From positions 124,001 through 188,000 of the forward strand of contig NZ_BCXD01000006.1 of NCBI RefSeq assembly GCF_001894925.1: a DNA stretch of 64,000 nt, in the 5' to 3' direction. Under the pieces are notes generated by a model. It was given only the letters and a program-made list of their open reading frames with translations. It was not told the origin of the DNA and searched no databases. This document shows positions 1 through 64,000 of this stretch, in pieces (position 1 is the stretch's first letter; every line of letters begins with the position of its first letter). The position numbers were made by a program, and so were the translations under genes. The stretch is from Rhodococcus rhodnii NBRC 100604 (GTDB taxonomy: Bacteria; Actinomycetota; Actinomycetes; Mycobacteriales; Mycobacteriaceae).

Positions 1-994
1 CCGCTCCAAGAATCAGCGGACGTTCGCCGAGATCCGGACGACCGGCGAGATCGCAGAGACGCTGCGGTGCCCGACTGCCGATGCGCGGCTCAATCACTCG
101 GTTCGCAACGCGAAGGCGCTGGAGCTGCCCGAGCAGGAACTACTGGTGCCGCCGTACACGCTGGGGGCGTGGCTCGGTGACGGCAGCAGCGCGTGTGCGC
201 AGTTCACCACGGCCGATCCCGAGATCATCATGCATATGGAGGCCGAGGGGATCCATGCGGTTCCGTCGGCCGCCGCGGCGCTTCGATACACGTTGAAGCT
301 TCCCGAGGCGCCGGCAAAGCCCACTCGTGACTGTGTCGTGTGTGGGAAGTCGTTCGTGCCGTTCACCAGCGAGGTCCGCACGTGTGGGCGTTCCTGCGGC
401 GGCAAGGCCCGCTTCCTTTCGGATCCGGTGCCTGCTCCCACGTGCGGTCGCTGTGGTGGACCGTCGATCGGTCTGCGGATGTGCCAGAAGTGCCGGAACG
501 AGGTGGGGACGCTGCAGGCGTGCCTCCGCACCATCGGTGTTCTCGGCGACAAGCACATTCCTGCTCGATACCTGCGTGCCTCGGAGTCGCAGCGGCGTTC
601 ACTGCTGGCGGGTCTGCTCGACACCGATGGAACGGTGACCGCCGGTGGTTCGGCGCAGTTCAGTGTCACGAGCGAGCGGTTGGCGAACGACGTCGCCGAA
701 CTCGTGGTGAGCCTCGGATATCGCTGCCAGATGTCGCGTAAGCGGGTGCGTGGCCGCAGCGAGGAGTCGTCGACGGCGTACACCCTCACCTTCTCGACCG
801 ACGACACGGTCTTCCGGTTGAGCCGAAAGGTTCTCACGCACAAGCAACGTCGTGCCGCTGTCAACACGGCGCGTTCGGACTCACGCTTCGTCGTCGACGT
901 ACGCAAGGTCGATTCGATTCCGGTTCGGTGCGTCGAGGTCGACAACGCCGACCACATGTACGTGGCGGGGCGTGCGATGGTGCCGACCCACAAC
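1..994 (+). other. LAGLIDADG intein inside DnaB (partial), with a Cys-rich insertion
   Basis: A protein-splicing element with a homing endonuclease. The first dodecapeptide motif is LGAWLGDGS (about 164-190) and the second is LLAGLLDTDGTV (about 602-637). The C-terminal splice block ends MVPTHN at 994, and the next extein residue is Ser 995. Splicing would rejoin the Walker A motif, so DnaB activity depends on it. Between the two dodecapeptides are two cysteine clusters. One is CxxC plus CxxxC (codons at 332, 341, 383, 395). The other is CxxC plus CxxC (443, 452, 482, 491). They look like two zinc knuckles in the DNA-recognition part. The N-terminal splice block is upstream of the window. Confidence 0.93.
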
Positions 995-1678
995 TCCACA
1001 CTCGGCATGGACTTCCTGCGGTCCTGCTCCATCAAGCACGGAATGTCTTCGGTGATGTTCTCGTTGGAGATGAGCAAGTCCGAGATCGTCATGCGTCTGC
1101 TGTCGGCGGAAGCGAAGATCAAGCTCGGCGACATGCGCTCGGGCAAGATGAACGACGACGACTGGACGCGGCTCGCGCGGCGCATGAGCGAGATCAGCGA
1201 GGCGCCGCTGTACATCGACGATTCGCCGAACCTCACGATGATGGAGATCCGTGCGAAGGCACGGCGGCTCAAGCAGAAGCACGACATCAAACTCGTCGTC
1301 GTCGACTACCTGCAGCTGATGACGTCCGGCAAGAAGGTCGAGTCACGCCAGCAGGAGGTCTCGGAGTTCTCGCGAAGCCTCAAGCTGCTCGCGAAGGAAC
1401 TCGAGGTTCCCGTCGTCGCGATCTGTCAGCTCAACCGTGGGCCCGAGCAGCGCACCGACAAGAAGCCGATGGTCTCGGACCTTCGTGAGTCCGGTTCGCT
1501 CGAGCAGGACGCCGACATGGTCATCCTGCTGCACCGCCCCGACGCGTTCGAGCGTGACGACCCGCGCGCCGGCGAAGCCGACCTCATCCTCGGCAAGCAC
1601 CGCAACGGCCCGACCGCCACGATCACCGTCGCGCACCAGCTTCACCTGTCCAAGTTCGTCGACATGGCCAGGGGCTGA
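1..1678 (+). CDS. dnaB: Replicative DNA helicase DnaB, 3' part, with an in-frame intein (5' end outside window)
   Basis: Hexameric helicase that unwinds DNA ahead of the replisome. The frame is open from base 2 and enters the window inside an intein. The host protein resumes at base 995 with STLGMDFL, the second half of the Walker A loop. Downstream are FSLEMSK, the Walker B segment KLVVVDYLQLM (about 1287-1319), the sensor LRESGSLEQDADMVILLHR and the GKHRNGP motif typical of DnaB. The C-extein is 227 residues, a normal length for the RecA-like half. The N-terminal domain and the first half of the P-loop lie upstream of the window. A 12-bp inverted repeat just after the stop looks like its terminator. 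Confidence 0.95.
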   Translation, partial: RSKNQRTFAEIRTTGEIAETLRCPTADARLNHSVRNAKALELPEQELLVPPYTLGAWLGDGSSACAQFTTADPEIIMHMEAEGIHAVPSAAAALRYTLKLPEAPAKPTRDCVVCGKSFVPFTSEVRTCGRSCGGKARFLSDPVPAPTCGRCGGPSIGLRMCQKCRNEVGTLQACLRTIGVLGDKHIPARYLRASESQRRSLLAGLLDTDGTVTAGGSAQFSVTSERLANDVAELVVSLGYRCQMSRKRVRGRSEESSTAYTLTFSTDDTVFRLSRKVLTHKQRRAAVNTARSDSRFVVDVRKVDSIPVRCVEVDNADHMYVAGRAMVPTHNSTLGMDFLRSCSIKHGMSSVMFSLEMSKSEIVMRLLSAEAKIKLGDMRSGKMNDDDWTRLARRMSEISEAPLYIDDSPNLTMMEIRAKARRLKQKHDIKLVVVDYLQLMTSGKKVESRQQEVSEFSRSLKLLAKELEVPVVAICQLNRGPEQRTDKKPMVSDLRESGSLEQDADMVILLHRPDAFERDDPRAGEADLILGKHRNGPTATITVAHQLHLSKFVDMARG

Positions 1679-1696
1679 CGGGCCTTCAACTGCCGC

Positions 1697-1735
1697 CCGG
1701 TCTGCACGCCCTACTGTGTCGGCCGTGCAGACCGG
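1697..1735. terminator. Bidirectional terminator between dnaB and the YciI-like gene
   Basis: A perfect 12-bp inverted repeat (1697-1708 with 1724-1735) and a 15-nt loop lie between two convergent genes. There is no clear U-tract, as is common in actinobacteria. Confidence 0.6.
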
Positions 1736-1763
1736 TCCGGGTCTCCTCATCGGAGGTGGTCGT

Positions 1764-2081
1764 TCACGCGGGAGTTGCGGCCCGCCTCTGAGCATCGGCC
1801 GCCCAGGGGCCGATCATCGGAATCCATTCGGTGACTTCGTAGGAAGCGACGTAGCCACGGCAGCGGAAGGGGTCGCCCTCGACGACTTCGACGACATCTG
1901 CCTTGCATGACGCTCGATAGATCATTGCCGCGCCGGCTTCCTCGTCGGCGGCGAACGGGCCGGATCCGAGAATCATGCCTCGTTCTGCCGCTTCGGAGAG
2001 GTAGTCCTTGTGTCGTGCCCTGTGAGCATCGCGGCCTGCGGTGTCGTCGGTGTAGCAGTAGCGGACGAGGAAAAAGGCCAT
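1764..2081 (-). CDS. YciI-like small protein (muconolactone-isomerase-like fold)
   Basis: A 105-residue protein starting MAFFLVRYCYTDD, resembling the YciI/YCII family (dimeric ferredoxin-like fold, some members isomerases or dehalogenases). The pattern AHRARHKDYL then GPFAADEEAGA matches the conserved His and the GPF region of that family. The start at 2081 is chosen because a strong AAAGGAG site lies just upstream, inside the end of the flavoprotein gene. Only one base separates the two genes, so they are almost certainly co-translated. A role alongside the flavoprotein in the same catabolic route is inferred; the reaction is unknown. Confidence 0.75.
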   Translation of the reverse strand: MAFFLVRYCYTDDTAGRDAHRARHKDYLSEAAERGMILGSGPFAADEEAGAAMIYRASCKADVVEVVEGDPFRCRGYVASYEVTEWIPMIGPWAADAQRRAATPA

Positions 2082-2082
2082 C

Positions 2083-3819
2083 TCACACTCCTTTGAGAGC
2101 GGCTTCCCGGGCCGGTGCGTTCCGACGCAGGTCGGCCAGTCGGGCGGCGTCGCGACCGATCGTGTAGCCGAAGACGAGCGCGGGACCGATGTTCGCACCG
2201 TAGCCCGGATATCCGCCGCCGAAGATGCTCACTGCTGCGGAACCAGCGGCGAACAGGCCGGGGATGGGCTGCTTGTCCTCGTCGAGGACCTGGCTGTGCC
2301 TATCGACTGCCAGCCCGGAATACGCGCCGAGATCACCCATCTCGATCCTGGCCGCGTAGTACGGGCCCTTGTCGAGCGGTGCAAGGTTGGGGTTCGGCTT
2401 GTGTTCCATATCGCCCTTGAAGTGATGGAACCAGTTGGAACCGCGGCGGAACTTCGGGTCTTCCCCCTTCGCCGCACCCGAATTGAACTCGGACAAAGTA
2501 TTTTTCAGCCCGGTATGGTCGACGCCGATTTTTCGTGCCAGTTCTTCGACCGTCGCTGCCTTGTGGAGGAACCCGGTCCGCTTGAAGTAGGTCTGCGGTA
2601 TCGGCCACGGCTTGGCGTACCCGATGCCGTACTTCCGCATCGCTTTCGAATCGGCGACGATGTACCCGATCGTTCTGTCCTCACCGACGTTGTCATCGAT
2701 CATCGCCATTCCGAAGTCGTGGTACGAACTCGACTCGTTGGCGAAACGTTCGCCCCTGCGGTTGACGGCGATCAACCCCGGGAGGCCGAACGCCCTCAGG
2801 TGGGGAAAGACCCGCGTCTTTCCGCGAAGACCGGTGAACACGGTGACAGGTGCCCATGCGGCGGGTTCGTGCACCCTCGTATCGACATGTCCGCCGAATG
2901 GCGCTGCGAGTCGCACGTTGTCGCCATCGTGTCCGACCGTCGGTGTGAAGTGATTGTCTCCGCCCGGATCGTGGCGCCAGTACTGGGCACGCAGGGAGGG
3001 ATCTGACGAATACCCTCCCGCTGCGATGACGACGCCGAGTCGCGCTTCGACTGTGCACGCGTGGTCTCCGCCGAGCACGGCACCGCTGACGACTCCGTCG
3101 TCATCCTGCAGGATCTTCGTCACGGGGGTCCCTGTCCACAGACGGATACCGAGCTTCGCGGCGGAGGAGACCATCCGGACCATAAGCGAATTACCGTTTG
3201 TGCGGTCGAACGAACGCCGGAACGCCACCGTTTCGACCCACGTCTTGAGTAGCTTCTTCGACACGTAGACGAAGGACCTCAACGACTGCTTCGCATGAAG
3301 GAACTGCGCGATGTCGGGTCCGACCTCCGGCATGTAGCCGAAGACTGTGTACGTATCGAGATAGGGGCGCAACCGTAGCCGGTTCGCGCCGAGCGTGCGA
3401 GCATCGACGGCTTTGCCGGAGATCGCGCGCCCGGACGCCTTCGCGCCAGGGGCGTCCATCTGATAGTCGGGAGCCATTTCGGGATAGACGAACTCGACGT
3501 CGGTCTCCCGTTCGAGCCAGCTGATGGCTTCGGGTACTTCGTCGAGGAAGGTCTCCACCATCTCGGCCTTGAAGCAGTCCTTGGACAGTGCCTTGATGTA
3601 CGTTTCGACCTCTTGGCGGGTATCGCCCTCCGCAACGCCCTGCTTGTTCCCCGGGACCCACGCCCACCCCCCGGAGATCGCGGTGGTTCCGCCGAGCCAT
3701 TCGGACTTCTCCGCGACGATCACACTGTGACCCTCGCTTGCTGCTTTCACTGCCGCGGCCATACCGGCGGCGCCGGATCCGATGACGAGCAGATCACATT
3801 TTGCAGTCTTCGAGTTCAT
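2083..3819 (-). CDS. FAD-dependent dehydrogenase/reductase, 3-ketosteroid-dehydrogenase/fumarate-reductase family
   Basis: A 578-residue flavoprotein. The N-terminal dinucleotide fold is LLVIGSGAAGMAAAVKAA and is followed by GGTTAISGG, a usual flavin-contact segment of FAD_binding_2 enzymes. Near the C-terminus are PIPGLFAAGSAA and GGGYPGYGANIG, the second FAD-binding region found in 3-ketosteroid 1-dehydrogenases and fumarate reductases. The middle presumably forms the substrate cap. Start 3819 is preferred over 3846 because AAAGGAA precedes it. Context (thiolase-like protein, MaoC, acyl-CoA dehydrogenase) suggests it introduces or reduces a C=C bond in a ring or enoate intermediate. A steroid as substrate is not implied by the neighbours. 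It leads directly into the YciI-like gene. Confidence 0.82.
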   Translation of the reverse strand: MNSKTAKCDLLVIGSGAAGMAAAVKAASEGHSVIVAEKSEWLGGTTAISGGWAWVPGNKQGVAEGDTRQEVETYIKALSKDCFKAEMVETFLDEVPEAISWLERETDVEFVYPEMAPDYQMDAPGAKASGRAISGKAVDARTLGANRLRLRPYLDTYTVFGYMPEVGPDIAQFLHAKQSLRSFVYVSKKLLKTWVETVAFRRSFDRTNGNSLMVRMVSSAAKLGIRLWTGTPVTKILQDDDGVVSGAVLGGDHACTVEARLGVVIAAGGYSSDPSLRAQYWRHDPGGDNHFTPTVGHDGDNVRLAAPFGGHVDTRVHEPAAWAPVTVFTGLRGKTRVFPHLRAFGLPGLIAVNRRGERFANESSSYHDFGMAMIDDNVGEDRTIGYIVADSKAMRKYGIGYAKPWPIPQTYFKRTGFLHKAATVEELARKIGVDHTGLKNTLSEFNSGAAKGEDPKFRRGSNWFHHFKGDMEHKPNPNLAPLDKGPYYAARIEMGDLGAYSGLAVDRHSQVLDEDKQPIPGLFAAGSAAVSIFGGGYPGYGANIGPALVFGYTIGRDAARLADLRRNAPAREAALKGV

Positions 3820-3898
3820 CTTTGGTTCCTTTGCAGTGGAGTGCAATTCAGCTTGCTCGCTTTCTGGCTGTGCACATGCTCGGTGGGGCGGACGAAGA

Positions 3899-4348
3899 TC
3901 AGGCGTGGTCGAGTGATCGACACGGATCGATTCCGTCGAGCGGACGGGCGGCGTAGGAGATGTGATCGGTGTACCTCACCACGATGAGTTCGATCCTGTC
4001 CTCGGTCCGGACCTCACGGTCGCCCCACAGGCGAGTGGCGAGGCGCAGCCCCTCGTCGAGATCGACGACGCACACTCGATAGGGCACGTCCCGAACGAAG
4101 GCGCTCGGGGCGGCGTGGATAGTGGTGAACGAGTAGAGCGTGCCCCTGCCGCTCAATTCGACCCAGACGACCTCGTGATCCCAGGTGTGTGGATCGATAG
4201 GCTTCGGGGGAAAGGTGGGCCGACCGGTCGTGGCGCTCGCGGTGGTGATCAGTCGTCCTGCTCCGAGCGCGTCCCAGAACGGCTTGGTCGCCTCGGTTAC
4301 TCGCTGAGGATACGGATGCCGAGCGTCGACATCGATGATCGGAATCAT
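3899..4348 (-). CDS. DUF35 OB-fold protein (acyl-CoA-associated), partner of the thiolase-like gene
   Basis: A 149-residue protein with the DUF35 layout: an N-terminal helix with TKPFWDALGAGRL, then an OB-fold core containing GRGTLYSFTT and PYRVCVVDLDEGLRL. DUF35 proteins partner thiolase-like enzymes, for example in Ltp2/ChsH2 retro-aldol cleavage of steroid side chains. The rubredoxin-like zinc ribbon usually found between these parts has no cysteines here (the stretch reads TASATTGRPTFPP), so it is degenerate. The ATG overlaps the stop of the thiolase-like gene by one base, which supports translational coupling and a two-protein complex. Confidence 0.82.
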   Translation of the reverse strand: MIPIIDVDARHPYPQRVTEATKPFWDALGAGRLITTASATTGRPTFPPKPIDPHTWDHEVVWVELSGRGTLYSFTTIHAAPSAFVRDVPYRVCVVDLDEGLRLATRLWGDREVRTEDRIELIVVRYTDHISYAARPLDGIDPCRSLDHA

Positions 4349-5541
4349 CAGTGCACTCCTTCCAGGATATGTACCAGAGCGGCGTTGTAGTTTCCGAGTT
4401 CGGCGCTGGTCAATGCCAGTTCGGCACCGTGGACCTGGCGCTGGCCAGCGGTTCCGCGCAACTGGTCGAATACTTCGACGAAGCTGTAAAGCGGAGTGAC
4501 GTATGCGGGATGTCCCCGAGATGTGAGGCCACCAGAAGTGCAGATCGGGATATCGCCGCCGAGGCTCGTACGGCCCTCGGCTGCGAAACGAGCCCCCTCG
4601 CCCCGCGGAGTCAATCCCAGGGCCTCCGCCGCCAAGACCTCGACGATGGTGCACGGTGCGTAGATCTCTGCGAGATCGAGGTCGCCCGGTGCGATCCCGG
4701 CCCGAGCGAACGCCTGCCGACCTGCGGCCTGCGCAGCTTCGAGCGCGATCATGTCGTTGGGCACTTCGCTGATCTGATGGGCCCCCTCGTGATGAAAACC
4801 GCGGGAGCGGACTTTCACGTACGGCCGACGAAGAGACTTTGCGACATCTTCCTCGGCCAGTACCAAGCACACGGCGCCGTCGCTACGGGGCGGCACCTCG
4901 TAGAGCCCGAGCGGCTCGACGATCATCGGCTGAGCCAGCACATCGTCGAGGGTGATCGATGTGCGAAATTGGGCAAGCGGATTCAGTGCCGCGTGACGGC
5001 GGTTCTTCACGGCCACGGCAGCGAGCTCATCCCGTGAGGAACCGTACTCGTGCATGTAGCGAGTGGCGTCCATTGCGTACCACGCGATGGGGGTGATACC
5101 GAACGGAGCCTGGAAGTCCACATCGCCCACCGCGCGCATCGAGCTCATCATGTGTTCGCGCGCCGGGATCGCTGTTTCGAAGTTGATGCCAAGTGCCAGA
5201 GACACCTTCGACCGACCGAGCAGTATGTCGTTTGCGGCCTGCTCGAAGGCGAATCCGCCTGTCATGCCGTTGCCCAGGACCTCCGAGACGTTCCCCGAGC
5301 AGGGAAGACGTAGATAGTCGGCCATGAAGGTGGCGAAGTACTTCTGGGCGGTGTAAGGCCGGGGCTGCGCGAAAGTCATGCCTTGAATATCGGATTTATC
5401 GACCCCCGCTTCCGTGACGGCTCGAACGACGAGGCGAGCCAGCACCTCATGCTCGAGTACCTGGACAGCTGCGTCGGCGGCGCTCTGCCACTTGCCGACA
5501 GGCAGTGCGGCGGCACCGATGATGGTCACGGTTTTTCCCAC
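4348..5541 (-). CDS. Thiolase-like / lipid-transfer-type acyl-CoA lyase
   Basis: A 397-residue protein of the thiolase superfamily (SCP2/Ltp subgroup). It starts with MGKTVTIIGAA and has SGGLTSRGHPAYVTPL near the C-terminus, corresponding to the GHP active-site loop. Where biosynthetic thiolases have their nucleophilic Cys, this protein reads SEVLGNGMTGG, so the Cys seems absent. That is characteristic of non-thiolytic Ltp-type proteins, which act as retro-aldolases with a DUF35 partner, and such a partner follows immediately. It probably cleaves a beta-hydroxyacyl-CoA made by the MaoC and acyl-CoA dehydrogenase genes. GTG start with a GAGAAGG site. Divergent from the acyl-CoA synthetase gene. 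Confidence 0.82.
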   Translation of the reverse strand: MGKTVTIIGAAALPVGKWQSAADAAVQVLEHEVLARLVVRAVTEAGVDKSDIQGMTFAQPRPYTAQKYFATFMADYLRLPCSGNVSEVLGNGMTGGFAFEQAANDILLGRSKVSLALGINFETAIPAREHMMSSMRAVGDVDFQAPFGITPIAWYAMDATRYMHEYGSSRDELAAVAVKNRRHAALNPLAQFRTSITLDDVLAQPMIVEPLGLYEVPPRSDGAVCLVLAEEDVAKSLRRPYVKVRSRGFHHEGAHQISEVPNDMIALEAAQAAGRQAFARAGIAPGDLDLAEIYAPCTIVEVLAAEALGLTPRGEGARFAAEGRTSLGGDIPICTSGGLTSRGHPAYVTPLYSFVEVFDQLRGTAGQRQVHGAELALTSAELGNYNAALVHILEGVH

Positions 5542-5595
5542 GTGCGAACCCTTCTCCCGGCTCGGTCGACGACGGACGCGAAGTGATCCAACCCC

Positions 5596-5624
5596 TTGAC
5601 AGACCGCATTGTGAGCTAGACCAT
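5596..5624 (+). promoter_or_regulatory. Sigma70-type promoter for the acyl-CoA synthetase operon
   Basis: A consensus -35 TTGACA at 5596-5601, a 17-bp spacer and a -10-like GACCAT at 5619-5624. The predicted transcript starts near 5631. That excludes an ATG at 5629 and supports the GTG at 5668, which has AAGGAGG in front. The interval 5542-5667 also serves the divergent thiolase-like gene. Confidence 0.55.
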
Positions 5625-5667
5625 ATCAATGGATGGGCCAATGCGCCGGATGGCCGAAGGAGGATTT

Positions 5668-7847
5668 GTGACCCATACGATCGAGAGAGACGTGTTCTCT
5701 CATCAGGACCTCGACGGTCTGATCAACCCGCAGGTGATCGCCGTGGTCGGCGCTTCTGCCACGCCGGGTGGATTCGGGCAGCGGACGATGGAGAACCTCA
5801 GGCACTTCACCGGCCGGGTGTACGGGGTCAATCCACGTTATGACGCGGTGGAAGGCCGGCCGTGCTTTCCGTCTCTGGACGAACTCCCCGAGGTCCCCGA
5901 CTGCGTAATTGTCTGTGTAGCAAAGCCGCTCGTGCTTCGGACGCTCGAGGACGCCGCCCGAGTCGGGGCCCGAGGGGCTGTTGTCTACGCGTCGGGATTC
6001 AGCGAGACGGGATCGGACGGTGGTGTCGTCGACCAGGAAGCGATCGCGGAACTGTCGCAGCGGACCGGACTGCGGGTTGCGGGGCCGAACTGTGTCGGTC
6101 TGACCAACGTCGCCTCCGGCGGCGCCATGAACTTCATGACAGACGCGGGCGCCGTCATCGAGGGCGCTGCCGGGGACATCGCCATCGTGTCGCAGAGCGG
6201 TGCATTGGGTTACACGGTCCTGCAGGGCGTTCAGCGTGGGATCGGGTTCAGCCACTATCTGGCCTCGGGGAACTCTGCTGACGTCGATGTGTGCGATTTC
6301 ATCGCCTACCTGGCCGAGGAGCCCACCGCCAAGGTGATCATCTGTCTGATGGAGGGGGTCAAGAGCGGCGCACGATTCCTGCAGGCGGCCCAACGAGCCG
6401 AGGCGGCAGGCAAGCCACTGATCGTCTACAAGGCCGGAAACGGGGAAAAGAGCGGACTTGCCGCGATGTCGCACACCGGTACCCTCGCCGGCACTACGGC
6501 TGCGTACGCTGCTGCGTGCGAACGCGCTGGCGCAGTCTGGGTCGACAACCTCGAATCCTTGACCGAAGTTGCATCGTTCTTCGCCAAGAATCCCGGCGGC
6601 CCCATCGCGCCCGGCGTCGGGATCATGTCGACATCCGGTGGTGCCGGGGTGATCAACGCGGACAAGGCCGAATACCACGATCTCGACCTCTCGCCGCTCG
6701 ATCCTTCCACCAGTCGGGCACTGAGCGAGGTCGTGCCGGCGTTCGGGCGATCGGCAACCCAGCGGACCTGACAGCCGAGGTGCTCAAGGACGTCGCGACA
6801 TTCTCGCACTGTCTGGACGCCTTCACGTCGGATCCCGGTCTCGGGGCGGTCGTGGTCCCACTGGTGTTCGCGCACGAGACGACGACAGGCGTACGAGCAT
6901 CACTGCTCAGTGAGGTGAGCGCCCGCACTGGAACGGCAGTCGCCGCCGTCTGGATGAACGAATGGCTCGAAGGGCCGGGTAGCCGAGCCCTCGACAGCGA
7001 TCCCTGCGTGACTCTGTTCCGGTCTGCCGCACGGTGCATGCAGACTATTTCGCTCTGGCAGAACTGGCACCACCGACGACGAATCCTCGACGGCCTCGCT
7101 CTCCCGGAACGAATCTCGGATTCCGGTGCCGAGGCGGTCGCCCGAGCTGTCCTCGCGGCCACCGATGCCGAGTCGCCACCTCCAACCGAGCAGCAGGCCA
7201 AGGCCCTCCTTTCCGCCTACGGCATCACCGTGCCCCGCGAGTCGGTCGCGACCACACCGAGCCAGGCTGTGAGCCTGGCCGAACGCTTCGGTTATCCCGT
7301 CGTCCTCAAGGTCTCCTCACCGGACATTCAGCACAAGACCGAGGTGGGTGGTGTCAGGCTGAATCTAGCTACTGCGGAGGAGGTTCGGCTAGCAGCGGCC
7401 GAAATACTGGACAACGCAAGAATTCTCGAGCCGACGGCGCGCATAGATGGTGTCAGTGTGCAGACCATGATCGGCGCCGGCGTCGAAGTACTGCTCGGAG
7501 CTCGGATCGATCCACAGTTCGGCCCGATGATCACCGTGGGCGCCGGAGGCATCTTCGTCGAGCTGCTCCGTGACGTCTCGACGCAGTTGGCGCCGGTGAC
7601 ACCCGAGATCGCACGCCGCGCCATCGAATCGCTCCGCCTGCACAAGATCCTCACCGGACTGCGCGGGGATACCGGCTACGACATCGAGGCCCTCGTCGAT
7701 ACGGTCGTCCGATTCTCGGAAATGGTGAGTGACCTCGCGGACGAACTCAGCGAGGTCGATGTCAATCCGCTCATCGTCGGACGCGCAGGGGCGATCGCCG
7801 CCGACGCACTCATCGTGCCCAGCCATTCGGCAGCGCTCACCGTCTAG
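5668..7847 (+). pseudogene. NDP-forming acyl-CoA synthetase (acetate-CoA ligase ADP-forming family), disrupted by a frameshift
   Basis: Would activate a carboxylate to its CoA thioester. The first segment (5668 to about 6745) carries the CoA-binding Rossmann domain (VIAVVGASATPGGFG) and a ligase-CoA domain with SQSGALGY and MSHTGTLAGT. The second segment (about 6748-7847, shifted frame) continues with IGNPADLTAEVL and an ATP-grasp domain (GYPVVLKVSSPDIQHKTEVG, DVNPLIVGR). Joining VVPAFG to AIGNPADL needs one extra G in the GGG run at 6745-6747, and the first frame stops at 6771. So a single-base deletion splits an otherwise complete gene of about 726 codons. It could be a sequencing error or a real mutation. 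The GTG start at 5668 has a strong AAGGAGG. Confidence 0.85.
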
Positions 7848-7856
7848 GAGAAGATC

Positions 7857-8366
7857 ATGGGCAAATGCGTCGAAGAATTCGTCGTCGGGGAGGTGTCATC
7901 CAGTCCCGGGCGCACAGTTACCGAAACCGATATCGTGCAGTACTCCTGGGTGTCCGGCGACACCAATCCCATGCATACCGATGCCGAATACAGCGCCCGC
8001 TCACCCCTGGGAAGGCGTATCGCGCACGGAACACTGGGGATGTCGATCTGTACCGGTCTCAGCGCCCGAATGGGTCAATTCGACGGTACTGCCATAGCCG
8101 CACTCGGTGTCGACGAGTGGCGGTTCCTCGCGCCCATCTTCATCGGCGACACCGTATACCTGCGAACCACGGTTCTTTCGGCTCGAATCAGCGCCTCCAA
8201 GCCGGACCGCGGAGTGGTGACCCGGCAGATGGAGCTACTCAACCAGCACGGCGACGTCACTCAGCGAGGCCTGATGAGAACGATGGTCTACAGCAAAGAG
8301 GGTTTGGCGGCCGTCACGTCTGATGAACAGCACAACTCCGCAACAGCATTCGCCACAGAAGGATGA
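7857..8366 (+). CDS. MaoC-family enoyl-CoA hydratase
   Basis: A 169-residue hotdog-fold protein. The hydratase-2 motif is visible as YSWVSGDTNPMHTDAEY, supplying the Asp and His catalytic pair, followed by GRRIAHGTLGMS. It would hydrate a trans-2-enoyl-CoA to a 3-hydroxyacyl-CoA, the step after the acyl-CoA dehydrogenase encoded next. The ATG at 7857 follows AGGAGA by six bases, nine bases after the synthetase stop. The same operon continues downstream, with only four bases before the dehydrogenase start. Confidence 0.88.
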   Translation: MGKCVEEFVVGEVSSSPGRTVTETDIVQYSWVSGDTNPMHTDAEYSARSPLGRRIAHGTLGMSICTGLSARMGQFDGTAIAALGVDEWRFLAPIFIGDTVYLRTTVLSARISASKPDRGVVTRQMELLNQHGDVTQRGLMRTMVYSKEGLAAVTSDEQHNSATAFATEG

Positions 8367-8370
8367 CACG

Positions 8371-9552
8371 ATGACCACCGCAACCATCCCGCAGCGTGCG
8401 GGCCTGATCAACACCGCCGGACTCTCCGACGAGCAACTCATGATCCGTTCCAGCGTGCTGGACATCCTTCGGGCGACTCTGCCGCTGGACAGCATCGGCC
8501 AACTCGACGATCAGCGCCGGTTTCCGGAAGAGGCATATCAAGCTCTCGCCTCGTCTGGCTACCTCGCCATCCCGTTCGAGGAAGAATTCGGTGGTGCCGG
8601 GGGAAACTACAAGGACCTGACCGTTCTCATGGAAACCCTCGGCTATCACTATTCCGGCATCGGCCAGGGTGTGATGACCACCTTGATCTACGCAGGTGGC
8701 CACGTTGCCAAGTTCGGTTCGGAGGAGCTCAAGCGGCGGATTCTTCCGCAGATCATCGAGGGCAAAGTCAAGCTCGCACTGGCGATGTCAGAGCCGGGTA
8801 CCGGTTCGGATGTCGCCGGCCTCGAGACCAAGGCGGTGCGGCAGGGTTCCGGGTACGTCCTTTCCGGCACCAAAGTGTGGATCACGTGCGCTCACGTGGC
8901 CGACTACATCGTCGTCATCGCCAAGACGGATCCCACCGCACCCCGGCACCAAGGATTGAGCACTTTTCTCGTCGACGCGAAGGCTGCCGGGGTGACGATC
9001 AGTCCGCTGTCGATGCTCGGCCGCCGCACGACTCATGCCAACGAAGTCGTTCTGGACAACGTCTTCGTTCCTGAGGAGAACCTCATCGGCGAGGAGAATC
9101 AGACATGGAAGAACATGATGAAGTGCTTGGCCGTGGAGCGTCTGGCACTGGCGGCGATCTCGGCCGGTCACTGCTTCCGGATCACCGAGTACGCCCAGGA
9201 CTACGCCAAGAGCCGTGCCCAGTTCGGCCGCCCGATCTCGGACTTTCAGGTCACTCAGCACAAGCTGGTGGACATGCGCATCATGGCGGAGACTGCGCGT
9301 CAGTCGGTGTACCGAGTCGCGGAACTCCTCGACGCGGGCCACGACGCCATCGAAGAAACCTCGATCGCCAAGATCGTGTGTACCGAGAACAACTTCAAGT
9401 GCGCCGATATGGGCCTGCAGATTCTCGGCGGTGCCGGTTACTCCATGGAGTACGACATGCAGATGTTCTTCCGCGATTCCCGCGTCGGCCCTATCGGCGG
9501 CGGCACCAACGAGATTCAGCGAAACGTGATCGCCAAGCGGATGGGGCTTTGA
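8371..9552 (+). CDS. Acyl-CoA dehydrogenase
   Basis: A 393-residue flavoenzyme of the ACAD family: N-terminal helical domain, middle beta domain with LAMSEPGTGSDVAG and SGTKVWITCAHVADY, and a C-terminal helical domain with LQILGGAGYSMEY. It would convert an acyl-CoA to the 2-enoyl-CoA. In many ACADs the catalytic Glu sits in a YEGT motif near the C-terminus. Here the equivalent reads IGGGTNEIQR, so the base is missing there or placed elsewhere, as in some branched-chain or ring-acting relatives. Start 8371 is preferred because AAGGAT lies seven bases upstream; an in-frame ATG at 8323 would overlap the MaoC gene. Confidence 0.9.
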   Translation: MTTATIPQRAGLINTAGLSDEQLMIRSSVLDILRATLPLDSIGQLDDQRRFPEEAYQALASSGYLAIPFEEEFGGAGGNYKDLTVLMETLGYHYSGIGQGVMTTLIYAGGHVAKFGSEELKRRILPQIIEGKVKLALAMSEPGTGSDVAGLETKAVRQGSGYVLSGTKVWITCAHVADYIVVIAKTDPTAPRHQGLSTFLVDAKAAGVTISPLSMLGRRTTHANEVVLDNVFVPEENLIGEENQTWKNMMKCLAVERLALAAISAGHCFRITEYAQDYAKSRAQFGRPISDFQVTQHKLVDMRIMAETARQSVYRVAELLDAGHDAIEETSIAKIVCTENNFKCADMGLQILGGAGYSMEYDMQMFFRDSRVGPIGGGTNEIQRNVIAKRMGL

Positions 9553-9633
9553 GTCTTCGGATCGACAGTTCGCCACAAGCAATGGGTCGGAGCGACCCGA
9601 ATCCGGTCGACTCGAGAGAAAGGCGAGAAAGCG

Positions 9634-10833
9634 ATGAGGCGAACGACACGCGCCACCCGAGTACGGGGGCGCTTTCGAGTCGGCGCAGTCGCCTTGGCGG
9701 CACTGGCACTCCTACCTGCGTGCGGCACCGCGATGGGAAGAGACACCGATGCAGGAGCGCCACTGGTTCTTCGCTACGCGGACTACACCAATGCCCATTC
9801 GGGTGACGGCTTTCGGGCCTTCGCAGCGGAGGTCGCCGATCGTTCGGATGGACGGATTGCGTTCGACGAGTACTGGGGTGGCAGCCTGCTCAAAGGCAAC
9901 GACATGGCTTCGGGCGTGCGCGGTGGCGTGGCAGACATTGGAATGTTCACCGCTACTTACTATCCCAGTGAATTCCCTCTCACCGAGTGGCTGACACGGC
10001 TCGGAAACTTGGCGGACACCAGCTTCCCGAACGGTGTGATGCAAGCCAACGCCGCCCAGGCGGACTTCGCGCTGTCCAGTGAGGCCGTCAACAACCAGTT
10101 CGACGGTCGCGGAATGAAGCTCTTGTTCTCGGCTCATCCGATCACCAAGTACGACATCCTCTGCACCACACCGGTGACCACGCTGGCGGACGCGGCCGGC
10201 AAACGTATCCGATCCGGTGGTGGGTTGTGGGACGACGAGGCTCGTGCGCTGGGGATGACCCCCGTGAACATGTCGATCGGCGAGACGTACGAGGGGCTGG
10301 AGCGCGGTGTCATCGACTGCACACTCGCCTCCCCGAAGACCGTGACTTCCTACGGTTTCTGGGAGGTGGCCAAGCATCACACCAGCCTTCCCTTGACCGG
10401 CATCAATGCCCAGTACGCCGTCATGAACAAGCAAGTGTGGGAGGCGCTCCCGGTCGAGGATCAGCGTCTGATCTGGGATGCCACCTACCAATGGTTCGAG
10501 GGGTACCTCGAGTACGAAGGGCTCGGGTTGGAGAAGGTGCTCGTCGAGACCGGAACCGATAAGCACGGGTTGGCGTTCCATGACCCGGATGACGATCTGC
10601 TTCGCGCTGTACAGACGCAGCAGTCCGAGGTGCGTGAGTCGATGCCGTCGACCGCACCGGATTCCGCCGGGCCCCCGGACGACATCATTCGGAACTACAA
10701 GGACACCATGGCCCTGTGGCATGAGCGCCTGTCGGCGATGGATCTGACCCGCACCACCCAGGACGGCCGAATGGATCTCACTCGGTACGCCGCCGAGGTC
10801 CGCAGCGAGGTCTTCGATCGACATCGGCCCTAG
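9634..10833 (+). CDS. TRAP transporter substrate-binding lipoprotein (DctP family)
   Basis: A 399-residue periplasm-side solute receptor. It has a lipoprotein signal peptide with a basic N-terminus, a hydrophobic core and the lipobox LLPAC (Cys about residue 30). DctP-type features are YADYTNAHSGD at the mature N-terminus, YWGGSLLKGNDMASGVRGG, and GKRIRSGGG, which contains the conserved carboxylate-binding Arg. TRAP receptors mostly bind carboxylates, which fits the downstream chemistry. It is the first gene of a complete three-part TRAP system, about 80 bp after the acyl-CoA dehydrogenase and in the same direction. TRAP systems are uncommon in mycolate-bearing actinobacteria. Confidence 0.9.
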   Translation: MRRTTRATRVRGRFRVGAVALAALALLPACGTAMGRDTDAGAPLVLRYADYTNAHSGDGFRAFAAEVADRSDGRIAFDEYWGGSLLKGNDMASGVRGGVADIGMFTATYYPSEFPLTEWLTRLGNLADTSFPNGVMQANAAQADFALSSEAVNNQFDGRGMKLLFSAHPITKYDILCTTPVTTLADAAGKRIRSGGGLWDDEARALGMTPVNMSIGETYEGLERGVIDCTLASPKTVTSYGFWEVAKHHTSLPLTGINAQYAVMNKQVWEALPVEDQRLIWDATYQWFEGYLEYEGLGLEKVLVETGTDKHGLAFHDPDDDLLRAVQTQQSEVRESMPSTAPDSAGPPDDIIRNYKDTMALWHERLSAMDLTRTTQDGRMDLTRYAAEVRSEVFDRHRP

Positions 10834-10885
10834 CCTGCCCGGCAGTCACCACCTGTCCCCCGCAACAACGCGGATGGAGTCCGTC

Positions 10886-11413
10886 ATGGAATCTTCCCCC
10901 ACAACACCTCGAGCGCCGATCTCCGTAATACACAGGCTGTCCACATTTTCGGGCGCTGTGGCCGGAGTCATCGTCCTGGTTCTGACAATCCAGATCGCAG
11001 CAGACGTTCTGTCTCGCAACGTTTTCAACCAGCCGATCCCCGGTACCCTCGAACTCACCGCAAATCTGTTCATGCCGCTGATCGTCTTCCTGTCTCTCGC
11101 CTATGCCGAGTATGCGGGCGAGCATATCCGCGCGACGATCATCGTCGGCAGTCTGACCGGGCGCACAGCGCTCGCGACGGAGTTGATCGGACGGATCGTC
11201 ACGCTACTGGTCGTTCTCGCGCTGACCTACTACGCGGTGATCGGGGCGATCTACGCCACCGAACTTCGGTTGGAGGTGCTCGGTGCGATCACCTTGCCCG
11301 TGTGGCCGGTGCGCATCCTCGCTGCAGTCGGCTTGATGCTCTTCGCAATTCAGCTGACTGCCTCGATCGTCATCGTCGGTGCCCAATCGACCCAGAGGAA
11401 AGTCCATGACTGA
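10886..11413 (+). CDS. TRAP transporter small membrane subunit (DctQ family)
   Basis: A 175-residue protein with four predicted membrane segments (for example around VAGVIVLVLTIQIAADV, NLFMPLIVFLSLAYAE, IVTLLVVLALTYYAV and ILAAVGLMLFAIQLTASI). The DctQ pattern LSRNVFNQPIPGTLELT sits between the first two. It partners the large permease to drive ion-coupled import. Start 10886 is chosen because GGAG lies seven bases upstream; the ATG at 10874 lacks a site. Its stop overlaps the start of the large subunit by eight bases. Confidence 0.87.
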   Translation: MESSPTTPRAPISVIHRLSTFSGAVAGVIVLVLTIQIAADVLSRNVFNQPIPGTLELTANLFMPLIVFLSLAYAEYAGEHIRATIIVGSLTGRTALATELIGRIVTLLVVLALTYYAVIGAIYATELRLEVLGAITLPVWPVRILAAVGLMLFAIQLTASIVIVGAQSTQRKVHD

Positions 11414-12920
11414 GAGCCTTGCCGCAGAACACACTTCAGCTCTGAAACGGGATGAGAAGGTGGTCCGGGGTCGACCTCCTCGCCGCGCCGGTGGGCGCGC
11501 GAACCGGCTCATGTTCGTCGTCGCCGCTATCTCGTGCCTCTCGATGGCTGCTCTCTTCCTGGTAGAGATGTCCGATCCCGTGGTCGGAATAGTCGTGATC
11601 GCGGCGACCATCCTGCTGATGCTCACCGGCGTCCCAGTGGGCATCGCAATCCTGGCGGCGGGCGGGCTGGGTATGTGGCGACTCGCCGGATTCGACGCGA
11701 TGGCCGTCACTTTCGAGGATGTGCCGTTCGCTACGGCGGCTAGCTGGAGTTTGAGCGTCATACCACTGTTCATCTTCATGGGCATCGCGATGGGCAAATT
11801 CAATCTGACGACTCCCCTGTTCGATGCGGCGCGGCAGTGGTTGGGAAAACTGCCAGGTGGGCTGGCGATCGCGACGAACTTCGCAGGTGCGGGGTTGGCC
11901 GCAGCCAGTGGCAGCTCCATCGCAATCTCGTACGCACTCGGCCGCGTCGCCATCCCGGAAATGCTGCGGGCGAACTACCGGCCGTCCCTGGCTGTCGGCG
12001 TCGTCGCCATGGCGGGCACCCTCGGCATGCTCATACCACCGAGCGTCGTCCTCGTTGTCTATGCGGGCGCGGCGGGCACGCCGATCGGGCCCCAACTACT
12101 GGCTGCGTTGATTCCAGGATTGGTGCTGGCGACGGCATTCGCCGTTCTGATTCTGATTCGCTCGATCCTCGACCCCACGCTCGCCCCACGAGAAGACACG
12201 GGCGACATCACGTTGCGGTCGCGCGTCACATCACTGGCGGGCGTCGCGCCGGTGACGACAATCGTCGTCGTCATGGTCGGCGGAATGTACATGGGGTTCT
12301 TCACGCCGACAGAGGCCGGCGCGTTCGGTGCACTGCTCGCTGTGATCCTGGGCTGGTTGTTCGGTGGTGATCGGAACGTACACAGGCTCGGAAAGACGCT
12401 CGTGGCCTGCCTGCGTGAAACTGTTGCCGGCGTAGCGGCGATCTTCCTGCTGCTGATGGGCGTGCATGTCCTGACCCGCGTCGTAGCGTTGTCGGGCCTG
12501 GCCGACATCATGGCAGATGCGGTGACCAGTATCGGTTTGTCGCGCATTGCTTTTCTCTTCGTTCTGGTTGTCGTCTTCTTGATCTTGGGGATGTTCATGG
12601 ACAGCCTGGCGATGATCTTGTTGACGGTCCCGGTTCTGCTACCAGTGCTGACCGCACTGGACATCGATATGATCTGGTACGGCGTCTTCATGGTGATCCT
12701 GGTCGAGATCGGAATGGTGACACCGCCTATCGGAATGCTGAGTTACATCGTGCATCGACTCGCCCAGAATCCCGAGGTCAGTCTCGGCCGCACCGTCCGG
12801 TTGACAGAAGTGTTCAAGGGAACCGCATGGTTCGTCATCGCCGGACTAGTAGTCCTGACGGCGCTCATATTCTGGCCCGAGATCGCGTTGTGGCTGCCGG
12901 GCCAGTCCAACGCCGGGTAG
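11406..12920 (+). CDS. TRAP transporter large membrane subunit (DctM family)
   Basis: A 504-residue polytopic permease with about 12 hydrophobic segments. Typical DctM stretches are visible: LLMLTGVPVGIAILAAGG, SVIPLFIFMGIAMGKFN, GTLGMLIPPSVVLVVYAG, FFTPTEAGAFGALLAV and EIGMVTPPIGM. It forms the translocation path of the TRAP system. The ATG at 11406 has AGAGGAAA in front and overlaps the small subunit gene by eight bases, so the two are translationally coupled. The basic N-terminal tail of about 30 residues is longer than usual. Confidence 0.9.
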   Translation: MTESLAAEHTSALKRDEKVVRGRPPRRAGGRANRLMFVVAAISCLSMAALFLVEMSDPVVGIVVIAATILLMLTGVPVGIAILAAGGLGMWRLAGFDAMAVTFEDVPFATAASWSLSVIPLFIFMGIAMGKFNLTTPLFDAARQWLGKLPGGLAIATNFAGAGLAAASGSSIAISYALGRVAIPEMLRANYRPSLAVGVVAMAGTLGMLIPPSVVLVVYAGAAGTPIGPQLLAALIPGLVLATAFAVLILIRSILDPTLAPREDTGDITLRSRVTSLAGVAPVTTIVVVMVGGMYMGFFTPTEAGAFGALLAVILGWLFGGDRNVHRLGKTLVACLRETVAGVAAIFLLLMGVHVLTRVVALSGLADIMADAVTSIGLSRIAFLFVLVVVFLILGMFMDSLAMILLTVPVLLPVLTALDIDMIWYGVFMVILVEIGMVTPPIGMLSYIVHRLAQNPEVSLGRTVRLTEVFKGTAWFVIAGLVVLTALIFWPEIALWLPGQSNAG

Positions 12921-13125
12921 TCACGCTGTAATCGTGTCGCACGGATCGGGGTCGTGGAGATCGGCAGAGGGCCACTGAAGTGCCGCTCCGAAGTCGGACC
13001 GACTGTTGGGATCGCCCTGCGATCGTGGCGAACCGCTAGGGTGGCACAGCAATGGTTGAACCGCCCGTCCGACTTCCCGCGAGCCTCGGCGTCGAGCGGG
13101 AGGCCATTCTGGCAGGAGGACTTCA

Positions 13126-13839
13126 GTGGCTGCAGAGCTGACATTCGAGCCCGCGAAGACGCGGCGCGCCTTCGACGACATCATCGACCAAGTTCGTGAT
13201 CGGCTCCCGTCGGGTCAGCTTCGGCCCGGCGACAAGCTGCCCAGCGAACGCGAGTTCGCCGAGCAGCTCGGTGTGAGTCGGAACACTGTTCGAGAAGCTC
13301 TTCGAATGCTCGAGATCTCCGGGTTGATCGTCCTGAAGAAGGGACATACCGGCGGGGCTTTCGTGGTGGATACCACGTCGCATGTGGTGGCCCAAGGAAT
13401 TCTGGACGGGATGACTCTGACGCGATACTCGCTCTCGGATCTCACCGAGGCGAGGATCGGGCTCGAGAGCTTGATCCTCGCGAGGGTGTGCGAGCGCGCA
13501 ACTCGGTCAGAATTCGACTCTCTTGAAGAGATTGTCGAACGCACCGTGGCTATCGATGCGGACACTCGATGGCGTGACAAGATGAAGGTCCATCTCGAAT
13601 TCCATCAGAAACTGACCGAAGCCGCCCACAATCCGATCCTGACAATCCTCATCCAGCCGCTTCTGGAAATCACTCACGAGTTGACACTCCGGGTCGGTCC
13701 ATCAGCGGAGGATTACATAATCGAGTCGCGATATCGACTTCTCGATGCTCTTCGCAGACGAGATTCGGATGCCGCAATATCGGAACTAGAGTGGTATCTC
13801 GCGAAGCTGCAGCAACGGTGGATGGGAGGAACGGACTAA
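13126..13839 (+). CDS. GntR-family regulator, FadR/FCD subgroup
   Basis: A 237-residue DNA-binding protein. The winged helix spans about residues 15-80 (RPGDKLPSEREFAEQL, SRNTVREALRMLE, SGLIVLKKG). The C-terminal FCD ligand domain includes HLEFHQKLTEAAHNPIL with its metal-binding His residues. FCD regulators usually sense carboxylates or acyl-CoAs. It lies 205 bp downstream of the TRAP genes on the same strand, so it is the likely regulator of that import and degradation cluster. GTG start with AGGAGG. The 12921-13125 interval probably contains its promoter, but I saw no clear palindrome there. Confidence 0.87.
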   Translation: MAAELTFEPAKTRRAFDDIIDQVRDRLPSGQLRPGDKLPSEREFAEQLGVSRNTVREALRMLEISGLIVLKKGHTGGAFVVDTTSHVVAQGILDGMTLTRYSLSDLTEARIGLESLILARVCERATRSEFDSLEEIVERTVAIDADTRWRDKMKVHLEFHQKLTEAAHNPILTILIQPLLEITHELTLRVGPSAEDYIIESRYRLLDALRRRDSDAAISELEWYLAKLQQRWMGGTD

Positions 13840-13980
13840 CGGGTTGACAGATCCCTGCGCCGTGCTGTTCGAGGCGCCCATGCATCGAGGCGTCGGGGCG
13901 TTCTGACTGATTGTCGGGGAATGTCACCATGGCCGGGTAATCGTTGCGATGGCGCGTATCCGGTCAGGTATGACTACCGG
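13840..13980. other. Convergent intergenic stretch at the end of the catabolic island
   Basis: 141 bp between the GntR gene and pcaR. No convincing gene, terminator or attachment-site-like repeat was seen. In relatives pcaF commonly follows pcaR, but nothing resembling it is here. Confidence 0.4.
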
Positions 13981-14799
13981 TTACCCGTCATGTCGAGGCG
14001 TGCGAGGCTGAATGCGGGCGAGATCGGCCGAAATGTCCGCTGCAGCCGCGACGACGGCCGGTACGAGTGAGTCGTGTACCGCGTCGAGCGTGTACCGCGC
14101 TGCTTGAGTGGAGATGTTGACGGCTGCGACGACGGCTCCGTCGCGGTCGCGAATCGGCGCGGCGAGCGACCGCAGGCCTTCTTCGAGTTCTTCGTCGACG
14201 ATCGAGAAGCCGTCCGATCTCACGTTCGCGAGTTCGTTTCGGAGTGCGGTCGGGGACGCGAGCGTGCGCCCGGTGAGCGGAGTGAGTTCCACCGCGCCGA
14301 GGTAGGCGTCCAGTTCGACGTCGCCGAGTCCGGCGAGCAGCACCCTGCCCATGGACGTGGCGAACGCGGGAAACCGCGTACCGATCGTGATCGAGACCGT
14401 CATGATGCGTCGGACCGGGACACGTGCGACGTAGACGACGTCGCCATCGTCGAGGATCGAGACCGAGGTCGATTCGTGGACACTTTCGGAGAGCGCCTCG
14501 AGGTGAGGTCCGGCGATATCGGGCAACGACAGACTCGACAGATAGCTGTAGCCCAGGTCGAGCACCCGTGGAGTGAGCCAGAACGCGGAACCGTCGCAGC
14601 GCACGTACCCCAACTCGGTGAGCGTGAGCAGGAAGCGCCGAGCCGTCGCTCGGGTCAGACCGGTGGCGCGTGCTACCTCGCTCAGTGTTCGACGCGGGTG
14701 CTCGGCGTCGAACGCCTTGACGACCGACAACCCGCGCGCCAGAGACTGCACGTAGTCGGTAGAGGAGCTTGTCGGTTCGGGCGGGCTGGTCTCCGTCAC
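13981..14799 (-). CDS. pcaR: IclR-family regulator of protocatechuate genes
   Basis: A 272-residue IclR protein. The winged helix is at about residues 20-75 (TLSEVARATGLTRATARRF). The IclR ligand domain has FPAFATSMGRVLLAGL, and IVDEELEEGLRSLAAPI lies near the end, both typical of PcaR/PcaU/PobR. It is the last gene of pcaHGBLR and starts six bases after the pcaL stop. PcaR proteins bind beta-ketoadipate or protocatechuate and control pca operons. Its likely operators are the 15-bp repeats between pcaH and pcaI. GTG or ATG choice is not in doubt here: ATG at 14799. Confidence 0.9.
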   Translation of the reverse strand: MTETSPPEPTSSSTDYVQSLARGLSVVKAFDAEHPRRTLSEVARATGLTRATARRFLLTLTELGYVRCDGSAFWLTPRVLDLGYSYLSSLSLPDIAGPHLEALSESVHESTSVSILDDGDVVYVARVPVRRIMTVSITIGTRFPAFATSMGRVLLAGLGDVELDAYLGAVELTPLTGRTLASPTALRNELANVRSDGFSIVDEELEEGLRSLAAPIRDRDGAVVAAVNISTQAARYTLDAVHDSLVPAVVAAAADISADLARIQPRTPRHDG

Positions 14800-14805
14800 T
14801 GGCTT

Positions 14806-15993
14806 CTATCCGTCACGTTCGGACGCTCCTCTGGTCTCGCTCGCCAGGTCGGCGAGCGCCTCCTTGCCGAGCGCGAAGGCTCGGTTGCTGTTCGGTACAC
14901 CCGCGTACACCGCGGTGTGAAGGAATACTTCCATGAGCAGTTCTGGTGCAGTCCCTGCGCGTAGTGCTGCCCGTATGTGCATGTCGAGTTCGTGCTCGTT
15001 GCCGACCGCGGTGAGGATCGCCATCGTGAGCAATCGCCTGGTGGTGTGATCCAGTCCGTCCCGAGCCCAGATGTCACCCCACGCAGTGCGCGTGATGAAG
15101 TCCTGGAACGGCTCCGTGAACGGTGTGCTGCCTGCGGTTGTCCGCTCGACGTGCGGGGCACCGAGTACGGAGCGGCGTACCGTGGAACCGACGTCGCGAA
15201 GGACGCGTCGGGACATCTCGACCGAACCCACGGCGGCGATGTGACGCTCGATCAGCTGGGTGACGGCCCCGGCCTGCTCGACGCTGGCCAGATGTGCGCC
15301 GGGGGAGAGGATGTGCAGTTCGGCGCCCGCGATTCCGTCGGCGATCGCGCGCAGTTCCGGCACCGGTGTCGCCCCGTCCTGCTCGGCTGCGATCACCAGG
15401 GTCGGAGCGACGATGCGGGAGAGGTCGGCGCGGCCGTCCCATCGAGCCAGGGCCTCGCAGCATGCGGCGTAGCCCTCGTCGTTCGTCCCGCGCACCATGT
15501 CGACGTGGTGTGCAACGAGCTGGGAATCGCGTTGTGCGAGTTCGGGAGTGAACCAACGTTCGACGACGGAGTTCGCGACCGTTGCGATGCCGCCGCCGCG
15601 AACGGTCGCAGCGCGGTCGAGCCATGGTTGCGCGGGCGTGAACCGTGCCGACGTGCAGAGCAGGGTGAGCGCCCGCACACGTAACGGATGGTGCGCGGCG
15701 AGCCATTGTCCGACCGCGCCGCCGAGCGAGAGCCCGACGACGTGCACCTCGTCCAGCCCGAGTGTGTCGAGTGTTGCGAGCATGTCGCCACCGAGATCGG
15801 AGACCGTGTAAGGCCCGGCGGGGGCGGGGGAACCCCCGTGACCGCGGTGATCGACGGCTATCACGTGGGCGCGGGAAGAAAGTGCGCTGATCTGCGGATC
15901 CCACATGTGCGCATTCGACCCCAACGACCCGAGCAGGACGATCGGCGGAGCCGCGGGGTCTCCGTGTGTTTCGTGATGTAGTCGGACCGTCAT
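14806..15993 (-). CDS. pcaL: Fused 3-oxoadipate enol-lactonase / 4-carboxymuconolactone decarboxylase
   Basis: A 395-residue two-domain enzyme. The N-terminal alpha/beta hydrolase (about residues 1-258) has HVVGLSLGGAVGQW with the nucleophile Ser, and a late LSPGAHLASVEQ with the catalytic His. This is PcaD. The C-terminal carboxymuconolactone decarboxylase domain (about 265-385) has ITRTAWGDIWAR and LTMAILTAVGNEHELDMH. This is PcaC. It converts gamma-carboxymuconolactone through the enol-lactone to beta-ketoadipate. Fusion as PcaL is usual in Rhodococcus and Streptomyces. The ATG overlaps the pcaB stop by four bases. Confidence 0.94.
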   Translation of the reverse strand: MTVRLHHETHGDPAAPPIVLLGSLGSNAHMWDPQISALSSRAHVIAVDHRGHGGSPAPAGPYTVSDLGGDMLATLDTLGLDEVHVVGLSLGGAVGQWLAAHHPLRVRALTLLCTSARFTPAQPWLDRAATVRGGGIATVANSVVERWFTPELAQRDSQLVAHHVDMVRGTNDEGYAACCEALARWDGRADLSRIVAPTLVIAAEQDGATPVPELRAIADGIAGAELHILSPGAHLASVEQAGAVTQLIERHIAAVGSVEMSRRVLRDVGSTVRRSVLGAPHVERTTAGSTPFTEPFQDFITRTAWGDIWARDGLDHTTRRLLTMAILTAVGNEHELDMHIRAALRAGTAPELLMEVFLHTAVYAGVPNSNRAFALGKEALADLASETRGASERDG

Positions 15994-17321
15994 CGATGTC
16001 CTCCGGTCGTGCGGGCGTCGAGGGCGCGGTCGACGAGCTCGGTGGCGTGTCCGAGATACTGGGTTGGATCGAGCAGATTCCGCAGTTCGTCGGCCGTCAG
16101 ATGCTCGGTGATCGCGGGATGGCGGTCGAGTGGCACACCGGATGTTGCTGCGGCGGTGACGATGTCCCGAGCCGCGTCGGTGTGTTCGGCGAGTGCGGTG
16201 GCGACGCGTTCGGCGAGAATCAGGCCGCCGGTGATGTCGAGATTCCGCGACATCACCTCGGGATGGACGCGAAGACCCCCGAGGCTCGTCGCGAGCCGGT
16301 CTGCGGCGCCGGCGCTCAGCCGCATCAGGTCGGTCGTCGTCTCCCATTCCGCGTGCCATGCACCGGCTGCTCTGGAGAACTCGTGGTCCATCGTGGAGAG
16401 GATGGTCGCTACCAGACTCGGTACTCGGCGGGCCGCCGCGCGTGCTGCGATCGCGGCGACGGGATTCTGTTTGTGGGGCATCGCCGACGAACCACCGGGC
16501 GTATCCTCCGCCACCTCGCCGAATTCGGTCGATGCCATCAGTACCACGTCGGTGGCGGGCTTCGAGACGGATCCTGCGACGACACCGAGCGCGGCCGCGA
16601 AAGTCGCGAGGGGCGTGCGAGTTGTGTGCCACGGGACGCTCTGCCGAGCCAGGGCGAGTTCGTCGGCGAGCGCGTCGGCGAGCGCCATCCCATGCGGGTA
16701 CACGGCAGCGAGAGTTCCTGCCGCACCACCGAACTGGACGGGCAACATCGACACCGCCCGCTCGAGTTGCGAACGGGCGCCGTCGAGTCCCGTGAACCAC
16801 GACACCGCCAGTACCCCGAACGTCGTCGGTAGCGCCTGCTGGCCGAGCGTGCGCGCAGCCATCGGGGTGTTTCGGTGGAGTCGAGCGAGATCGGCTGCAG
16901 CGTCGGCTGCTGCCTGCAGATCTGCCAGAACGCGGTGCCCGGCCCTGGCGGACAACAACATCAGAGCCGAATCCATCACGTCCTGGCTCGTGGCACCGAC
17001 ATGAACGGCGGACGACGGGACGCCGTGCCCGGCAACCGCGGTGCGCAGGGTCTTCACGAGGGGAATCACGGGGTTGCCCCCGGCTTTCGACTGTTGGCCG
17101 AGGTCGGCCACGTCGAGGCCTCCGGGAAGGGAGAGACGGCCGGCGACCTGTGTCACGGTCGCCGCGTGAACGGCGTCGGTGAGCCCGACCGTCGAGGCTG
17201 CGCGACTGAGCGCGGCCTCGACCTCCAGGAGTGCAGACACCCAGGCTTGATCGGAGAGGTGCTCGGTGACGTTCGACTCGCCGAACAGGGGATCGAACAG
17301 TTCGCCGCGCGTGTTCGTCAC
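15990..17321 (-). CDS. pcaB: 3-carboxy-cis,cis-muconate cycloisomerase
   Basis: A 443-residue member of the fumarase/aspartase superfamily. The signature GGSSAMPHKQNPV is clear, as are VHVGATSQDVMDSA and QQSKAGGNPVIPLV, which form the shared active site. It turns beta-carboxymuconate from the protocatechuate dioxygenase into gamma-carboxymuconolactone. GTG start with AGGAG about six bases upstream, thirteen bases after the pcaG stop. The C-terminus overlaps pcaL by four bases. Confidence 0.94.
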   Translation of the reverse strand: MTNTRGELFDPLFGESNVTEHLSDQAWVSALLEVEAALSRAASTVGLTDAVHAATVTQVAGRLSLPGGLDVADLGQQSKAGGNPVIPLVKTLRTAVAGHGVPSSAVHVGATSQDVMDSALMLLSARAGHRVLADLQAAADAAADLARLHRNTPMAARTLGQQALPTTFGVLAVSWFTGLDGARSQLERAVSMLPVQFGGAAGTLAAVYPHGMALADALADELALARQSVPWHTTRTPLATFAAALGVVAGSVSKPATDVVLMASTEFGEVAEDTPGGSSAMPHKQNPVAAIAARAAARRVPSLVATILSTMDHEFSRAAGAWHAEWETTTDLMRLSAGAADRLATSLGGLRVHPEVMSRNLDITGGLILAERVATALAEHTDAARDIVTAAATSGVPLDRHPAITEHLTADELRNLLDPTQYLGHATELVDRALDARTTGGHR

Positions 17322-17334
17322 GAGAGGCTCCTGG

Positions 17335-17967
17335 TCACAATTCGAAGAACGGCGTCTCGACGCCGTCGGGATCGTTGTCTTGAACGTAGACGGTGAGGCT
17401 GTAGCCGTCGTCCGTCTTCGTTGCTACCAGTTTGGTGCGCTGCGAATCGGGCAGCGAGGCCAGTACCGGATCGGTAGCGTGTGCGGCGGTGTCCTCTGGG
17501 AAATACATGCGCGTGAACAGGCGGTCGAGCATTCCACGAGCGAAGATCCCGAGGTTGACGTGAGGTGCCTCGACGGTGTCGTCCTCGGCGGGGAGCTCGC
17601 CCGGCTTCACGGTGTGGATCGCAGCAGTGCCGGTCGCATCGGTGCCGGCGCGAGCGAATCCGCGGAATCCGGCCGGGGTCGGTGTCGCCGAGCCCCTCGG
17701 GTCGTCCGGGTGCGCGAACCGGCCCGCGGCATCCGCTTGCCACGTCTCGACCATCGCATCGGCGATGGGTACTTTTTCGCCGTCGATCATTGTGATGAGC
17801 AACGTGATCCGACCCGGCACTCCCTCGGGGACCGCGTCCGGCCCGTCCTTCCAGGGGAGTCCGATGTGCCAGTACGGGCCGACCGTCTGTGATGGCGTGA
17901 CGCCGTACTCGGCGGTGGTGAAGTCGCCCGGTGTGACCGGGTATCGGGGGGCGGCCTTGTCACTCAT
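17335..17967 (-). CDS. pcaG: Protocatechuate 3,4-dioxygenase alpha subunit
   Basis: A 210-residue intradiol dioxygenase subunit. Features of PcaG are TPSQTVGPYWHIGLPW near the start, VETWQADAAGRFAHPDD and HVNLGIFARGMLDRLFTRMYF. The alpha subunit shapes the substrate pocket but does not carry the iron ligands. Start 17967 gives MSDKAAPRYPVTPG and overlaps the end of pcaH by eight bases, so the two subunits are made together. Confidence 0.94.
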   Translation of the reverse strand: MSDKAAPRYPVTPGDFTTAEYGVTPSQTVGPYWHIGLPWKDGPDAVPEGVPGRITLLITMIDGEKVPIADAMVETWQADAAGRFAHPDDPRGSATPTPAGFRGFARAGTDATGTAAIHTVKPGELPAEDDTVEAPHVNLGIFARGMLDRLFTRMYFPEDTAAHATDPVLASLPDSQRTKLVATKTDDGYSLTVYVQDNDPDGVETPFFEL

Positions 17968-18679
17968 CGTGGTCCTCGTCCTCGAACGGTGTGGAATCAC
18001 GTCCACGTAGGACGATGTCGAAACGAAATCCCAGAGCCCAGTCGGCAACTGTGGCGTCGTAGTCGAAGACGCTCACCATCCGGTGCCGGGCTTGCGCGGG
18101 AACTGCGTTGTAGATCGGATCCTGGAAGAACAGTGGATCGTCGGGGAAGTACATCTGAGTTACGAGGCGTTGTGTGAACGCGGTGCCGAACAGGGAGAAG
18201 TGGATGTGCGCCGGGCGCCACGCGTTGTCGTGATTTCGCCACGGATAGGCGCCGGGTTTGACTGTCGTGAACGTGTAGTTGCCGTCGCGGTCGGTCACGC
18301 AGCGCCCGACGCCGTCGAAGTGCGGATCGAGTGGCGCGGGCCAGTTGTCTCCGGTGTGGCGGTACCGGCCACCGGCATTCGCCTGCCACACCTCGAGAAG
18401 TGCGCCCGGAACAGGCGTCCCGCCGGCATCGAGTACTCGGCCGTGCACGATGATTCGCTGGCCCTGTGCCTCACCGCCGTTCGCCTTCGTGAGATCGGCA
18501 TCGCCAGGGAGCACTCGCTCCTCTCCGAACACGGGTCCGGTGAGTTCGCCGAGTCGCTGCGGCATCAGCACCAGGGGCCGACGCGGGCTGCGGAGTCCCG
18601 TGGTCCTGTAGTCCGCGAAGTTCGGCGGCGCGTTCACCTGAGTGCCGAGTGGCGGGTACTGCGGGGGTAGTCGAAACAT
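17960..18679 (-). CDS. pcaH: Protocatechuate 3,4-dioxygenase beta subunit
   Basis: A 239-residue catalytic subunit that opens the protocatechuate ring to beta-carboxy-cis,cis-muconate. The Fe(III) ligands are visible: Tyr in AGGRYRHTGD, Tyr in KPGAYPWRN, and the two His of RPAHIHFSLFG. The N-terminal intradiol motif GPVFGEERVLPGDADLT is present. Start 18679 (MFRLPPQYPP) has GAGGTG about six bases upstream. It is the first gene of pcaHGBLR, divergent from pcaIJ. Confidence 0.95.
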   Translation of the reverse strand: MFRLPPQYPPLGTQVNAPPNFADYRTTGLRSPRRPLVLMPQRLGELTGPVFGEERVLPGDADLTKANGGEAQGQRIIVHGRVLDAGGTPVPGALLEVWQANAGGRYRHTGDNWPAPLDPHFDGVGRCVTDRDGNYTFTTVKPGAYPWRNHDNAWRPAHIHFSLFGTAFTQRLVTQMYFPDDPLFFQDPIYNAVPAQARHRMVSVFDYDATVADWALGFRFDIVLRGRDSTPFEDEDHDE

Positions 18680-18913
18680 GTATGCACCTCGGGCGGTTGG
18701 TGGGCATGGTCGGCGAAGGCGCCCGAACGGAGGAGCCCGACGGCGGGTTGCCGTATCCGCGGTCTTCCCCGGAACACGCTGTTCGCAATGTGGACGATGT
18801 GCCGTTATGTGAACAAGGTAGAGCCTCTCAGGCCCCGAATCAACGCCGGAGGCGTCGTGTTCACTATGCGGACGAGGGTTCACAATACGCACAGTGGGTC
18901 GTATGCTGACCGC
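18680..18913. promoter_or_regulatory. pcaH-pcaI divergent control region with four operator-like repeats
   Basis: Three direct copies of a 15-bp element fit GTTCRCWATRYGSAC, at 18781-18795, 18859-18873 and 18878-18892. A fourth, inverted copy with a 1-bp indel lies at 18799-18814. The first and inverted copies lie on the pcaH side and the other two on the pcaI side, the latter with a 19-bp period. The third direct copy overlaps the pcaI -35. PcaR/PcaU-type IclR proteins are known to bind repeated elements of this kind, so these are the likely PcaR operators. Confidence 0.7.
18879..18907 (+). promoter_or_regulatory. pcaI promoter, probably giving a leaderless mRNA
   Basis: -35 TTCACA at 18879-18884, a 17-bp spacer and -10 TATGCT at 18902-18907. 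The first transcribed base would be at or next to the A of the ATG at 18914. No ribosome-binding site precedes that ATG, which fits a leaderless transcript. The -35 is inside an operator-like repeat, so bound regulator would contact or block polymerase here. Confidence 0.6.
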
Positions 18914-19663
18914 ATGATGGACAAAGTCAGCGCCACACCGGCCGAAGCAGTCGCCGACATCTCCGATGGCTCGACCGTCGCGGTCGGGGGATTCGGCCTG
19001 GTCGGAGTGCCCGAGATTCTCATCGGCGCCCTGTTGCAGCAGGGCGCGAAGGAGCTCGAGACGGTGAGCAACAACTGCGGCACTGATGGTTTCGGGCTCG
19101 GCGTCCTGCTGGCGAAGGGCCGCATCCGTCGAACGATCAGCTCGTACGTCGGCGACAACAAGGAGTTCGCGCGTCAGTATCTCGCTGGTGAACTGGAGGT
19201 GGAGTTGACGCCGCAGGGCACACTCGCAGAACGACTTCGCGCCGGTGGGGCTGGCATACCCGCGTTCTTCACCCCAGCAGGGGTCGGTACCCAGGTCGCC
19301 GAGGGTGGCCTCCCCCGTCGCTACGACTCGCGCGGCGGCGTCGCTATCGCGAGTCCACCGAAAGAGACCCGTGTGTTCGACGGCGTCGCCTACGTCATGG
19401 AGCGTGGGATAGCGGCGGACTTCGCGCTGGTCCACGCCTGGAAGGGGGATCGTCATGGCAACCTCGTGTATCGGCGAAGCGCGCGCAACTTCAACCCCGT
19501 GGCGGCGGCCTCGGGGCGCATCACCATCGCGCAGGTCGAGCATCTCGTCGACCCGGGTGAGTTGGATCCGGATGCTGTCCACACTCCTGGGATCCAGGTT
19601 CAACGCGTCGTCCCGGTCGGAAGAGTCACGGTAGGAATCGAGAAGAGAACGGTGCGAGCATGA
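18914..19663 (+). CDS. pcaI: 3-oxoadipate CoA-transferase subunit A
   Basis: A 249-residue family I CoA-transferase subunit that activates beta-ketoadipate with succinyl-CoA. The glycine-rich motif [16 protein letters not shown] is followed by [11 protein letters not shown], and [15 protein letters not shown] is a typical subunit A segment. ATG 18914 is chosen from the promoter position and homologous length ([12 protein letters not shown]); ATG 18917 is an alternative. The stop overlaps pcaJ by four bases. Confidence 0.94.
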
Positions 19664-20307
19664 CTCGGGTAGCGCCCCACAAACTGACCCGCGAGCAGAT
19701 GGCCGCGCGCGTCGCACAGGAACTGACCGACGGCCAGTACGTCAACCTCGGTATCGGCATGCCTACTCTGGTGCCCAATTACATTCCCCGTGACGTCACC
19801 GTCGTTCTGCACTCGGAGAACGGCGTGCTCGGGGTCGGGCCGTATCCGACCGAGGACGAACTGGATCCCGAGTTGATCAATGCCGGCAAGGAAACTGTCA
19901 CGACGTTGCCGGGCGCTTCGTTCTTCGACTCTTCGCAGTCGTTCGGGATGATCCGTGGCGGCCAGGTCGACGTCGCAGTTCTGGGAGCGATGCAGGTGAG
20001 TGCCACCGGTGACCTGGCCAACTGGATGATTCCCGGCCACATGGTCAAAGGAATGGGCGGCGCGATGGACCTCGTGCACGGAGCCGAGCGCGTCATCGTG
20101 ATGATGGAGCACGTCTCGAAGCGGGGTGAGCCCAAGATCCTCGACGAGTGCACACTGCCGCTCACCGGTCGGTCCTGCGTGCAGCGAATCGTCACCGACA
20201 TGGCTGTTCTCGACGTCGTCGACGGCGGTCTTCGACTGGTGGAGACGGCCCCCGGAATCAGCGTCGACGAGGTCCTCGCCGCGACCGGGGCACCGATTCT
20301 CCGCTGA
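19660..20307 (+). CDS. pcaJ: 3-oxoadipate CoA-transferase subunit B
   Basis: A 215-residue subunit B. The catalytic Glu is in [12 protein letters not shown], preceded by the [14 protein letters not shown] motif. [11 protein letters not shown]-type sequence ([14 protein letters not shown]) follows. It acts with PcaI to make beta-ketoadipyl-CoA, which PcaF would then cleave; no pcaF gene is in this window. A terminator-like hairpin follows. Confidence 0.94.
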
Positions 20308-20344
20308 CAGGTCGTCCGAGCGGCAGCATCCCCGAATGCGTTGC

Positions 20345-20382
20345 CGTACGCGCGGTGTCGGCCACCTGGCACCGCGCGTACG
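20345..20382. terminator. Bidirectional terminator between pcaJ and pobA
   Basis: A perfect 13-bp inverted repeat (20345-20357 with 20370-20382) and a 12-nt loop, placed between two convergent genes. No U-tract. Confidence 0.65.
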
Positions 20383-20387
20383 ACGGG

Positions 20388-21584
20388 CTAGGCGTGCGGC
20401 CATCCGGTGTAGCTCTCGGCAAGATGCTGCTGCGCGTAGCGGGAGTTCGCGACAGTTGCCAACTCACCGAGGGCGCGTTTGCGCTCGAACGGGGAGGCGT
20501 CCTGGCGGCTGTGGAGGATGTTGGTCATCCAGTACGAGAAGCTCTGGGCGCGCCACACTCGTCGAAGCGCGGTGTCGCTGTAGGAGTCGAGGAGGGCGCG
20601 CGAGCCGGTGCGGTGGAACGAATCGATGGCCTCGAACAGTATCCGCACGTCGGCGAGTGCGAGGTTGAGTCCCTTCGCCCCCGTCGGGGGTACGGTGTGT
20701 CCTGCATCGCCGGCCAGGAACATGTTGCCGTATCGCATCGGCTCGCACACGTACGAACGGAACGGGAGCACCATCTGCTCGAAGATCGGGCCGCGCTGGA
20801 GCCGGAGTCCATCGGGACCGTCGACGCGACGCTGGAGCTCGGCCCAGATCTCATCCGCTGTCCACGCCGACGCGTCGGCGGCCGGATCGCACTGGAAGTA
20901 CATGCGCTGCACCGTTTCACTGCGCTGGCTGATGAGTGCGAAACCGTGCTCGGAGTTGGTGTAGATCAACTCCGGAGCGCTGGGTGGCGCTTGTGCGAGG
21001 ATCCCGAACCATGCGAACGGGTACTCGATGAAGTCGTCGCTTCGTTCGCCCGCGGGGATGGATCTGCGGCAGATGCTCTGTGACCCATCGGCTCCCACCA
21101 GAATCTCGCAACGGATCTCGGCGGGGCTTCCGTCGGACTCGGTGAAGCGGATCTTCGGCGTACGTGTCGTATGGTCGTGCACCACGGTGTCGGTGGCACC
21201 GAAACGGACGTCGCCACCGTCCCGTTCGCGCGCGTCTGCGAGGTCGATGAAGACCTCGTTCTGTGGGTAGAGCCAGACCGATTCGCCGACGAGATCGAGG
21301 AAATCGATACGGTGGCTCTCGCCTCCGAATCTGAGGTCGATACCGTCGTGCCGATGCCCCTCAGAGAGGACGCGCCCGTTCACGCCGCTGTCGGACAGTA
21401 GCTTGACGGATCCGTGTTCGAGGATGCCGGCGCGATGCGTGCGCGCAATCGCGTCGCGATCGCGGTTGTCGACGACGATGTTGTCGATACCGGACTTGGA
21501 GAGCAAATGCGAGAGCATCAGGCCCGCGGGGCCGGCGCCGACGATGCCGACTCGGGTGGTATCGATCCGATGGGCTGAACTCAT
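20388..21584 (-). CDS. pobA: 4-hydroxybenzoate 3-monooxygenase
   Basis: A 398-residue class A flavoprotein hydroxylase that makes protocatechuate, the substrate of PcaHG. The FAD motifs are VGIVGAGPAGLM (dinucleotide fold), VGADGSQSICRR (DG motif) and FLAGDAGHTVPPTGAKGLN (GD motif). DRDAIARTHRAGILEHG is typical of PobA. Start 21584 has GGAGG four bases upstream. Together with the pca genes it makes a complete 4-hydroxybenzoate funnel down to beta-ketoadipyl-CoA. Confidence 0.93.
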   Translation of the reverse strand: MSSAHRIDTTRVGIVGAGPAGLMLSHLLSKSGIDNIVVDNRDRDAIARTHRAGILEHGSVKLLSDSGVNGRVLSEGHRHDGIDLRFGGESHRIDFLDLVGESVWLYPQNEVFIDLADARERDGGDVRFGATDTVVHDHTTRTPKIRFTESDGSPAEIRCEILVGADGSQSICRRSIPAGERSDDFIEYPFAWFGILAQAPPSAPELIYTNSEHGFALISQRSETVQRMYFQCDPAADASAWTADEIWAELQRRVDGPDGLRLQRGPIFEQMVLPFRSYVCEPMRYGNMFLAGDAGHTVPPTGAKGLNLALADVRILFEAIDSFHRTGSRALLDSYSDTALRRVWRAQSFSYWMTNILHSRQDASPFERKRALGELATVANSRYAQQHLAESYTGWPHA

Positions 21585-21652
21585 GCGTCCTCCGCGTTCG
21601 TACTGTGGCGTGTGACACATCAGTCTGGAAGATGAGGCGGCTCGGTCCATCA

Positions 21653-22414
21653 TCAATTCTCATTGAATGAGGAAGCGGAGTCCTCGTCGGTAGCGCGTGC
21701 AATTCCGCGGGCGGCGGCCCTGAGCACCGCGATGATCGCGTGCGGAGTCGTGCCCGTCGGCACGACCACTCCGATCGCCGCGACCGCGTGCTTCGTTCGG
21801 CCGAGTACAGGAACTGCGATGCCGGTGGTTCCCGCGTCTTGGAAGCCGTCGAGGCTTGCATAGCCGCGGGCGCGGACCTCCGCGAGCGCACGGCGCAGAC
21901 CACCTGGGAAGAGTGCATCGGCATCCTTGTGTTCGCTCAGGTAGCGCTCCTGCGCTTCTTGGGATGACAGTGCGAGCATCGCCATCCCCATCGATGTCTC
22001 GTGAACGCCCATCCGGAACGCGACCGACGCCTGATTGACCACCGAATGCGGCGACGAGAGGCGTTCCAGAACCAGAACCTCGCCGTCACGAAGGACGGCG
22101 AGCTGGGTGTGCTGTTCGACTACGGACTGCACATCCTGCAAGAAGGGCAATGCCGCGTCGTGGAGGTCCCGCGCCGGGTAGCAGCGGGTGACGAGCTCCC
22201 ACAGTCGAAGGCCGGGTCGTATCCGACCGTCGAAACTCCTGTCGAGAAAGCCGTGCCGCACCATCGTGTCGACCAAGCGGTACGCGGTCGCCTGCGGCAG
22301 ATCCGCCCGCCTGGCCAGCGCACCTACCGTCAGCGACGGAGCGGAAGTGTCGAATGCCTCGAGGATTCGCAGCACGCGTTCGAGCACCGAGTCACCGGAG
22401 CGAGAGTTGGCCAT
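21653..22414 (-). CDS. IclR-family regulator, probably of pobA
   Basis: A 253-residue IclR protein: winged helix at about residues 8-70 (SLTVGALARRADLPQATAYR), then the effector domain with FRMGVHETSMGMAMLAL and GYASLDGFQDAGTTGIAVPV. It lies 68 bp upstream of pobA on the same strand, so it may be co-transcribed with it. It could be a PobR-type activator or repressor. The start is uncertain: ATG 22414 lacks a clear ribosome-binding site and GTG 22435 is an alternative. It is a different protein from PcaR. Confidence 0.85.
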   Translation of the reverse strand: MANSRSGDSVLERVLRILEAFDTSAPSLTVGALARRADLPQATAYRLVDTMVRHGFLDRSFDGRIRPGLRLWELVTRCYPARDLHDAALPFLQDVQSVVEQHTQLAVLRDGEVLVLERLSSPHSVVNQASVAFRMGVHETSMGMAMLALSSQEAQERYLSEHKDADALFPGGLRRALAEVRARGYASLDGFQDAGTTGIAVPVLGRTKHAVAAIGVVVPTGTTPHAIIAVLRAAARGIARATDEDSASSFNEN

Positions 22415-22449
22415 TCGACGATTGTGCGTGACCACTGAGTCGCTCGTAG

Positions 22450-22500
22450 CCGGGCAGGACAGGGAGATCCGTGGGAGCGGTGGCCGAACGTCCTGTCCGG
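22450..22500 (-). terminator. Possible terminator after the NYN-domain gene
   Basis: An 11-bp inverted repeat with one G-T type mismatch (22450-22460 with 22490-22500) and a 29-nt loop. It lies just downstream of the NYN gene stop. The long loop makes this tentative. Confidence 0.3.
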
Positions 22501-22534
22501 CTGCACGCCGACGACGGTCTGGCGGTCGCCTCGC

Positions 22535-23536
22535 TCACCGGGCGACGTGAATCTCCCAAAAGCGTGAACGGAGTCGGTAGCGGATGCCTTCGTCGAGGTC
22601 GTACTTCTCGGTCGCCTCCGACGCGTCGAGCAGGAGGGCGCGGTCGATGGCCGGGGGAATGTACGGGCGGGCGCGGCGGAGATCCAGCAGTTCGTCCGCG
22701 GTAGCGCTCTCCCGGAACGACGCGAGCACCCGAGCCACGACGTCGTCGATCACCCGATCCTGCTCGCTCGGAACATCGGTATCCGTGTCGATGTACTCGG
22801 GCGGCGCCTGGGCCGGCGCGCCCGACGAGACGCTGTACACAGGAACGCTTTGTGGGCGGGGTGGTTCTTGAATACGCTGTCGCCCAGCGAGATCCAGTGG
22901 AGTACGGACCGCGGGGCGCGGACTCTCCACTGTGGGAACGGGTGCCGCCGGCGGAGCTGTGAGTGCCGGCGGGGCAGGCGGTGCCGGTCGGTCGACCTTC
23001 ACGACCGCCACATCGACGCACGCGCCGTCGATCGTGTCGAGATCGTCGGCCGCACGAATCAGATGCCGGCTCACACCGTGCGGCCTCCCGGCGCTGTTCG
23101 GCACCCCGAGAACGACGACCTGTACACCGTGCATCTGCGCTTCCTCGACGGCCTCGGTCAGGTCGTCGTCGCCCGAGACGAGGAAGAAAACGTCGGACGC
23201 TCCGTTGCGGGCGTGCGCGACGAGATCGAGCCCGATACGGAGATCGACGCCCTTCTGTTCTCCGTTGACCCCGAACCGGCCGAGCCGAAGCTTGACCTTG
23301 GGGAGCTCGCCGATGCGCTCCTGCTGCCGATCCGCGACGCCGTCCCTGGCGGAGTCGTACCAATGGACGCGAAGAATCGGTAGCCCGCATCGTGCCTCGG
23401 CCGCTGCCACCAACGATCGGATCAGTGCCGCGTAGTCGACGTTGATTCCGCTGCGAAGGGAGGTGCCGGTGACGCGCGTGGCGACGGACGCGAGCAGGTA
23501 GCCGGTGTCGATGTAGAGCGCGCACGTCGATCGCAT
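22535..23536 (-). CDS. NYN-domain (PIN-like) putative ribonuclease
   Basis: A 333-residue protein. The N-terminal NYN domain (about residues 1-190) shows the acidic metal-site pattern ALYIDTGYLL, KGVDLRIGLDLV and FLVSGDDDLTEAVEEA, expected of a Mg-dependent RNase. A Pro/Ala-rich linker of about 60 residues follows (PAPPAPPALTAPPAAP). The C-terminal part (DRVIDDVVARVLASF to the end) is a predicted helical region of unknown role. ATG 23536 is preferred over a TTG two codons earlier. It probably acts in RNA turnover; no direct evidence for a target. Confidence 0.8.
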   Translation of the reverse strand: MRSTCALYIDTGYLLASVATRVTGTSLRSGINVDYAALIRSLVAAAEARCGLPILRVHWYDSARDGVADRQQERIGELPKVKLRLGRFGVNGEQKGVDLRIGLDLVAHARNGASDVFFLVSGDDDLTEAVEEAQMHGVQVVVLGVPNSAGRPHGVSRHLIRAADDLDTIDGACVDVAVVKVDRPAPPAPPALTAPPAAPVPTVESPRPAVRTPLDLAGRQRIQEPPRPQSVPVYSVSSGAPAQAPPEYIDTDTDVPSEQDRVIDDVVARVLASFRESATADELLDLRRARPYIPPAIDRALLLDASEATEKYDLDEGIRYRLRSRFWEIHVAR

Positions 23537-23657
23537 GGGCAACTATCGCACGTCACACCGACAGCCCGTGCTCGCACGGCCGCCTCTCCCGAACCACTGT
23601 GATGCCCGTGCGATTCGACGACGAAGTGTGTCGGTGGGTGGTTGTAGTGTCGTACTC

Positions 23658-25012
23658 ATGTTCGATTCGGGTGGGGGCGGCTCGGGAAACGGGCTGGTAG
23701 ACGTGGCGGGACTGGTCGAGTCCAAACGTGCGCTCGCGTGTGCGGAGTATCGGCAGGTTCGGGCGATCGGGGCGTTTCATGCAGCGCGCGTGGCGGCGGA
23801 AGCGTCCGGATCGGTGGGGATTCCAGGCGAGTCGGCAGCGAACGAGGTCGCGCTCGCACTCGGGATGAGCGAGGCCGGGTGTGGTTCGCGATCACGCTGT
23901 GCGAGGACCTCGAAAACCGGCTGCCGTTGACCGATGCGGCGTTCTCGGTGGGTGAGTTGGATCTGGCGCAGGTCCGCACGATCCACAACCTGCTGCAGAA
24001 CCTCTCCGACCAGAAAGCTCGCATCGTGGAAGCGACCTTGTTCGCTCGCGGGCCGATCGACCGGCTACCACCAGCCCGGCTGAGCGGGCGGCTCCGTCGT
24101 TTGGTGGCGCGCTACGACCGGGACGGGTTCGCGGAACGCTCGGCGCGGGCGAAGGAGCAGCGGTACATCTCGGTCAAGCAGTGCGACGACGGGATGGGGT
24201 TCCTCTCGGGCGAACTCCCCTCGCTCGATGCGGCGACGATCTGGAACCGGCTGAAGGAGATGGCCATCGGCGACGGGTGCGCCGGTGACGAGCGGTCGAT
24301 GCCGCAGCGTCATGCCGATGCACTTGTCGCTCTGGCCGATGGGAGTGGGCGGCTCACGTGCGGGTGCGGGCGTGACGACTGCGCGACCGCTGTCCCGGCT
24401 GCGGGCAAGCGTGGCCCGTTGGCGCAGATCGTCGTGAGCGACGGCTCGATCGGTTTCGGGTCGTTCCGCGGTGGCTCGGTCGGTGGTGGGTCGTTCGGTG
24501 GTGGAGCGACGGGCACCGACGCCGAGGGCGTTCCCGGCGGCGGTTCGGCAGCGATCCCGAGCATCGGTTTCCTGCCTGGTGTGGGTCCGCTCGATCCCGA
24601 GACGGTGCGCGCAGCGATTGCGCACTCGGCGACGCAGCGGATCCACGTCAGTGCAGTCGATCCGGTCGAGTCGGCACCGGACATCGCGGCGTTGCGATAC
24701 CGCATCCCGCGTGCCCTCGCGGACCGGATCCGCGCCCGTGACGGGGTGTGCCGGTTCCCGCACTGCCCGGTCCCGGCCTCGAGCTGCGACATCGACCACA
24801 CGGTCCCGTTCGACCACGAGAACCCCGAGCAGGGCGGCAGGACCGAGGAAGCGAACCTCGCCTGCCTCTGCCGACGGCACCACCGCTGAAAAACCCAGGG
24901 CCGCATGACCGTACAGCAACTCGGCGACGGGCTGCTGCGCTGGACCATGTCCGACGGGCAGGTCTACGACACCGAACCCGACTCGCCCGTGTTCTGGGCA
25001 GCGGGAGCGTGA
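23658..25012 (+). pseudogene. 13E12-repeat/DUF222 HNH-endonuclease family protein, decayed
   Basis: A member of the large actinobacterial DUF222-HNH family. It starts MFDSGGGGSGNGLVDVAG. The frame breaks near 23878: the first part ends VALALGMSEAG and the rest continues VWFAITLCEDLENRLPLTD one base out of phase, consistent with one missing base. The HNH motif CDIDHTVPFDHENPE and the end CLCRRHHR are intact, but a TGA at 24887-24889 then interrupts the usual tail. The tail can still be read in frame (MTVQQLGDGLLRW to WAAGA) up to a stop at 25012. A glycine-rich insertion sits before the HNH half. Two independent lesions argue for a true pseudogene. Confidence 0.85.
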
Positions 25013-25133
25013 CACCACAGACCGCCCTGAAACTGCGCGCCCCGAACTGCGCGACCGCGAGCACTGCGCGTCGCGGGACCTCGTGCTCGTCGAACGGGGT
25101 GCCGGTGTCGGTGGAGGCTGCCATGATTCGTTC

Positions 25134-25880
25134 ATGGATCTCCGCGACGAGGTGCTGACGGTGCCGGACGAGTGCGTGCAGTGGTGTGCCACCGAACCGC
25201 ACGACGTCGCGGTGCTCGACGACACCGTTGCGATCGACCTCGACTGGTGGAACCGCCGACTGGAACGCGACGAGATCCCGGTGCAGTTGCGTGGCCGCGA
25301 CGAGGACGGCCGCGTCGTCGAGTCCGGTCAGGCGTTCGTCCGTCGAGACGAGCTCGCGCCAGGCCCGCTCGCCCCGACCGACCTCGAGTCGCTGTATCTG
25401 TGTGCGGCCTGGCTGTACTCGCATCGCGACCGCAGCCGAGCGCGCCGCTTCGTCGACGTCCGCAGCTGGCGGACGCCCGACAAGCCGTTCGACGTCATCA
25501 CGGCGGCCTTCGAGACCTGCCGCACGCGCCCGTCGCTCCTCGACGGCGGACCCTTCCGCGAGTGGTCCGGCTGGCCGAAGGCGCCCGGCGTCGGCCGTCC
25601 GCTGCTGTCGCTCTTCTGCTGGGCGACGTACGACGCCGGCGGCGAACGTCCGCAGCTCCTCGACCAGCAGGCGGTGGCGAGCCTGATCCGGCACGGCTGG
25701 ATCGGCAACCCCGTCGCGGGCAACTTCACCGTCAAGCAGTACGTCCGCTACACCGACCTGCTCCACGACTGGGCGCGGCGAGCGCGCACGACTCCCGAAC
25801 TCGTCGAGATGTGGCTGACCCGCGACTGGCGCCGGCGCGTCGCCGAGGCCGACGATCGCCGACGCCACCACCGGCATTGA
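25134..25880 (+). CDS. Uncharacterised protein
   Basis: A 248-residue soluble protein starting MDLRDEVLTVPDECVQW. It is rich in Trp and charged residues, with no signal peptide or membrane segment, and ends in a basic helix (WLTRDWRRRVAEADDRRR). I do not recognise a family. Recognisable blocks are AIDLDWWNRRLERDE, LYLCAAWLYSHRDRS, and PVAGNFTVKQYVRYTDLLHDW. Codon use matches a real gene. The ATG at 25134 has no clear ribosome-binding site, so the start may be further upstream (25083). It stands alone between the HNH relic and a convergent symporter gene. Confidence 0.65.
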   Translation: MDLRDEVLTVPDECVQWCATEPHDVAVLDDTVAIDLDWWNRRLERDEIPVQLRGRDEDGRVVESGQAFVRRDELAPGPLAPTDLESLYLCAAWLYSHRDRSRARRFVDVRSWRTPDKPFDVITAAFETCRTRPSLLDGGPFREWSGWPKAPGVGRPLLSLFCWATYDAGGERPQLLDQQAVASLIRHGWIGNPVAGNFTVKQYVRYTDLLHDWARRARTTPELVEMWLTRDWRRRVAEADDRRRHHRH

Positions 25881-25914
25881 ACGCTCCCGGCACCTCCCAC
25901 CGGCCAGCCGCTGC

Positions 25915-27201
25915 TCACTCCACCTTGGTGAGTGCATCCCGCTCGTCGTCGGGGTCCGGGTTCGGCGACGGCGCCTTCTCGTCGTTGTAGATCTCGCGGT
26001 CGATCTCGTCGTCGGCATCGGCCACGAGCATCGCGACGAAGGTGTCGCCGTTGACGTTGAGGAAGGTGCGGAAGATGCCGGTGAACCAGTCGACGGCGAT
26101 GAGCAGCCCGACGGCCTCGATGGGCAGGTCGAGTGTCGTTGCGAGAAACAGTGCGACGACGGGGAATCCGCCGGGGACGGTGATGGTGCCGAGGTTGAGC
26201 AGGATCGCGAGCGCCATGCCGAGTGCGACCTGGCCGATGCTCAGCTCGATGTTCCCGGCCTGGGCCAGGAACATCACGACGATCATGTAGTTGAGGACGG
26301 CGCCGTACGATCCCATCGTGAGTCCCACGGACAGCGTGAAATTGGCGATGCGCGGGCTGACGCCGATGCGATCGATCGCGGTCTCGAGCACGGTCGGGAA
26401 CGTGACTGCCGAACTGGTCGTCGTGACGGCGATGGCGGTCTGCCGCGCCAGCTTGGCGGGAAGCTTCGCCGGAGAGAGCCGAGTGCGCACGGCGACCACG
26501 ACGACGAACAGTGCGAACAGGATGAGGACGCCGAGGAGCGTGGTCCCGAGGTACTGCAGGCCGGTCGTGACGACGGAGATTCCCGCGTCTCCCGCGAGCG
26601 CGGCGAGCAGCGCGAACACGCCGATCGGCGCGATGTACATGACGAGCCGGATCATGGTGAGCACGATCTGCTGCACCTGCTCGACGAACGAGAGCACGCG
26701 ATCGTCTCCGGTCTTGCCGACCTGGATGCGCAGCGCGATCCCGAAGAGCAGCGAGAACACGATGATCGGAACCATGGTCGCCGTCGACATGGCGTCGAAG
26801 ATGTTGGTGGACACGAAGTTTCGCAGTGTGTCCTGCCAGCCGAGCGATTCCTGGGCGCTCTCTTCGAGCGTCGGGTCGAGTTCGCCGGTGAAGGTCATGC
26901 CGTCGCCGGGGCGGATCACCGTCGCCAGCACCCACGCGAGCGCGGCCGCGATCGCGGAGAAGCCCAGCATCCACGCGAAGGTGCGAGCGGCGATGCGCCC
27001 CGTGCCGGCGCCGGTCATCGAGCCGGTCGCGACGATGACGGAAGACATCACGAGCGGAACGATCGCCATCTGGATCAGGCGGATGAAGATGTCGCCGACG
27101 AACTGGAGGTTTGTCGCCCACTCGCCGACCGCGAGCCCGAAACAGATGCCCGCGATCGCCGCGATGCCGATCTGCACCGCGGTGTTCTTCAGAGCTCGCA
27201 T
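25915..27201 (-). CDS. DAACS-family dicarboxylate/amino-acid:cation symporter
   Basis: A 428-residue membrane protein of the glutamate/dicarboxylate symporter family with about eight transmembrane helices. It keeps TTTSSAVTFPTVLE (serine-rich re-entrant loop HP1) and the late NVNGDTFVAMLVA (aspartate of TM8). The usual NMDGT sodium/substrate motif of TM7 is replaced: the matching stretch reads VGLTMGSYGAVLNYM. That suggests altered coupling or substrate. The C-terminal tail is acidic. The start ATG 27201 has GAAGGGG upstream. Substrate cannot be named. Confidence 0.85.
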   Translation of the reverse strand: MRALKNTAVQIGIAAIAGICFGLAVGEWATNLQFVGDIFIRLIQMAIVPLVMSSVIVATGSMTGAGTGRIAARTFAWMLGFSAIAAALAWVLATVIRPGDGMTFTGELDPTLEESAQESLGWQDTLRNFVSTNIFDAMSTATMVPIIVFSLLFGIALRIQVGKTGDDRVLSFVEQVQQIVLTMIRLVMYIAPIGVFALLAALAGDAGISVVTTGLQYLGTTLLGVLILFALFVVVVAVRTRLSPAKLPAKLARQTAIAVTTTSSAVTFPTVLETAIDRIGVSPRIANFTLSVGLTMGSYGAVLNYMIVVMFLAQAGNIELSIGQVALGMALAILLNLGTITVPGGFPVVALFLATTLDLPIEAVGLLIAVDWFTGIFRTFLNVNGDTFVAMLVADADDEIDREIYNDEKAPSPNPDPDDERDALTKVE

Positions 27202-27360
27202 GTGTCCGTGTCCCCTTCGTGGTGGTGTCGTCTGCGCGGGATGCTAGGGCCGTCGTGTTGTGTCCGTGTTGCACGGTGATTGCCGTCGGTGTGCCCATAC
27301 CCTGCGGGCGAAGGTTCGGGGTCTTGCGAGGTACCCGCGATGTCGTTTATGGTCGCTTCG

Positions 27361-27388
27361 AAACCAAGCCGGTCGACCGGTTATGTTT
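27361..27388. promoter_or_regulatory. 28-bp palindrome resembling an autoregulatory element (ARE) of butyrolactone receptors
   Basis: A perfect 12-bp core CCGGTCGACCGG (27369-27380) is flanked at four bases on each side by AAAC and GTTT. Both half-sites resemble the YCGGTWYGK half-site known for ArpA-type receptors (CCGGCTTGG and CCGGTTATG). A -10-like TATGTT at 27383-27388 overlaps it, and a GGAGG follows immediately. A bound receptor would block the promoter of the small gene downstream. The gblR receptor gene is about 1.2 kb away. Confidence 0.5.
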
Positions 27389-27398
27389 GGAGGCAGTG

Positions 27399-27434
27399 GT
27401 GAGAACCGACCGAGACGACGGCAACGGGCGGTAG
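27399..27434 (+). CDS. 11-residue leader peptide MRTDRDDGNGR
   Basis: A GTG-initiated micro-ORF with an ideal GGAGG (27389-27393) five bases upstream. It ends at TAG 27432-27434, four bases before the GTG of the 83-residue gene. That gene has only a poor site of its own, so reading of the leader could load ribosomes onto it. There is no regulatory codon run. Confidence 0.4.
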   Translation: MRTDRDDGNGR

Positions 27435-27438
27435 CACC

Positions 27439-27690
27439 GTGTACGCGTCGAGGGCGCAGCCGAACGACACCACTTCCGGCAACTGGAAGGTGGAGTCGAG
27501 GCCCTACGGCTGCGACATCGTGGTCCTACCCGGAGAAGAGGTGTGGGTCCTCGGTGATGTCGGCATGGTGGTGGTTCTCGGCGGCCGCGCCGTCGTCGAG
27601 GGCGACGTCGGAGAGGTCGTGTGGCTGGCCGACGGTGACGTCGTCGTCACCGGCACCGTCACGAAGGGCGCCGGATGCCGGTCGGATTGA
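27439..27690 (+). CDS. Small 83-residue protein with beta-repeat-like sequence
   Basis: Short protein starting MYASRAQPND. Residues about 30-75 alternate hydrophobic and Gly/Asp positions in a near-repeat (VLGDVGMVVVLGG, VVEGDVGEVVWLADG, DVVVTGTVTKG). This pattern suggests stacked beta strands as in small beta-helices. No family assigned. It is preceded by an ARE-like palindrome and a leader peptide, and its 3' end overlaps the end of gblE by 32 bases in the opposite direction. It may be a target of the butyrolactone system. Real coding status is probable but not proven. Confidence 0.5.
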   Translation: MYASRAQPNDTTSGNWKVESRPYGCDIVVLPGEEVWVLGDVGMVVVLGGRAVVEGDVGEVVWLADGDVVVTGTVTKGAGCRSD

Positions 27691-28600
27691 TCGAGGGGTT
27701 CGATCCGGCCGCGCGCACACCGACCGCGCGCACGCCGACCGCGCGCATGATGGCCGTGGCGTCGTACGTGTGCTCCCGCCCCAGCAGATCGATGCTCCGC
27801 TCGGGCACCGCCCGCTCGGCGGCGATCGCGAGTGCGCGATCGAGCGTCACACTCCGCTCCGGAATCGTGAACGACGGATCCTCCGCCGCGGCGCGTTCGA
27901 GCAACGTCCTGATGCGCAGCGGCTCGGGGTCGGCCGCATGAAACACAGCGGCGGCGGGCCAGTCGGGCGTGAGGGCGAGTCGGACGACGAGTTCTGCGAG
28001 ACGGGTCGCCGAGATCGTCGACACCGGGACGTCGCCGTCGTCGATCACAGCGCCGAGCGCACCGACGAGGCGCTTGAGTCCCGGCAGCAGCCACCGATCC
28101 TGCTCACCCGTGACGAAGGCCGCACGCACGACGGTCCCGCCCGCCGCGAGCACGGTGTCCTCGGCTTCGGCCCGGCTGGCGCTCACGGGGCTCACGGGGT
28201 CGCGCACCGCGTCCGATTCGTGGAGCATGGAGTGAGGACCGAGGCCGTACACGCCGATGGTGCTGAGATAGAGGAGCCGCGGCGGGTGTGCGAGAGTGCT
28301 CAGGGCCTCGACGAGGTTGCGGGTTCCCTCGGCGTTCACTCGTTGTGCGAGAGTGGGGTCAGGCCCCGTGTAGGAGACGGCGTGCACCACGACGTGTGCT
28401 CCGTCTCCGACACCGCGCAGTGTCGCGGGGTCGGTGACGTCGAGACGCGGAGTCGTGGACCGTGCGCGGCCGTCGACGCGAATCCCGGCACCACGGAACT
28501 GCTCGGTAATGTGCGTGCCGAGAAAACCGGTCGCGCCCGCGACTGTGGCATGAAGCTCATCGACGGTGGTGAGGCTGTCGTTCAACGGAATCGGTGACAC
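27659..28600 (-). CDS. gblE: NAD-dependent epimerase/dehydratase-like protein of the butyrolactone locus
   Basis: A 313-residue extended-SDR protein. The Rossmann motif is VAGATGFLGTHI, and RLLYLSTIGVYG carries the catalytic-position Ser. The usual YxxxK active-site motif is replaced by SASRAEAE, so Tyr and Lys are both missing and catalysis may be altered. Its place beside an ArpA-type receptor and an AfsA-type synthase matches gblE in the Rhodococcus jostii gbl locus, where it is thought to tailor the signal. GTG start with AAGGAAG; 29 bases separate it from the gblR start. A 15-bp tandem repeat lies in its C-terminal codons. Confidence 0.82.
   Translation of the reverse strand: MSPIPLNDSLTTVDELHATVAGATGFLGTHITEQFRGAGIRVDGRARSTTPRLDVTDPATLRGVGDGAHVVVHAVSYTGPDPTLAQRVNAEGTRNLVEALSTLAHPPRLLYLSTIGVYGLGPHSMLHESDAVRDPVSPVSASRAEAEDTVLAAGGTVVRAAFVTGEQDRWLLPGLKRLVGALGAVIDDGDVPVSTISATRLAELVVRLALTPDWPAAAVFHAADPEPLRIRTLLERAAAEDPSFTIPERSVTLDRALAIAAERAVPERSIDLLGREHTYDATAIMRAVGVRAVGVRAAGSNPSINPTGIRRPS
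27711..27755. repeat. 15-bp tandem repeat in the 3' end of gblE
   Basis: Two near-identical copies (27711-27725 and 27726-27740, one mismatch) and a partial third. On the minus strand they encode RAVGV RAVGV RA. Length variation between strains would be expected. Confidence 0.7.
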
Positions 28601-28629
28601 GATCTTCCTTCGGTACGAGGGGGCTGGCA

Positions 28630-29313
28630 GTGGCGGTACAGGCTCGAGGCAAGTTCACCCGCGCGCAGATCGTTCGCGCTGCCGCGGCGATGTTCGACAA
28701 CCGCGGGTACGACGGCGCGAGCCTCTCGGACGTCGTCGACGAGGCGGGCATCACGAAGGGCGCGCTCTACTTCCATTTCAAGTCGAAGTCCGAGCTCGCG
28801 AGCGTCGTCATCGACGCGCAGCGCCGGATCTCGATGGCGGCGCTCGATCAGATCGTCGAGGAGCACGAGATCAGCCCGATCGGGCAGATCGTGATGATGT
28901 CGCAGGAGCTCGGCCGGCAGATCCGCTGGGAGCCGATCGTCCGGGCAGGCATCCGGCTGACCCTCGAACTCAGCGCGACGTCCGGGCCGCAGGAGCCCTA
29001 CGACGACTGGCTCGAGCGGTGCACCGAACTGCTCGGCGCCGCCGAACGCATCGGTCAGCTCGTTCCCGGGATCGATCACGCGCGCACCGCGCGTTTCGTG
29101 ATCGGTGCCTACACGGGCGTGCAACTCGTGTCGAACGTCTACACCGGCCGCACCGACCTCGAGGGGCGCATCGACGACATGTGGGCGATCGTCCTGCCGT
29201 CCTTCCTCCCCGAGGATCAGCACGACACCATCCCCTCCCTCATCTCGTGCCGGTGGCGGCCGTCCACCGGCGAATCCCTGCTCAGCGACGACTTCCTGGA
29301 TCAGTCGAGCTGA
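28630..29313 (+). CDS. gblR: TetR-family gamma-butyrolactone receptor
   Basis: A 227-residue TetR protein of the ArpA/ScbR type. The helix-turn-helix is at about residues 8-50 (FDNRGYDGASLSDVVDEA, ITKGALYFHFKSK), nearly identical in style to butyrolactone receptors. The C-terminal ligand domain has RWEPIVRAGIRLTLE and the Trp in DDMWAIVLPSF, a position that contacts the lactone in CprB/ArpA. Start 28630 is chosen because GAGGGGG sits six bases upstream; GTG 28594 would overlap gblE. The end overlaps gblA by 13 bases in convergent orientation. It likely represses targets until the lactone binds. Confidence 0.9.
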   Translation: MAVQARGKFTRAQIVRAAAAMFDNRGYDGASLSDVVDEAGITKGALYFHFKSKSELASVVIDAQRRISMAALDQIVEEHEISPIGQIVMMSQELGRQIRWEPIVRAGIRLTLELSATSGPQEPYDDWLERCTELLGAAERIGQLVPGIDHARTARFVIGAYTGVQLVSNVYTGRTDLEGRIDDMWAIVLPSFLPEDQHDTIPSLISCRWRPSTGESLLSDDFLDQSS

Positions 29314-30221
29314 ACCCTGCCCGACGCGCACACGGCGCCGTCCTGCTCGACCCTCGCGCGCAGGACGCCGGGCTCGCCGGTCGGCCGAACGCTCACGAAC
29401 GCGGCGGCGTCGAGTTCGACGAAGCGGTGGAACGAGATGTCGAACGACTGGATCAGCGCGTGGGGCCGGCCCTCGTGCATGCGGCAGGCCTGACGGATCG
29501 CTTCGAGCGTGACCATTCCGGGCAGGTGATCGCTCGGGTGGTCGAACAGCACCGGGTGCGTGATGTCGACGCGGATCGGCCACTCGTCGCCGCGCCGCGG
29601 ACCCACCACGACGTCGGCGGGGCGCGCGACGCCGACGTCGGCTGCCGGTGCGGGGTCGATCCGGATCGCGATGCGCGGCGTGCTCGTCCGGCCGCCGCGC
29701 ATCCGTGAATACGCCTCGGGGTTCATCACCGCGCAGTAGCCGCCCGCGGAGCCGGCGGGGCGGTCGTCGAGAAACAGGTCCGCGGCGAGGGCGAACCCCG
29801 CGACGGTGCCGCCGCGCTGGGCGACGTCGGAGAAGGTGGCGCGCATCGCGAGTCGCGCCGGGACATCACGCATTCGGAGCGCTGCGGCCTCGCACGTGAA
29901 GCGCAGCGCGGAGATGACGAACGCGTGGCCGGACGGCACGTCGTGGACGCGGTGGCCGAGCATCGACGCGGACTGCCGGAACGCCTCGACGAGAAGCATC
30001 GGATCGTGCACGCCGGCGACGGGACGATAGAAGCCGTGCAGGCGCGGTAATTGTGCTGCGACCCAATGGGTGTCGGTGTCGTCGGTGGGGCCGGAATCGG
30101 TCAGCAGCACCTCGGCCACCGCGGCACGGTGCACGAGCGAACGCTCCACCGTGCGCTCCCACGACAACCATTCGGGCGCGCGCCCCACCGGTGTCGAACT
30201 GTCGACGGTCTCCACCACCAT
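29301..30221 (-). CDS. gblA: AfsA-family gamma-butyrolactone biosynthesis protein
   Basis: A 306-residue protein with two AfsA repeats (hotdog-like), the usual length for A-factor synthases. The first repeat contains RLHGFYRPVAGVHDPMLLVEA and FRQSASMLGHR, the second HPVLFDHPSDHLPGMVTLEA and IRQACRMHEG. AfsA enzymes condense a beta-ketoacyl chain with a dihydroxyacetone-type C3 unit to build the butyrolactone precursor. Start 30221 (MVVETVDSSTP) has GAGGGGG four bases upstream. With gblR and gblE it completes a signal-synthase, receptor and tailoring set. A SnoaL-like gene lies 110 bp upstream on the same strand. Confidence 0.92.
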   Translation of the reverse strand: MVVETVDSSTPVGRAPEWLSWERTVERSLVHRAAVAEVLLTDSGPTDDTDTHWVAAQLPRLHGFYRPVAGVHDPMLLVEAFRQSASMLGHRVHDVPSGHAFVISALRFTCEAAALRMRDVPARLAMRATFSDVAQRGGTVAGFALAADLFLDDRPAGSAGGYCAVMNPEAYSRMRGGRTSTPRIAIRIDPAPAADVGVARPADVVVGPRRGDEWPIRVDITHPVLFDHPSDHLPGMVTLEAIRQACRMHEGRPHALIQSFDISFHRFVELDAAAFVSVRPTGEPGVLRARVEQDGAVCASGRVQLD

Positions 30222-30331
30222 GTGTCCCCCTCGTCGCCAATTGCGCATCACAGTTGCACATAAGAACCGACGCCGCATCTGCACACCGGGCCCTCGTCGC
30301 GAGGTGGGTGGCGGGCACGAGAGTCCGCCCG

Positions 30332-30730
30332 TCAGGCCTCGGCGACGGGGGTCGTGTGCGACGCGACGCATCGCCACCCGGTGCCGGTACGGATGTAGAC
30401 GTCGGTGGTCCATTCGTCCGCGTCGAAGCGCCGGCCACCGAATTCGGCGGTGTTGGTGACCCGCGCGGTACGCACGGCGGTGTCGCCGTGGATGCGGATA
30501 CGTTCGGTTCCCTCGACGGTCGCCATGGCGTTGTGGACGAGATCGCCGGACGCGACCAGATCGAGGAACGTTCCTCTGCCTCCCACGCCGTCGCCGTCGA
30601 CGAGTACCCAGTCCGGGGTCACGAGCGCCGAGATCGCGTCGGCGTCGTTCGCGACTACCGCCCGTTCGAACTCCTCGGCGGCGGCGTGGACGTCCGCGAC
30701 GTCGTCGCCGGGGACCGGGGGCTCGGACAT
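30332..30730 (-). CDS. SnoaL/DUF4440-like protein (NTF2 fold)
   Basis: A 132-residue small protein with an NTF2-like pattern: an N-terminal helix (AAEEFERAVVANDADAISAL), TPDWVLVDGDG, then strands ending GWRCVASHTTPV. Such proteins include polyketide cyclases, ketosteroid isomerases and detoxifying or stress proteins. The function here is unknown. It lies upstream of gblA on the same strand and could be co-transcribed. The interval 30222-30331 contains one half-site like the ARE motif (30262-30270). Confidence 0.75.
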   Translation of the reverse strand: MSEPPVPGDDVADVHAAAEEFERAVVANDADAISALVTPDWVLVDGDGVGGRGTFLDLVASGDLVHNAMATVEGTERIRIHGDTAVRTARVTNTAEFGGRRFDADEWTTDVYIRTGTGWRCVASHTTPVAEA

Positions 30731-30809
30731 GCAGACATGCTCGCACCCGGCATCATCCGGCGTCCGCGAAATCGTGCAATCTGTGCGGTGTGTGGTGGAC
30801 CATGGCGGA

Positions 30810-32594
30810 ATGACGTCGGGACGAGTACTGCCACAGCAGCTCGAGGCGCTGCGGGGCGAGATCGCGGACTTGCGGGAGGTCGCGCTCGCGGCGGAGTCGG
30901 AGGCCGCCGAGGCGATCGCGGCCGTTCACCCGGATCACCGCGCCGCGGCGGCGAATCTGGTGCGCTACCGGGCACTGCGCAACCGCGATCTACGTGATCT
31001 GCAGGTGCGGCTCTCGCGGGCGGGGCTCTCGTCGCTGGGCCGCATGGAGTCGGACGTGATGCGCAATCTCGACGCCGTGCTCACGATGCTCGACCTCGTG
31101 GCCGGCAGGCCGGGCCCAGGCGACGACGAGACGCCCGAGCCGGGCGTCGAGCTGTTCCACAATGCCGCCGCACTGCTCGGTGGGACGCCCGACGATCGCA
31201 GTACGCGGATCATGGTGACGATGCCGAGCGACGCCGCGTCCGACGCTGCGCTCGTGAAGTCGTTCGTGACGGCCGGGATGGACCTCGCGCGCATCAACTG
31301 TGCGCACGACGGCCCCGACGAGTGGGCGGCGATGGCCGTCCACGTGCGGTCGGCGGGCGAGAACGTGCGGATCGCGATGGACCTCGGCGGTCCGAAGCTT
31401 CGCACCGGTCCGATCGAGCCGGGGCCCGAGGTCGTGAAGATCAAGCCGGGCCGCGACGCCGCGGGGCGCGTGCTGACGCCGTCGAGCGTGTGGCTGGGGC
31501 GTGCCCCGCTGCACGCGCACGACCGGGCCGTGCCCGTCGTCGACGAGGGCTGGGTGGCACGTCGCGTCGTGGGCGAATCGGTCGAGTTCCGCGAGGCGCG
31601 GGGCCGGCGCCGCGCGATGTCGGTCGTCGAGGCGACGGGCACGGGCGTGCGGATCGTCGGCGATCGCACGAGCTACCTGATCCCCGGCACGGCACTGGCG
31701 GTCGGTGACGACACGACCGTCGTCGGGGCGTTGCCCGCGACGGAGCAGGCGCTGCGGATCAACAGGGGCGATTCGATGGTGCTCACGGCGTCGCAGGTCC
31801 CGACGAAGCCCACGACGGACGGTCGTCACCGGATCGGCTGCACGCTCCCCGAGGCCTTCGGCGCCGTGCACGAAGGTCACCGCGTGCTGTTCGACGACGG
31901 CAAGATCGGTGGCGTCGTGACGTCCGCGTCGGCCGAGGAGATCCACGTCGGGATCACCGCCGCGCCGATGGGCGGCACGAAACTCAAGGCCGAGAAGGGC
32001 ATCAACTTCCCCGACTCGTCGCTGCCGATCGCGGCGCTCACCGACGAGGACAAGGAGGATCTGCGCTCCGTCGTCGCTCTCGCCGACATCGTGGAGATCT
32101 CGTTCGTGCGGTCGGCCGACGACGTGCGCGAGTTGTTCGACCTGCTGGAACAACACGGGGGTACCGAGTTGGGCGTCGTCGTGAAACTCGAGACGGTCGC
32201 GGGTTTCGACGCACTGCCCGACGTCCTGCTCGAGCTCATGCGGTGGGAACGCATCGGCGTGATGATCGCCCGCGGCGACCTCGCGGTCGAGGCCGGTTTC
32301 GAGCGGCTGGCCGAGGTGCAGGAGGAGACGCTGTGGCTGTGTCAGGCGGCGCGCGTCCCGGTGATCTGGGCGACGCAGGTCCTCGATTCGCTCGCGGACG
32401 CGGGCGTGCCGACGCGCGCGGAGGTCACCGACGCGGCCCAGGGCGAGCGTGCGGAATGCGTGATGCTCAACAAGGGGCCGTACATCGAGCAGGCGATCGG
32501 TGCGCTCGACGACATCCTGCGGCGGATGCAGAGCCACGTCTACAAGAAGAATCCGTTGCTGCGCCGGCTCGGCGCGTGGCAGATCGGGAGCTGA
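30810..32594 (+). CDS. Pyruvate-kinase-like protein with an N-terminal extension, no C-terminal regulatory domain
   Basis: A 594-residue protein. The first ~130 residues are helical, charged and unlike any pyruvate kinase domain I know. The barrel then follows: ARINCAHDGPDEW (ATP/K site), MDLGGPKLRTG, a long B-domain, AEKGINFPDSSLP, VMIARGDLAVE (catalytic Glu/Asp region), IWATQVLDSL, and PTRAEVTDAAQGERAECVMLNKG. The last Glu of the usual SGET is replaced by NKG. The allosteric C-terminal domain is absent. It most likely binds phosphoenolpyruvate-like substrates and may be a second, non-glycolytic isoform. ATG 30810 has a weak GGCGGA site. Confidence 0.85.
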   Translation: MTSGRVLPQQLEALRGEIADLREVALAAESEAAEAIAAVHPDHRAAAANLVRYRALRNRDLRDLQVRLSRAGLSSLGRMESDVMRNLDAVLTMLDLVAGRPGPGDDETPEPGVELFHNAAALLGGTPDDRSTRIMVTMPSDAASDAALVKSFVTAGMDLARINCAHDGPDEWAAMAVHVRSAGENVRIAMDLGGPKLRTGPIEPGPEVVKIKPGRDAAGRVLTPSSVWLGRAPLHAHDRAVPVVDEGWVARRVVGESVEFREARGRRRAMSVVEATGTGVRIVGDRTSYLIPGTALAVGDDTTVVGALPATEQALRINRGDSMVLTASQVPTKPTTDGRHRIGCTLPEAFGAVHEGHRVLFDDGKIGGVVTSASAEEIHVGITAAPMGGTKLKAEKGINFPDSSLPIAALTDEDKEDLRSVVALADIVEISFVRSADDVRELFDLLEQHGGTELGVVVKLETVAGFDALPDVLLELMRWERIGVMIARGDLAVEAGFERLAEVQEETLWLCQAARVPVIWATQVLDSLADAGVPTRAEVTDAAQGERAECVMLNKGPYIEQAIGALDDILRRMQSHVYKKNPLLRRLGAWQIGS

Positions 32595-32598
32595 ACGC

Positions 32599-32636
32599 CG
32601 CACGCGCCCGAAGACCGAGGTCTTCGGGCGCGTGCG
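32599..32636. terminator. Strong bidirectional terminator hairpin
   Basis: A perfect 18-bp inverted repeat (32599-32616 with 32619-32636) with a two-base loop, directly after the pyruvate-kinase-like gene and before the convergent 22-aa ORF. No U-tract. Confidence 0.8.
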
Positions 32637-32651
32637 CGGCGAAAGCTGTGG

Positions 32652-32720
32652 TCAGAGACCCCCGAGCAGCAGGTGCAGCAGATCCCCGACGATTCCGATC
32701 AGTCCTGCGACGAGTCCCAT
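32652..32720 (-). CDS. 22-residue hydrophobic small ORF (MGLVAGLIGIVGDLLHLLLG..)
   Basis: An ATG-initiated 22-codon frame with AAAGGA about seven bases upstream and TGA stop. The peptide is almost wholly Leu/Ile/Val/Gly, ending GGL, with a single Asp and His near the middle. It could form one short amphipathic or membrane-spanning helix. A terminator hairpin flanks its 3' side, and a possible -10 (TAACGT on the minus strand, near 32780) lies about 60 bases upstream. Too small for routine gene callers. Possible roles are a membrane micro-peptide, a toxin of a type I system or a secreted amphipathic peptide. Confidence 0.55.
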   Translation of the reverse strand: MGLVAGLIGIVGDLLHLLLGGL

Positions 32721-33134
32721 GTGACGTTCCTTTCGAGTGAATTGCCTTGCCACCCCGCGGTTTCGGGGACGAGGAGAACGTTATGCGGCGACGGTTGCGT
32801 GGCGGTTTCGCGTTGTTACCCGCGTGTGCGGTCCCCGCCCCCGCAGATCACGTATCTGTGACGCCACGACACACTTGTCGCAGCCGATTCGGGCGATTCG
32901 TGCAGAACCGATACAGAACCATCCGACCGGTATCTCCGATTCCGGACGGTGGGTATGCACGCCTTCGTCGTGACCGGATCGTGACATTCGGGCGCGTGAC
33001 GTCCTGCTCGATCTGTAACGCGACGTGCGGCGCGGGCGACTATCGATCGACAGCGCGTGCCGCTCCACGCGGCGCCGTCGTACGGCCCCACCAGGAGCCG
33101 ATACTCAGGAGCCGACAGCTATGAGGCCGAGATC
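32721..33134. other. 414-bp intergenic region between the small ORF and the cutinase-like gene
   Basis: Divergent promoter space. I saw a likely minus-strand promoter near 32780 for the 22-aa ORF, and several AT-richer patches (for example 32913-32945) that could hold the promoter of the cutinase-like gene. No further gene with good coding bias and no riboswitch structure I can recognise. Confidence 0.4.
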
Positions 33135-34772
33135 ATGAGTTCGCATCGACCAGCCCATGCCCGCACAGCACCCGACGGCGGGACCGGCTCCAGACGGTTG
33201 CTGCGCACCGCCGCACTTCCCGCCGCGCTGGGCCTGGCCGTGATGCTCCTCGCCTACTGGGCGATCGCCCCGCAGGAACCGACCCGCCGGGACACCCAGC
33301 TCACGTCGTCGGTCACCGAGTGCCGCGAGATGGTCACCATCTCGATCGCGGGACGCGGCGACGCGCCGACCGATCACACCAAGATGCTGGTGGACGCCGC
33401 GGGCAACCCGCTCCCTGCAACGCTGTCCGACGACTATTCGAGCGAGTGGCTCGATCCCGTCGTCAACGCTCCCCGCGACGCCGGTGCCGACGCCGCCGCC
33501 GTCTACATCGCGTACCCCGCGAACATGAACTCCTACGACACCGCCGTGCAGCAGGGCGTCGAGAACGCGTCCGCCGTCATCCGCTCGATCAGCCAGGCGT
33601 GCCCGGGCACCCGATTCGCCATCACCGGCTACAGCGAGGGCGCCGACGTCGCGCGCCGCGTCGCGATGGACATCGGCAACGCGCAGCCCGCCGCCGACGG
33701 CCGGTACGCGATCGTCGATCCTGCCTCCGTCGTGGGTGTCGTCATTCTCTCCGACACGGGACGCGCGGTCGGCGACGGCCCGTTCCCCGGCGCCGAGAAT
33801 CCGTTCGGGAATCCCGACGGCTTCGATCGCGAGTACCAGCGCCACACCAATCCCGCGGGCGGGCAGGGCGCGATGCCGGACTCGGCCGGTGGCTTCGGAG
33901 CGCTCGACGGCAGGGTCGCGTCGTTCTGCTCGGACGGCGACCTGTTCTGTGCTGCGCCGCAGAACATCTCGCTGCTGCAGCTCGCCGTCAACGTCGGCCG
34001 GCAGCTCGACGTCGACGGACTCGAGCAGCAGGGCCTGACCGAGGCGACCGGCGGCGGCGTCGCGCTCGTCGTCGGGCGAATCGCGCTCGACGCACTCGCC
34101 CGGATCGGATCCGATCCGAACTGGATGGCGAGCGACGAGACGTTCCTCGACGTCCTGCTCGAGGTCTCGACGCCCGGGTACGACGGCAGCGCCGTCACCC
34201 CCGTCGCGCGCGACACGATCGAGGCGGGCGAGATGGCCGGGCTGTCCAATCTGCCGCGCAAGCTGATGAACGAGATCGTGAATCTCGTCGTCACCAACCA
34301 GAACACGATTCCCGTCGTCATGAGCGACCCGTACCAGCTGACCCTCGGCTGGAAGGACGGACACCACTTCGACTACTGGCGTGACGCGAACGACGACCGC
34401 CCGCTGTCGTCCGCCGACTACGCGGCGCAGTGGCTGACCTACCTCGCGCAGCAGCCGCCCGCCGAGCGCGCGACGCTCGTCGCCGCGACGAGTGCCGCCG
34501 ACGCGACGTCGACCACGACCGCACCCACCACGACGACCACGACCACGACCACGACGACCACCACGGTGCCGCCGTCCTCGACGCCGCTTCCCGGCGACGT
34601 CGTGCCGCCCACCGAGACGGTGCCCCCGGTCGACGGCGTGCCGACCGAGATCATCCTGCCGACGATCACGGACGTCCCCACGAGCCCGACGACGCCGGTG
34701 CCGCCGAGCGGCACGCCGTCCCCGACGACTCCCCCGACGACCACGACCACGACTCCGGTTCCGTCGCGCTGA
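33135..34772 (+). CDS. Exported cutinase-like serine esterase with a Thr/Pro-rich tail
   Basis: A 545-residue protein of the cutinase superfamily, akin to mycobacterial Culp proteins that act on envelope lipids. Residues about 20-45 form a signal anchor (LPAALGLAVMLLAYWAI). The nucleophile motif is ITGYSEGADVARR, and the catalytic His is likely in GWKDGHHFDYW. Cysteines at TECREMV and SFCSDGDLFC could form disulfides. After about residue 445 comes a low-complexity tail of Thr and Pro, presumably a wall-spanning or glycosylated stalk. Start ATG 33135 follows a weak GAG site. Confidence 0.8.
   Translation: MSSHRPAHARTAPDGGTGSRRLLRTAALPAALGLAVMLLAYWAIAPQEPTRRDTQLTSSVTECREMVTISIAGRGDAPTDHTKMLVDAAGNPLPATLSDDYSSEWLDPVVNAPRDAGADAAAVYIAYPANMNSYDTAVQQGVENASAVIRSISQACPGTRFAITGYSEGADVARRVAMDIGNAQPAADGRYAIVDPASVVGVVILSDTGRAVGDGPFPGAENPFGNPDGFDREYQRHTNPAGGQGAMPDSAGGFGALDGRVASFCSDGDLFCAAPQNISLLQLAVNVGRQLDVDGLEQQGLTEATGGGVALVVGRIALDALARIGSDPNWMASDETFLDVLLEVSTPGYDGSAVTPVARDTIEAGEMAGLSNLPRKLMNEIVNLVVTNQNTIPVVMSDPYQLTLGWKDGHHFDYWRDANDDRPLSSADYAAQWLTYLAQQPPAERATLVAATSAADATSTTTAPTTTTTTTTTTTTTVPPSSTPLPGDVVPPTETVPPVDGVPTEIILPTITDVPTSPTTPVPPSGTPSPTTPPTTTTTTPVPSR
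34505..34566. repeat. Thr-codon microsatellite in the cutinase-like gene
   Basis: Runs of ACC/ACG in a CGACCAC-like period encode a stretch of 13 consecutive Thr. Likely prone to slippage and length change. Confidence 0.7.
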
Positions 34773-34869
34773 CGGAACCGGTTGACATCAGCCTGCGCGG
34801 AAACGCTGTGCCCACGCCCGCCGAGTGTCACACTCTCGCGATCACCGGATAGAGGGAGCGGGGAGGCTC

Positions 34870-36828
34870 ATGCGGCGTCGTGGGATCGGTGGCGTACGAG
34901 CGGGACTCGTGCTCGCGCTGGCGTGGGCGAGTGCCGGGGTGTGGTCGCCGGCGGCGGTCGCGCAGCCCGTCGGCGACCCGGCGCATCACCTCGCGGGTAG
35001 TTGCGTCACGGTCACGGGTGCCGACGGGACTCAGGGGATCGACGGGATCCGGGGGACCGACGGCCTCGAGGGGGTAGGCCCCTTCGCCGCCAAGGCATCC
35101 GGGCTCGGCCGCTTCCTGTTCGCCGCCGCCACGGGCGAGCTGATCGTCGCTACCGCCGAAGGCGCCGCGCTCGGCGGCCTCGCGCCCGCCGCGGAGTGGA
35201 CGGTGACGACGCAGCCCGGAGGTGCGTACACCCTCGCGTCGACGCTCCCGGACGGCCCAGTGCTGGCCGGCGTCCGGCTCGAGCCCACCGTGGGATGCAC
35301 GCCCTTCCCCGAGGCCGAGATCGGTGTCGAGGGTGAGCCGTTCACGGGGACGAGCGCCGACGGCAGCGTGCGCGGATTCGCGGATTCGCACGCCCACCTC
35401 ACGGCGCACCTGTTCCTCGGGGGCGCACTGCACTGCGGCACACCGTATTCGCCGCTGGGGGTGACGGTGGCCCTGCAGGACTGCCCGGACCACGGCGACG
35501 ACGGGTGGCCCGCCGTCGCCGAGCACGCCCTGTCGCGTCCCGGGCCCCACGACACCACCGGGTGGCCGGATTTCCCGGACTGGCCGGCCGCGCACTCGCT
35601 CACCCACGAGCAGAGCTACCACCGCTGGATCGAGCGGGCGTGGCGCGCGGGATTGCGCACCGTCACCACCTACTACGTCCAGAATCGTGTTCTGTGCGAG
35701 CTGTATCCGCTGGGCGACGGCACGTGCGACGAGATGGAGTCGGTGCGGATCCAGCACCGTGAGCTGCTCGCGATGCGCGACTACATCGACGCCCAGGCAG
35801 GCGGTCCCGGCCGCGGCTTCCTGCAGATCGTGGACTCGGCGGCGCAGGCCCGCGAGGTCGTCGCCGCCGGAAAGCTCGCCGTCTTCCTCGGGATCGAGGT
35901 CTCCGAGCCGTTCGGGTGCGCGCAGCGCGGCGATGTTCCCGCGTGCACCGAGGCGGACATCGATGCGGGCCTGGACGAGTTGCAGGACATGGGAATTCGT
36001 CAGGTCGTCCTCACGCACAAGTTCGACAACGCCCTCGGCGGAACACGTTTCGACCAGGGGGCGACGGGCGGCGCGGTCGAACTGGGCCAGGTGATCGCGA
36101 CCGGGCACGGCTGGCAGACGGAGCCGTGCGACGGCGAGCAGCAGGACAATCCGACGCTCTCGGCGGGCGGCGACGCGGCATGCAACGTGCGCGGCCTGAC
36201 CGCGCTCGGGGAGCACGCCGTCACCGCGATGATGGACCGCCGGATGGTCGTCGATCTCGATCATCTCGGGGTGAAGACGGCGCGCCGCGTCGTCGAACTC
36301 GTGAACGAGCGGGGGTATCCCGGCATCGTGTCGTCACACACGTGGACCGATCACGCGAACTACCGGAGCATCCTCGACCTCGGTGGTGCGGTCGGGCTGT
36401 TCGCGACGACGGCGGAGGCGGAACCGGGCGAGCGTGGCCGTCACGGCGACATGCCGCCCGACTTCGTCTCGGCGTGGCGGATCCTGCGCGAGCACGCCGA
36501 CCCGGATCGGTTCTTCGGACTCGGTTTCGGGCCCGACATGGGCGGTCTCGGAGCGCAGGCACCCGCGCGGCCGTCCGCCGCGTCGAATCCCGTGGTCTAT
36601 CCGTTCACCGCGGCCGACGGCGTGACCGTCGTGGATAGGCAGATCACGGGAAACCGCGTCTTCGACGTGAACGTCGACGGCACAGCGCATTACGGCCTGC
36701 TGCCGGACTGGATCGAGAGCGTGCGCGTGCAGGCGGGCCCCGACGGCGACGCGATCGTTGCCGATCTGTTCCGCGGCGCGGAGGCCTACCTTCGGATGTG
36801 GGACGCGGTCGACGCGCCGGTGCGGTGA
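34870..36828 (+). CDS. Secreted membrane-dipeptidase-like (peptidase M19/amidohydrolase) protein
   Basis: A 652-residue exported protein. A signal peptide (LVLALAWASAGVWSPAAVAQ) ends near residue 32. A beta-rich N-terminal region of about 120 residues with GTQGIDGIRGTDGLEG precedes the metal-dependent TIM barrel. Metal-site motifs are FADSHAHLTAHLF (HxH), a Glu in LGIEVSE, the His in VLTHKFDN, VDLDHLG and VSSHTW, which fit the M19 renal-dipeptidase pattern. It may trim peptides or amides at the cell surface. ATG 34870 has GGGGAGG upstream. Convergent with the ANTAR gene, seven bases apart. Confidence 0.8.
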   Translation: MRRRGIGGVRAGLVLALAWASAGVWSPAAVAQPVGDPAHHLAGSCVTVTGADGTQGIDGIRGTDGLEGVGPFAAKASGLGRFLFAAATGELIVATAEGAALGGLAPAAEWTVTTQPGGAYTLASTLPDGPVLAGVRLEPTVGCTPFPEAEIGVEGEPFTGTSADGSVRGFADSHAHLTAHLFLGGALHCGTPYSPLGVTVALQDCPDHGDDGWPAVAEHALSRPGPHDTTGWPDFPDWPAAHSLTHEQSYHRWIERAWRAGLRTVTTYYVQNRVLCELYPLGDGTCDEMESVRIQHRELLAMRDYIDAQAGGPGRGFLQIVDSAAQAREVVAAGKLAVFLGIEVSEPFGCAQRGDVPACTEADIDAGLDELQDMGIRQVVLTHKFDNALGGTRFDQGATGGAVELGQVIATGHGWQTEPCDGEQQDNPTLSAGGDAACNVRGLTALGEHAVTAMMDRRMVVDLDHLGVKTARRVVELVNERGYPGIVSSHTWTDHANYRSILDLGGAVGLFATTAEAEPGERGRHGDMPPDFVSAWRILREHADPDRFFGLGFGPDMGGLGAQAPARPSAASNPVVYPFTAADGVTVVDRQITGNRVFDVNVDGTAHYGLLPDWIESVRVQAGPDGDAIVADLFRGAEAYLRMWDAVDAPVR

Positions 36829-36835
36829 CGCGCCG

Positions 36836-37588
36836 TCACGGCCGGGGATGCTGCGGCGCGACCTCGGCGACGAGATCGTGCGCGACGTCGGCGAGTTTGC
36901 GGTTCGTGTGCTGCGACAGGTCGACGAGCCGTGCGAACGCCTCGTCCGGGCCGCACGTGTGGCGAGTCATGAGGATGCCCTTGGCCTGCTCGATCGAGGC
37001 GCGGGTCTCGAGCGCCCGGCGCAGGTGCGCGTTCTCGTGGAGGGCGTCGCGCCGCGACAGCGCGATCCCGGGCATCACCGACACGACGCGCGCGAGCGTG
37101 TCGGAGTCGATCGCGAGCGAGTCGGCGTCCTCCGCGGACTCGACGGCGGCCGCGAGATCACCGACGAGTTCCTCGTGTGCGGTGATGTCCTGCGCCTGCT
37201 TCCGCACACCGACGACGGTGCCGCCGCCGTCCACGACCGGCGTGTTCACGATGTTCCACACCTTGCGGACGAAGGCGTCGCCGTCCGGGGTGGGCACGTC
37301 GTAGCGCAGCGCCCACAACCGATCGGCCCGGCCGCGCTGGAAGACACGCTCGAACGATTCGCGCTGGCGCGCGGGCCCGACCCACCCGCCGCCGGGCGCG
37401 GCCGGGAACGCGACGAACGCGTCGACACCCACGAGCGAGTGCGACGTGCGGTGCGTCGCCGCCTCGAACTCGGGATTGACCCCTGCAATCCGGAACTCCG
37501 GGTCGACCACCATGTGGGCCGAATACACCGGGGCGGTGAACGCTGCCGCTCGACGTGCGGCGGCAGCCGCGGTTGGAGCAGAGGCCAT
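36836..37588 (-). CDS. PAS-ANTAR RNA-binding regulator
   Basis: A 250-residue regulator. The N-terminal half is a PAS-like sensor (MVVDPEFRIAGVNPEFEAAT, then GTVVGVRKQAQDITAHEEL). The C-terminal ANTAR domain is plain: RASIEQAKGILMTRHTCGPDEAF and LVDLSQHTNRKLADVAHDL. ANTAR proteins bind two-hexaloop RNA to prevent premature termination. Such PAS-ANTAR proteins are common in mycobacteria and Rhodococcus. ATG 37588 is preferred (AGGAG eight bases upstream); ATG 37594 and GTG 37597 are alternatives. No obvious ANTAR RNA target was seen in this window. Confidence 0.88.
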   Translation of the reverse strand: MASAPTAAAAARRAAAFTAPVYSAHMVVDPEFRIAGVNPEFEAATHRTSHSLVGVDAFVAFPAAPGGGWVGPARQRESFERVFQRGRADRLWALRYDVPTPDGDAFVRKVWNIVNTPVVDGGGTVVGVRKQAQDITAHEELVGDLAAAVESAEDADSLAIDSDTLARVVSVMPGIALSRRDALHENAHLRRALETRASIEQAKGILMTRHTCGPDEAFARLVDLSQHTNRKLADVAHDLVAEVAPQHPRP

Positions 37589-37721
37589 ACCCATCACTCC
37601 TCGGGTCGGGGGAGCGGCGCGTACGTGCCGACGTTACGCGCCCGCCCCGGCCCGTGCACCGCGATGGGCGAACGGACACCGAGGTATTCGTGGACACCGA
37701 GGGATTCGTGGGCGTGCTCGC

Positions 37722-38969
37722 TCAGAACCCCCAGCCGAGGACGGCCGGGCGGTCGGAGCAGAAGGCGTTGTCGAGCGCGGTCAGCTCGGCGGGATCCGCC
37801 GCCCACAGCCGGTTCGCCGCTGCGTATCCCCGTGCGCGGTGCGCGCCGAGATACATGCCCGCGAGGACATCGATCCGCATCCGGAAGCGGGCGGGCGCGT
37901 CGGTGCGTTCGCACGACGCGCGCCCGCCGCTGATCTCGAGCGCGAAACGGCCACCCGCGTCCAGAAACGGATCCTCGACCTCGACGACCGTCGACAGATC
38001 GACCGCGTAGCGCCGCAGCCGCAGCGCCGCCGGAACGTTCATGATGCGCAGCCACAGGTCGTCGGTACGCGAGACGGTGCGCGGCAGGCGGTAGTCGGTG
38101 AGCAGCAGCCGCAGCGGGTCGTCGGGATGTCCGTGAGCCTCGATGCGGTCGGTGAGATCGAGCCCGCACAGCGTCCGCCACAGTGCGGCGTGCGCGTCGT
38201 TCGTGACCGTCACGAAGTCGGTGACGAGCGCGACGAGCGCGTCGTCCTCGCCCGGCCTGCGCGTGTTCTTGTAGCGGTAGGCGGCGTAGCCGTCGGGATG
38301 GACGAAGAAGAACAGCGCCGTCGCGCCGCCGCGCGTCTCCTGGGAGTCGGCGAACATCCGCTCCCAGTACTGCTCGGGCCGCGCCTGCGCACCCGGGGTC
38401 ACGAGCCGCCAGCGCTCGTAGATCTCGGGCAGCAGCGTGCGGGCCGTCTCGGCGTCGACGATGCGGACGCCGCCGGGATCGGGCGTCGTGTCGAGGAAGC
38501 GCGCGAACCGCCGATCGAGCGAGACGCCCGCCGAGACCGTCGCGGGGCCGTAGCCGAAGCGGCTGTAGATGCCGCCCTCGCTCGCGGTCAGCGCCGAGAT
38601 CGGGGCGCCCGTCGCCGAGATCCCCTCGTGCAGGGCGGTGAACATCGTGCGGAGGATGCCGCGGCGGCGGTGGGTCGGGGCCACCGACACCCACGTGATG
38701 CCCCGGGCCGCCACCTGCTCGCCGCCGGGCACCGTGAACTCGAGCGGAAGATGCATCGCGACACCGACCGGGGTGTCGCCCTCGCGCGCGAGGAGAAGGT
38801 CGGCGGGATCGACGAGCGATCGCCAGAACGCGCTGTGCTCGGCGGCCGGGTAGTGGCCGAAGGCGACGGCGTCGAGTTGCTCGACCGTCGGCCAGTCCGC
38901 CTCGGTCGAGGTGTGGACCGTGATCTCGGTCTTTCCGGCGGTGTCGCTCGAGCTCGACGGATCTGTCAT
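37722..38969 (-). CDS. eis: Eis-family N-acetyltransferase
   Basis: A 415-residue GNAT protein of the enhanced-intracellular-survival family: two tandem GNAT domains and a C-terminal SCP2-like domain. The acetyl-CoA motif is VSVAPTHRRRGILRTMF, and the catalytic Tyr is in SEGGIYSRFGYGPA. The protein ends WGF: Eis uses its terminal carboxylate as catalytic base, and a Phe end matches. It acetylates amines such as aminoglycosides or protein Lys in mycobacteria. Start 38969 gives MTDPSSSSDTAGKTE. Confidence 0.9.
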   Translation of the reverse strand: MTDPSSSSDTAGKTEITVHTSTEADWPTVEQLDAVAFGHYPAAEHSAFWRSLVDPADLLLAREGDTPVGVAMHLPLEFTVPGGEQVAARGITWVSVAPTHRRRGILRTMFTALHEGISATGAPISALTASEGGIYSRFGYGPATVSAGVSLDRRFARFLDTTPDPGGVRIVDAETARTLLPEIYERWRLVTPGAQARPEQYWERMFADSQETRGGATALFFFVHPDGYAAYRYKNTRRPGEDDALVALVTDFVTVTNDAHAALWRTLCGLDLTDRIEAHGHPDDPLRLLLTDYRLPRTVSRTDDLWLRIMNVPAALRLRRYAVDLSTVVEVEDPFLDAGGRFALEISGGRASCERTDAPARFRMRIDVLAGMYLGAHRARGYAAANRLWAADPAELTALDNAFCSDRPAVLGWGF

Positions 38970-39000
38970 GTGACGATGGTTCCACACCGCCCGGTCTCGG

Positions 39001-39429
39001 TCACACGGTCCGTGGGTCCGTGCCGCCCGGGGTGTCGAGCGCGGTGTAGGCGGCGTCGAACGCGTCGACGAGCCAGGGCGCCGTCGCACTCGCGAGTTCG
39101 ATGTCGGACGTCCGTCCCGAGACTGCGCGGAAGACCCGCACGAGCCACGGCCGGCCGGCGTCGGCCGCGGACGACTCCTCGTGATCGACCTCGCGGGCGA
39201 GGACGTACCGCGAGAACTCGAAGTCGACGCGCACCTCACCGGACGGTGTGATGCGGGCGGGCCGCTCCGACGCGACGGTGAGGGCACGCACGGCGTCGCT
39301 CAGTGCGTCCTGCGCAGGGGTTTCGCGCGGTGCGGGGGTTTCGTGCGGGGTCGGCTCGTGCAGAGCCGGGTCGTGAAGGGCGAGGTCTCGAAAGGCCAGG
39401 TCTTGAAGGGCGAGGTCTCGAAGGGCCAC
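39001..39429 (-). CDS. Uncharacterised protein with a repetitive N-terminus
   Basis: A 142-residue protein. The first ~40 residues are a run of imperfect five-residue units (LALQD, LAFRD, LALHD, PALHE) encoded by 15-base repeats between about 39365 and 39429. The rest (EVRVDFEFSRYVLAREVDH to the end) is an ordinary soluble domain of unknown family. GTG 39429 is chosen because AAAGGA lies seven bases upstream. A 21-bp-spaced direct repeat about 70-110 bases upstream may control it. Confidence 0.55.
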   Translation of the reverse strand: MALRDLALQDLAFRDLALHDPALHEPTPHETPAPRETPAQDALSDAVRALTVASERPARITPSGEVRVDFEFSRYVLAREVDHEESSAADAGRPWLVRVFRAVSGRTSDIELASATAPWLVDAFDAAYTALDTPGGTDPRTV

Positions 39430-39499
39430 GGTGCGGTCCTTTCTCGGCGGCGACGGCACCTACTTTCTCGCCCGGACATGTCACGTTCGGCGCATGAAG

Positions 39500-39537
39500 A
39501 TCACGAAAACATAACGTCGCATCACGAATGTATAACG
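39500..39537. promoter_or_regulatory. 21-bp-phased direct repeat ATCACGAA-N3-ATAACG, twice
   Basis: Copies at 39500-39516 and 39521-39537 agree at 14 of 17 bases, on the same face of the helix (two turns apart). They lie in the promoter area of the uncharacterised gene starting at 39429. This looks like a two-site operator for a response-regulator-like protein. I cannot assign the regulator. Confidence 0.5.
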
Positions 39538-39547
39538 GCGTTCCTGG

Positions 39548-40342
39548 TCAGGTGCCGGACAACTGCTTGTTGACGAGGCGCACGGCCCACGCCGGCCCGA
39601 ACCGCGAGCTCGCGAGCATGAGCCTGGCCTGCCGCCCCACCGCGAAATGCACCTGATGCGTCAGCCGCGCGAGCAGCGACGGCGCGACGGTGGCACGCAC
39701 GAGCGTGTCGGCGACGTCGTCCACCGTGAGCCGGACGCCGAGCGATCGCGTCGTACCGGTGTCGAGCGACGTCGTCATCGCGGTGTCGACGAACAGCGGC
39801 CACAGTGCGATGACCCGGATGTCGTGCCGGCGCCACTCGAGGTCGAGGGCCTCCGTCAGCCCCCGGACCGCGAACTTGGTGGCGCTGTACGTCGCGAGTT
39901 CGGGCTGGCCGTAGATCGCCGACGCCGAACACAGGTTGACGACGGTCGCCCCCGGCGTGCGGCGGAGCGCGTCGAACGCGGCGTGCGTCCCGACCACGAC
40001 GCCGCCGACGTTGACGTCGACCTCGCGGAGCGACGCCGCGAGCGGCACGTCCTCGAAGGCGCCACCCTCGAGGATCCCCGCGTTGTTGACGAGGACGTCG
40101 AGCCGGCCGAACCGGTCGGTGAAGGCGGCGATCGCCGCGGCGAACCCGTCGGGGTCGCGGACGTCGAGCACGCCGGTCAGTGTCTGCGCGCCCAGTGCCG
40201 TGATCTCGGCGCCCAGCCGTTCCAGTGCGTCCGCGTCGACGTCGTAGCCGCCGACACCCCATCCGCGCCGCGCGAACGCGAGTGCCGTCGCGCGCCCGAT
40301 TCCCGAGCCCGCCCCCGTCACGAACACCGCACGATCGGCCAT
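39548..40342 (-). CDS. Short-chain dehydrogenase/reductase
   Basis: A 264-residue classical SDR. TGAGSGIGRATA binds NAD(P), NNAG is present, the catalytic Ser is in CSASAIYG and YSATKFAVRGLTEAL supplies Tyr and Lys. Asp in GGYDVDADALE after the second strand suggests a preference for NAD(H). The C-terminal 40 residues (HFAVGRQARLMLASS) are basic and hydrophobic as in membrane-associated SDRs. The substrate is unknown. Starts at ATG 40342 and diverges from the alpha/beta hydrolase gene. Confidence 0.88.
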   Translation of the reverse strand: MADRAVFVTGAGSGIGRATALAFARRGWGVGGYDVDADALERLGAEITALGAQTLTGVLDVRDPDGFAAAIAAFTDRFGRLDVLVNNAGILEGGAFEDVPLAASLREVDVNVGGVVVGTHAAFDALRRTPGATVVNLCSASAIYGQPELATYSATKFAVRGLTEALDLEWRRHDIRVIALWPLFVDTAMTTSLDTGTTRSLGVRLTVDDVADTLVRATVAPSLLARLTHQVHFAVGRQARLMLASSRFGPAWAVRLVNKQLSGT

Positions 40343-40444
40343 GGCGGTCAGGCTAGTCGCGGATGCGGATATCGTGTGATCCCCGGCACCCGGCGCGGCG
40401 CGACCAGGGGCGGGCCGCCGGGGCGTCGGTACCCTCGACGGGGC

Positions 40445-41602
40445 ATGATTCCGCCACGCCTCCCCTCCACGCGCGCCGACTGGGACGATTCCCGTCGGCA
40501 CGCCAGGCTCCGCGAAACCGGTTTCGTGTCGTCCCAGCGCGGTGCCACGCGCCGTGCTCTGGCCGTGCTCGCCGCCGTTCTCGTACCGCTCACGGCCGTC
40601 GCCGCCCTCTACTGGACGTTCGACGTCGCACCCGAACGCGATCGGCTGGCGCACACTCATCCGCAGATCGTCGAGGTGCATCGGGCCGCCGACGTCCGCC
40701 GCGACACGACCGCCGTCGTCGACCTCGTCGGCCTGGGCAATCTCGACGCCGCACCGACGGCGTACACGCTCGATTCCCTCGCCGGACTCGGCCGGGTCTG
40801 GGCGGTCCAGTACGACAACTCGGGCCTCGACACCCGCGTGGTGAGCGATCTGGTGCGGGACCGCGCGGAACGTGAAGGCATCCGCGACGTCGTCCTCGTC
40901 GGGCACAGCATGGGCGGTGTGATCGCGCTCGAGGTCGCGCGCCACCTCTACACGGAGTCGTCGCTCGGGGTTCCCGGCGTCGTGCTCGACTCGACGCCGA
41001 TCGATCTCCACGCGGTGCGCAGCAGCAGCCGCGACGCCGGGGAGGAGATGCTGCGGTGGATCGGCTGGCTGCCGGGCGCACGCGAGAGCCGGCTCGTGCG
41101 GATGAGCGTCGAGATCACGGCGCGCCACGACCGCTTCGTGACGGCGGACGTCGAGCGCACCGTCGGGTTCCGGCCGGGCGCCTTCGTCGACGTCGTGGAA
41201 GAGGTGCTCGGCGAGAAGATCTACACGCCCGCCGCCGCGAGCAACGCGCTCATCGAGAGCCAGTTCACGGCGATCGTCGCGTCGGGTGCCGCGAGCGATG
41301 TGGAGGCGCTGCGCGAGGACGTCGACGGCAAGGTCGCCCCGGGGATCGTGTTCCTGCGGCCGCAGCAGGGCGCGGCCGACACCGTCGTCGACGTCGACTA
41401 CACCCAGCGGGTGCTGTTCGATCTCGCCGGCGGGCCCGACGGGGCGCTGCGGGTCGTTCGGATGGCGGGCACCGGACACGCGAATCCGAACCAGCAACCG
41501 GTCGCGTACAACGCGGCGATCGCCGGTCACGCCGTCCCGTTCCTCGAACAGCGCGTGGTGGTCGGCCCGCCCGTGACGCTGCTCGCCGGTCCGGAGCGTT
41601 GA
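40445..41602 (+). CDS. Membrane-anchored alpha/beta hydrolase
   Basis: A 385-residue protein: a short cytosolic tail, one membrane anchor at about residues 38-58 (LAVLAAVLVPLTAVAALYW), then a hydrolase domain. The nucleophile elbow is LVGHSMGGVIAL, the acid is likely in the region of VDVDYTQ, and the catalytic His in GTGHANPNQQPVAY. This points to an exported esterase or lipase of unknown substrate. Divergent from the SDR gene; the 102-bp gap holds the promoters. Confidence 0.8.
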   Translation: MIPPRLPSTRADWDDSRRHARLRETGFVSSQRGATRRALAVLAAVLVPLTAVAALYWTFDVAPERDRLAHTHPQIVEVHRAADVRRDTTAVVDLVGLGNLDAAPTAYTLDSLAGLGRVWAVQYDNSGLDTRVVSDLVRDRAEREGIRDVVLVGHSMGGVIALEVARHLYTESSLGVPGVVLDSTPIDLHAVRSSSRDAGEEMLRWIGWLPGARESRLVRMSVEITARHDRFVTADVERTVGFRPGAFVDVVEEVLGEKIYTPAAASNALIESQFTAIVASGAASDVEALREDVDGKVAPGIVFLRPQQGAADTVVDVDYTQRVLFDLAGGPDGALRVVRMAGTGHANPNQQPVAYNAAIAGHAVPFLEQRVVVGPPVTLLAGPER

Positions 41603-41648
41603 CCTCGCCCGTCCCGAACCGCGAGCTCCGGGCGCTAACCTCACCTCT

Positions 41649-42998
41649 GTGATCGAGAAGGAGCAGGTCGAGCGGGAAGCGGGCGACGGGCACGGTGACG
41701 ACGCCCGCGAGCTCGCACGCCTCCAGCAGCGGATGGCGTCGCTCGACACTCCCGGAGTCGTGGACCTGCTCGGGCGGATGAGCCGCGACGACCGCGCGGT
41801 GGCGTTCCGGTTGCTGCCCAAGGACCGCGCCGTCGAGGTCTTCGAGGACCTCGATCCGGCGCTGCAGGGCGAGCTCATCTCCGGGCTGCGGGCCGACACC
41901 ACGTCGGAGCTGTTCCGCGAGCTCGACCCCGACGATCGCGCGCCGCTGCTCGACGAGTTGCCCGCGGGCGTCGCGTCGCGGCTGCTGTCGGGGCTCTCGC
42001 GCACCGAACGCGACTACACCACGGCGCTGCTGGGCTACCCCGCCGACAGTGCGGGACGGCGCATGTCGCCCGAGGTCGCATACGTACGTACGGGGACGAC
42101 GGCGGCCGATGCGCTGCACCGGCTGCGGATGATCGGCGATCATGTCGAGACGATCTACACCGTGCCCGTCCTGGGTCCGGGGCGATGCGTCGAGGGTGTC
42201 GTCTCGTTGCGGCGTCTGATGGTCTCCGATCCCGACACCCCCGTCGAGGACCTGATGTCGGAGGCGACGACGGTCCGCGCGACCGACGACCGCGAGCGCG
42301 CGGCCCAGACGGTCCGCGACGGCGGCTACGTGGCCGTTCCCGTCGTCGACGCCGAGAATCGGCTGCTCGGGATCTTCACCGTCGACGACGCGATGCGCGT
42401 GCTCGAGGCCGAGGACGACGAGGACTCGGCCCGCGTCGGCGGCGCCGAACCGTTGCGCCGGCCGTATCTGTCCGTGCCGATCGTGCGGCTCGTCCGCGCC
42501 CGGATCGTGTGGCTGCTCGTGCTCATCGTCGCCGCGACGCTCACCGTCGGAGTGCAGTCGTACTTCGAGGCCGAGCTCGATCAGGTCGTCGCGCTCGCCC
42601 TGTTCATCCCGCTGCTCATCGGCACGGGCGGCAACGCGGGATCGCAGGCCGCGACGACCGTCGTGCGTGCGATGGCGGTCGGCGACGTGCGGCCCAAGGA
42701 CCTCGCCCGCGTCGTCGGGCGCGAGATCACGACGGGCTTCCTGCTCGGCGGTGCGCTCGGCATCGTCGGTGTGCTGCCGGCGATGGCGGTGGCCGGGCGC
42801 GACGTCGGCCTCGTTCTGGCACTGACCGTGGTCTGCGTGTGCACGCTCGCGACGACGGTGGGCGCCGCGATCCCGATGATCGCCAAACGGATCGGGATCG
42901 ACCCCGCGATCGTGTCGGCACCGTTCATCTCGACCTTCGTCGACACGACGGGCCTGATCCTCTACTTCTCGATCGCGAAGGTCGTGCTGGGCATCTGA
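41649..42998 (+). CDS. mgtE: MgtE magnesium transporter
   Basis: A 449-residue Mg2+ channel. An N-terminal MgtE superhelix (about residues 20-125, VVDLLGRMSRDDRAVAFRLL), a pair of CBS domains (about 130-255) and five membrane helices (about 280-449) are in order. The pore signature GTGGNAGSQAATTVVRA is intact. Mg2+ bound to the N and CBS domains gates the pore, so regulation is mainly post-translational. No M-box-like leader is visible, with only 46 bases upstream to the previous gene. Confidence 0.92.
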   Translation: MIEKEQVEREAGDGHGDDARELARLQQRMASLDTPGVVDLLGRMSRDDRAVAFRLLPKDRAVEVFEDLDPALQGELISGLRADTTSELFRELDPDDRAPLLDELPAGVASRLLSGLSRTERDYTTALLGYPADSAGRRMSPEVAYVRTGTTAADALHRLRMIGDHVETIYTVPVLGPGRCVEGVVSLRRLMVSDPDTPVEDLMSEATTVRATDDRERAAQTVRDGGYVAVPVVDAENRLLGIFTVDDAMRVLEAEDDEDSARVGGAEPLRRPYLSVPIVRLVRARIVWLLVLIVAATLTVGVQSYFEAELDQVVALALFIPLLIGTGGNAGSQAATTVVRAMAVGDVRPKDLARVVGREITTGFLLGGALGIVGVLPAMAVAGRDVGLVLALTVVCVCTLATTVGAAIPMIAKRIGIDPAIVSAPFISTFVDTTGLILYFSIAKVVLGI

Positions 42999-43024
42999 CC
43001 TGCCGCCGCCGCTACCCTGGCGGC

Positions 43025-43061
43025 GTGATGGAGAAGGCGGCGTGATGGAGAAGGCGGCGTG
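43025..43061 (+). repeat. 17-bp tandem duplication of a ribosome-binding and start-codon unit
   Basis: Two full copies of GTGATGGAGAAGGCGGC (43025-43041, 43042-43058), followed by a third GTGATGGAGAA that starts the siderophore-interacting gene. Each full copy encodes a six-codon ORF MMEKAA whose TGA overlaps the GTG of the next copy. The array thus forms a chain of coupled mini-cistrons. Confidence 0.85.
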
Positions 43062-43883
43062 ATGGAGAACTTCGGGTGCACCGTGACGGGGCGCGAGCGG
43101 ATCGCGTCGAACCTGCTGCGCGTGCGCTTCGAGGTGGGGCCGGGCGACGGCGTGGGGTACGTGCCGATCGTGCCCGGTGACGAGGCCGTCGTGTTCGCCT
43201 TCCCCGGCGGCGAACCGGGTGCGGACGCCGCGCCCCGCAACTACACCGTCCGGTCGTACGATCCGCGCGCGAACGAGATGGTCGTGGACATCGCCGAGCA
43301 CCCGCACGGGCCCGCCGTCGACTGGTTCCGTACCGCCGAGCCCGGCACGCGGGTCCCGGCGTCGGGGCCGCGCTCGTGGTACTCGCCGCCGGCGGCCGGC
43401 CATCACGTCCTCGCGGGGGATCTCGCGGCACTTCCGGCGCTCGCCCGCATCCTCGAGCAGACACCGTCCGGAGTCGAGGTGACGGTGCTCGCCGAGGTGC
43501 TCGCGGCGGACGAGTTGGACTACCTTCCGGCGCGCGCGAACACCGTCGTCGTTCCGCTCGTCGGTTCGGGCAACGGCGTCTCGCCCACCCGCCTCGCCGA
43601 CGCACTCGCCGACCTCGAGTTCGGCGACGACGCGTACTGCTGGTTCTCCGGCGAAGCAGCCGCGACGCGCGCCGCCAAGAAGCAGCTGCGCGGCCGGGGC
43701 TGGTCGCGCGACCGCTACGACGTAGTCGGCTACTGGCGCGAGGACGCCGAGCGGTGGAGCGCGCGATTCGAGCAGCGGAGCGACGAGTTGCTCGCGGTGT
43801 ACACCGGAGCCCTCGCGGACGGACGCAGTGCCGAGGAAGCGACCGATCTCTACGAGGAAGCGCTCGAACGAGCGGGGCTGTGA
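43062..43883 (+). CDS. Siderophore-interacting protein (FAD-dependent ferric-siderophore reductase)
   Basis: A 273-residue SIP/ViuB-type reductase. The FAD-binding domain shows PRNYTVRSYDPRANEMVVDI; the C-terminal SIP half shows GDLAALPALARILEQ and AYCWFSGEAAATRAAKK, with RDRYDVVGYWREDAE near the end. It would release iron from imported siderophores. The start at ATG 43062 (or the GTG just before) is preceded by the tandem mini-cistrons. No IdeR box is evident in the short upstream gap. Confidence 0.87.
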   Translation: MENFGCTVTGRERIASNLLRVRFEVGPGDGVGYVPIVPGDEAVVFAFPGGEPGADAAPRNYTVRSYDPRANEMVVDIAEHPHGPAVDWFRTAEPGTRVPASGPRSWYSPPAAGHHVLAGDLAALPALARILEQTPSGVEVTVLAEVLAADELDYLPARANTVVVPLVGSGNGVSPTRLADALADLEFGDDAYCWFSGEAAATRAAKKQLRGRGWSRDRYDVVGYWREDAERWSARFEQRSDELLAVYTGALADGRSAEEATDLYEEALERAGL

Positions 43884-43889
43884 CGGGCG

Positions 43890-44852
43890 TCAGAAGTTCG
43901 CCGAGATGCGTTGCTGCAGATAGTCCTCCGCGGTGATCGGCGGGTACGTGCCGGCGGCGCTCTCGATGAGGATCTCCTTGTTCGCCTGCGCGAAGAACGC
44001 GATGCTGTAGCGCGCTCCCCGGTGTTCGCCCGGGCCGGGGCTGGTGACGCGGTGGAAGTTCGACGGCAACCGGTCGTCGCTCCATCGCATCAGCATGTCC
44101 CCGATGTTGCACGTGATCGCCTCGTCGGCGGGCTCGATGGGAGTCCACGCCTCCGACCGTGCCTCCTTGCCCGGCAGCACCTGGAGTCCGCCCTGCCCCG
44201 CCCGCTGGAACAGCAAGGTGAGGCAGTCGAAGTCGGTGTGCGCTCCTGCCCGCCACATGCCCGACAGGTCGGCGTCCTCCGGAACCGCGAAGTAGTGCAG
44301 CAGCCGCAGCGTGCTCTGGTAGGTGGGCGACTCGGGATCGTGTGCTCGCGTGAAGAACTCGCGATCGAATCCGAGTCGGTCCGCGAACAGCGACAGAATC
44401 TCCATCGCGAGCAGCCGGCACTTGCGCTCGAAATCCTCGATCACGGTGCGGAACCCGGCGACCTCGTCGTCGGTGGGCCACAGCCCCGACATGTTCGAGA
44501 GCGTGACCTGATACGACTCCTTCTGGTCCGGGGTGCCGATCGACGGGCGGACCTGCGTCATGGACTCCCATCCGGAGTTGAATCGCTTGGGATACCGTGC
44601 CTTCACGTCCTCGGGAAGCGCGAAGAATCGTTCGGCGGCGTCGAAGGCCCGTCGCACGTCGGCGAGGTCGATGCCGTGATCGACGACCTGGAAGAATCCC
44701 GTGTCGGTTGCGGCGGACCAGAGTTCGCCGGCGATGCGGTCGCGTTCCGTCCCGAGCGCGGCGAGCGAGATGCGCCGGACCTCACGGTCGCTGACGGTGC
44801 CGGTACCGCCCATCGCACGTTCGCGGTCGAGTTCGGTGAGGTTCTGATTCAT
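43890..44852 (-). CDS. Isopenicillin-N-synthase-family 2-oxoglutarate/Fe(II) oxygenase
   Basis: A 320-residue non-heme iron oxygenase. The iron ligands are His and Asp in GAHTDFDCLTLL and His in SNFHRVTSP, and the co-substrate Arg is in RYSIAFFAQ. The N-terminal DIOX_N region has TGFFQVVDHGID. Its ATG overlaps the stop of the substrate-binding lipoprotein gene by four bases, so import and oxygenation are coupled genetically. IPNS-family relatives include thymine and other pyrimidine dioxygenases. The true substrate is unknown. Confidence 0.85.
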   Translation of the reverse strand: MNQNLTELDRERAMGGTGTVSDREVRRISLAALGTERDRIAGELWSAATDTGFFQVVDHGIDLADVRRAFDAAERFFALPEDVKARYPKRFNSGWESMTQVRPSIGTPDQKESYQVTLSNMSGLWPTDDEVAGFRTVIEDFERKCRLLAMEILSLFADRLGFDREFFTRAHDPESPTYQSTLRLLHYFAVPEDADLSGMWRAGAHTDFDCLTLLFQRAGQGGLQVLPGKEARSEAWTPIEPADEAITCNIGDMLMRWSDDRLPSNFHRVTSPGPGEHRGARYSIAFFAQANKEILIESAAGTYPPITAEDYLQQRISANF

Positions 44853-46036
44853 GGCTCCGGTCTCCTGGGGCACTCGGTGATCGTGGTGTCGGTGAAGCGG
44901 TTCGTGAACAGGTCCGGGCCGGTGAGCTCCGGAGCGACGCGGTTTCCGCCGTCGGTGAGGATGGGGCGCAGCTCGTCGAGGTTGCGCTGCGTGCGCGCGT
45001 CGTCGTACGTGCCGAACGTCCCGTCGTCCTCGTGCCCGAGCAGTCCGAGGTCGACGAGCACGTCGGTGCCGGCTTCTGCCTGCTCCATCGTGTACGGGTT
45101 GTAGGAGACGTCCTGCGCGACGATGTCCACGATCTTCTCGTTGGTCGCGTGGGGGTCGTCCGCGAAGCCGGCGCCGGCGCGCTGCACGATCGGGACGAGC
45201 TTGTCGAGGCATGCCGAGTGCGACTCGAGGCGGTCGGCACGGACCGCGACGTTCGACGCGTAGATGTCGTACCCGGAGTTCGCGACGAGGTCGAAGGCGA
45301 CCGGTTCGCCCCACGTAGGGACGGCGTGCTCGTACCGGTAGGGCTCGGAGTTCGCGAATCCCTGCTGTGCGATGGACGGGTCGCCCACGGACCGGGCCGG
45401 GGCGCTGTCGTAGCTCGTGTCGATCTGGCCGGGCTGCAGGATCCCCTTGCCGACGAGCCACTGCGGGAAGATCTGGTCCTTCGACACGACGACGGTCGCG
45501 GCGGACTCGCCGATGTCGGCGATCGAGTCCCAGTCCGGGTGGGTCTGCGGATCCCACATGAGGATCGCGGGACTCCGGGTGAGCAACGGCGTGACGCCGA
45601 CGACCGGCTGATCGGTGGACGCGGCGATCAGCTGGTCGCCGTGGACGACGCCGAGCATCACCGAATCGTCCACGTACATCTGGGATGTCACCGACTGGAA
45701 GCCGATCGCGGGACCACCCGCCTTCAGTGTGATGTCGACGCCGGTGTCCTTGCCGCTCGCGACGAGCGGCCCGGTGATCGACTTCTGCTCGGTGTCGACG
45801 GTGTATCCCGGGCCGAGCAACTCGAACAGGCCGCCCATGTCGGATTGCGGCTGCCATTGCAGCTGGACGCCGACGGTCTCGGGGCACACGCCGGCGAGGT
45901 TCTCCTCGTCGGGTGCGGACTCGATGTCGGTGGGGGCGGCATCGGTGGACTCGGCGTAGGCGCAGGACGAGAGCCCGAGCGTGGTGGCCACGAGGGCGCC
46001 GACGACACCGACGAGGCGGGTGCGGGACTGGGTCAT
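44849..46036 (-). CDS. NMT1/THI5-like ABC importer substrate-binding lipoprotein (first copy)
   Basis: A 395-residue lipoprotein with lipobox LGLSSC. The SsuA/NMT1-like ligand domain follows: VGVQLQWQPQSDMGGLFEL, GGPAIGFQSVTSQMY and AILMWDPQTHPDW. It shares these blocks with the second copy at 57334-58533. NMT1-like receptors bind small ring compounds such as pyrimidines, thiamine precursors or flavins. ATG 46036 is the likely start. It is divergent from its ATPase gene, unlike most ABC operons. A -10-like TAATAA lies about 20 bases upstream (46052-46058). Confidence 0.85.
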   Translation of the reverse strand: MTQSRTRLVGVVGALVATTLGLSSCAYAESTDAAPTDIESAPDEENLAGVCPETVGVQLQWQPQSDMGGLFELLGPGYTVDTEQKSITGPLVASGKDTGVDITLKAGGPAIGFQSVTSQMYVDDSVMLGVVHGDQLIAASTDQPVVGVTPLLTRSPAILMWDPQTHPDWDSIADIGESAATVVVSKDQIFPQWLVGKGILQPGQIDTSYDSAPARSVGDPSIAQQGFANSEPYRYEHAVPTWGEPVAFDLVANSGYDIYASNVAVRADRLESHSACLDKLVPIVQRAGAGFADDPHATNEKIVDIVAQDVSYNPYTMEQAEAGTDVLVDLGLLGHEDDGTFGTYDDARTQRNLDELRPILTDGGNRVAPELTGPDLFTNRFTDTTITECPRRPEP

Positions 46037-46290
46037 GACGACCACAGTGCCGCAGCGTTATTACATGCAATCGAGTCGGTGTAAAGGGAGTGTTAAACGC
46101 GCCGACGCGGCGAGTCGATGCAGACAGATCATTATTCGTGCCGTTCGATGGCGTGACGTCACGCGGAGTTTACTTCGAGAAACCCGTACGAGATACATGT
46201 AATGAATCGTGTCTACCTGACAGGAAAGCCGACGGATGCATGCATAACGCAGATCTGGACGGTCACGGGTTCGATCAGTGGAGGGACACG
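46037..46290. promoter_or_regulatory. Divergent control region of the first ABC cluster
   Basis: Contains a perfect 14-bp palindrome GCGTGACGTCACGC at 46151-46164, a perfect 10-bp ATGCATGCAT at 46236-46245, and an inverted pair of ATTACATG-type elements (near 46060 and 46191-46201). Any could be the operator of the GntR regulator encoded at the end of the cluster. Upstream of the plus-strand start there is a good GGAGGG. Confidence 0.45.
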
Positions 46291-47097
46291 ATGGAACTTG
46301 CCGATCTCACCCACGGCACCGATGCACGCAGACTCACCCGCGGACTCGAGGTGGTGTTCGACGGAGTGAGCCGACGGTTCGACACCGGGACGCTCGCCCT
46401 CGACACCGTCGATCTCGAGGTTCGCCGCGGCGACTTCGTGGCGGTGGTCGGGCCGTCCGGCTGCGGGAAGTCGACGTTGCTCCGCATGGCCGCAGGCCTC
46501 GATCGCCCGACGAGCGGCAGCGTCTCCACAGCCGCGGGATCGACGGGATTCATCTTCCAGGAGCCGACGTTGCTGCCGTGGCGGTCGGTCCGCGCCAACG
46601 TCGAACTGTCCGCGAGGCTGCGGCGCCGAGACCGCGGAGACCGTGCGGCGGTGCGCGCCCGCGCAGCGGAGGCGATTGCGGCCGTCGGGCTGGAGGACTT
46701 CGCCGATCAACTCCCGCGCGCGCTGTCGGGCGGAATGAAGATGCGCGTATCGCTCGCCCGCGCACTCACGCTGGCACCTGATCTGCTGTTGCTCGACGAG
46801 CCGTTCGGGGCGCTCGACGAGATGACCCGGCTCGACATGCAGAACGAGTTGCAGCGGCTGTACGCGGAGCGGCGGTTCTCGGCGCTGTTCATCACCCACT
46901 CGGTTTCCGAGGCGGTGTATCTCGCCGATCGCGTCGTGGTGATGACGGCCCGGCCGGGCAGGATCGCGAAGATCGTCGACATCGGCGGTGGGGCAGAGGA
47001 ATTCGCGCATCCCCGAGACCCGGACATTCGTTACGACCGCCGTTTCACCGACCACGTCGCCGAGATCTCGGCGCTGCTCCACGGAGGCGCGTCGTGA
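46291..47097 (+). CDS. ABC importer ATPase (first copy)
   Basis: A 268-residue nitrate/sulfonate/taurine-type ATP-binding subunit. Walker A is GPSGCGKSTLLRM, the Q-loop FQEPTLLPWRSV, the signature LSGGMKMRVSLARAL and Walker B LLLLDEPFGALDE. ATG 46291 has GGAGGG five bases upstream. Its stop overlaps the permease start (GTGA). It powers import of the ligand bound by the divergent lipoprotein. Confidence 0.9.
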   Translation: MELADLTHGTDARRLTRGLEVVFDGVSRRFDTGTLALDTVDLEVRRGDFVAVVGPSGCGKSTLLRMAAGLDRPTSGSVSTAAGSTGFIFQEPTLLPWRSVRANVELSARLRRRDRGDRAAVRARAAEAIAAVGLEDFADQLPRALSGGMKMRVSLARALTLAPDLLLLDEPFGALDEMTRLDMQNELQRLYAERRFSALFITHSVSEAVYLADRVVVMTARPGRIAKIVDIGGGAEEFAHPRDPDIRYDRRFTDHVAEISALLHGGAS

Positions 47098-47963
47098 CCG
47101 AGGTGATCTCGCCCGCGATCGGACACCGCGATCGGACCGCGACAGCGCGGCGACGGAGTCGAGCGAGGCCGAGCTGGTCGCTGCGAAGACTCGGCGAACT
47201 CGTTCTGTGGCCGACGATCTCGCTGATCGGTGGGCTCGCAGCATGGTCGGCCGTCAGCTACGGGGTGCTCGATCCCGATCGCAGATTCCTGCTGCCGCCG
47301 CCGATCGAGGTGCTCCGTTACTCGCTGCTCGACTGGAGCCGGCTCGCCCCGATGCTCGAGGCGCTTGCCGTGACGGCGCAGGTGGCGTTCGTCGGTTTCG
47401 GCGTCGCCGTCGTGGTCGGTGTCGGCACCGGGGTGCTGATGAGCCGGGCCAAGTGGATCGAGCGCATCGTGTACCCGTATGCGGTGGTGATCCAGGTGAT
47501 TCCGATCCTCGCGATCGTCCCGCTGATCGGTTTGTGGTTCGGGTACGGGATGACGGCGCGCACCCTCGTGTGCGTGCTCATCGCGGTCTTTCCCATCGTC
47601 ACCACCACGCATTTCGGTATCCGCTCGGTCGATCGCGGGCTGCACGAGTTGTTCACGCTGTCCGAGGCGTCCCGCTGGGATCGGCTCGTCGCCCTCGAAC
47701 TTCGTGCGGCGATGCCGGCGATCATGACCGGTGTCCGGACCGCGTCGGGCCTCGTCGTGGTCGGCGCGATCATCGGCGACATGTTCTTCGTCAGGGGGCA
47801 GGCCGGCATCGGAACACTGCTCGACGTGTACCGAAGCCAGTTGCAGTCCCACGATCTCATCGCCGCGATCGTGCTGGCGTCCGTGTTCGGCGTGGCGGTG
47901 TTCGCGTTGTTCGGAGCCGTCCAGAAGCTGCTCGTGGGTTCGTGGCACGAGTCGGGCGCATGA
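47094..47963 (+). CDS. ABC importer permease (first copy)
   Basis: A 289-residue membrane subunit with about six helices (for example VLWPTISLIGGLAAWSAVS, VAFVGFGVAVVVGVGTGVL). The EAA-type coupling loop is around ALELRAAMPAIMTGVRTASG. GTG start overlapping the ATPase stop by four bases; the stop overlaps a downstream ATG by four bases too. Closely resembles the second-copy permease. Confidence 0.9.
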   Translation: MTEVISPAIGHRDRTATARRRSRARPSWSLRRLGELVLWPTISLIGGLAAWSAVSYGVLDPDRRFLLPPPIEVLRYSLLDWSRLAPMLEALAVTAQVAFVGFGVAVVVGVGTGVLMSRAKWIERIVYPYAVVIQVIPILAIVPLIGLWFGYGMTARTLVCVLIAVFPIVTTTHFGIRSVDRGLHELFTLSEASRWDRLVALELRAAMPAIMTGVRTASGLVVVGAIIGDMFFVRGQAGIGTLLDVYRSQLQSHDLIAAIVLASVFGVAVFALFGAVQKLLVGSWHESGA

Positions 47964-48752
47964 CCCGAGAAACAGTGCGGGCGCTCGATGCAGCCTGCAG
48001 CGAGGTGGGTTTGCGGTTCCGAAGCGTCGTGGTTTCCCGACGTCGCCGTCCCCGAGGCGAGCTACCCGCACAACACCTGGCCGCCGGACGTCCCGGAGTT
48101 CCGTGGTGCGATCGAACGGTATTTCGCGTCGTCGCAGATGCTCGCGCGGGCCCTGCTCCGCGCGTTCACCGATGCGCTGGGACTCCCGCCGGATCATTTC
48201 GACGGGATGATCGACCATTCCATCGACGTGCTGAAGATGAACAACTACGCGCTCCCCGAGGGTGAGATCGCCTTCGCTCCCGGGATGCAGGGAATGGGTG
48301 CGCACACCGACTTCGGGATCCTCACGATCCTGTGGGCCGATCGGGTGCCCGGACTCCAGGTGCTCGCCACCGACGGCACCTGGCACGACGTCGAGCCCGC
48401 CCCGGGTGCGCTGCTCGTGAATCTCGGCGACGCGATGGCGCGCTGGACGAACGACCGGTGGCTCTCGACGGTGCACCGCGTCGATCCGCCGATCGTGGAC
48501 GGCCGGATCCGGCGCCGCAGGTCGGCGGCGTTCTTCTTCGACGGGAACCACGACGCCGTCATCGAAGCACTGCCCGGGACGGTGAGCGACGAGGCGCCGG
48601 GCTACCCGCCGATTACGATCGCGGAGAACATCGCGATGAAGGTCGCAGGAATGCGCACGGGAACCGCGCCTGCACTCACGCTGCGCGAGACGGCTCGCGT
48701 GGCGGCGGCACGCAGCCACGAGAGCGAGGAAAGGACGGCCGATCTGCCATGA
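47960..48752 (+). pseudogene. IPNS-family 2OG-Fe(II) oxygenase with an internal deletion and frameshift
   Basis: The ATG at 47960 overlaps the permease stop and encodes MTRETVRALDAACSEVGL, the normal start of an IPNS-family oxygenase. The frame then goes wrong. From about 47988 another frame carries PHNTWPPDVPEFR, GAHTDFGILTIL (His, Asp), STVHRV (His) and RRSAAFFF (Arg), the complete C-terminal iron site. By comparison with the intact oxygenase at 43890, roughly 75 codons between the two parts are missing. A shortened protein from an internal ATG (47988, 254 aa) might still be made, but would lack part of the core jelly roll. Confidence 0.7.
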
Positions 48753-49393
48753 CCGCGGCGGAACGCGCACTGCTCACGGATTCGGTGCACGAGCAGTTGC
48801 GTGAGCTCGTCTTCTCGGGCGAACTCGGGCCGGGAGCGCCGCTGAGCGTTCCCGCCCTCGCGGCCCGGCTCGGTGTCAGCCGGACGCCGGTCCGCGAGGC
48901 GGTGCAGCAGCTCATCTACGAGGGCCTCGCCGTCCACACGCGTAACGCGGGGGCCCGGGTCGCGTCGCTCGACGCCGAGTCGGTGCGCTCGGTGTTCCGG
49001 GTGCGGGAGGTGCTCGACGGACTCGCCGCGTACGAGGCGACGTCCTCCGCGTCGCACGAGGTGGTAGCCCGGCTGCGCACGATGGTCGAGGACCAGCGGG
49101 CGCTGCTGGCCACCGAGGCGGATCAGCGCCGCGATGCCGGGCTCGACCTGGAGTTCCACACTCTCGTCCGCGAGACGGCACGGAACCGTCCGCTGAGCGA
49201 GGCACTCGAGCGGCTCGACGGCCAGTCGCATCTGTATCGCTCCGACATGTGGACGTCGCAGCTCAATCGCCGGCTCGCGGTGGACGAACACGAGCGCATC
49301 GTCGCGGCGATCGAGGCCGGCGACGCGGACGGCGCGCGCGTCGCTGCGTCCGCGCACGTCGCGGGTCTGCTCGTGCGGACGACCCGGACCTGA
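48749..49393 (+). CDS. GntR-family regulator of the first ABC cluster
   Basis: A 214-residue FadR-type regulator. The winged helix is at about residues 10-70 (GPGAPLSVPALAARLG, SRTPVREAVQQLIYEGL). The FCD domain has LDLEFHTLVRETARNRPL. The ATG overlaps the oxygenase stop by four bases, making it the last gene of the cluster and its likely regulator. The palindromes at 46151 and 46236 are candidate sites. Confidence 0.87.
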   Translation: MTAAERALLTDSVHEQLRELVFSGELGPGAPLSVPALAARLGVSRTPVREAVQQLIYEGLAVHTRNAGARVASLDAESVRSVFRVREVLDGLAAYEATSSASHEVVARLRTMVEDQRALLATEADQRRDAGLDLEFHTLVRETARNRPLSEALERLDGQSHLYRSDMWTSQLNRRLAVDEHERIVAAIEAGDADGARVAASAHVAGLLVRTTRT

Positions 49394-49402
49394 ACGTCGG
49401 CG

Positions 49403-50773
49403 TCAGCGTGCCGTGAACCGCGCGTGGTCGCGTTCGGTGAGGTCGGCGTAGCCCATCGCGAAGCGCGTGATCGCGTCCACGAACGCCGACCCCTTGCCGA
49501 CGTACCCCGCGATCGCGAACCGGTCGCCGGCGCGGGCGTGGGCGATCGCGAGGGTCCGCCCGCACAGGCCCGCGTACAGCTCGAGGCCGTCGGGCTCGAG
49601 CGCTTCGACGACGACCGATCCCTTGCCGTCGCGGAGCTGCCGGACGTAGAAGTCGCGGGATCCGCCGTCGAGGTCGGGGCCCGACTGCCAGCCGAGGAAG
49701 ATGTCGCTGCTCGCCTGGAGCAACCGCTGGCCGGTGACGACGCGCTTGCCCTGGTTCCGGTGGATGGGGCCCTTCACGTACCGGGAGAGCACTGAGCGAT
49801 CGGCCTCCTTGATCTGCAGGACGAGGGGATCGCCGAGCTGCGTCCCGGTGAACAGAGCGACGAAGCAGCGCGTGCCGACACTGCCGACGCCGACCACCTT
49901 GCGGGCGACCTCGACGAGCTCGAACGAGTCGAACAGGGCGCGCTTGTCGTTGTCGAGGGTGCGGCGGTAGTCGGCGAATCGCCGCTGGATGTCGCGGTGG
50001 ATCTCGGCTGCGCGGTCGGGAGCGACGAGGTCGTCGATCGGCTCGAGCAGCGGCGGGTCGCTGCGGAAGCGTGCACGCGTCCCGTCGGAGACCGTGAGCT
50101 TGCGCAGCGCCTGGGCGCTGTTGCGATCGCGCGCCTTGCGCAGCGCCGCGACCGTCGACTTCGCGCGCGAGGTGTCGAGCTTCTCGCCGATCTCGCTCAG
50201 CACCTCGCCGATCGGAATCCGCATGTACCAGGTGTCGAGATTGCTGCGGGTCGCCGCGGTACGCATCTCGGTCCGATAGCTCCGTGCCGCCGCGGCAGCG
50301 GCGGCAGCGCACCGCTCGTCGTCGATTCCGTTGCACCGCCCCGCCACGACGACGGACGCCGCGAGCCGCTTGACGTCCCACTCGAACGAGGCGAGATGCA
50401 CCTCGTCGAAGTCGTTCAGGTCGAATGCGGTGTTGCGCTCCGGTGTGCTGTAGACGCCGAAGTTGCTCAGATGCGCGTCCCCGCACGCGTGGACGAGGAT
50501 TCCGCTGTCGGGAGTGCGGGAGAGGTCGTCCGCCATGACGAGTGCGGCGCCCCGATAGAACGAGAACGGGGAGGCCGCCATCCGTTCGCGGCGGAGCGGG
50601 ACGAGCTCGGGAAGCCGCTGCTCGTCCTGCGACGCGAGGAGGGCGAGGGGATCGGACCTGTCGGTGGGCAGCCGCGCGAGCTGTGATCGCTCGACCCGCT
50701 TGCGCGTACTCCTGCCGCGCGCTGCGCTGCGGCGGGCACCGTCCGCGGGGCCGTCGGCGGGGCGTCGTGACAT
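49403..50773 (-). CDS. DUF2252 family protein
   Basis: A 456-residue protein of the widespread actinobacterial DUF2252 family, distantly related to aminoglycoside-phosphotransferase-like kinases. Conserved stretches are PFSFYRGAALVMADD, CGDAHLSNFGVYSTPER and AFDLNDFDEVHLA, where the HLSNFG and DLNDFDE segments resemble the catalytic HxDxxxxN and metal motifs of that fold. The role is not known. It stands alone; the 125-bp gap to the DUF1622 gene is a divergent promoter region. Confidence 0.85.
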   Translation of the reverse strand: MSRRPADGPADGARRSAARGRSTRKRVERSQLARLPTDRSDPLALLASQDEQRLPELVPLRRERMAASPFSFYRGAALVMADDLSRTPDSGILVHACGDAHLSNFGVYSTPERNTAFDLNDFDEVHLASFEWDVKRLAASVVVAGRCNGIDDERCAAAAAAAARSYRTEMRTAATRSNLDTWYMRIPIGEVLSEIGEKLDTSRAKSTVAALRKARDRNSAQALRKLTVSDGTRARFRSDPPLLEPIDDLVAPDRAAEIHRDIQRRFADYRRTLDNDKRALFDSFELVEVARKVVGVGSVGTRCFVALFTGTQLGDPLVLQIKEADRSVLSRYVKGPIHRNQGKRVVTGQRLLQASSDIFLGWQSGPDLDGGSRDFYVRQLRDGKGSVVVEALEPDGLELYAGLCGRTLAIAHARAGDRFAIAGYVGKGSAFVDAITRFAMGYADLTERDHARFTAR

Positions 50774-51202
50774 GGCCGATCACCTCGATTCCGATTCGGC
50801 GCTCCGGAGGTTCGCTGTGCTCCTAGTCTGAATCGAGCGCGCATGGCGCGTGCCCGAATCGCGCGCCGTGGCTGCCCGAGTCGGCGAGAGGTGGATCCGT
50901 GGAGTTCGTCCGAGCTGTCGAGACGGTCGCCGACGCGATCGATGCGGCCGGTGTCGTCGTCATCGCGGTGGGCGCCGTCGTGGCGCTCGCGCGCGCCGGG
51001 TTGCGCGCCGGCCGCCGTGATCCACGGACCTATCCGCGGTTGCGGGTCGAGCTGGGGCGCTCGATCCTGCTGGGGCTCGAACTGCTCGTCGCGGGCGACA
51101 TCATCCGCACCGTCGCGGTCACGCCCACGGTGCAGAGCGTGGGCGTGCTCGCGATGATCGTCGCGGTCCGGACCTTCCTGAGCTGGTCGCTCGAACTCGA
51201 GA

Positions 51203-53076
<1,874 letters not shown>

Positions 53077-53120
53077 ACCGGACCCCGGTGTGATGTGACC
53101 CGTGTGAAAGGAGTGCAACC

Positions 53121-53522
53121 GTGACCACACCCGCGATCGCGACCGAACTCGAGACGGACTTCGAGGACGCGGTCGAACGTACCCGGGCGGCGTTGCAGGA
53201 GCAGGGTTTCGGTGTCCTCACCGAAATCGACATGCAGTCGACACTGCGCGCGAAGATCGGTGAGGAGATCGAGCGCTACGTCGTCCTCGGGGCGTGCAAT
53301 CCGCCGATCGCGCACCGTGCCGTTCAGCTCGAGCCCACCGTCGGATTGCTGTTGCCGTGCAACGTCGTCGTTCGCGAGGATCGCGAGCGGCCGGGCATCG
53401 TGCGGGTCGAGGCGATGGATCCCGATCTCATGGTGCAGGTGACGGGCCGTCCCGAGCTGGAGCCGGTGGCGGCCGAGGCGTCGGCACGACTCGGAGAGGC
53501 GATCGCGAACCTGTCGCGGTGA
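53121..53522 (+). CDS. DUF302 protein
   Basis: A 133-residue protein of the DUF302 family. The conserved segment is EQGFGVLTEIDMQSTLRAKIG, followed by YVVLGACNPPIAHRAVQ. DUF302 genes often lie beside CsoR-like regulators and sulfur-handling genes. The function is not established; a role in thiol or sulfide stress is inferred from context. GTG start with AAGGAG. Confidence 0.82.
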   Translation: MTTPAIATELETDFEDAVERTRAALQEQGFGVLTEIDMQSTLRAKIGEEIERYVVLGACNPPIAHRAVQLEPTVGLLLPCNVVVREDRERPGIVRVEAMDPDLMVQVTGRPELEPVAAEASARLGEAIANLSR

Positions 53523-53623
53523 AGTCGCTCGCTCTCGGTCCCGTCTGCCGCCCGCATCGGCGAATCGCCGCTACCATCGGTCGAAAGCCCGTACACGAGA
53601 ACGGCTGACGACAGGAACGGCAG

Positions 53624-54223
53624 ATGGCAGGAGCGCTCACCGATGCTCCACCCGACGTCTCGCTCGGGTCGGCGATTCGTGCGCGGCGACGCGAGCTCGG
53701 TCGTACGCTCGTCCAGATCGCCACGGACACAGGGCTTTCGCATTCGTTTCTCAGTCAGATCGAGCGCGGGCTCGCACGTCCGTCGATGCGGTCGCTGTAT
53801 CTGATCGCGAGTGCCCTCGCGACGACGCAGCAGAGTCTGCTCGCGCGCAGCGCGGGCGCTGCGGACACCGCCGCGCGCCCGACCGCTGCACGCACGACGG
53901 GGCCCGCCGCGGATCAGGGCGTGCACGCCGCGCGGCTCGTCGACCACGAACCCGGATACGCCGATGTCACCGAGATGACCGTCACGACAGACACGTTCGC
54001 CGAGTTCTTCCGACATTCGCGTCGTGAGCTCGTCTACGTCGTGGCGGGCACGATCGAGGTCGAACTGCGCATGCCCGGATGCGCGGAGTCCGAATACCAC
54101 GTGCTCACCGCACGCGAGAGCATCGTGTGCCCGGGTGGGATCGACCATCGTCATCGCCGCCACGGCGTCGGCCCCGCGGTCGTCGTCCTCGACCACTCCG
54201 GCGGCGCCGGCGACGAGGACTGA
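53624..54223 (+). CDS. XRE-family regulator with a C-terminal cupin
   Basis: A 199-residue protein. The helix-turn-helix (about residues 15-70, LVQIATDTGLSHSFLSQIERG and PSMRSLYLIASAL) is joined to a cupin sensor (ELVYVVAGTIEVEL, CPGGIDHRHRR). Such XRE-cupin regulators often sense the substrate of an adjacent catabolic set. It is convergent with the reductase gene (13 bases) and near the second ABC cluster. Confidence 0.87.
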   Translation: MAGALTDAPPDVSLGSAIRARRRELGRTLVQIATDTGLSHSFLSQIERGLARPSMRSLYLIASALATTQQSLLARSAGAADTAARPTAARTTGPAADQGVHAARLVDHEPGYADVTEMTVTTDTFAEFFRHSRRELVYVVAGTIEVELRMPGCAESEYHVLTARESIVCPGGIDHRHRRHGVGPAVVVLDHSGGAGDED

Positions 54224-54236
54224 CGCGCGGCCTCGG

Positions 54237-55232
54237 TCAGAGTTCGAGCACGAGCCTCGCCCCGCACGCGCGGGACACGCAGATCATCATCGTCTCACCC
54301 TCGGCGCGCTCCTCGGGTGTGAGCACGGAGTCGCGGTGGTCGATCTCGCCGACGACGACGTCGGTCTCGCACGTGCCGCACGTGCCCTCCCGGCACGACG
54401 ACACGACGACGACTCCGGCCTCCTCCGCGACGTCGAGGATCGAACGCTCCGGCGACACCGTGAGCGTCCTGCCGCTGAGCGTGAGCTGCACGTCGAACGG
54501 GGTGGTCCGCGCGGGCGCGTCCTGTTCGCGGGGGACGAAGCGTTCGGCGAAGACGTCGACGGCGGGAATCGGCTCGCACCACGCGGCGGTCGCTTCGAGC
54601 AGGCCCGCGGGGCCGCAGCAGTAGACGGCGGTGCCGGGCTCGGGGGTACCGATCGCGTCGGCGAGGTCGATCCGGCCCGAAACGGTGGAGTCGTGGATCA
54701 CGACGTGGTCGCCGTATCGTGCGACGAGGTCGTCGGCGTAGGCCATCCGGTCGCGGCCGTGCCCGGTGTAGACGAGCCGCCACGGCCGCCCCGTCGCGGC
54801 GGCCGCCTCCGCGAGGGCGAGGGTCGCGGTGATCCCGATGCCGCCGGCCACGAACACGTATCCGGCGGCGCGCACGAGCGGAAAGTGGTTGCGGGGACCG
54901 CGCAAGGTCACCTCCGCGCCGGGAACGAGCAGCGTGTGCGCGAGTACCGACCCACCGCGCCCACCCGGCTCCCGCAGGATCGCGACCGTCGGCAGCCCGG
55001 AGTCGTCCGTGCACAGCGAGTACTGCCGCACGATCTGCGCGCCGGACTCCGGATCACGCAGCACGACGTCGACGTGCGCACCGGCCTCCCAGTGGAACGG
55101 GACAGCGCCGCCTCGATGTGGAGACGAGTCGTGCGGACGGAACGAGATCTCGGCGATGTCGGGGGTGAGATCGCGACGCGCGTGGACGACGGCGTCGACG
55201 TCGGTGACGGTGGTGGCTGCGGCGGTGGTCAC
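54237..55232 (-). CDS. Phthalate-dioxygenase-reductase-type ferredoxin reductase
   Basis: A 331-residue electron-transfer protein with an FMN/FAD domain (IVRQYSLCTD), an NAD-binding domain (YVFVAGGIGITATLALAE) and a C-terminal plant-type [2Fe-2S] ferredoxin (SSCREGTCGTCETD plus a distant Cys in MICVSRAC). This order is that of class IA oxygenase reductases such as VanB. It normally partners a Rieske oxygenase, but none is in the window. GTG 55232 with AGGAG upstream. Confidence 0.88.
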   Translation of the reverse strand: MTTAAATTVTDVDAVVHARRDLTPDIAEISFRPHDSSPHRGGAVPFHWEAGAHVDVVLRDPESGAQIVRQYSLCTDDSGLPTVAILREPGGRGGSVLAHTLLVPGAEVTLRGPRNHFPLVRAAGYVFVAGGIGITATLALAEAAAATGRPWRLVYTGHGRDRMAYADDLVARYGDHVVIHDSTVSGRIDLADAIGTPEPGTAVYCCGPAGLLEATAAWCEPIPAVDVFAERFVPREQDAPARTTPFDVQLTLSGRTLTVSPERSILDVAEEAGVVVVSSCREGTCGTCETDVVVGEIDHRDSVLTPEERAEGETMMICVSRACGARLVLEL

Positions 55233-55592
55233 GAGAGCGGACTCCTGGGATGTGCGGATCACGCGATCCGCGTGTGGGTACGACGACGTGCGGGCACGAC
55301 GAACAGGGCACGAAAGTGTCGGGCGCACCGGGGGTCCCAGCCGAGGACGTCGCCGATTCTAGGCGGACACCGCCCGCAGGGGCGGCTCGGACGGAGTGTT
55401 TACGCAATCGGCGATCCGGTTAACGAGAGTGAAACACGCCGCACCCCATACTGGGGATGTTGATGGGGTCAACATTTCCCGTCGCGATCGTGCCGCACAC
55501 CGTCGTCCGGCACGGGTGCTCGCCCGTGGTCCCAGCCGGTCCCGCAGCGAATCCCCTTCTCGTACGAAGCCATGTCTGTCAGGAGGCGCCAG
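55233..55592. other. Control region between the reductase gene and the second ABC operon (360 bp)
   Basis: A 19-bp inverted repeat (ATGTTGA-N5-TCAACAT, 55457-55475) lies just downstream of a -10-like CATACT (55447-55452), where a repressor could block transcription. There is also a GTGTTT/AAACAC inverted pair around 55396-55437. No gene with convincing coding bias within the interval. Confidence 0.5.
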
Positions 55593-56399
55593 ATGGCCGT
55601 GCCACCCACCCGAGCGGCGACCGTGCCACCCGCCCGCCCGATGGCCGAGGCGTCGCCCGCGCCCGGACGGCAGGTGCTCGGTTTTCAGGGCACCGATCTC
55701 GTGTATCCCGGTGGAACGCACGCACTCGACAGCATCGATCTCACGGTCGCTGCGGGCGAGTTCGTCAGCGTCGTCGGTCCTTCCGGCTGCGGCAAGTCGA
55801 CGCTCCTGCGCATCGCATCGGGGCTCGAGACCGCGACGGCCGGATACGCGCAGGTCGGTGCGAACCGCATCGGATACGTCTTCCAGGACGCGACGCTGCT
55901 GCCGTGGCGGTCGGTGCGCGACAACGTCGCACTGCTGGCCGAACTCGACGGCGTGGGCAAGGCCGAGCGCTACCGCCGCGCCGACGAGGCGATCGAACTC
56001 GTCGGGCTCGCCGGCTTCGAGAAGCACCTGCCGCACATGCTGTCCGGCGGTATGCGGATGCGCACGTCGGTCGCACGATCGCTCACGCTCGATCCCGAGC
56101 TCTTCCTGTTCGACGAGCCGTTCGGCGCGCTCGACGAGATCACCCGGCAGCGGCTGGGCGACGAGACGTCGAAGCTGTTCGCCGACAGGCGCTTCGCCGG
56201 ACTGTTCGTCACCCACTCGGTCTCCGAGGCGGTCTACATGTCGACGCGCGTCGTCGTGATGTCGGGCCGGCCCGGCCGCATCGTGGAGGACATCGCCGTC
56301 CCGTTCGATCATCCCCGCGAACCGTCGCTGCGGTTCACCCCCGAGTTCACCGCCATCGCCGAGCAGATCTCGGACGCACTGCGGGAGGCACACGCATGA
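55593..56399 (+). CDS. ABC importer ATPase (second copy)
   Basis: A 268-residue ATPase close to the first copy. Walker A is GPSGCGKSTLLRI, the Q-loop FQDATLLPWRSV, the signature LSGGMRMRTSVARSL, and Walker B LFLFDEPFGALDE. ATG 55593 is chosen because AGGAGG lies six bases upstream. The stop overlaps the permease ATG by four bases. The N-terminus has a Pro/Ala-rich stretch of about 25 residues not found in the first copy. Confidence 0.9.
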   Translation: MAVPPTRAATVPPARPMAEASPAPGRQVLGFQGTDLVYPGGTHALDSIDLTVAAGEFVSVVGPSGCGKSTLLRIASGLETATAGYAQVGANRIGYVFQDATLLPWRSVRDNVALLAELDGVGKAERYRRADEAIELVGLAGFEKHLPHMLSGGMRMRTSVARSLTLDPELFLFDEPFGALDEITRQRLGDETSKLFADRRFAGLFVTHSVSEAVYMSTRVVVMSGRPGRIVEDIAVPFDHPREPSLRFTPEFTAIAEQISDALREAHA

Positions 56400-57271
56400 G
56401 CAGGACCGATCTCGTGACGAAAGCGGAGGAAGCGCAGGCAGGAGCGGTGGCGACCGACTCCTTCACGCCGCCGCCGGCCGGGGCGGCGACGCCCCGGCGC
56501 TCGTGGCTGCCGATCGTCGGGCCGCTCGCGGTCCTCGCCCTCATCATCGCGCTCTGGTACGCGATCACCTATCTCGTGCTCGATCCGTCTCGGCGCTTCC
56601 TCATGCCGCCGCCGCACGAGGTGATCACGCAGGGACTGTTCGGCTCCAACGCGCCGGAGATGCTCGAGGCGCTCGGCCGCACGACGAGCGTCGCGCTCAC
56701 GGGCCTCGCCATCGCCTTCGTCGTCGGCGTCGCGTGGGCCGTCCTGATGTCGCAGGCGCAGTGGGCCGAGACGTCGCTGTTCCCGTACGCAGTTATCCTG
56801 CAGTGCATTCCGATCCTTGCGCTCGTCCCGCTCATCGGCTTCTGGTTCGGCTTCGGGTTCTCCGCGCGCGTCCTCGTGTGTGTGCTGATCGCACTGTTCC
56901 CGATCGTGTCGAACACGCTGTTCGGACTCAAGTCGGTCGATCGCGGGCATCGAGAGCTGTTCGCGCTGCACAAGACCCGGCGCATCACGCGCCTGATCAA
57001 GCTCGAGTTCCCCGCGGCCCTTCCCGCGATGTTCGCGGGTCTACGGATCTCGGCGGGGCTCGCCGTCGTCGGTGCCATCGTCGGCGACTTCTTCTTCAAG
57101 CAGGGCGCGCCGGGTATCGGCATCCTGATCGACAACTACCGCTCGCGTCTCCAGTCGGACGAGCTGTTCGCGGCGATCCTGCTCGCGTCGGCGCTCGGCG
57201 TCCTCGTCTTCGCGTTCTTCGGTTGGCTGTCGAACCGCGTGGTCGGCAAGTGGCACAACGTGAAGCGCTGA
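56396..57271 (+). CDS. ABC importer permease (second copy)
   Basis: A 291-residue membrane subunit very like the first-copy permease (SLFPYAVILQCIPILALVPL, FGFSARVLVCVLIALFPIV). The coupling loop is LEFPAALPAMFAGLRISAG. It starts in the ATGA overlap with the ATPase. The lipoprotein gene follows after 62 bases. Confidence 0.9.
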   Translation: MSRTDLVTKAEEAQAGAVATDSFTPPPAGAATPRRSWLPIVGPLAVLALIIALWYAITYLVLDPSRRFLMPPPHEVITQGLFGSNAPEMLEALGRTTSVALTGLAIAFVVGVAWAVLMSQAQWAETSLFPYAVILQCIPILALVPLIGFWFGFGFSARVLVCVLIALFPIVSNTLFGLKSVDRGHRELFALHKTRRITRLIKLEFPAALPAMFAGLRISAGLAVVGAIVGDFFFKQGAPGIGILIDNYRSRLQSDELFAAILLASALGVLVFAFFGWLSNRVVGKWHNVKR

Positions 57272-57333
57272 GTCCCCGAGTTTCTCGACCCGTTCGTCCC
57301 CACCAGCAAGACATCCACACACCAGGAGTGTTC

Positions 57334-58533
57334 ATGTCACGTGCATCGTCCGCCTCTCCCCTGCGCCGGCGCGCGCACGCCCGTCGCGGTGCGTTCGTGG
57401 CACTCGCGGCCACCACGGGCCTCGTCCTCACCGCGTGCTCGGGTGAGGACGCCGCCACCGCGAGTTCGGGATACGACGGCCCGATCGGCGCGATCGACCT
57501 GTCGCAGGACTGCCCTGCGACCGTGGTGATCCAGACCGACTGGAACCCCGAGGTCGAGCACGGCGGTTCGTACCAGATGCTCGGCCCCGACCCGCAGATC
57601 GACGCGAACTCCAAGCGCACGAGCGGCCCGCTCTTCGCGAGCGGCGAGTACACCGGCGTCGACCTCGAGATCCGTTCGGGCGGACCGGCGATCGGCTTCC
57701 AGTCGGTCACCTCGCAGATGTACCAGGACCCCGACATCATGCTCGGCTACGTCGACACCGACCAGGCGATCTCCAACTCGGGGAACAACCCGACGATCGG
57801 CGTGTACGCGGCACTCGAGAAGAGCCCGATGATGCTCATGTGGGATCCCGAGACGTACCCCGACGTCGAGCGGATCGAGGACCTGAAGGACACCCCCGCC
57901 AAGGTGCTCTACTTCGAGGGCGAGGCGTACATGGACTACCTCACCGGCTCGGGTGTGCTGAACCCCGATCAGGTCGACGGCAGCTACGACGGCACGCCGG
58001 CGAACTTCGTCGCGGCCGGTGGCGCCAACGGGCAGCAGGGATTCGCGTCGTCGGAGCCGTACGTCTACGAGAACGAGGTCGAGGGCTGGAAGAAGCCCGT
58101 GAACTTCGAGCTCATCCACGACACCGGCTACCCGACCTACAAGTCCCCGCTCGCGGTGCGTGCCGACGCGCTCGAGGAGAACTCCGCGTGCCTGGAGAAG
58201 CTCGTGCCGGTCATGCAGCAGGCGTCGGTCGACTACTTCGCCGATCCCGCGGCCGCCAACGCCGTGATTCTCGATGCCGTCGAGCAGTACAACACCGGCT
58301 GGGTGTACGGGCAGGGCAACGCCGACTACGGCCTCGAGACCATGACGGAGCTCGAACTCGTCGGCAACGGAACGACTCCCACGCACGGTGACTTCGACGA
58401 GGCGCGCGTGCAGCAGCTCATCGACATCACCCGCCCCGTGTTCAACGAGCAGGGCAAGGACGTGCCCGCGGACCTGGCCCCGGACGCCGTCGTGACCAAC
58501 CGGTTCATCGACGAGTCGATCAGCTTCCCGTGA
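57334..58533 (+). CDS. NMT1/THI5-like ABC importer substrate-binding lipoprotein (second copy)
   Basis: A 399-residue lipoprotein; lipobox VLTAC. The ligand domain shares GGPAIGFQSVTSQMY, MMLMWDPETYPDV and the block QQGFASSEPYVYENEVEGW with the first copy. It begins CPATVVIQTDWNPEVEHGG, the pattern of NMT1-like receptors. ATG 57334 with AGGAG. The stop overlaps the FAD oxidase start. Confidence 0.88.
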   Translation: MSRASSASPLRRRAHARRGAFVALAATTGLVLTACSGEDAATASSGYDGPIGAIDLSQDCPATVVIQTDWNPEVEHGGSYQMLGPDPQIDANSKRTSGPLFASGEYTGVDLEIRSGGPAIGFQSVTSQMYQDPDIMLGYVDTDQAISNSGNNPTIGVYAALEKSPMMLMWDPETYPDVERIEDLKDTPAKVLYFEGEAYMDYLTGSGVLNPDQVDGSYDGTPANFVAAGGANGQQGFASSEPYVYENEVEGWKKPVNFELIHDTGYPTYKSPLAVRADALEENSACLEKLVPVMQQASVDYFADPAAANAVILDAVEQYNTGWVYGQGNADYGLETMTELELVGNGTTPTHGDFDEARVQQLIDITRPVFNEQGKDVPADLAPDAVVTNRFIDESISFP

Positions 58534-59873
58534 ACACGACGCCCGTGACGATGGCCCCGGCATCGGAGGTCGGCCGCCCGGAGTTCGGGCGCGACGACGT
58601 CGATGCGCTGGCCGACGACCTGGTGCGCATCCTCGGACCGCGCGGCGTGAGTGCACTACCCCGTGCGCTCACCCGCGCGTCCAAGGACGGCTCGGGCATG
58701 AGCCCGATCCTCACCGCGCAGCAGCCGCTCGGCCGCGTCGACCTCGTGTGCTATCCGAAGTCGATCTCGCAGGTGCCCGCCGTCGTCCGGGCGGCCGTGC
58801 GTCGTGGCGTCCCCGTCACGACGCGCGGCAAGGGAACCGGCAACTACGGTCAGGTGGTGCCGCGCTTCGGCGGGCTCGTGATGGACACGACGTCGCTCGC
58901 CGCGATCGTCGAGGTCGGCGACGGCAGCATCACGGCCGAGGCCGGTGCCCGCATGATCACGCTCGAACAGGCGGCGTGGGACACCGGACAGCAGCTCTGG
59001 ATGTATCCGTCGACGGCGCAGTCCACGCTCGGCGGATTCCTCGCGGGCGGTTCGGCGGGGACCGGCACGATCGTCCACGGCCGCAATCACATGGGCTTCG
59101 TGGCGGCGCTCGACGTCGTCTACGCACACGAGGACGCCGAGATCGTCTGCCTCACGGGCGACGACGCACAGCCGCTCGTGCACACGTACGGCGTCGCCGG
59201 CGTCATCGCCCGCGCGACGGTCCGGCTCGAACCGCTGCAGCCGTGGCGGTGCGTGTACACGAGCTTCCCCGATCATCACGCGGCGTTCGGCGCAGCAATG
59301 GAGGTGCGCGACGTCTCGCCCGCGCCGCGGCTGTGTTCGGCGGACGGCGCGGAGATCTCGTCGCATCTGCCGTCGGACGAGGGCATTCCCGCGGGCCGTG
59401 CGAGCCTGCGGGCGATCGTCGACGCCGCCGTCGTCGACGAGGTCGAGGCGATCGTGCAGCGGCACGGTGGTCGGGTCGAGATCGTGCGCGACGGACTGCA
59501 GAACACGATGCGGCTCTCCACGATCTCGTACAACCATCCGACGTGGTGGCTCCAGAAGGCGCAGCCGGACCGGTGGTTCCACATGGAGGTGCAGGGCGAC
59601 GCGCTCGTCGAGCGACTCGACGAGGTCGAGGCCGTGTACGAGGGCGGGATGCTTCACCTCGAGGTCGGTCACGGGCGAATGTTCGGGATGCTCAACGGGA
59701 TCTACCGCGATCCCGACACCGTGTACGCCGGGGTTCCCGAACTCGAGAAGCTGGGGGTGGGCGTCCACTCTCCGCATCAGTCGTACGTCGACCTCGACGC
59801 CGACCGCATCAAGGCGATCGCGGCGCGGACCGACCCCCAGGGGTTGCTCAATCCCGGAAGGTGGCTGTCGTGA
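58530..59873 (+). CDS. FAD-linked oxidase (FAD_binding_4 / glycolate-oxidase-like)
   Basis: A 447-residue flavoprotein of the VAO superfamily. FAD contacts are VTTRGKGTGNYGQVVP, a TTSLAAIVEVGDG strand and STAQSTLGGFLAGGSAGTG. There is no clear His for covalent flavin linkage. It oxidises an alcohol, amine or hydroxyacid of unknown identity. GTG start overlapping the lipoprotein stop by four bases. The creatininase gene follows after 13 bases. Confidence 0.85.
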   Translation: MNTTPVTMAPASEVGRPEFGRDDVDALADDLVRILGPRGVSALPRALTRASKDGSGMSPILTAQQPLGRVDLVCYPKSISQVPAVVRAAVRRGVPVTTRGKGTGNYGQVVPRFGGLVMDTTSLAAIVEVGDGSITAEAGARMITLEQAAWDTGQQLWMYPSTAQSTLGGFLAGGSAGTGTIVHGRNHMGFVAALDVVYAHEDAEIVCLTGDDAQPLVHTYGVAGVIARATVRLEPLQPWRCVYTSFPDHHAAFGAAMEVRDVSPAPRLCSADGAEISSHLPSDEGIPAGRASLRAIVDAAVVDEVEAIVQRHGGRVEIVRDGLQNTMRLSTISYNHPTWWLQKAQPDRWFHMEVQGDALVERLDEVEAVYEGGMLHLEVGHGRMFGMLNGIYRDPDTVYAGVPELEKLGVGVHSPHQSYVDLDADRIKAIAARTDPQGLLNPGRWLS

Positions 59874-59886
59874 AGGGCAGCGGCAC

Positions 59887-60681
59887 ATGACGACCCGCAA
59901 CAGACGCTACGTCGACCTGTCCACGACCGAGGTCGCCGACGTGCTGTCCGAGGATTCGATCCTCGTGCTGCCGACGGGGGCCGTCGAACCGCACGGGCCG
60001 CACCTGCCGCTCGCGACGGATCTCGTCATGGCGGAGGCGCTCGGCGCCGAACTCGTCGCGCGCGGCGCCGCGGCCGGGCACGACGTCTGGCTCATGCCCG
60101 CGCTCGCGTACACGAAATCGGACGAGCACGCGCGACTTCCGGGAACGATGTGGCTGACGGCCGAGACGCTGCTGCACACGCTCGTCGACCTCGGCCGGTC
60201 GATCGCCGCCACGCCTGCCAGGCGGTTGCTGTTCGTCAACTGCCACGGCGGCAACTCGGCCCTGCTCGAGGTCGCGCTGCGGGAGTTGCGGCAACGGTTC
60301 GATCTGCAGACCTTCCTGTACTCCGGACCGCCGCGTGCGGGCGAGACCGAACGCGGCTTCGGCATCCACGCCGGGCACGTCGAGACCTCGATGATGCTGC
60401 ACGTGCGGCCGGACCTCGTCGACATGACGAAAGCCGTTCGGGCGGTGCCCGTGTCGATCGCGGATGCTCGCTACGTCGGCTTCGGCAAGCCCGTCCGGTT
60501 CGGGTGGCTCGCCGACGACTTCCACGAGAGCGGCGTCGTCGGCGACGCGCTCCACGCGAACGCCGGCCAGGGAGCGGAGTACTTCGGCGAGACCGTGGAC
60601 ACCGTCGTCGCGGCACTGGACGAGATCGCCGCCTTCGACCCCGGTCGCGTCCGTGCGCTGCGAGACACCACGCAACCGTGA
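59887..60681 (+). CDS. Creatininase-family amidohydrolase
   Basis: A 264-residue metal-dependent amidase. Family motifs are VLPTGAVEPHGPHLPLATD (metal Glu and His), FVNCHGGNSALLE and FGIHAGHVETSMML. Creatininase relatives hydrolyse lactams and formamides and include enzymes of riboflavin and mycofactocin biosynthesis. Here it sits between an FAD oxidase and a transporter, so it probably opens a ring amide in the same pathway. AAGGGC precedes the ATG. Confidence 0.87.
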   Translation: MTTRNRRYVDLSTTEVADVLSEDSILVLPTGAVEPHGPHLPLATDLVMAEALGAELVARGAAAGHDVWLMPALAYTKSDEHARLPGTMWLTAETLLHTLVDLGRSIAATPARRLLFVNCHGGNSALLEVALRELRQRFDLQTFLYSGPPRAGETERGFGIHAGHVETSMMLHVRPDLVDMTKAVRAVPVSIADARYVGFGKPVRFGWLADDFHESGVVGDALHANAGQGAEYFGETVDTVVAALDEIAAFDPGRVRALRDTTQP

Positions 60682-60706
60682 CGACCTCCCCGCGTACCGT
60701 CCTCGT

Positions 60707-61738
60707 GTGAGCATTCTCGGCAGATTCTCGATCGACGGCTTCGTCCTCGCACTGCTCGGCGCCGTCGCGGTCGCGAGCATCTTCCCGGCGACGGGAACCG
60801 CCGCCGACGTCGTCGGCTGGGCGACGACGCTCGCCATCGGGTTGCTGTTCCTGCTGGGCGCGCGGCTCTCCCCCGCCGAGGCGTGGCATGGAGTCCGGCA
60901 CTGGCGGCTGCACTCGGTGATCCTCGCGATGACGTTCGTCGTGTTCCCGCTGCTCGGGCTCGCCCTGCGGGTGCTCACTCCGGGCATCGTGACCGACGAG
61001 CTCTACACCGGAATCCTGTTCCTGTGTCTCGTCCCGTCCACGGTGCAGTCCTCGATCGCGTTCACGTCCATCGCGCGTGGCAACGTCGGCGGCGCGATCG
61101 TGAGCGCGTCGTTCTCCAACATCGTCGGGGTGTTCGTCACGCCGCTGCTGGTCGTGCTCCTCATGACGACGACGGGCGACGCTCACGTCGACGCCTCCTC
61201 GGCCGTCGCGATCCTGCTGCAGCTGCTCGTGCCGTTCGTCGTCGGTCAGCTGCTGCGCCCGCTGGTCGGCGGATGGGTGCAGCGGCACGCGAAGCCGACG
61301 AAGATCGTCGACCGCGGGTCGATCCTGCTCGTCGTCTACGCGGCGTTCGGCGAAGGCATGAACCAGGGGATCTGGAGCACGATCTCGGTCGGGCAGATCC
61401 TCGTCCTCGCAGCGGTGTGCGTTGTCCTGCTCGCGGTGGTGCTGGGAATCTCGGCGGGGCTCGGGCGGCTGTTGCGCTTCGACGCCGCGGATCGCATCGT
61501 CATCCTGTTCTGCGGGTCGAAGAAGAGCCTCGCATCGGGTCTGCCGATGGCCGCCGTGCTGTTCTCGGGCAGCCAGGTGAGCCTGATCGTGCTGCCGCTC
61601 ATGCTGTTCCATCAGATCCAGCTGATCGTGTGCGCCGTCCTGGCGCAGCGGCTCGCGCGGCGGCGCGAGGCCGAGGAGATCAGCCCCGGTACACCGACCG
61701 CTCCAGGCGAGCCGCAGCGACGAGCCGCCCACCCTTGA
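60707..61738 (+). CDS. Bile-acid:sodium-symporter-family (BASS) transporter
   Basis: A 343-residue membrane protein with ~10 helices, starting MSILGRFSIDGFVLALLGAV. Family segments are LVPSTVQSSIAFTSIARGN, SFSNIVGVFVTPLLVVLL and LFCGSKKSLASGLPMAAVLF, the last two carrying the sodium-site crossover. It moves organic anions; in this operon it may import an alternative substrate or export a product. GTG start. The last 59 bases overlap the convergent amidohydrolase gene. Confidence 0.87.
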   Translation: MSILGRFSIDGFVLALLGAVAVASIFPATGTAADVVGWATTLAIGLLFLLGARLSPAEAWHGVRHWRLHSVILAMTFVVFPLLGLALRVLTPGIVTDELYTGILFLCLVPSTVQSSIAFTSIARGNVGGAIVSASFSNIVGVFVTPLLVVLLMTTTGDAHVDASSAVAILLQLLVPFVVGQLLRPLVGGWVQRHAKPTKIVDRGSILLVVYAAFGEGMNQGIWSTISVGQILVLAAVCVVLLAVVLGISAGLGRLLRFDAADRIVILFCGSKKSLASGLPMAAVLFSGSQVSLIVLPLMLFHQIQLIVCAVLAQRLARRREAEEISPGTPTAPGEPQRRAAHP

Positions 61739-62930
61739 GGACATAGCGTTCGGGCGACGCCGTCGCGATCGCGTCCTCGAGATCGGTCGCCCGGATCGCC
61801 AGCAGATCGGCCACGCCACCCGGCCGGACGCTCGCGTCGGGCAGGCCCATGACCTCACGGGCGCCCGTGCTCACGGCGCGATACGCCTCGGCCGTCGTGA
61901 GATGCCCGGCCGTCACCAGCAGCATCGCGGTCTCGAGTGCATCGCTGCGGCCCAGCGGATTGAACGGATCGCGGACGTTGTCGGCGCCCGCGCCGAGCGG
62001 TACACCGGCGTCGAGCAGCGCCCGGATCGCGGTGAGACCGCGCGGCGTTGACACGGGGTGATCCCAGCCCTGCAGATACAGATTGGTGATCGGCAGCGTC
62101 ACGATTCCGATCCGGGCGCCCTGGACGGCCGCGACGACCCGAGCGAGAACCTCCGCGTCGAGCGTACCGAGGCTCACGCAGTGGCCTGCCGTCACGCGCC
62201 GGTGACGGGGCCAGTCGCGAACGACGCCGGCCATCTCCTCGAGCGTGAGCGAGCCGGGATTCAGTTGCTCGTCGGTGTGCATGTCGACGCCGACGTCACG
62301 GCGCTGGGCGACGGCGAGCAGACGGCGCAGATCCCCCGACGGATCGGGGGTGTGGTGCGGTGATCCGCCGACGAGATCGACCCCGAGATCGAGGGCGTCC
62401 TCGAGGACGTCGTCGCCGATGTCGTACGGGCACAACGCCACGAGCTGGATGTCCATCATCTCGCGGAGCCGCTCCCGCACCGCGACGAGGGCGTGGACGC
62501 CGCGGAGCGGATCGGGGCCCGCGAGCAGATCGACGTGGGTGCGAATCGCGGTGGTGCCGTTCGCGAGGAGCGCGGTCGCCGCGCGTTCGGCACGCGCGGC
62601 GATGCTCTCCACGGTGAGGTGCGCGCTGTACTCCCGCCACGACGCGATAGCCGTTCCGAGATCTCCCATCGGTGGCCGAATCTCATTCCACGACAGCGCC
62701 TTGTCGAGATGCGCGTGCGGTTCGGCGCCCGCCGTGAGCAGCAGGTATCCGGTGAGATCGAGTTCGCCGGCGCCGACGGGATCGAGTGAGGGCTCTCGGA
62801 TCTCGCGGATCGCCCCGCCCTCCAGAACGACGTCGGCGACCTCGCCCCCGCCCAGAGTCGCGTTGCGCAGGAGCGCGACGTGGCGCCCGTCCGCGAGAGG
62901 GCCGGCGACGTCGTCGGTGGGTGTGAGCAT
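61680..62930 (-). CDS. Cytosine-deaminase-like amidohydrolase
   Basis: A 416-residue amidohydrolase. Metal motifs: PHAHLDKALSW, IRTHVDLL, the His in DVGVDMHTDEQLNPGS, the His in VTAGHCVSLG and the Asp in GAGADNVRDPFNP. The set GADNVRDPF is typical of cytosine-deaminase relatives that deaminate or hydrolyse ring amidines. ATG 62930 is preferred over TTG. It fits a pathway for a nitrogen heterocycle alongside the creatininase and FAD oxidase. Confidence 0.85.
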   Translation of the reverse strand: MLTPTDDVAGPLADGRHVALLRNATLGGGEVADVVLEGGAIREIREPSLDPVGAGELDLTGYLLLTAGAEPHAHLDKALSWNEIRPPMGDLGTAIASWREYSAHLTVESIAARAERAATALLANGTTAIRTHVDLLAGPDPLRGVHALVAVRERLREMMDIQLVALCPYDIGDDVLEDALDLGVDLVGGSPHHTPDPSGDLRRLLAVAQRRDVGVDMHTDEQLNPGSLTLEEMAGVVRDWPRHRRVTAGHCVSLGTLDAEVLARVVAAVQGARIGIVTLPITNLYLQGWDHPVSTPRGLTAIRALLDAGVPLGAGADNVRDPFNPLGRSDALETAMLLVTAGHLTTAEAYRAVSTGAREVMGLPDASVRPGGVADLLAIRATDLEDAIATASPERYVLKGGRLVAAARLERSVYRG

Positions 62931-63002
62931 GCGCAAAAGCCTAGTCGCAGCGGGTGCTTCGCGCCGTGTGGGTTGCGCCGTGCGGGTGACTCTCGCGTGC
63001 GG

Positions 63003-63644
63003 TCAGTACCCGACCGTGAAACGCCGATTCACGTGCCGGTGGGAAGCGAGCTCGTCGACGAAGGCGAGGGCGTAGTCCGCGCCCGAGATCTGCGAACTGC
63101 CGTCCTCGGCGAACACGGGCGTGTCGTCGCCGGTGCGATACGTGCCGGTGCGCTCACCTGGTGCGAACGATCCGAAGCCCACGGCAGGGCTCAGGTAGAC
63201 CCAGTCGATGCCGTCGCCGTTCTTCTGCAGCCACGTGAGGACGTCGGCGTGCGCGAGCGCCTCGGGACGGAACGCGGCCGGGAAGTCCGGGGAGTCGACG
63301 AGGCGGCCGCCGCCGGGCGCCACCAGGCTTCCGGCGCCACCCACCACGGCGAGACGGGCGCTGCCCGCGTCGACGGCCTCGGCGATCACGGGCATCGCCC
63401 CGAGGAGGTCGGTGCTCGCCGCCGACACCGCGATCGCGACGACGTCGTGGTCCTTCGCGAGCCGGCGGAGGAGGTCCTCGTCCGAGATCTCGCCGCGGAC
63501 GTACGTGACGCCGGGAGCGGCGTCGGCCGGATCGTGCCGCGAGACGACGGTGACGCCGTACCCGCGGGCCACCGCCTCTCGCGTGATGTGTCCGCCTGCG
63601 TAGCCTGTGCCGCCGATCACGGCGAGGGTCGGGTTTTCGCTCAT
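63003..63644 (-). CDS. NAD(P)-binding protein (YwnB/biliverdin-reductase-B-like)
   Basis: A 213-residue atypical SDR: AVIGGTGYAGGHITREA is the glycine-rich loop, VVGGAGSLVAPGG and the DWVYLSPAVGFG segment follow. No YxxxK. Such proteins reduce flavins or quinone-like compounds or only bind NAD(P). It is divergent from an AraC-type regulator gene 54 bases away, which probably controls it. Confidence 0.85.
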   Translation of the reverse strand: MSENPTLAVIGGTGYAGGHITREAVARGYGVTVVSRHDPADAAPGVTYVRGEISDEDLLRRLAKDHDVVAIAVSAASTDLLGAMPVIAEAVDAGSARLAVVGGAGSLVAPGGGRLVDSPDFPAAFRPEALAHADVLTWLQKNGDGIDWVYLSPAVGFGSFAPGERTGTYRTGDDTPVFAEDGSSQISGADYALAFVDELASHRHVNRRFTVGY

Positions 63645-63698
63645 GAGGTAATTTTGGGACGAACGAGCGCTGCAGTCACGGTCGGAACGGGTCAAATC

Positions 63699-64000
63699 AT
63701 GGTGGACACGAGACAACGGGACGAGACCTCGATCACGGTGCGCAGTGTGGGCTATCACCCGCCTGCCGGCCGCGAGGGATCCGTCGAGGCATGGCCGCTC
63801 GCCGCCACCGCCGAGCGGGTCGGCGACGCCGCCGCCGACCCGCAGCGGCTGGACTTCCACCTCCTGATCGCGGTCGCGGAGGGGCGCACCGAGCACGTGA
63901 TCGACTTCGAGCGGCACACGCTGCGCCGCGGCTCGATCGTGTGGGTACGTCCGGGAGTGACGCACCGGTGGGGCGAACTCGGTGCGGTGGACGGATACGT
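63699..64000 (+). CDS. AraC-type regulator, N-terminal cupin part (truncated by window end)
   Basis: One hundred codons of an open frame run off the end. MVDTRQRDETSITVRSVGYH is followed by a cupin-like ligand domain (HLLIAVAEGRTEHVID, RRGSIVWVRPGVTHRWGE). This matches the N-terminus of AraC-family activators; the DNA-binding part is outside the window. Divergent from the NAD(P)-binding protein. Confidence 0.75.
   Translation, partial: MVDTRQRDETSITVRSVGYHPPAGREGSVEAWPLAATAERVGDAAADPQRLDFHLLIAVAEGRTEHVIDFERHTLRRGSIVWVRPGVTHRWGELGAVDGY

Follow-up and report, generated by a model that had tools for sequence, protein, structure and literature searches.

Does the gamma-butyrolactone receptor encoded in this region of the Rhodococcus rhodnii genome act at the promoters of its own cluster, or at genes lying beside it? 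Within the 64,000-nucleotide stretch analyzed here (the window), 27659-30221 is a Rhodococcus-type gbl cluster (Table 1), and the joint presence of an AfsA-type synthase, an ArpA-type receptor and an epimerase-like gene, as stated in the original prediction, is borne out by family profiles. The synthase and the ScbR/ArpA-type receptor adjoining it both score above their family cut-offs and a GblE-type epimerase-family gene lies beside gblR, which supports a complete gene set. In an eight-row alignment GblR keeps both W127 and the T42-F50 recognition helix, whose sequence, TKGALYFHF, is the same in the receptors of the named Rhodococcus/Prescottella loci, and its closest solved chains are butyrolactone receptors. 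The best segments of GblE are 32-46% identical to the neighbors of other gblR genes; as these relatives align only from about residue 16-22, translation may start at TTG 28585 instead. A single-protein search returned no closer relatives of the locus as a whole. The butyrolactone system itself is of an already known kind, and it is the placement of its operator that constitutes a testable prediction.

Table 1. Genes and predicted receptor sites in and around the gbl cluster (window positions)
Feature	Position	Strand	Evidence
Sodium:dicarboxylate symporter gene (SDF family), divergent; rival target	25915-27201	-	PF00375, 304 bits
Predicted receptor operator (ARE), core of palindrome 27361-27388	27363-27386	.	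Two learned motifs and intergenic shuffle
orf83, orphan 83-aa protein, first-choice candidate target	27439-27690	+	Coding-like codon use
gblE, epimerase-family protein	27659-28600	-	PF01370, 60.3 bits
gblR, ScbR/ArpA-type TetR receptor	28630-29313	+	NF041196, 195.7 bits (cut-off 150)
gblA, AfsA/ScbA-type synthase	29301-30221	-	NF041195, 270.4 bits (cut-off 200); PF03756, 123.9 bits
Second ARE-like site, oriented toward the cutinase-family gene	32913-32936	+	Learned motifs and strict pattern
Gene for a cutinase-family protein, possible target of the second ARE-like site	33135-34772	+	PF01083, 54 bits (run from 33138; ATG 33135)

Learned operator motifs and the palindrome 27361-27388

Two ARE motifs were learned with the window left out. 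Motif 1 derives from 66 non-Rhodococcus gblA promoters, namely all listed loci not titled Rhodococcus or Prescottella among the best 80 of 520 loci from an alignment query, each represented by an upstream stretch of at most 420 bp (shorter in a few). Motif 2 describes the Rhodococcus group and was built from 26 loci (14 named and 12 others; one of the 26, L052, belongs to a different genus in the family) with near-identical loci down-weighted; duplicates of named loci, loci lacking gblR and gblE matches, and L064, from another family of the order, were omitted.

Usually, though not universally, such clusters have a receptor operator in front of gblA or gblR; none was found here. An ARE is seen neither around the 29-bp gblE-gblR gap (ranks 338 with motif 1 and 331 with motif 2 of 63,977 window positions) nor in the region upstream of gblA (ranks 635 and 1092), and the half-sites previously proposed at both places were rejected on these poor ranks, the first of them, TTCGGTACG, actually lying at 28609-28617 and not at 28611-28619. 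On sequence grounds the gbl genes thus appear to be without a recognizable operator of their own, where a divergent one may be missed because a gblA site that equals or exceeds the palindrome in score is present in only 7 of the 14 named loci.

The palindrome itself, AAACCAAGCCGGTCGACCGGTTATGTTT (11 of 14 pairs matched), ranks second of the 63,977 window positions with motif 1 and first with motif 2, with 0.38 and 0.10 such scores expected per 64 kb, respectively. Intergenic shuffles reach its scores with p 0.003 (motif 1) and 0.0005 (motif 2), the region having been picked after the site was known. Across the 14 named Rhodococcus/Prescottella loci (204 kb), nine sites score at least as high: seven upstream of gblA (in part training sites), one upstream of gblR and one, in Rhodococcus sp. 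HNM0563, beyond gblE. This statistical match to the operators of other gblA promoters supports a predicted receptor-type operator outside the gbl genes, in agreement with the original prediction. The core is also close to AAACCGGTCGAYCGGTTT, the gblA operator of R. ruber/R. aetherivorans, from which it departs by two mismatches; at one mismatch or fewer that operator occurs in only 3 of 301 family genomes, and two of the three places are gblA promoters. In the R. rhodnii genome a related pattern is found at 23 places with up to three mismatches (one in the reversed control), and the palindrome is one of two places that match it at two mismatches. The palindrome itself, sought at up to two mismatches, was recovered in 2 of 61 genomes, its own and one from another family of the order, and at two mismatches it was not found in other genomes of the genus.

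Simpler measures do not set the site apart. Twenty-two window centers equal it in symmetry (13.0 expected), an ArpA consensus is matched at 17 of 22 positions in nine window places (6.1 expected at 17 or more), and the published SfbR consensus at two mismatches in five (about 4.5 expected), none of them clearly above chance; counts of short consensuses, that of AvaR1 included, were consequently rejected as proof of an ARE. A degenerate ARE pattern was likewise of no use, since its 202 matches on the two strands compare with more than 1,100 in the reversed control, and the palindrome does not match the strict actinobacterial pattern AAMAWACCRNNCGNNYGGTWTNTT at up to three mismatches. It is nonetheless an intergenic dyad of the ACCG-6-CGGT kind, its core reading GCCG-6-CGGT, so that the palindrome described earlier does exist and stands out with learned motifs, though not by symmetry or short consensus. 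It could also be a G+C-rich dyad that arose by chance, or belong to an unrelated regulator, which would fit these chance-level counts as well as the circumstance that the expected numbers of 0.38 and 0.10, small as they are, apply to a region chosen after the fact. We nevertheless regard this as quite unlikely in view of its first or second rank with motifs learned elsewhere, its intergenic position 273 bp from the gbl cluster, and the great rarity of the near-identical R. ruber-type operator elsewhere.

Higher scores do occur in the same genome: L089 (17.8) and L193 (17.5) exceed the palindrome (17.0) with motif 2, and a site on contig C56 does so with motif 1 (16.7 vs. 9.9), where the 146 kb of loci scanned form a biased sample because most were fetched by pattern searches. 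The C56 site precedes the gene of a second ScbR-like receptor (C56:3145-3717), which keeps TKGA-YFHF and matches NF041196 at 143.5 bits, slightly below the cut-off of 150, and which could bind the palindrome in place of GblR. Such a role seems improbable to us for a protein only 29% identical to GblR, encoded next to a phage-type integrase gene on a different contig from the gbl cluster.

Candidate targets on both sides of the operator

The predicted operator lies between two divergent genes. Its center is 65 bp before the start of orf83, which looks coding by codon use (0.43 bits per codon, vs. 0.22-0.73 for the nine ORFs that set the codon table). Family profile searches assigned orf83 to no family, none of the 60 relatives searched contains a relative of it, and none was found in 72,556 plasmid records. 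Among 300 other genomes of the family only four weak and unconvincing matches appeared (E 4.5e-4 to 0.006), and the open frames that contain them are 548, 127 (interrupted by a stop), 152 and 951 codons long; of the two inspected, L222 runs antisense to a 201-aa ORF and L223 falls within a 246-aa ORF. The predicted structure (mean pLDDT 47.6) is not usable.

By eye, TATGTT at 27382-27387 is a possible -10 element under the palindrome, and a TTGCGA-18-TATGGT pair (27324-27353), directly 5' of the operator, an alternative promoter. A sigma-70 scan of 27150-27700 returned no promoters, and the overlap with a -10 box put forward originally is therefore visible by eye only. A terminator-like hairpin at 27324-27340 overlaps the by-eye -35.

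For the choice of target we used a directional motif built from the 63 of 66 motif 1 training sites that score at least 14, which recovers the direction of 61 of the 63. On the palindrome it yields 5.2 toward orf83 and 5.3 toward the symporter gene and hence no decision. Because the operator sits between divergent genes with equal directional scores, the gene at 27439, originally named as the signaling target, is only one of two choices, while the placement of the operator outside the gbl genes retains the support of the learned motifs.

The operator may indeed be real and control the symporter gene, alone or mainly, in which case the signal would tune the uptake of dicarboxylates or amino acids. 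The symporter gene is well formed, unlike the orphan orf83, it scores as well as orf83 with the directional motif, and the 173 bp from operator center to its start at 27201 are a usual distance, since R. ruber-clade AREs lie 170-224 bp before the start of the gblA match. We hold this to be unlikely, given that orf83 is closer to the site and that no promoter covering the operator was seen by eye in the symporter direction, the sigma-70 scan being silent in either direction. The symporter gene was found in none of 40 relatives at E 1e-60.

A second ARE-like site, 32913-32936, lies on the other side of the cluster and was absent from the original prediction. It ranks first in the window with motif 1 and third with motif 2 (shuffle p 0.003 and 0.006, respectively), it and C35:19153 are the only matches in the genome to the strict pattern at up to three mismatches, and its directional score is 10.4 toward the cutinase-family gene vs. 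0.6 the other way. A 22-aa peptide gene from this context also occurs in G002 and G022 but in a different gene neighborhood; the one ARE-like string seen in G002 is weak (8.6 and 0.5 bits) and lies about 210 bp ahead of the peptide gene, and in G022 none of the best-scoring places is an ARE-like string before that gene.

Proposed circuit and comparison with known systems

In light of these results we propose that GblA, with GblE, would make a butyrolactone-like signal and that GblR, as a TetR-family receptor repressing without signal, would bind the predicted operator 27363-27386 and repress a putative promoter in the interval that separates orf83 from the divergent symporter gene, to be released from the site as the lactone accumulates. 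orf83 would be the preferred target, its start lying nearest to an operator that either covers the presumed TATGTT or directly follows the TTGCGA-18-TATGGT pair. We consider the chances of this scheme, with orf83 as first choice, to be about even. A broader and more tentative reading, which we find rather unlikely, is that of an open-loop circuit: the gbl genes would all lack an operator for the receptor, its sites at 27363-27386 and 32913-32936 would flank the cluster, and the signal would directly switch lineage-specific neighbors. If so, direct signal control would extend to orf83 and/or the symporter gene at one end of the cluster and to the cutinase-family gene at the other. The motif of receptor sites for the group and the two candidates that lie no more than 3 kb from the cluster provide first targets for gel-shift analysis.

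In Streptomyces, the available parts of the accounts of SfbR (PMC7480387) and AvaR1 (PMC5744401) describe receptor operators with a dyad of about 18 nt, often over the -10 box, and targets outside the gbl genes. Receptor family and type of dyad operator are the same as in R. rhodnii; the Streptomyces operators, however, include gbl promoters and are backed by gel shifts and footprints, whereas the R. rhodnii site is a prediction. Closer to home, the AREs that the present analysis recognized at the gblA promoters of the R. ruber clade (L113-L117) share the core CCGGTCGAnCGGTT with the palindrome but sit upstream of gblA, where none is seen in R. rhodnii. A gblA-gblR-gblE cluster has been published for R. 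jostii RHA1 and other rhodococci, and the portion of that work available (PMC5735094) describes the identical three genes with gblR between gblA and gblE, as in R. rhodnii, flanks that differ between species, and gblA as essential for the signal. The same portion reports no receptor operator or target for the published cluster, whereas in R. rhodnii the best operator match lies outside the gbl genes.

The candidate operator outside the gbl genes

The original prediction placed a gamma-butyrolactone receptor site at the palindrome 27361-27388 (AAACCAAGCCGGTCGACCGGTTATGTTT, 11 of 14 positions paired), outside the gbl genes. By symmetry or short consensus the palindrome is at chance level: the window holds 22 equally symmetric centres (13.0 expected) and nine matches to an ArpA consensus (6.1 expected), and match counts are also at chance level for the consensuses published for SfbR (PMC7480387) and AvaR1 (PMC5744401). 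What upholds the site, by contrast, is its ranking with motifs learned on subsets of the best 80 of 520 named gbl loci and of stretches around synthase matches in further genomes. The first motif, 24 bp long and palindromic, was trained on the stretches (up to 420 bp) that precede gblA in 66 loci, none titled Rhodococcus or Prescottella; with its ACCG-6-CGGT core and A/T flanks it resembles the published receptor operator (ARE). The palindrome's 24-mer 27363-27386 scores 9.9 bits and ranks second of 63,977 (0.38 expected per 64 kb). Under a second motif, seeded with the first and built with 26 loci that belong to Rhodococcus or close genera, it reaches 17.0 bits and ranks first of 63,977 (0.10 expected), and random starts yielded a nearly identical motif of slightly higher likelihood. 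When the 237-bp intergenic region, picked once the palindrome was already known, is dinucleotide-shuffled, fractions of 0.003 (first motif) and 0.0005 (second) of the shuffles reach these scores. The palindrome is a statistically well-supported, if unproven, candidate receptor operator.

Across 14 named Rhodococcus/Prescottella loci (204 kb), nine sites attain the palindrome's level: seven upstream of gblA (partly training sites), one upstream of gblR and one past gblE. The last, in Rhodococcus sp. HNM0563, lies 118 bp past the gblE stop, on the same side of the cluster as the window palindrome, with no common downstream gene recognised between the two. The half-sites also proposed between gblE and gblR and near gblA did not hold up: neither motif finds a site in the gblE-gblR gap (window ranks 338 and 331) or upstream of gblA (635 and 1092), and the quoted half-site lies at 28609-28617 rather than 28611-28619. 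Since a gblA site scoring as well as the palindrome is present in only 7 of the 14 loci, the missing gblA/gblR site may partly reflect a divergent operator.

The palindrome is two letters away from AAACCGGTCGAYCGGTTT, the gblA operator of R. ruber and R. aetherivorans. At up to one mismatch, three of the 301 family genomes contain this operator, in gblA promoters at two loci (L226, L227) and within ORFs at the third (L225). Both species (L117, L115) have, besides the main site, a second, weaker ARE-like site near the gblA start (6959-6982, 8.9 bits), right after CTATAGT. At up to three mismatches AAACCGNTCGANCGGTTT finds 23 places in the R. rhodnii genome (reversed control, 1); two mismatches are seen at two places, the palindrome and C1:211968. 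The latter (L193:1498-1521) is ARE-like and lies ~110 bp before an ORF that by eye resembles an acyl-CoA dehydrogenase. With the Rhodococcus motif, two places among the loci scanned in this genome exceed the palindrome (L089, 17.8 bits; L193, 17.5 bits), which also falls short of the strict pattern AAMAWACCRNNCGNNYGGTWTNTT at up to three mismatches. Another ARE-like site, on contig C35 (L209:1501-1524), follows an ORF resembling, by eye, a secreted peptidase. Among the open-access papers found on Rhodococcus gblA, GblR and the receptor/autoregulatory element, none describes in its title or abstract opening a receptor operator from Rhodococcus.

Features of the gbl region and its surroundings
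Feature	Coordinates	Strand	Remark
symporter gene	25915-27201	-	divergent from orf83
leader ORF	27396-27434		12-13 codons (by eye)
orf83	27439-27690	+	
gblE	27659-28600	-	profile match
gblR	28630-29313	+	profile match
gblA	29301-30221	-	profile match
DUF4440/SnoaL-like gene	30332-30730	-	PF14534, 54.3 bits
inverted repeat	32604-32631		13/14 pairs
22-aa peptide gene	32652-32720	-	unlisted; AAGGAA ribosome site (by eye)
leader ORF	33121-33138		5 codons (by eye)
cutinase-family gene	33135-34772	+	PF01083

The predicted target of the palindrome

We prefer orf83 as the predicted target, as originally proposed, because the candidate operator is 65 bp away. Its codon use resembles that of neighbouring genes; it has no family match and no convincing relative in the genomes and plasmid records searched. 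The directional motif scores the palindrome's two directions almost equally (5.2 and 5.3). The divergent symporter gene is a rival candidate target; it has no matches at E 1e-60 in 40 relatives. Toward orf83, two promoters can be read by eye. If TTGCGA-18-TATGGT (27324-27353) is the promoter, the operator would directly follow the start point; the alternative, TATGTT within the operator, agrees with the -10 overlap first claimed. A tool scan of 27150-27700 found no promoter; it did find a terminator-like hairpin at 27324-27340.

A second ARE-like site and the receptors

The site 32913-32936 (ACAGAACCATCCGACCGGTATCTC) ranks first with the first motif and third with the second (shuffle p 0.003 and 0.006), and just one other place in the genome shares its match to AAMAWACCRNNCGNNYGGTWTNTT within three mismatches (reversed control, 0). 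The directional motif points it at the cutinase-family gene (10.4 vs 0.6); a far weaker copy from 32936 scores 0.1 bits (rank 16, first motif) and is negative with the directional motif. By eye, short leader ORFs precede the genes beside both ARE-like sites, stopping just before the orf83 start and near the cutinase-family gene start. On the opposite side of 32913-32936 lies the gene for a hydrophobic 22-aa peptide, which among 41 genomes searched recurs unchanged in G002 and with 95% identity in G022; in these two its DNA is ~87% identical and its gene neighbourhood a different one. The window's strongest inverted repeat, between this gene and that for pyruvate kinase, is probably a terminator.

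In profile searches GblR (195.9 bits) is the genome's sole ScbR-type receptor over the cut-off, followed by matches on contig C56 (143.5 bits) and on C6 outside the window (119.7 bits). Alignment shows its recognition helix TKGALYFHF to be common to receptors of the gbl loci compared, and W127 is kept in all eight aligned receptor rows, GblR included; among solved structures, the chains closest to it are those of a butyrolactone receptor (5xaz), AvaR1 and CprB. The C56 receptor gene adjoins a phage-type integrase and, by eye, an XRE-like ORF (L072:1356-3822), and is preceded by an ARE-like site (L072:2963) that outscores the palindrome with the first motif (16.7 bits); it is possibly a mobile orphan receptor.

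The gbl gene cluster

The window is one part of contig C6 (124001-188000) in a 4.46-Mb genome of 70 contigs. Profile matches to gblA, gblR and gblE bear out the complete gbl set claimed for it; the convergent gblR and gblA overlap by 13 bp, and 29 bp separate the gblR and gblE starts. Immediately before gblA, on its strand, lies the DUF4440/SnoaL-like gene, which may share its transcript. A family search of 61 genomes found synthase matches in 25, of which 19 pass the cut-off. According to Ceniceros et al. 2017 (PMC5735094), R. jostii RHA1 cannot do without gblA for its signal, gblA and gblE flank gblR in most rhodococcal clusters, and the genes flanking these clusters are not conserved. The gbl genes of the window have the same arrangement as those described there, and form an ordinary Rhodococcus gbl cluster.
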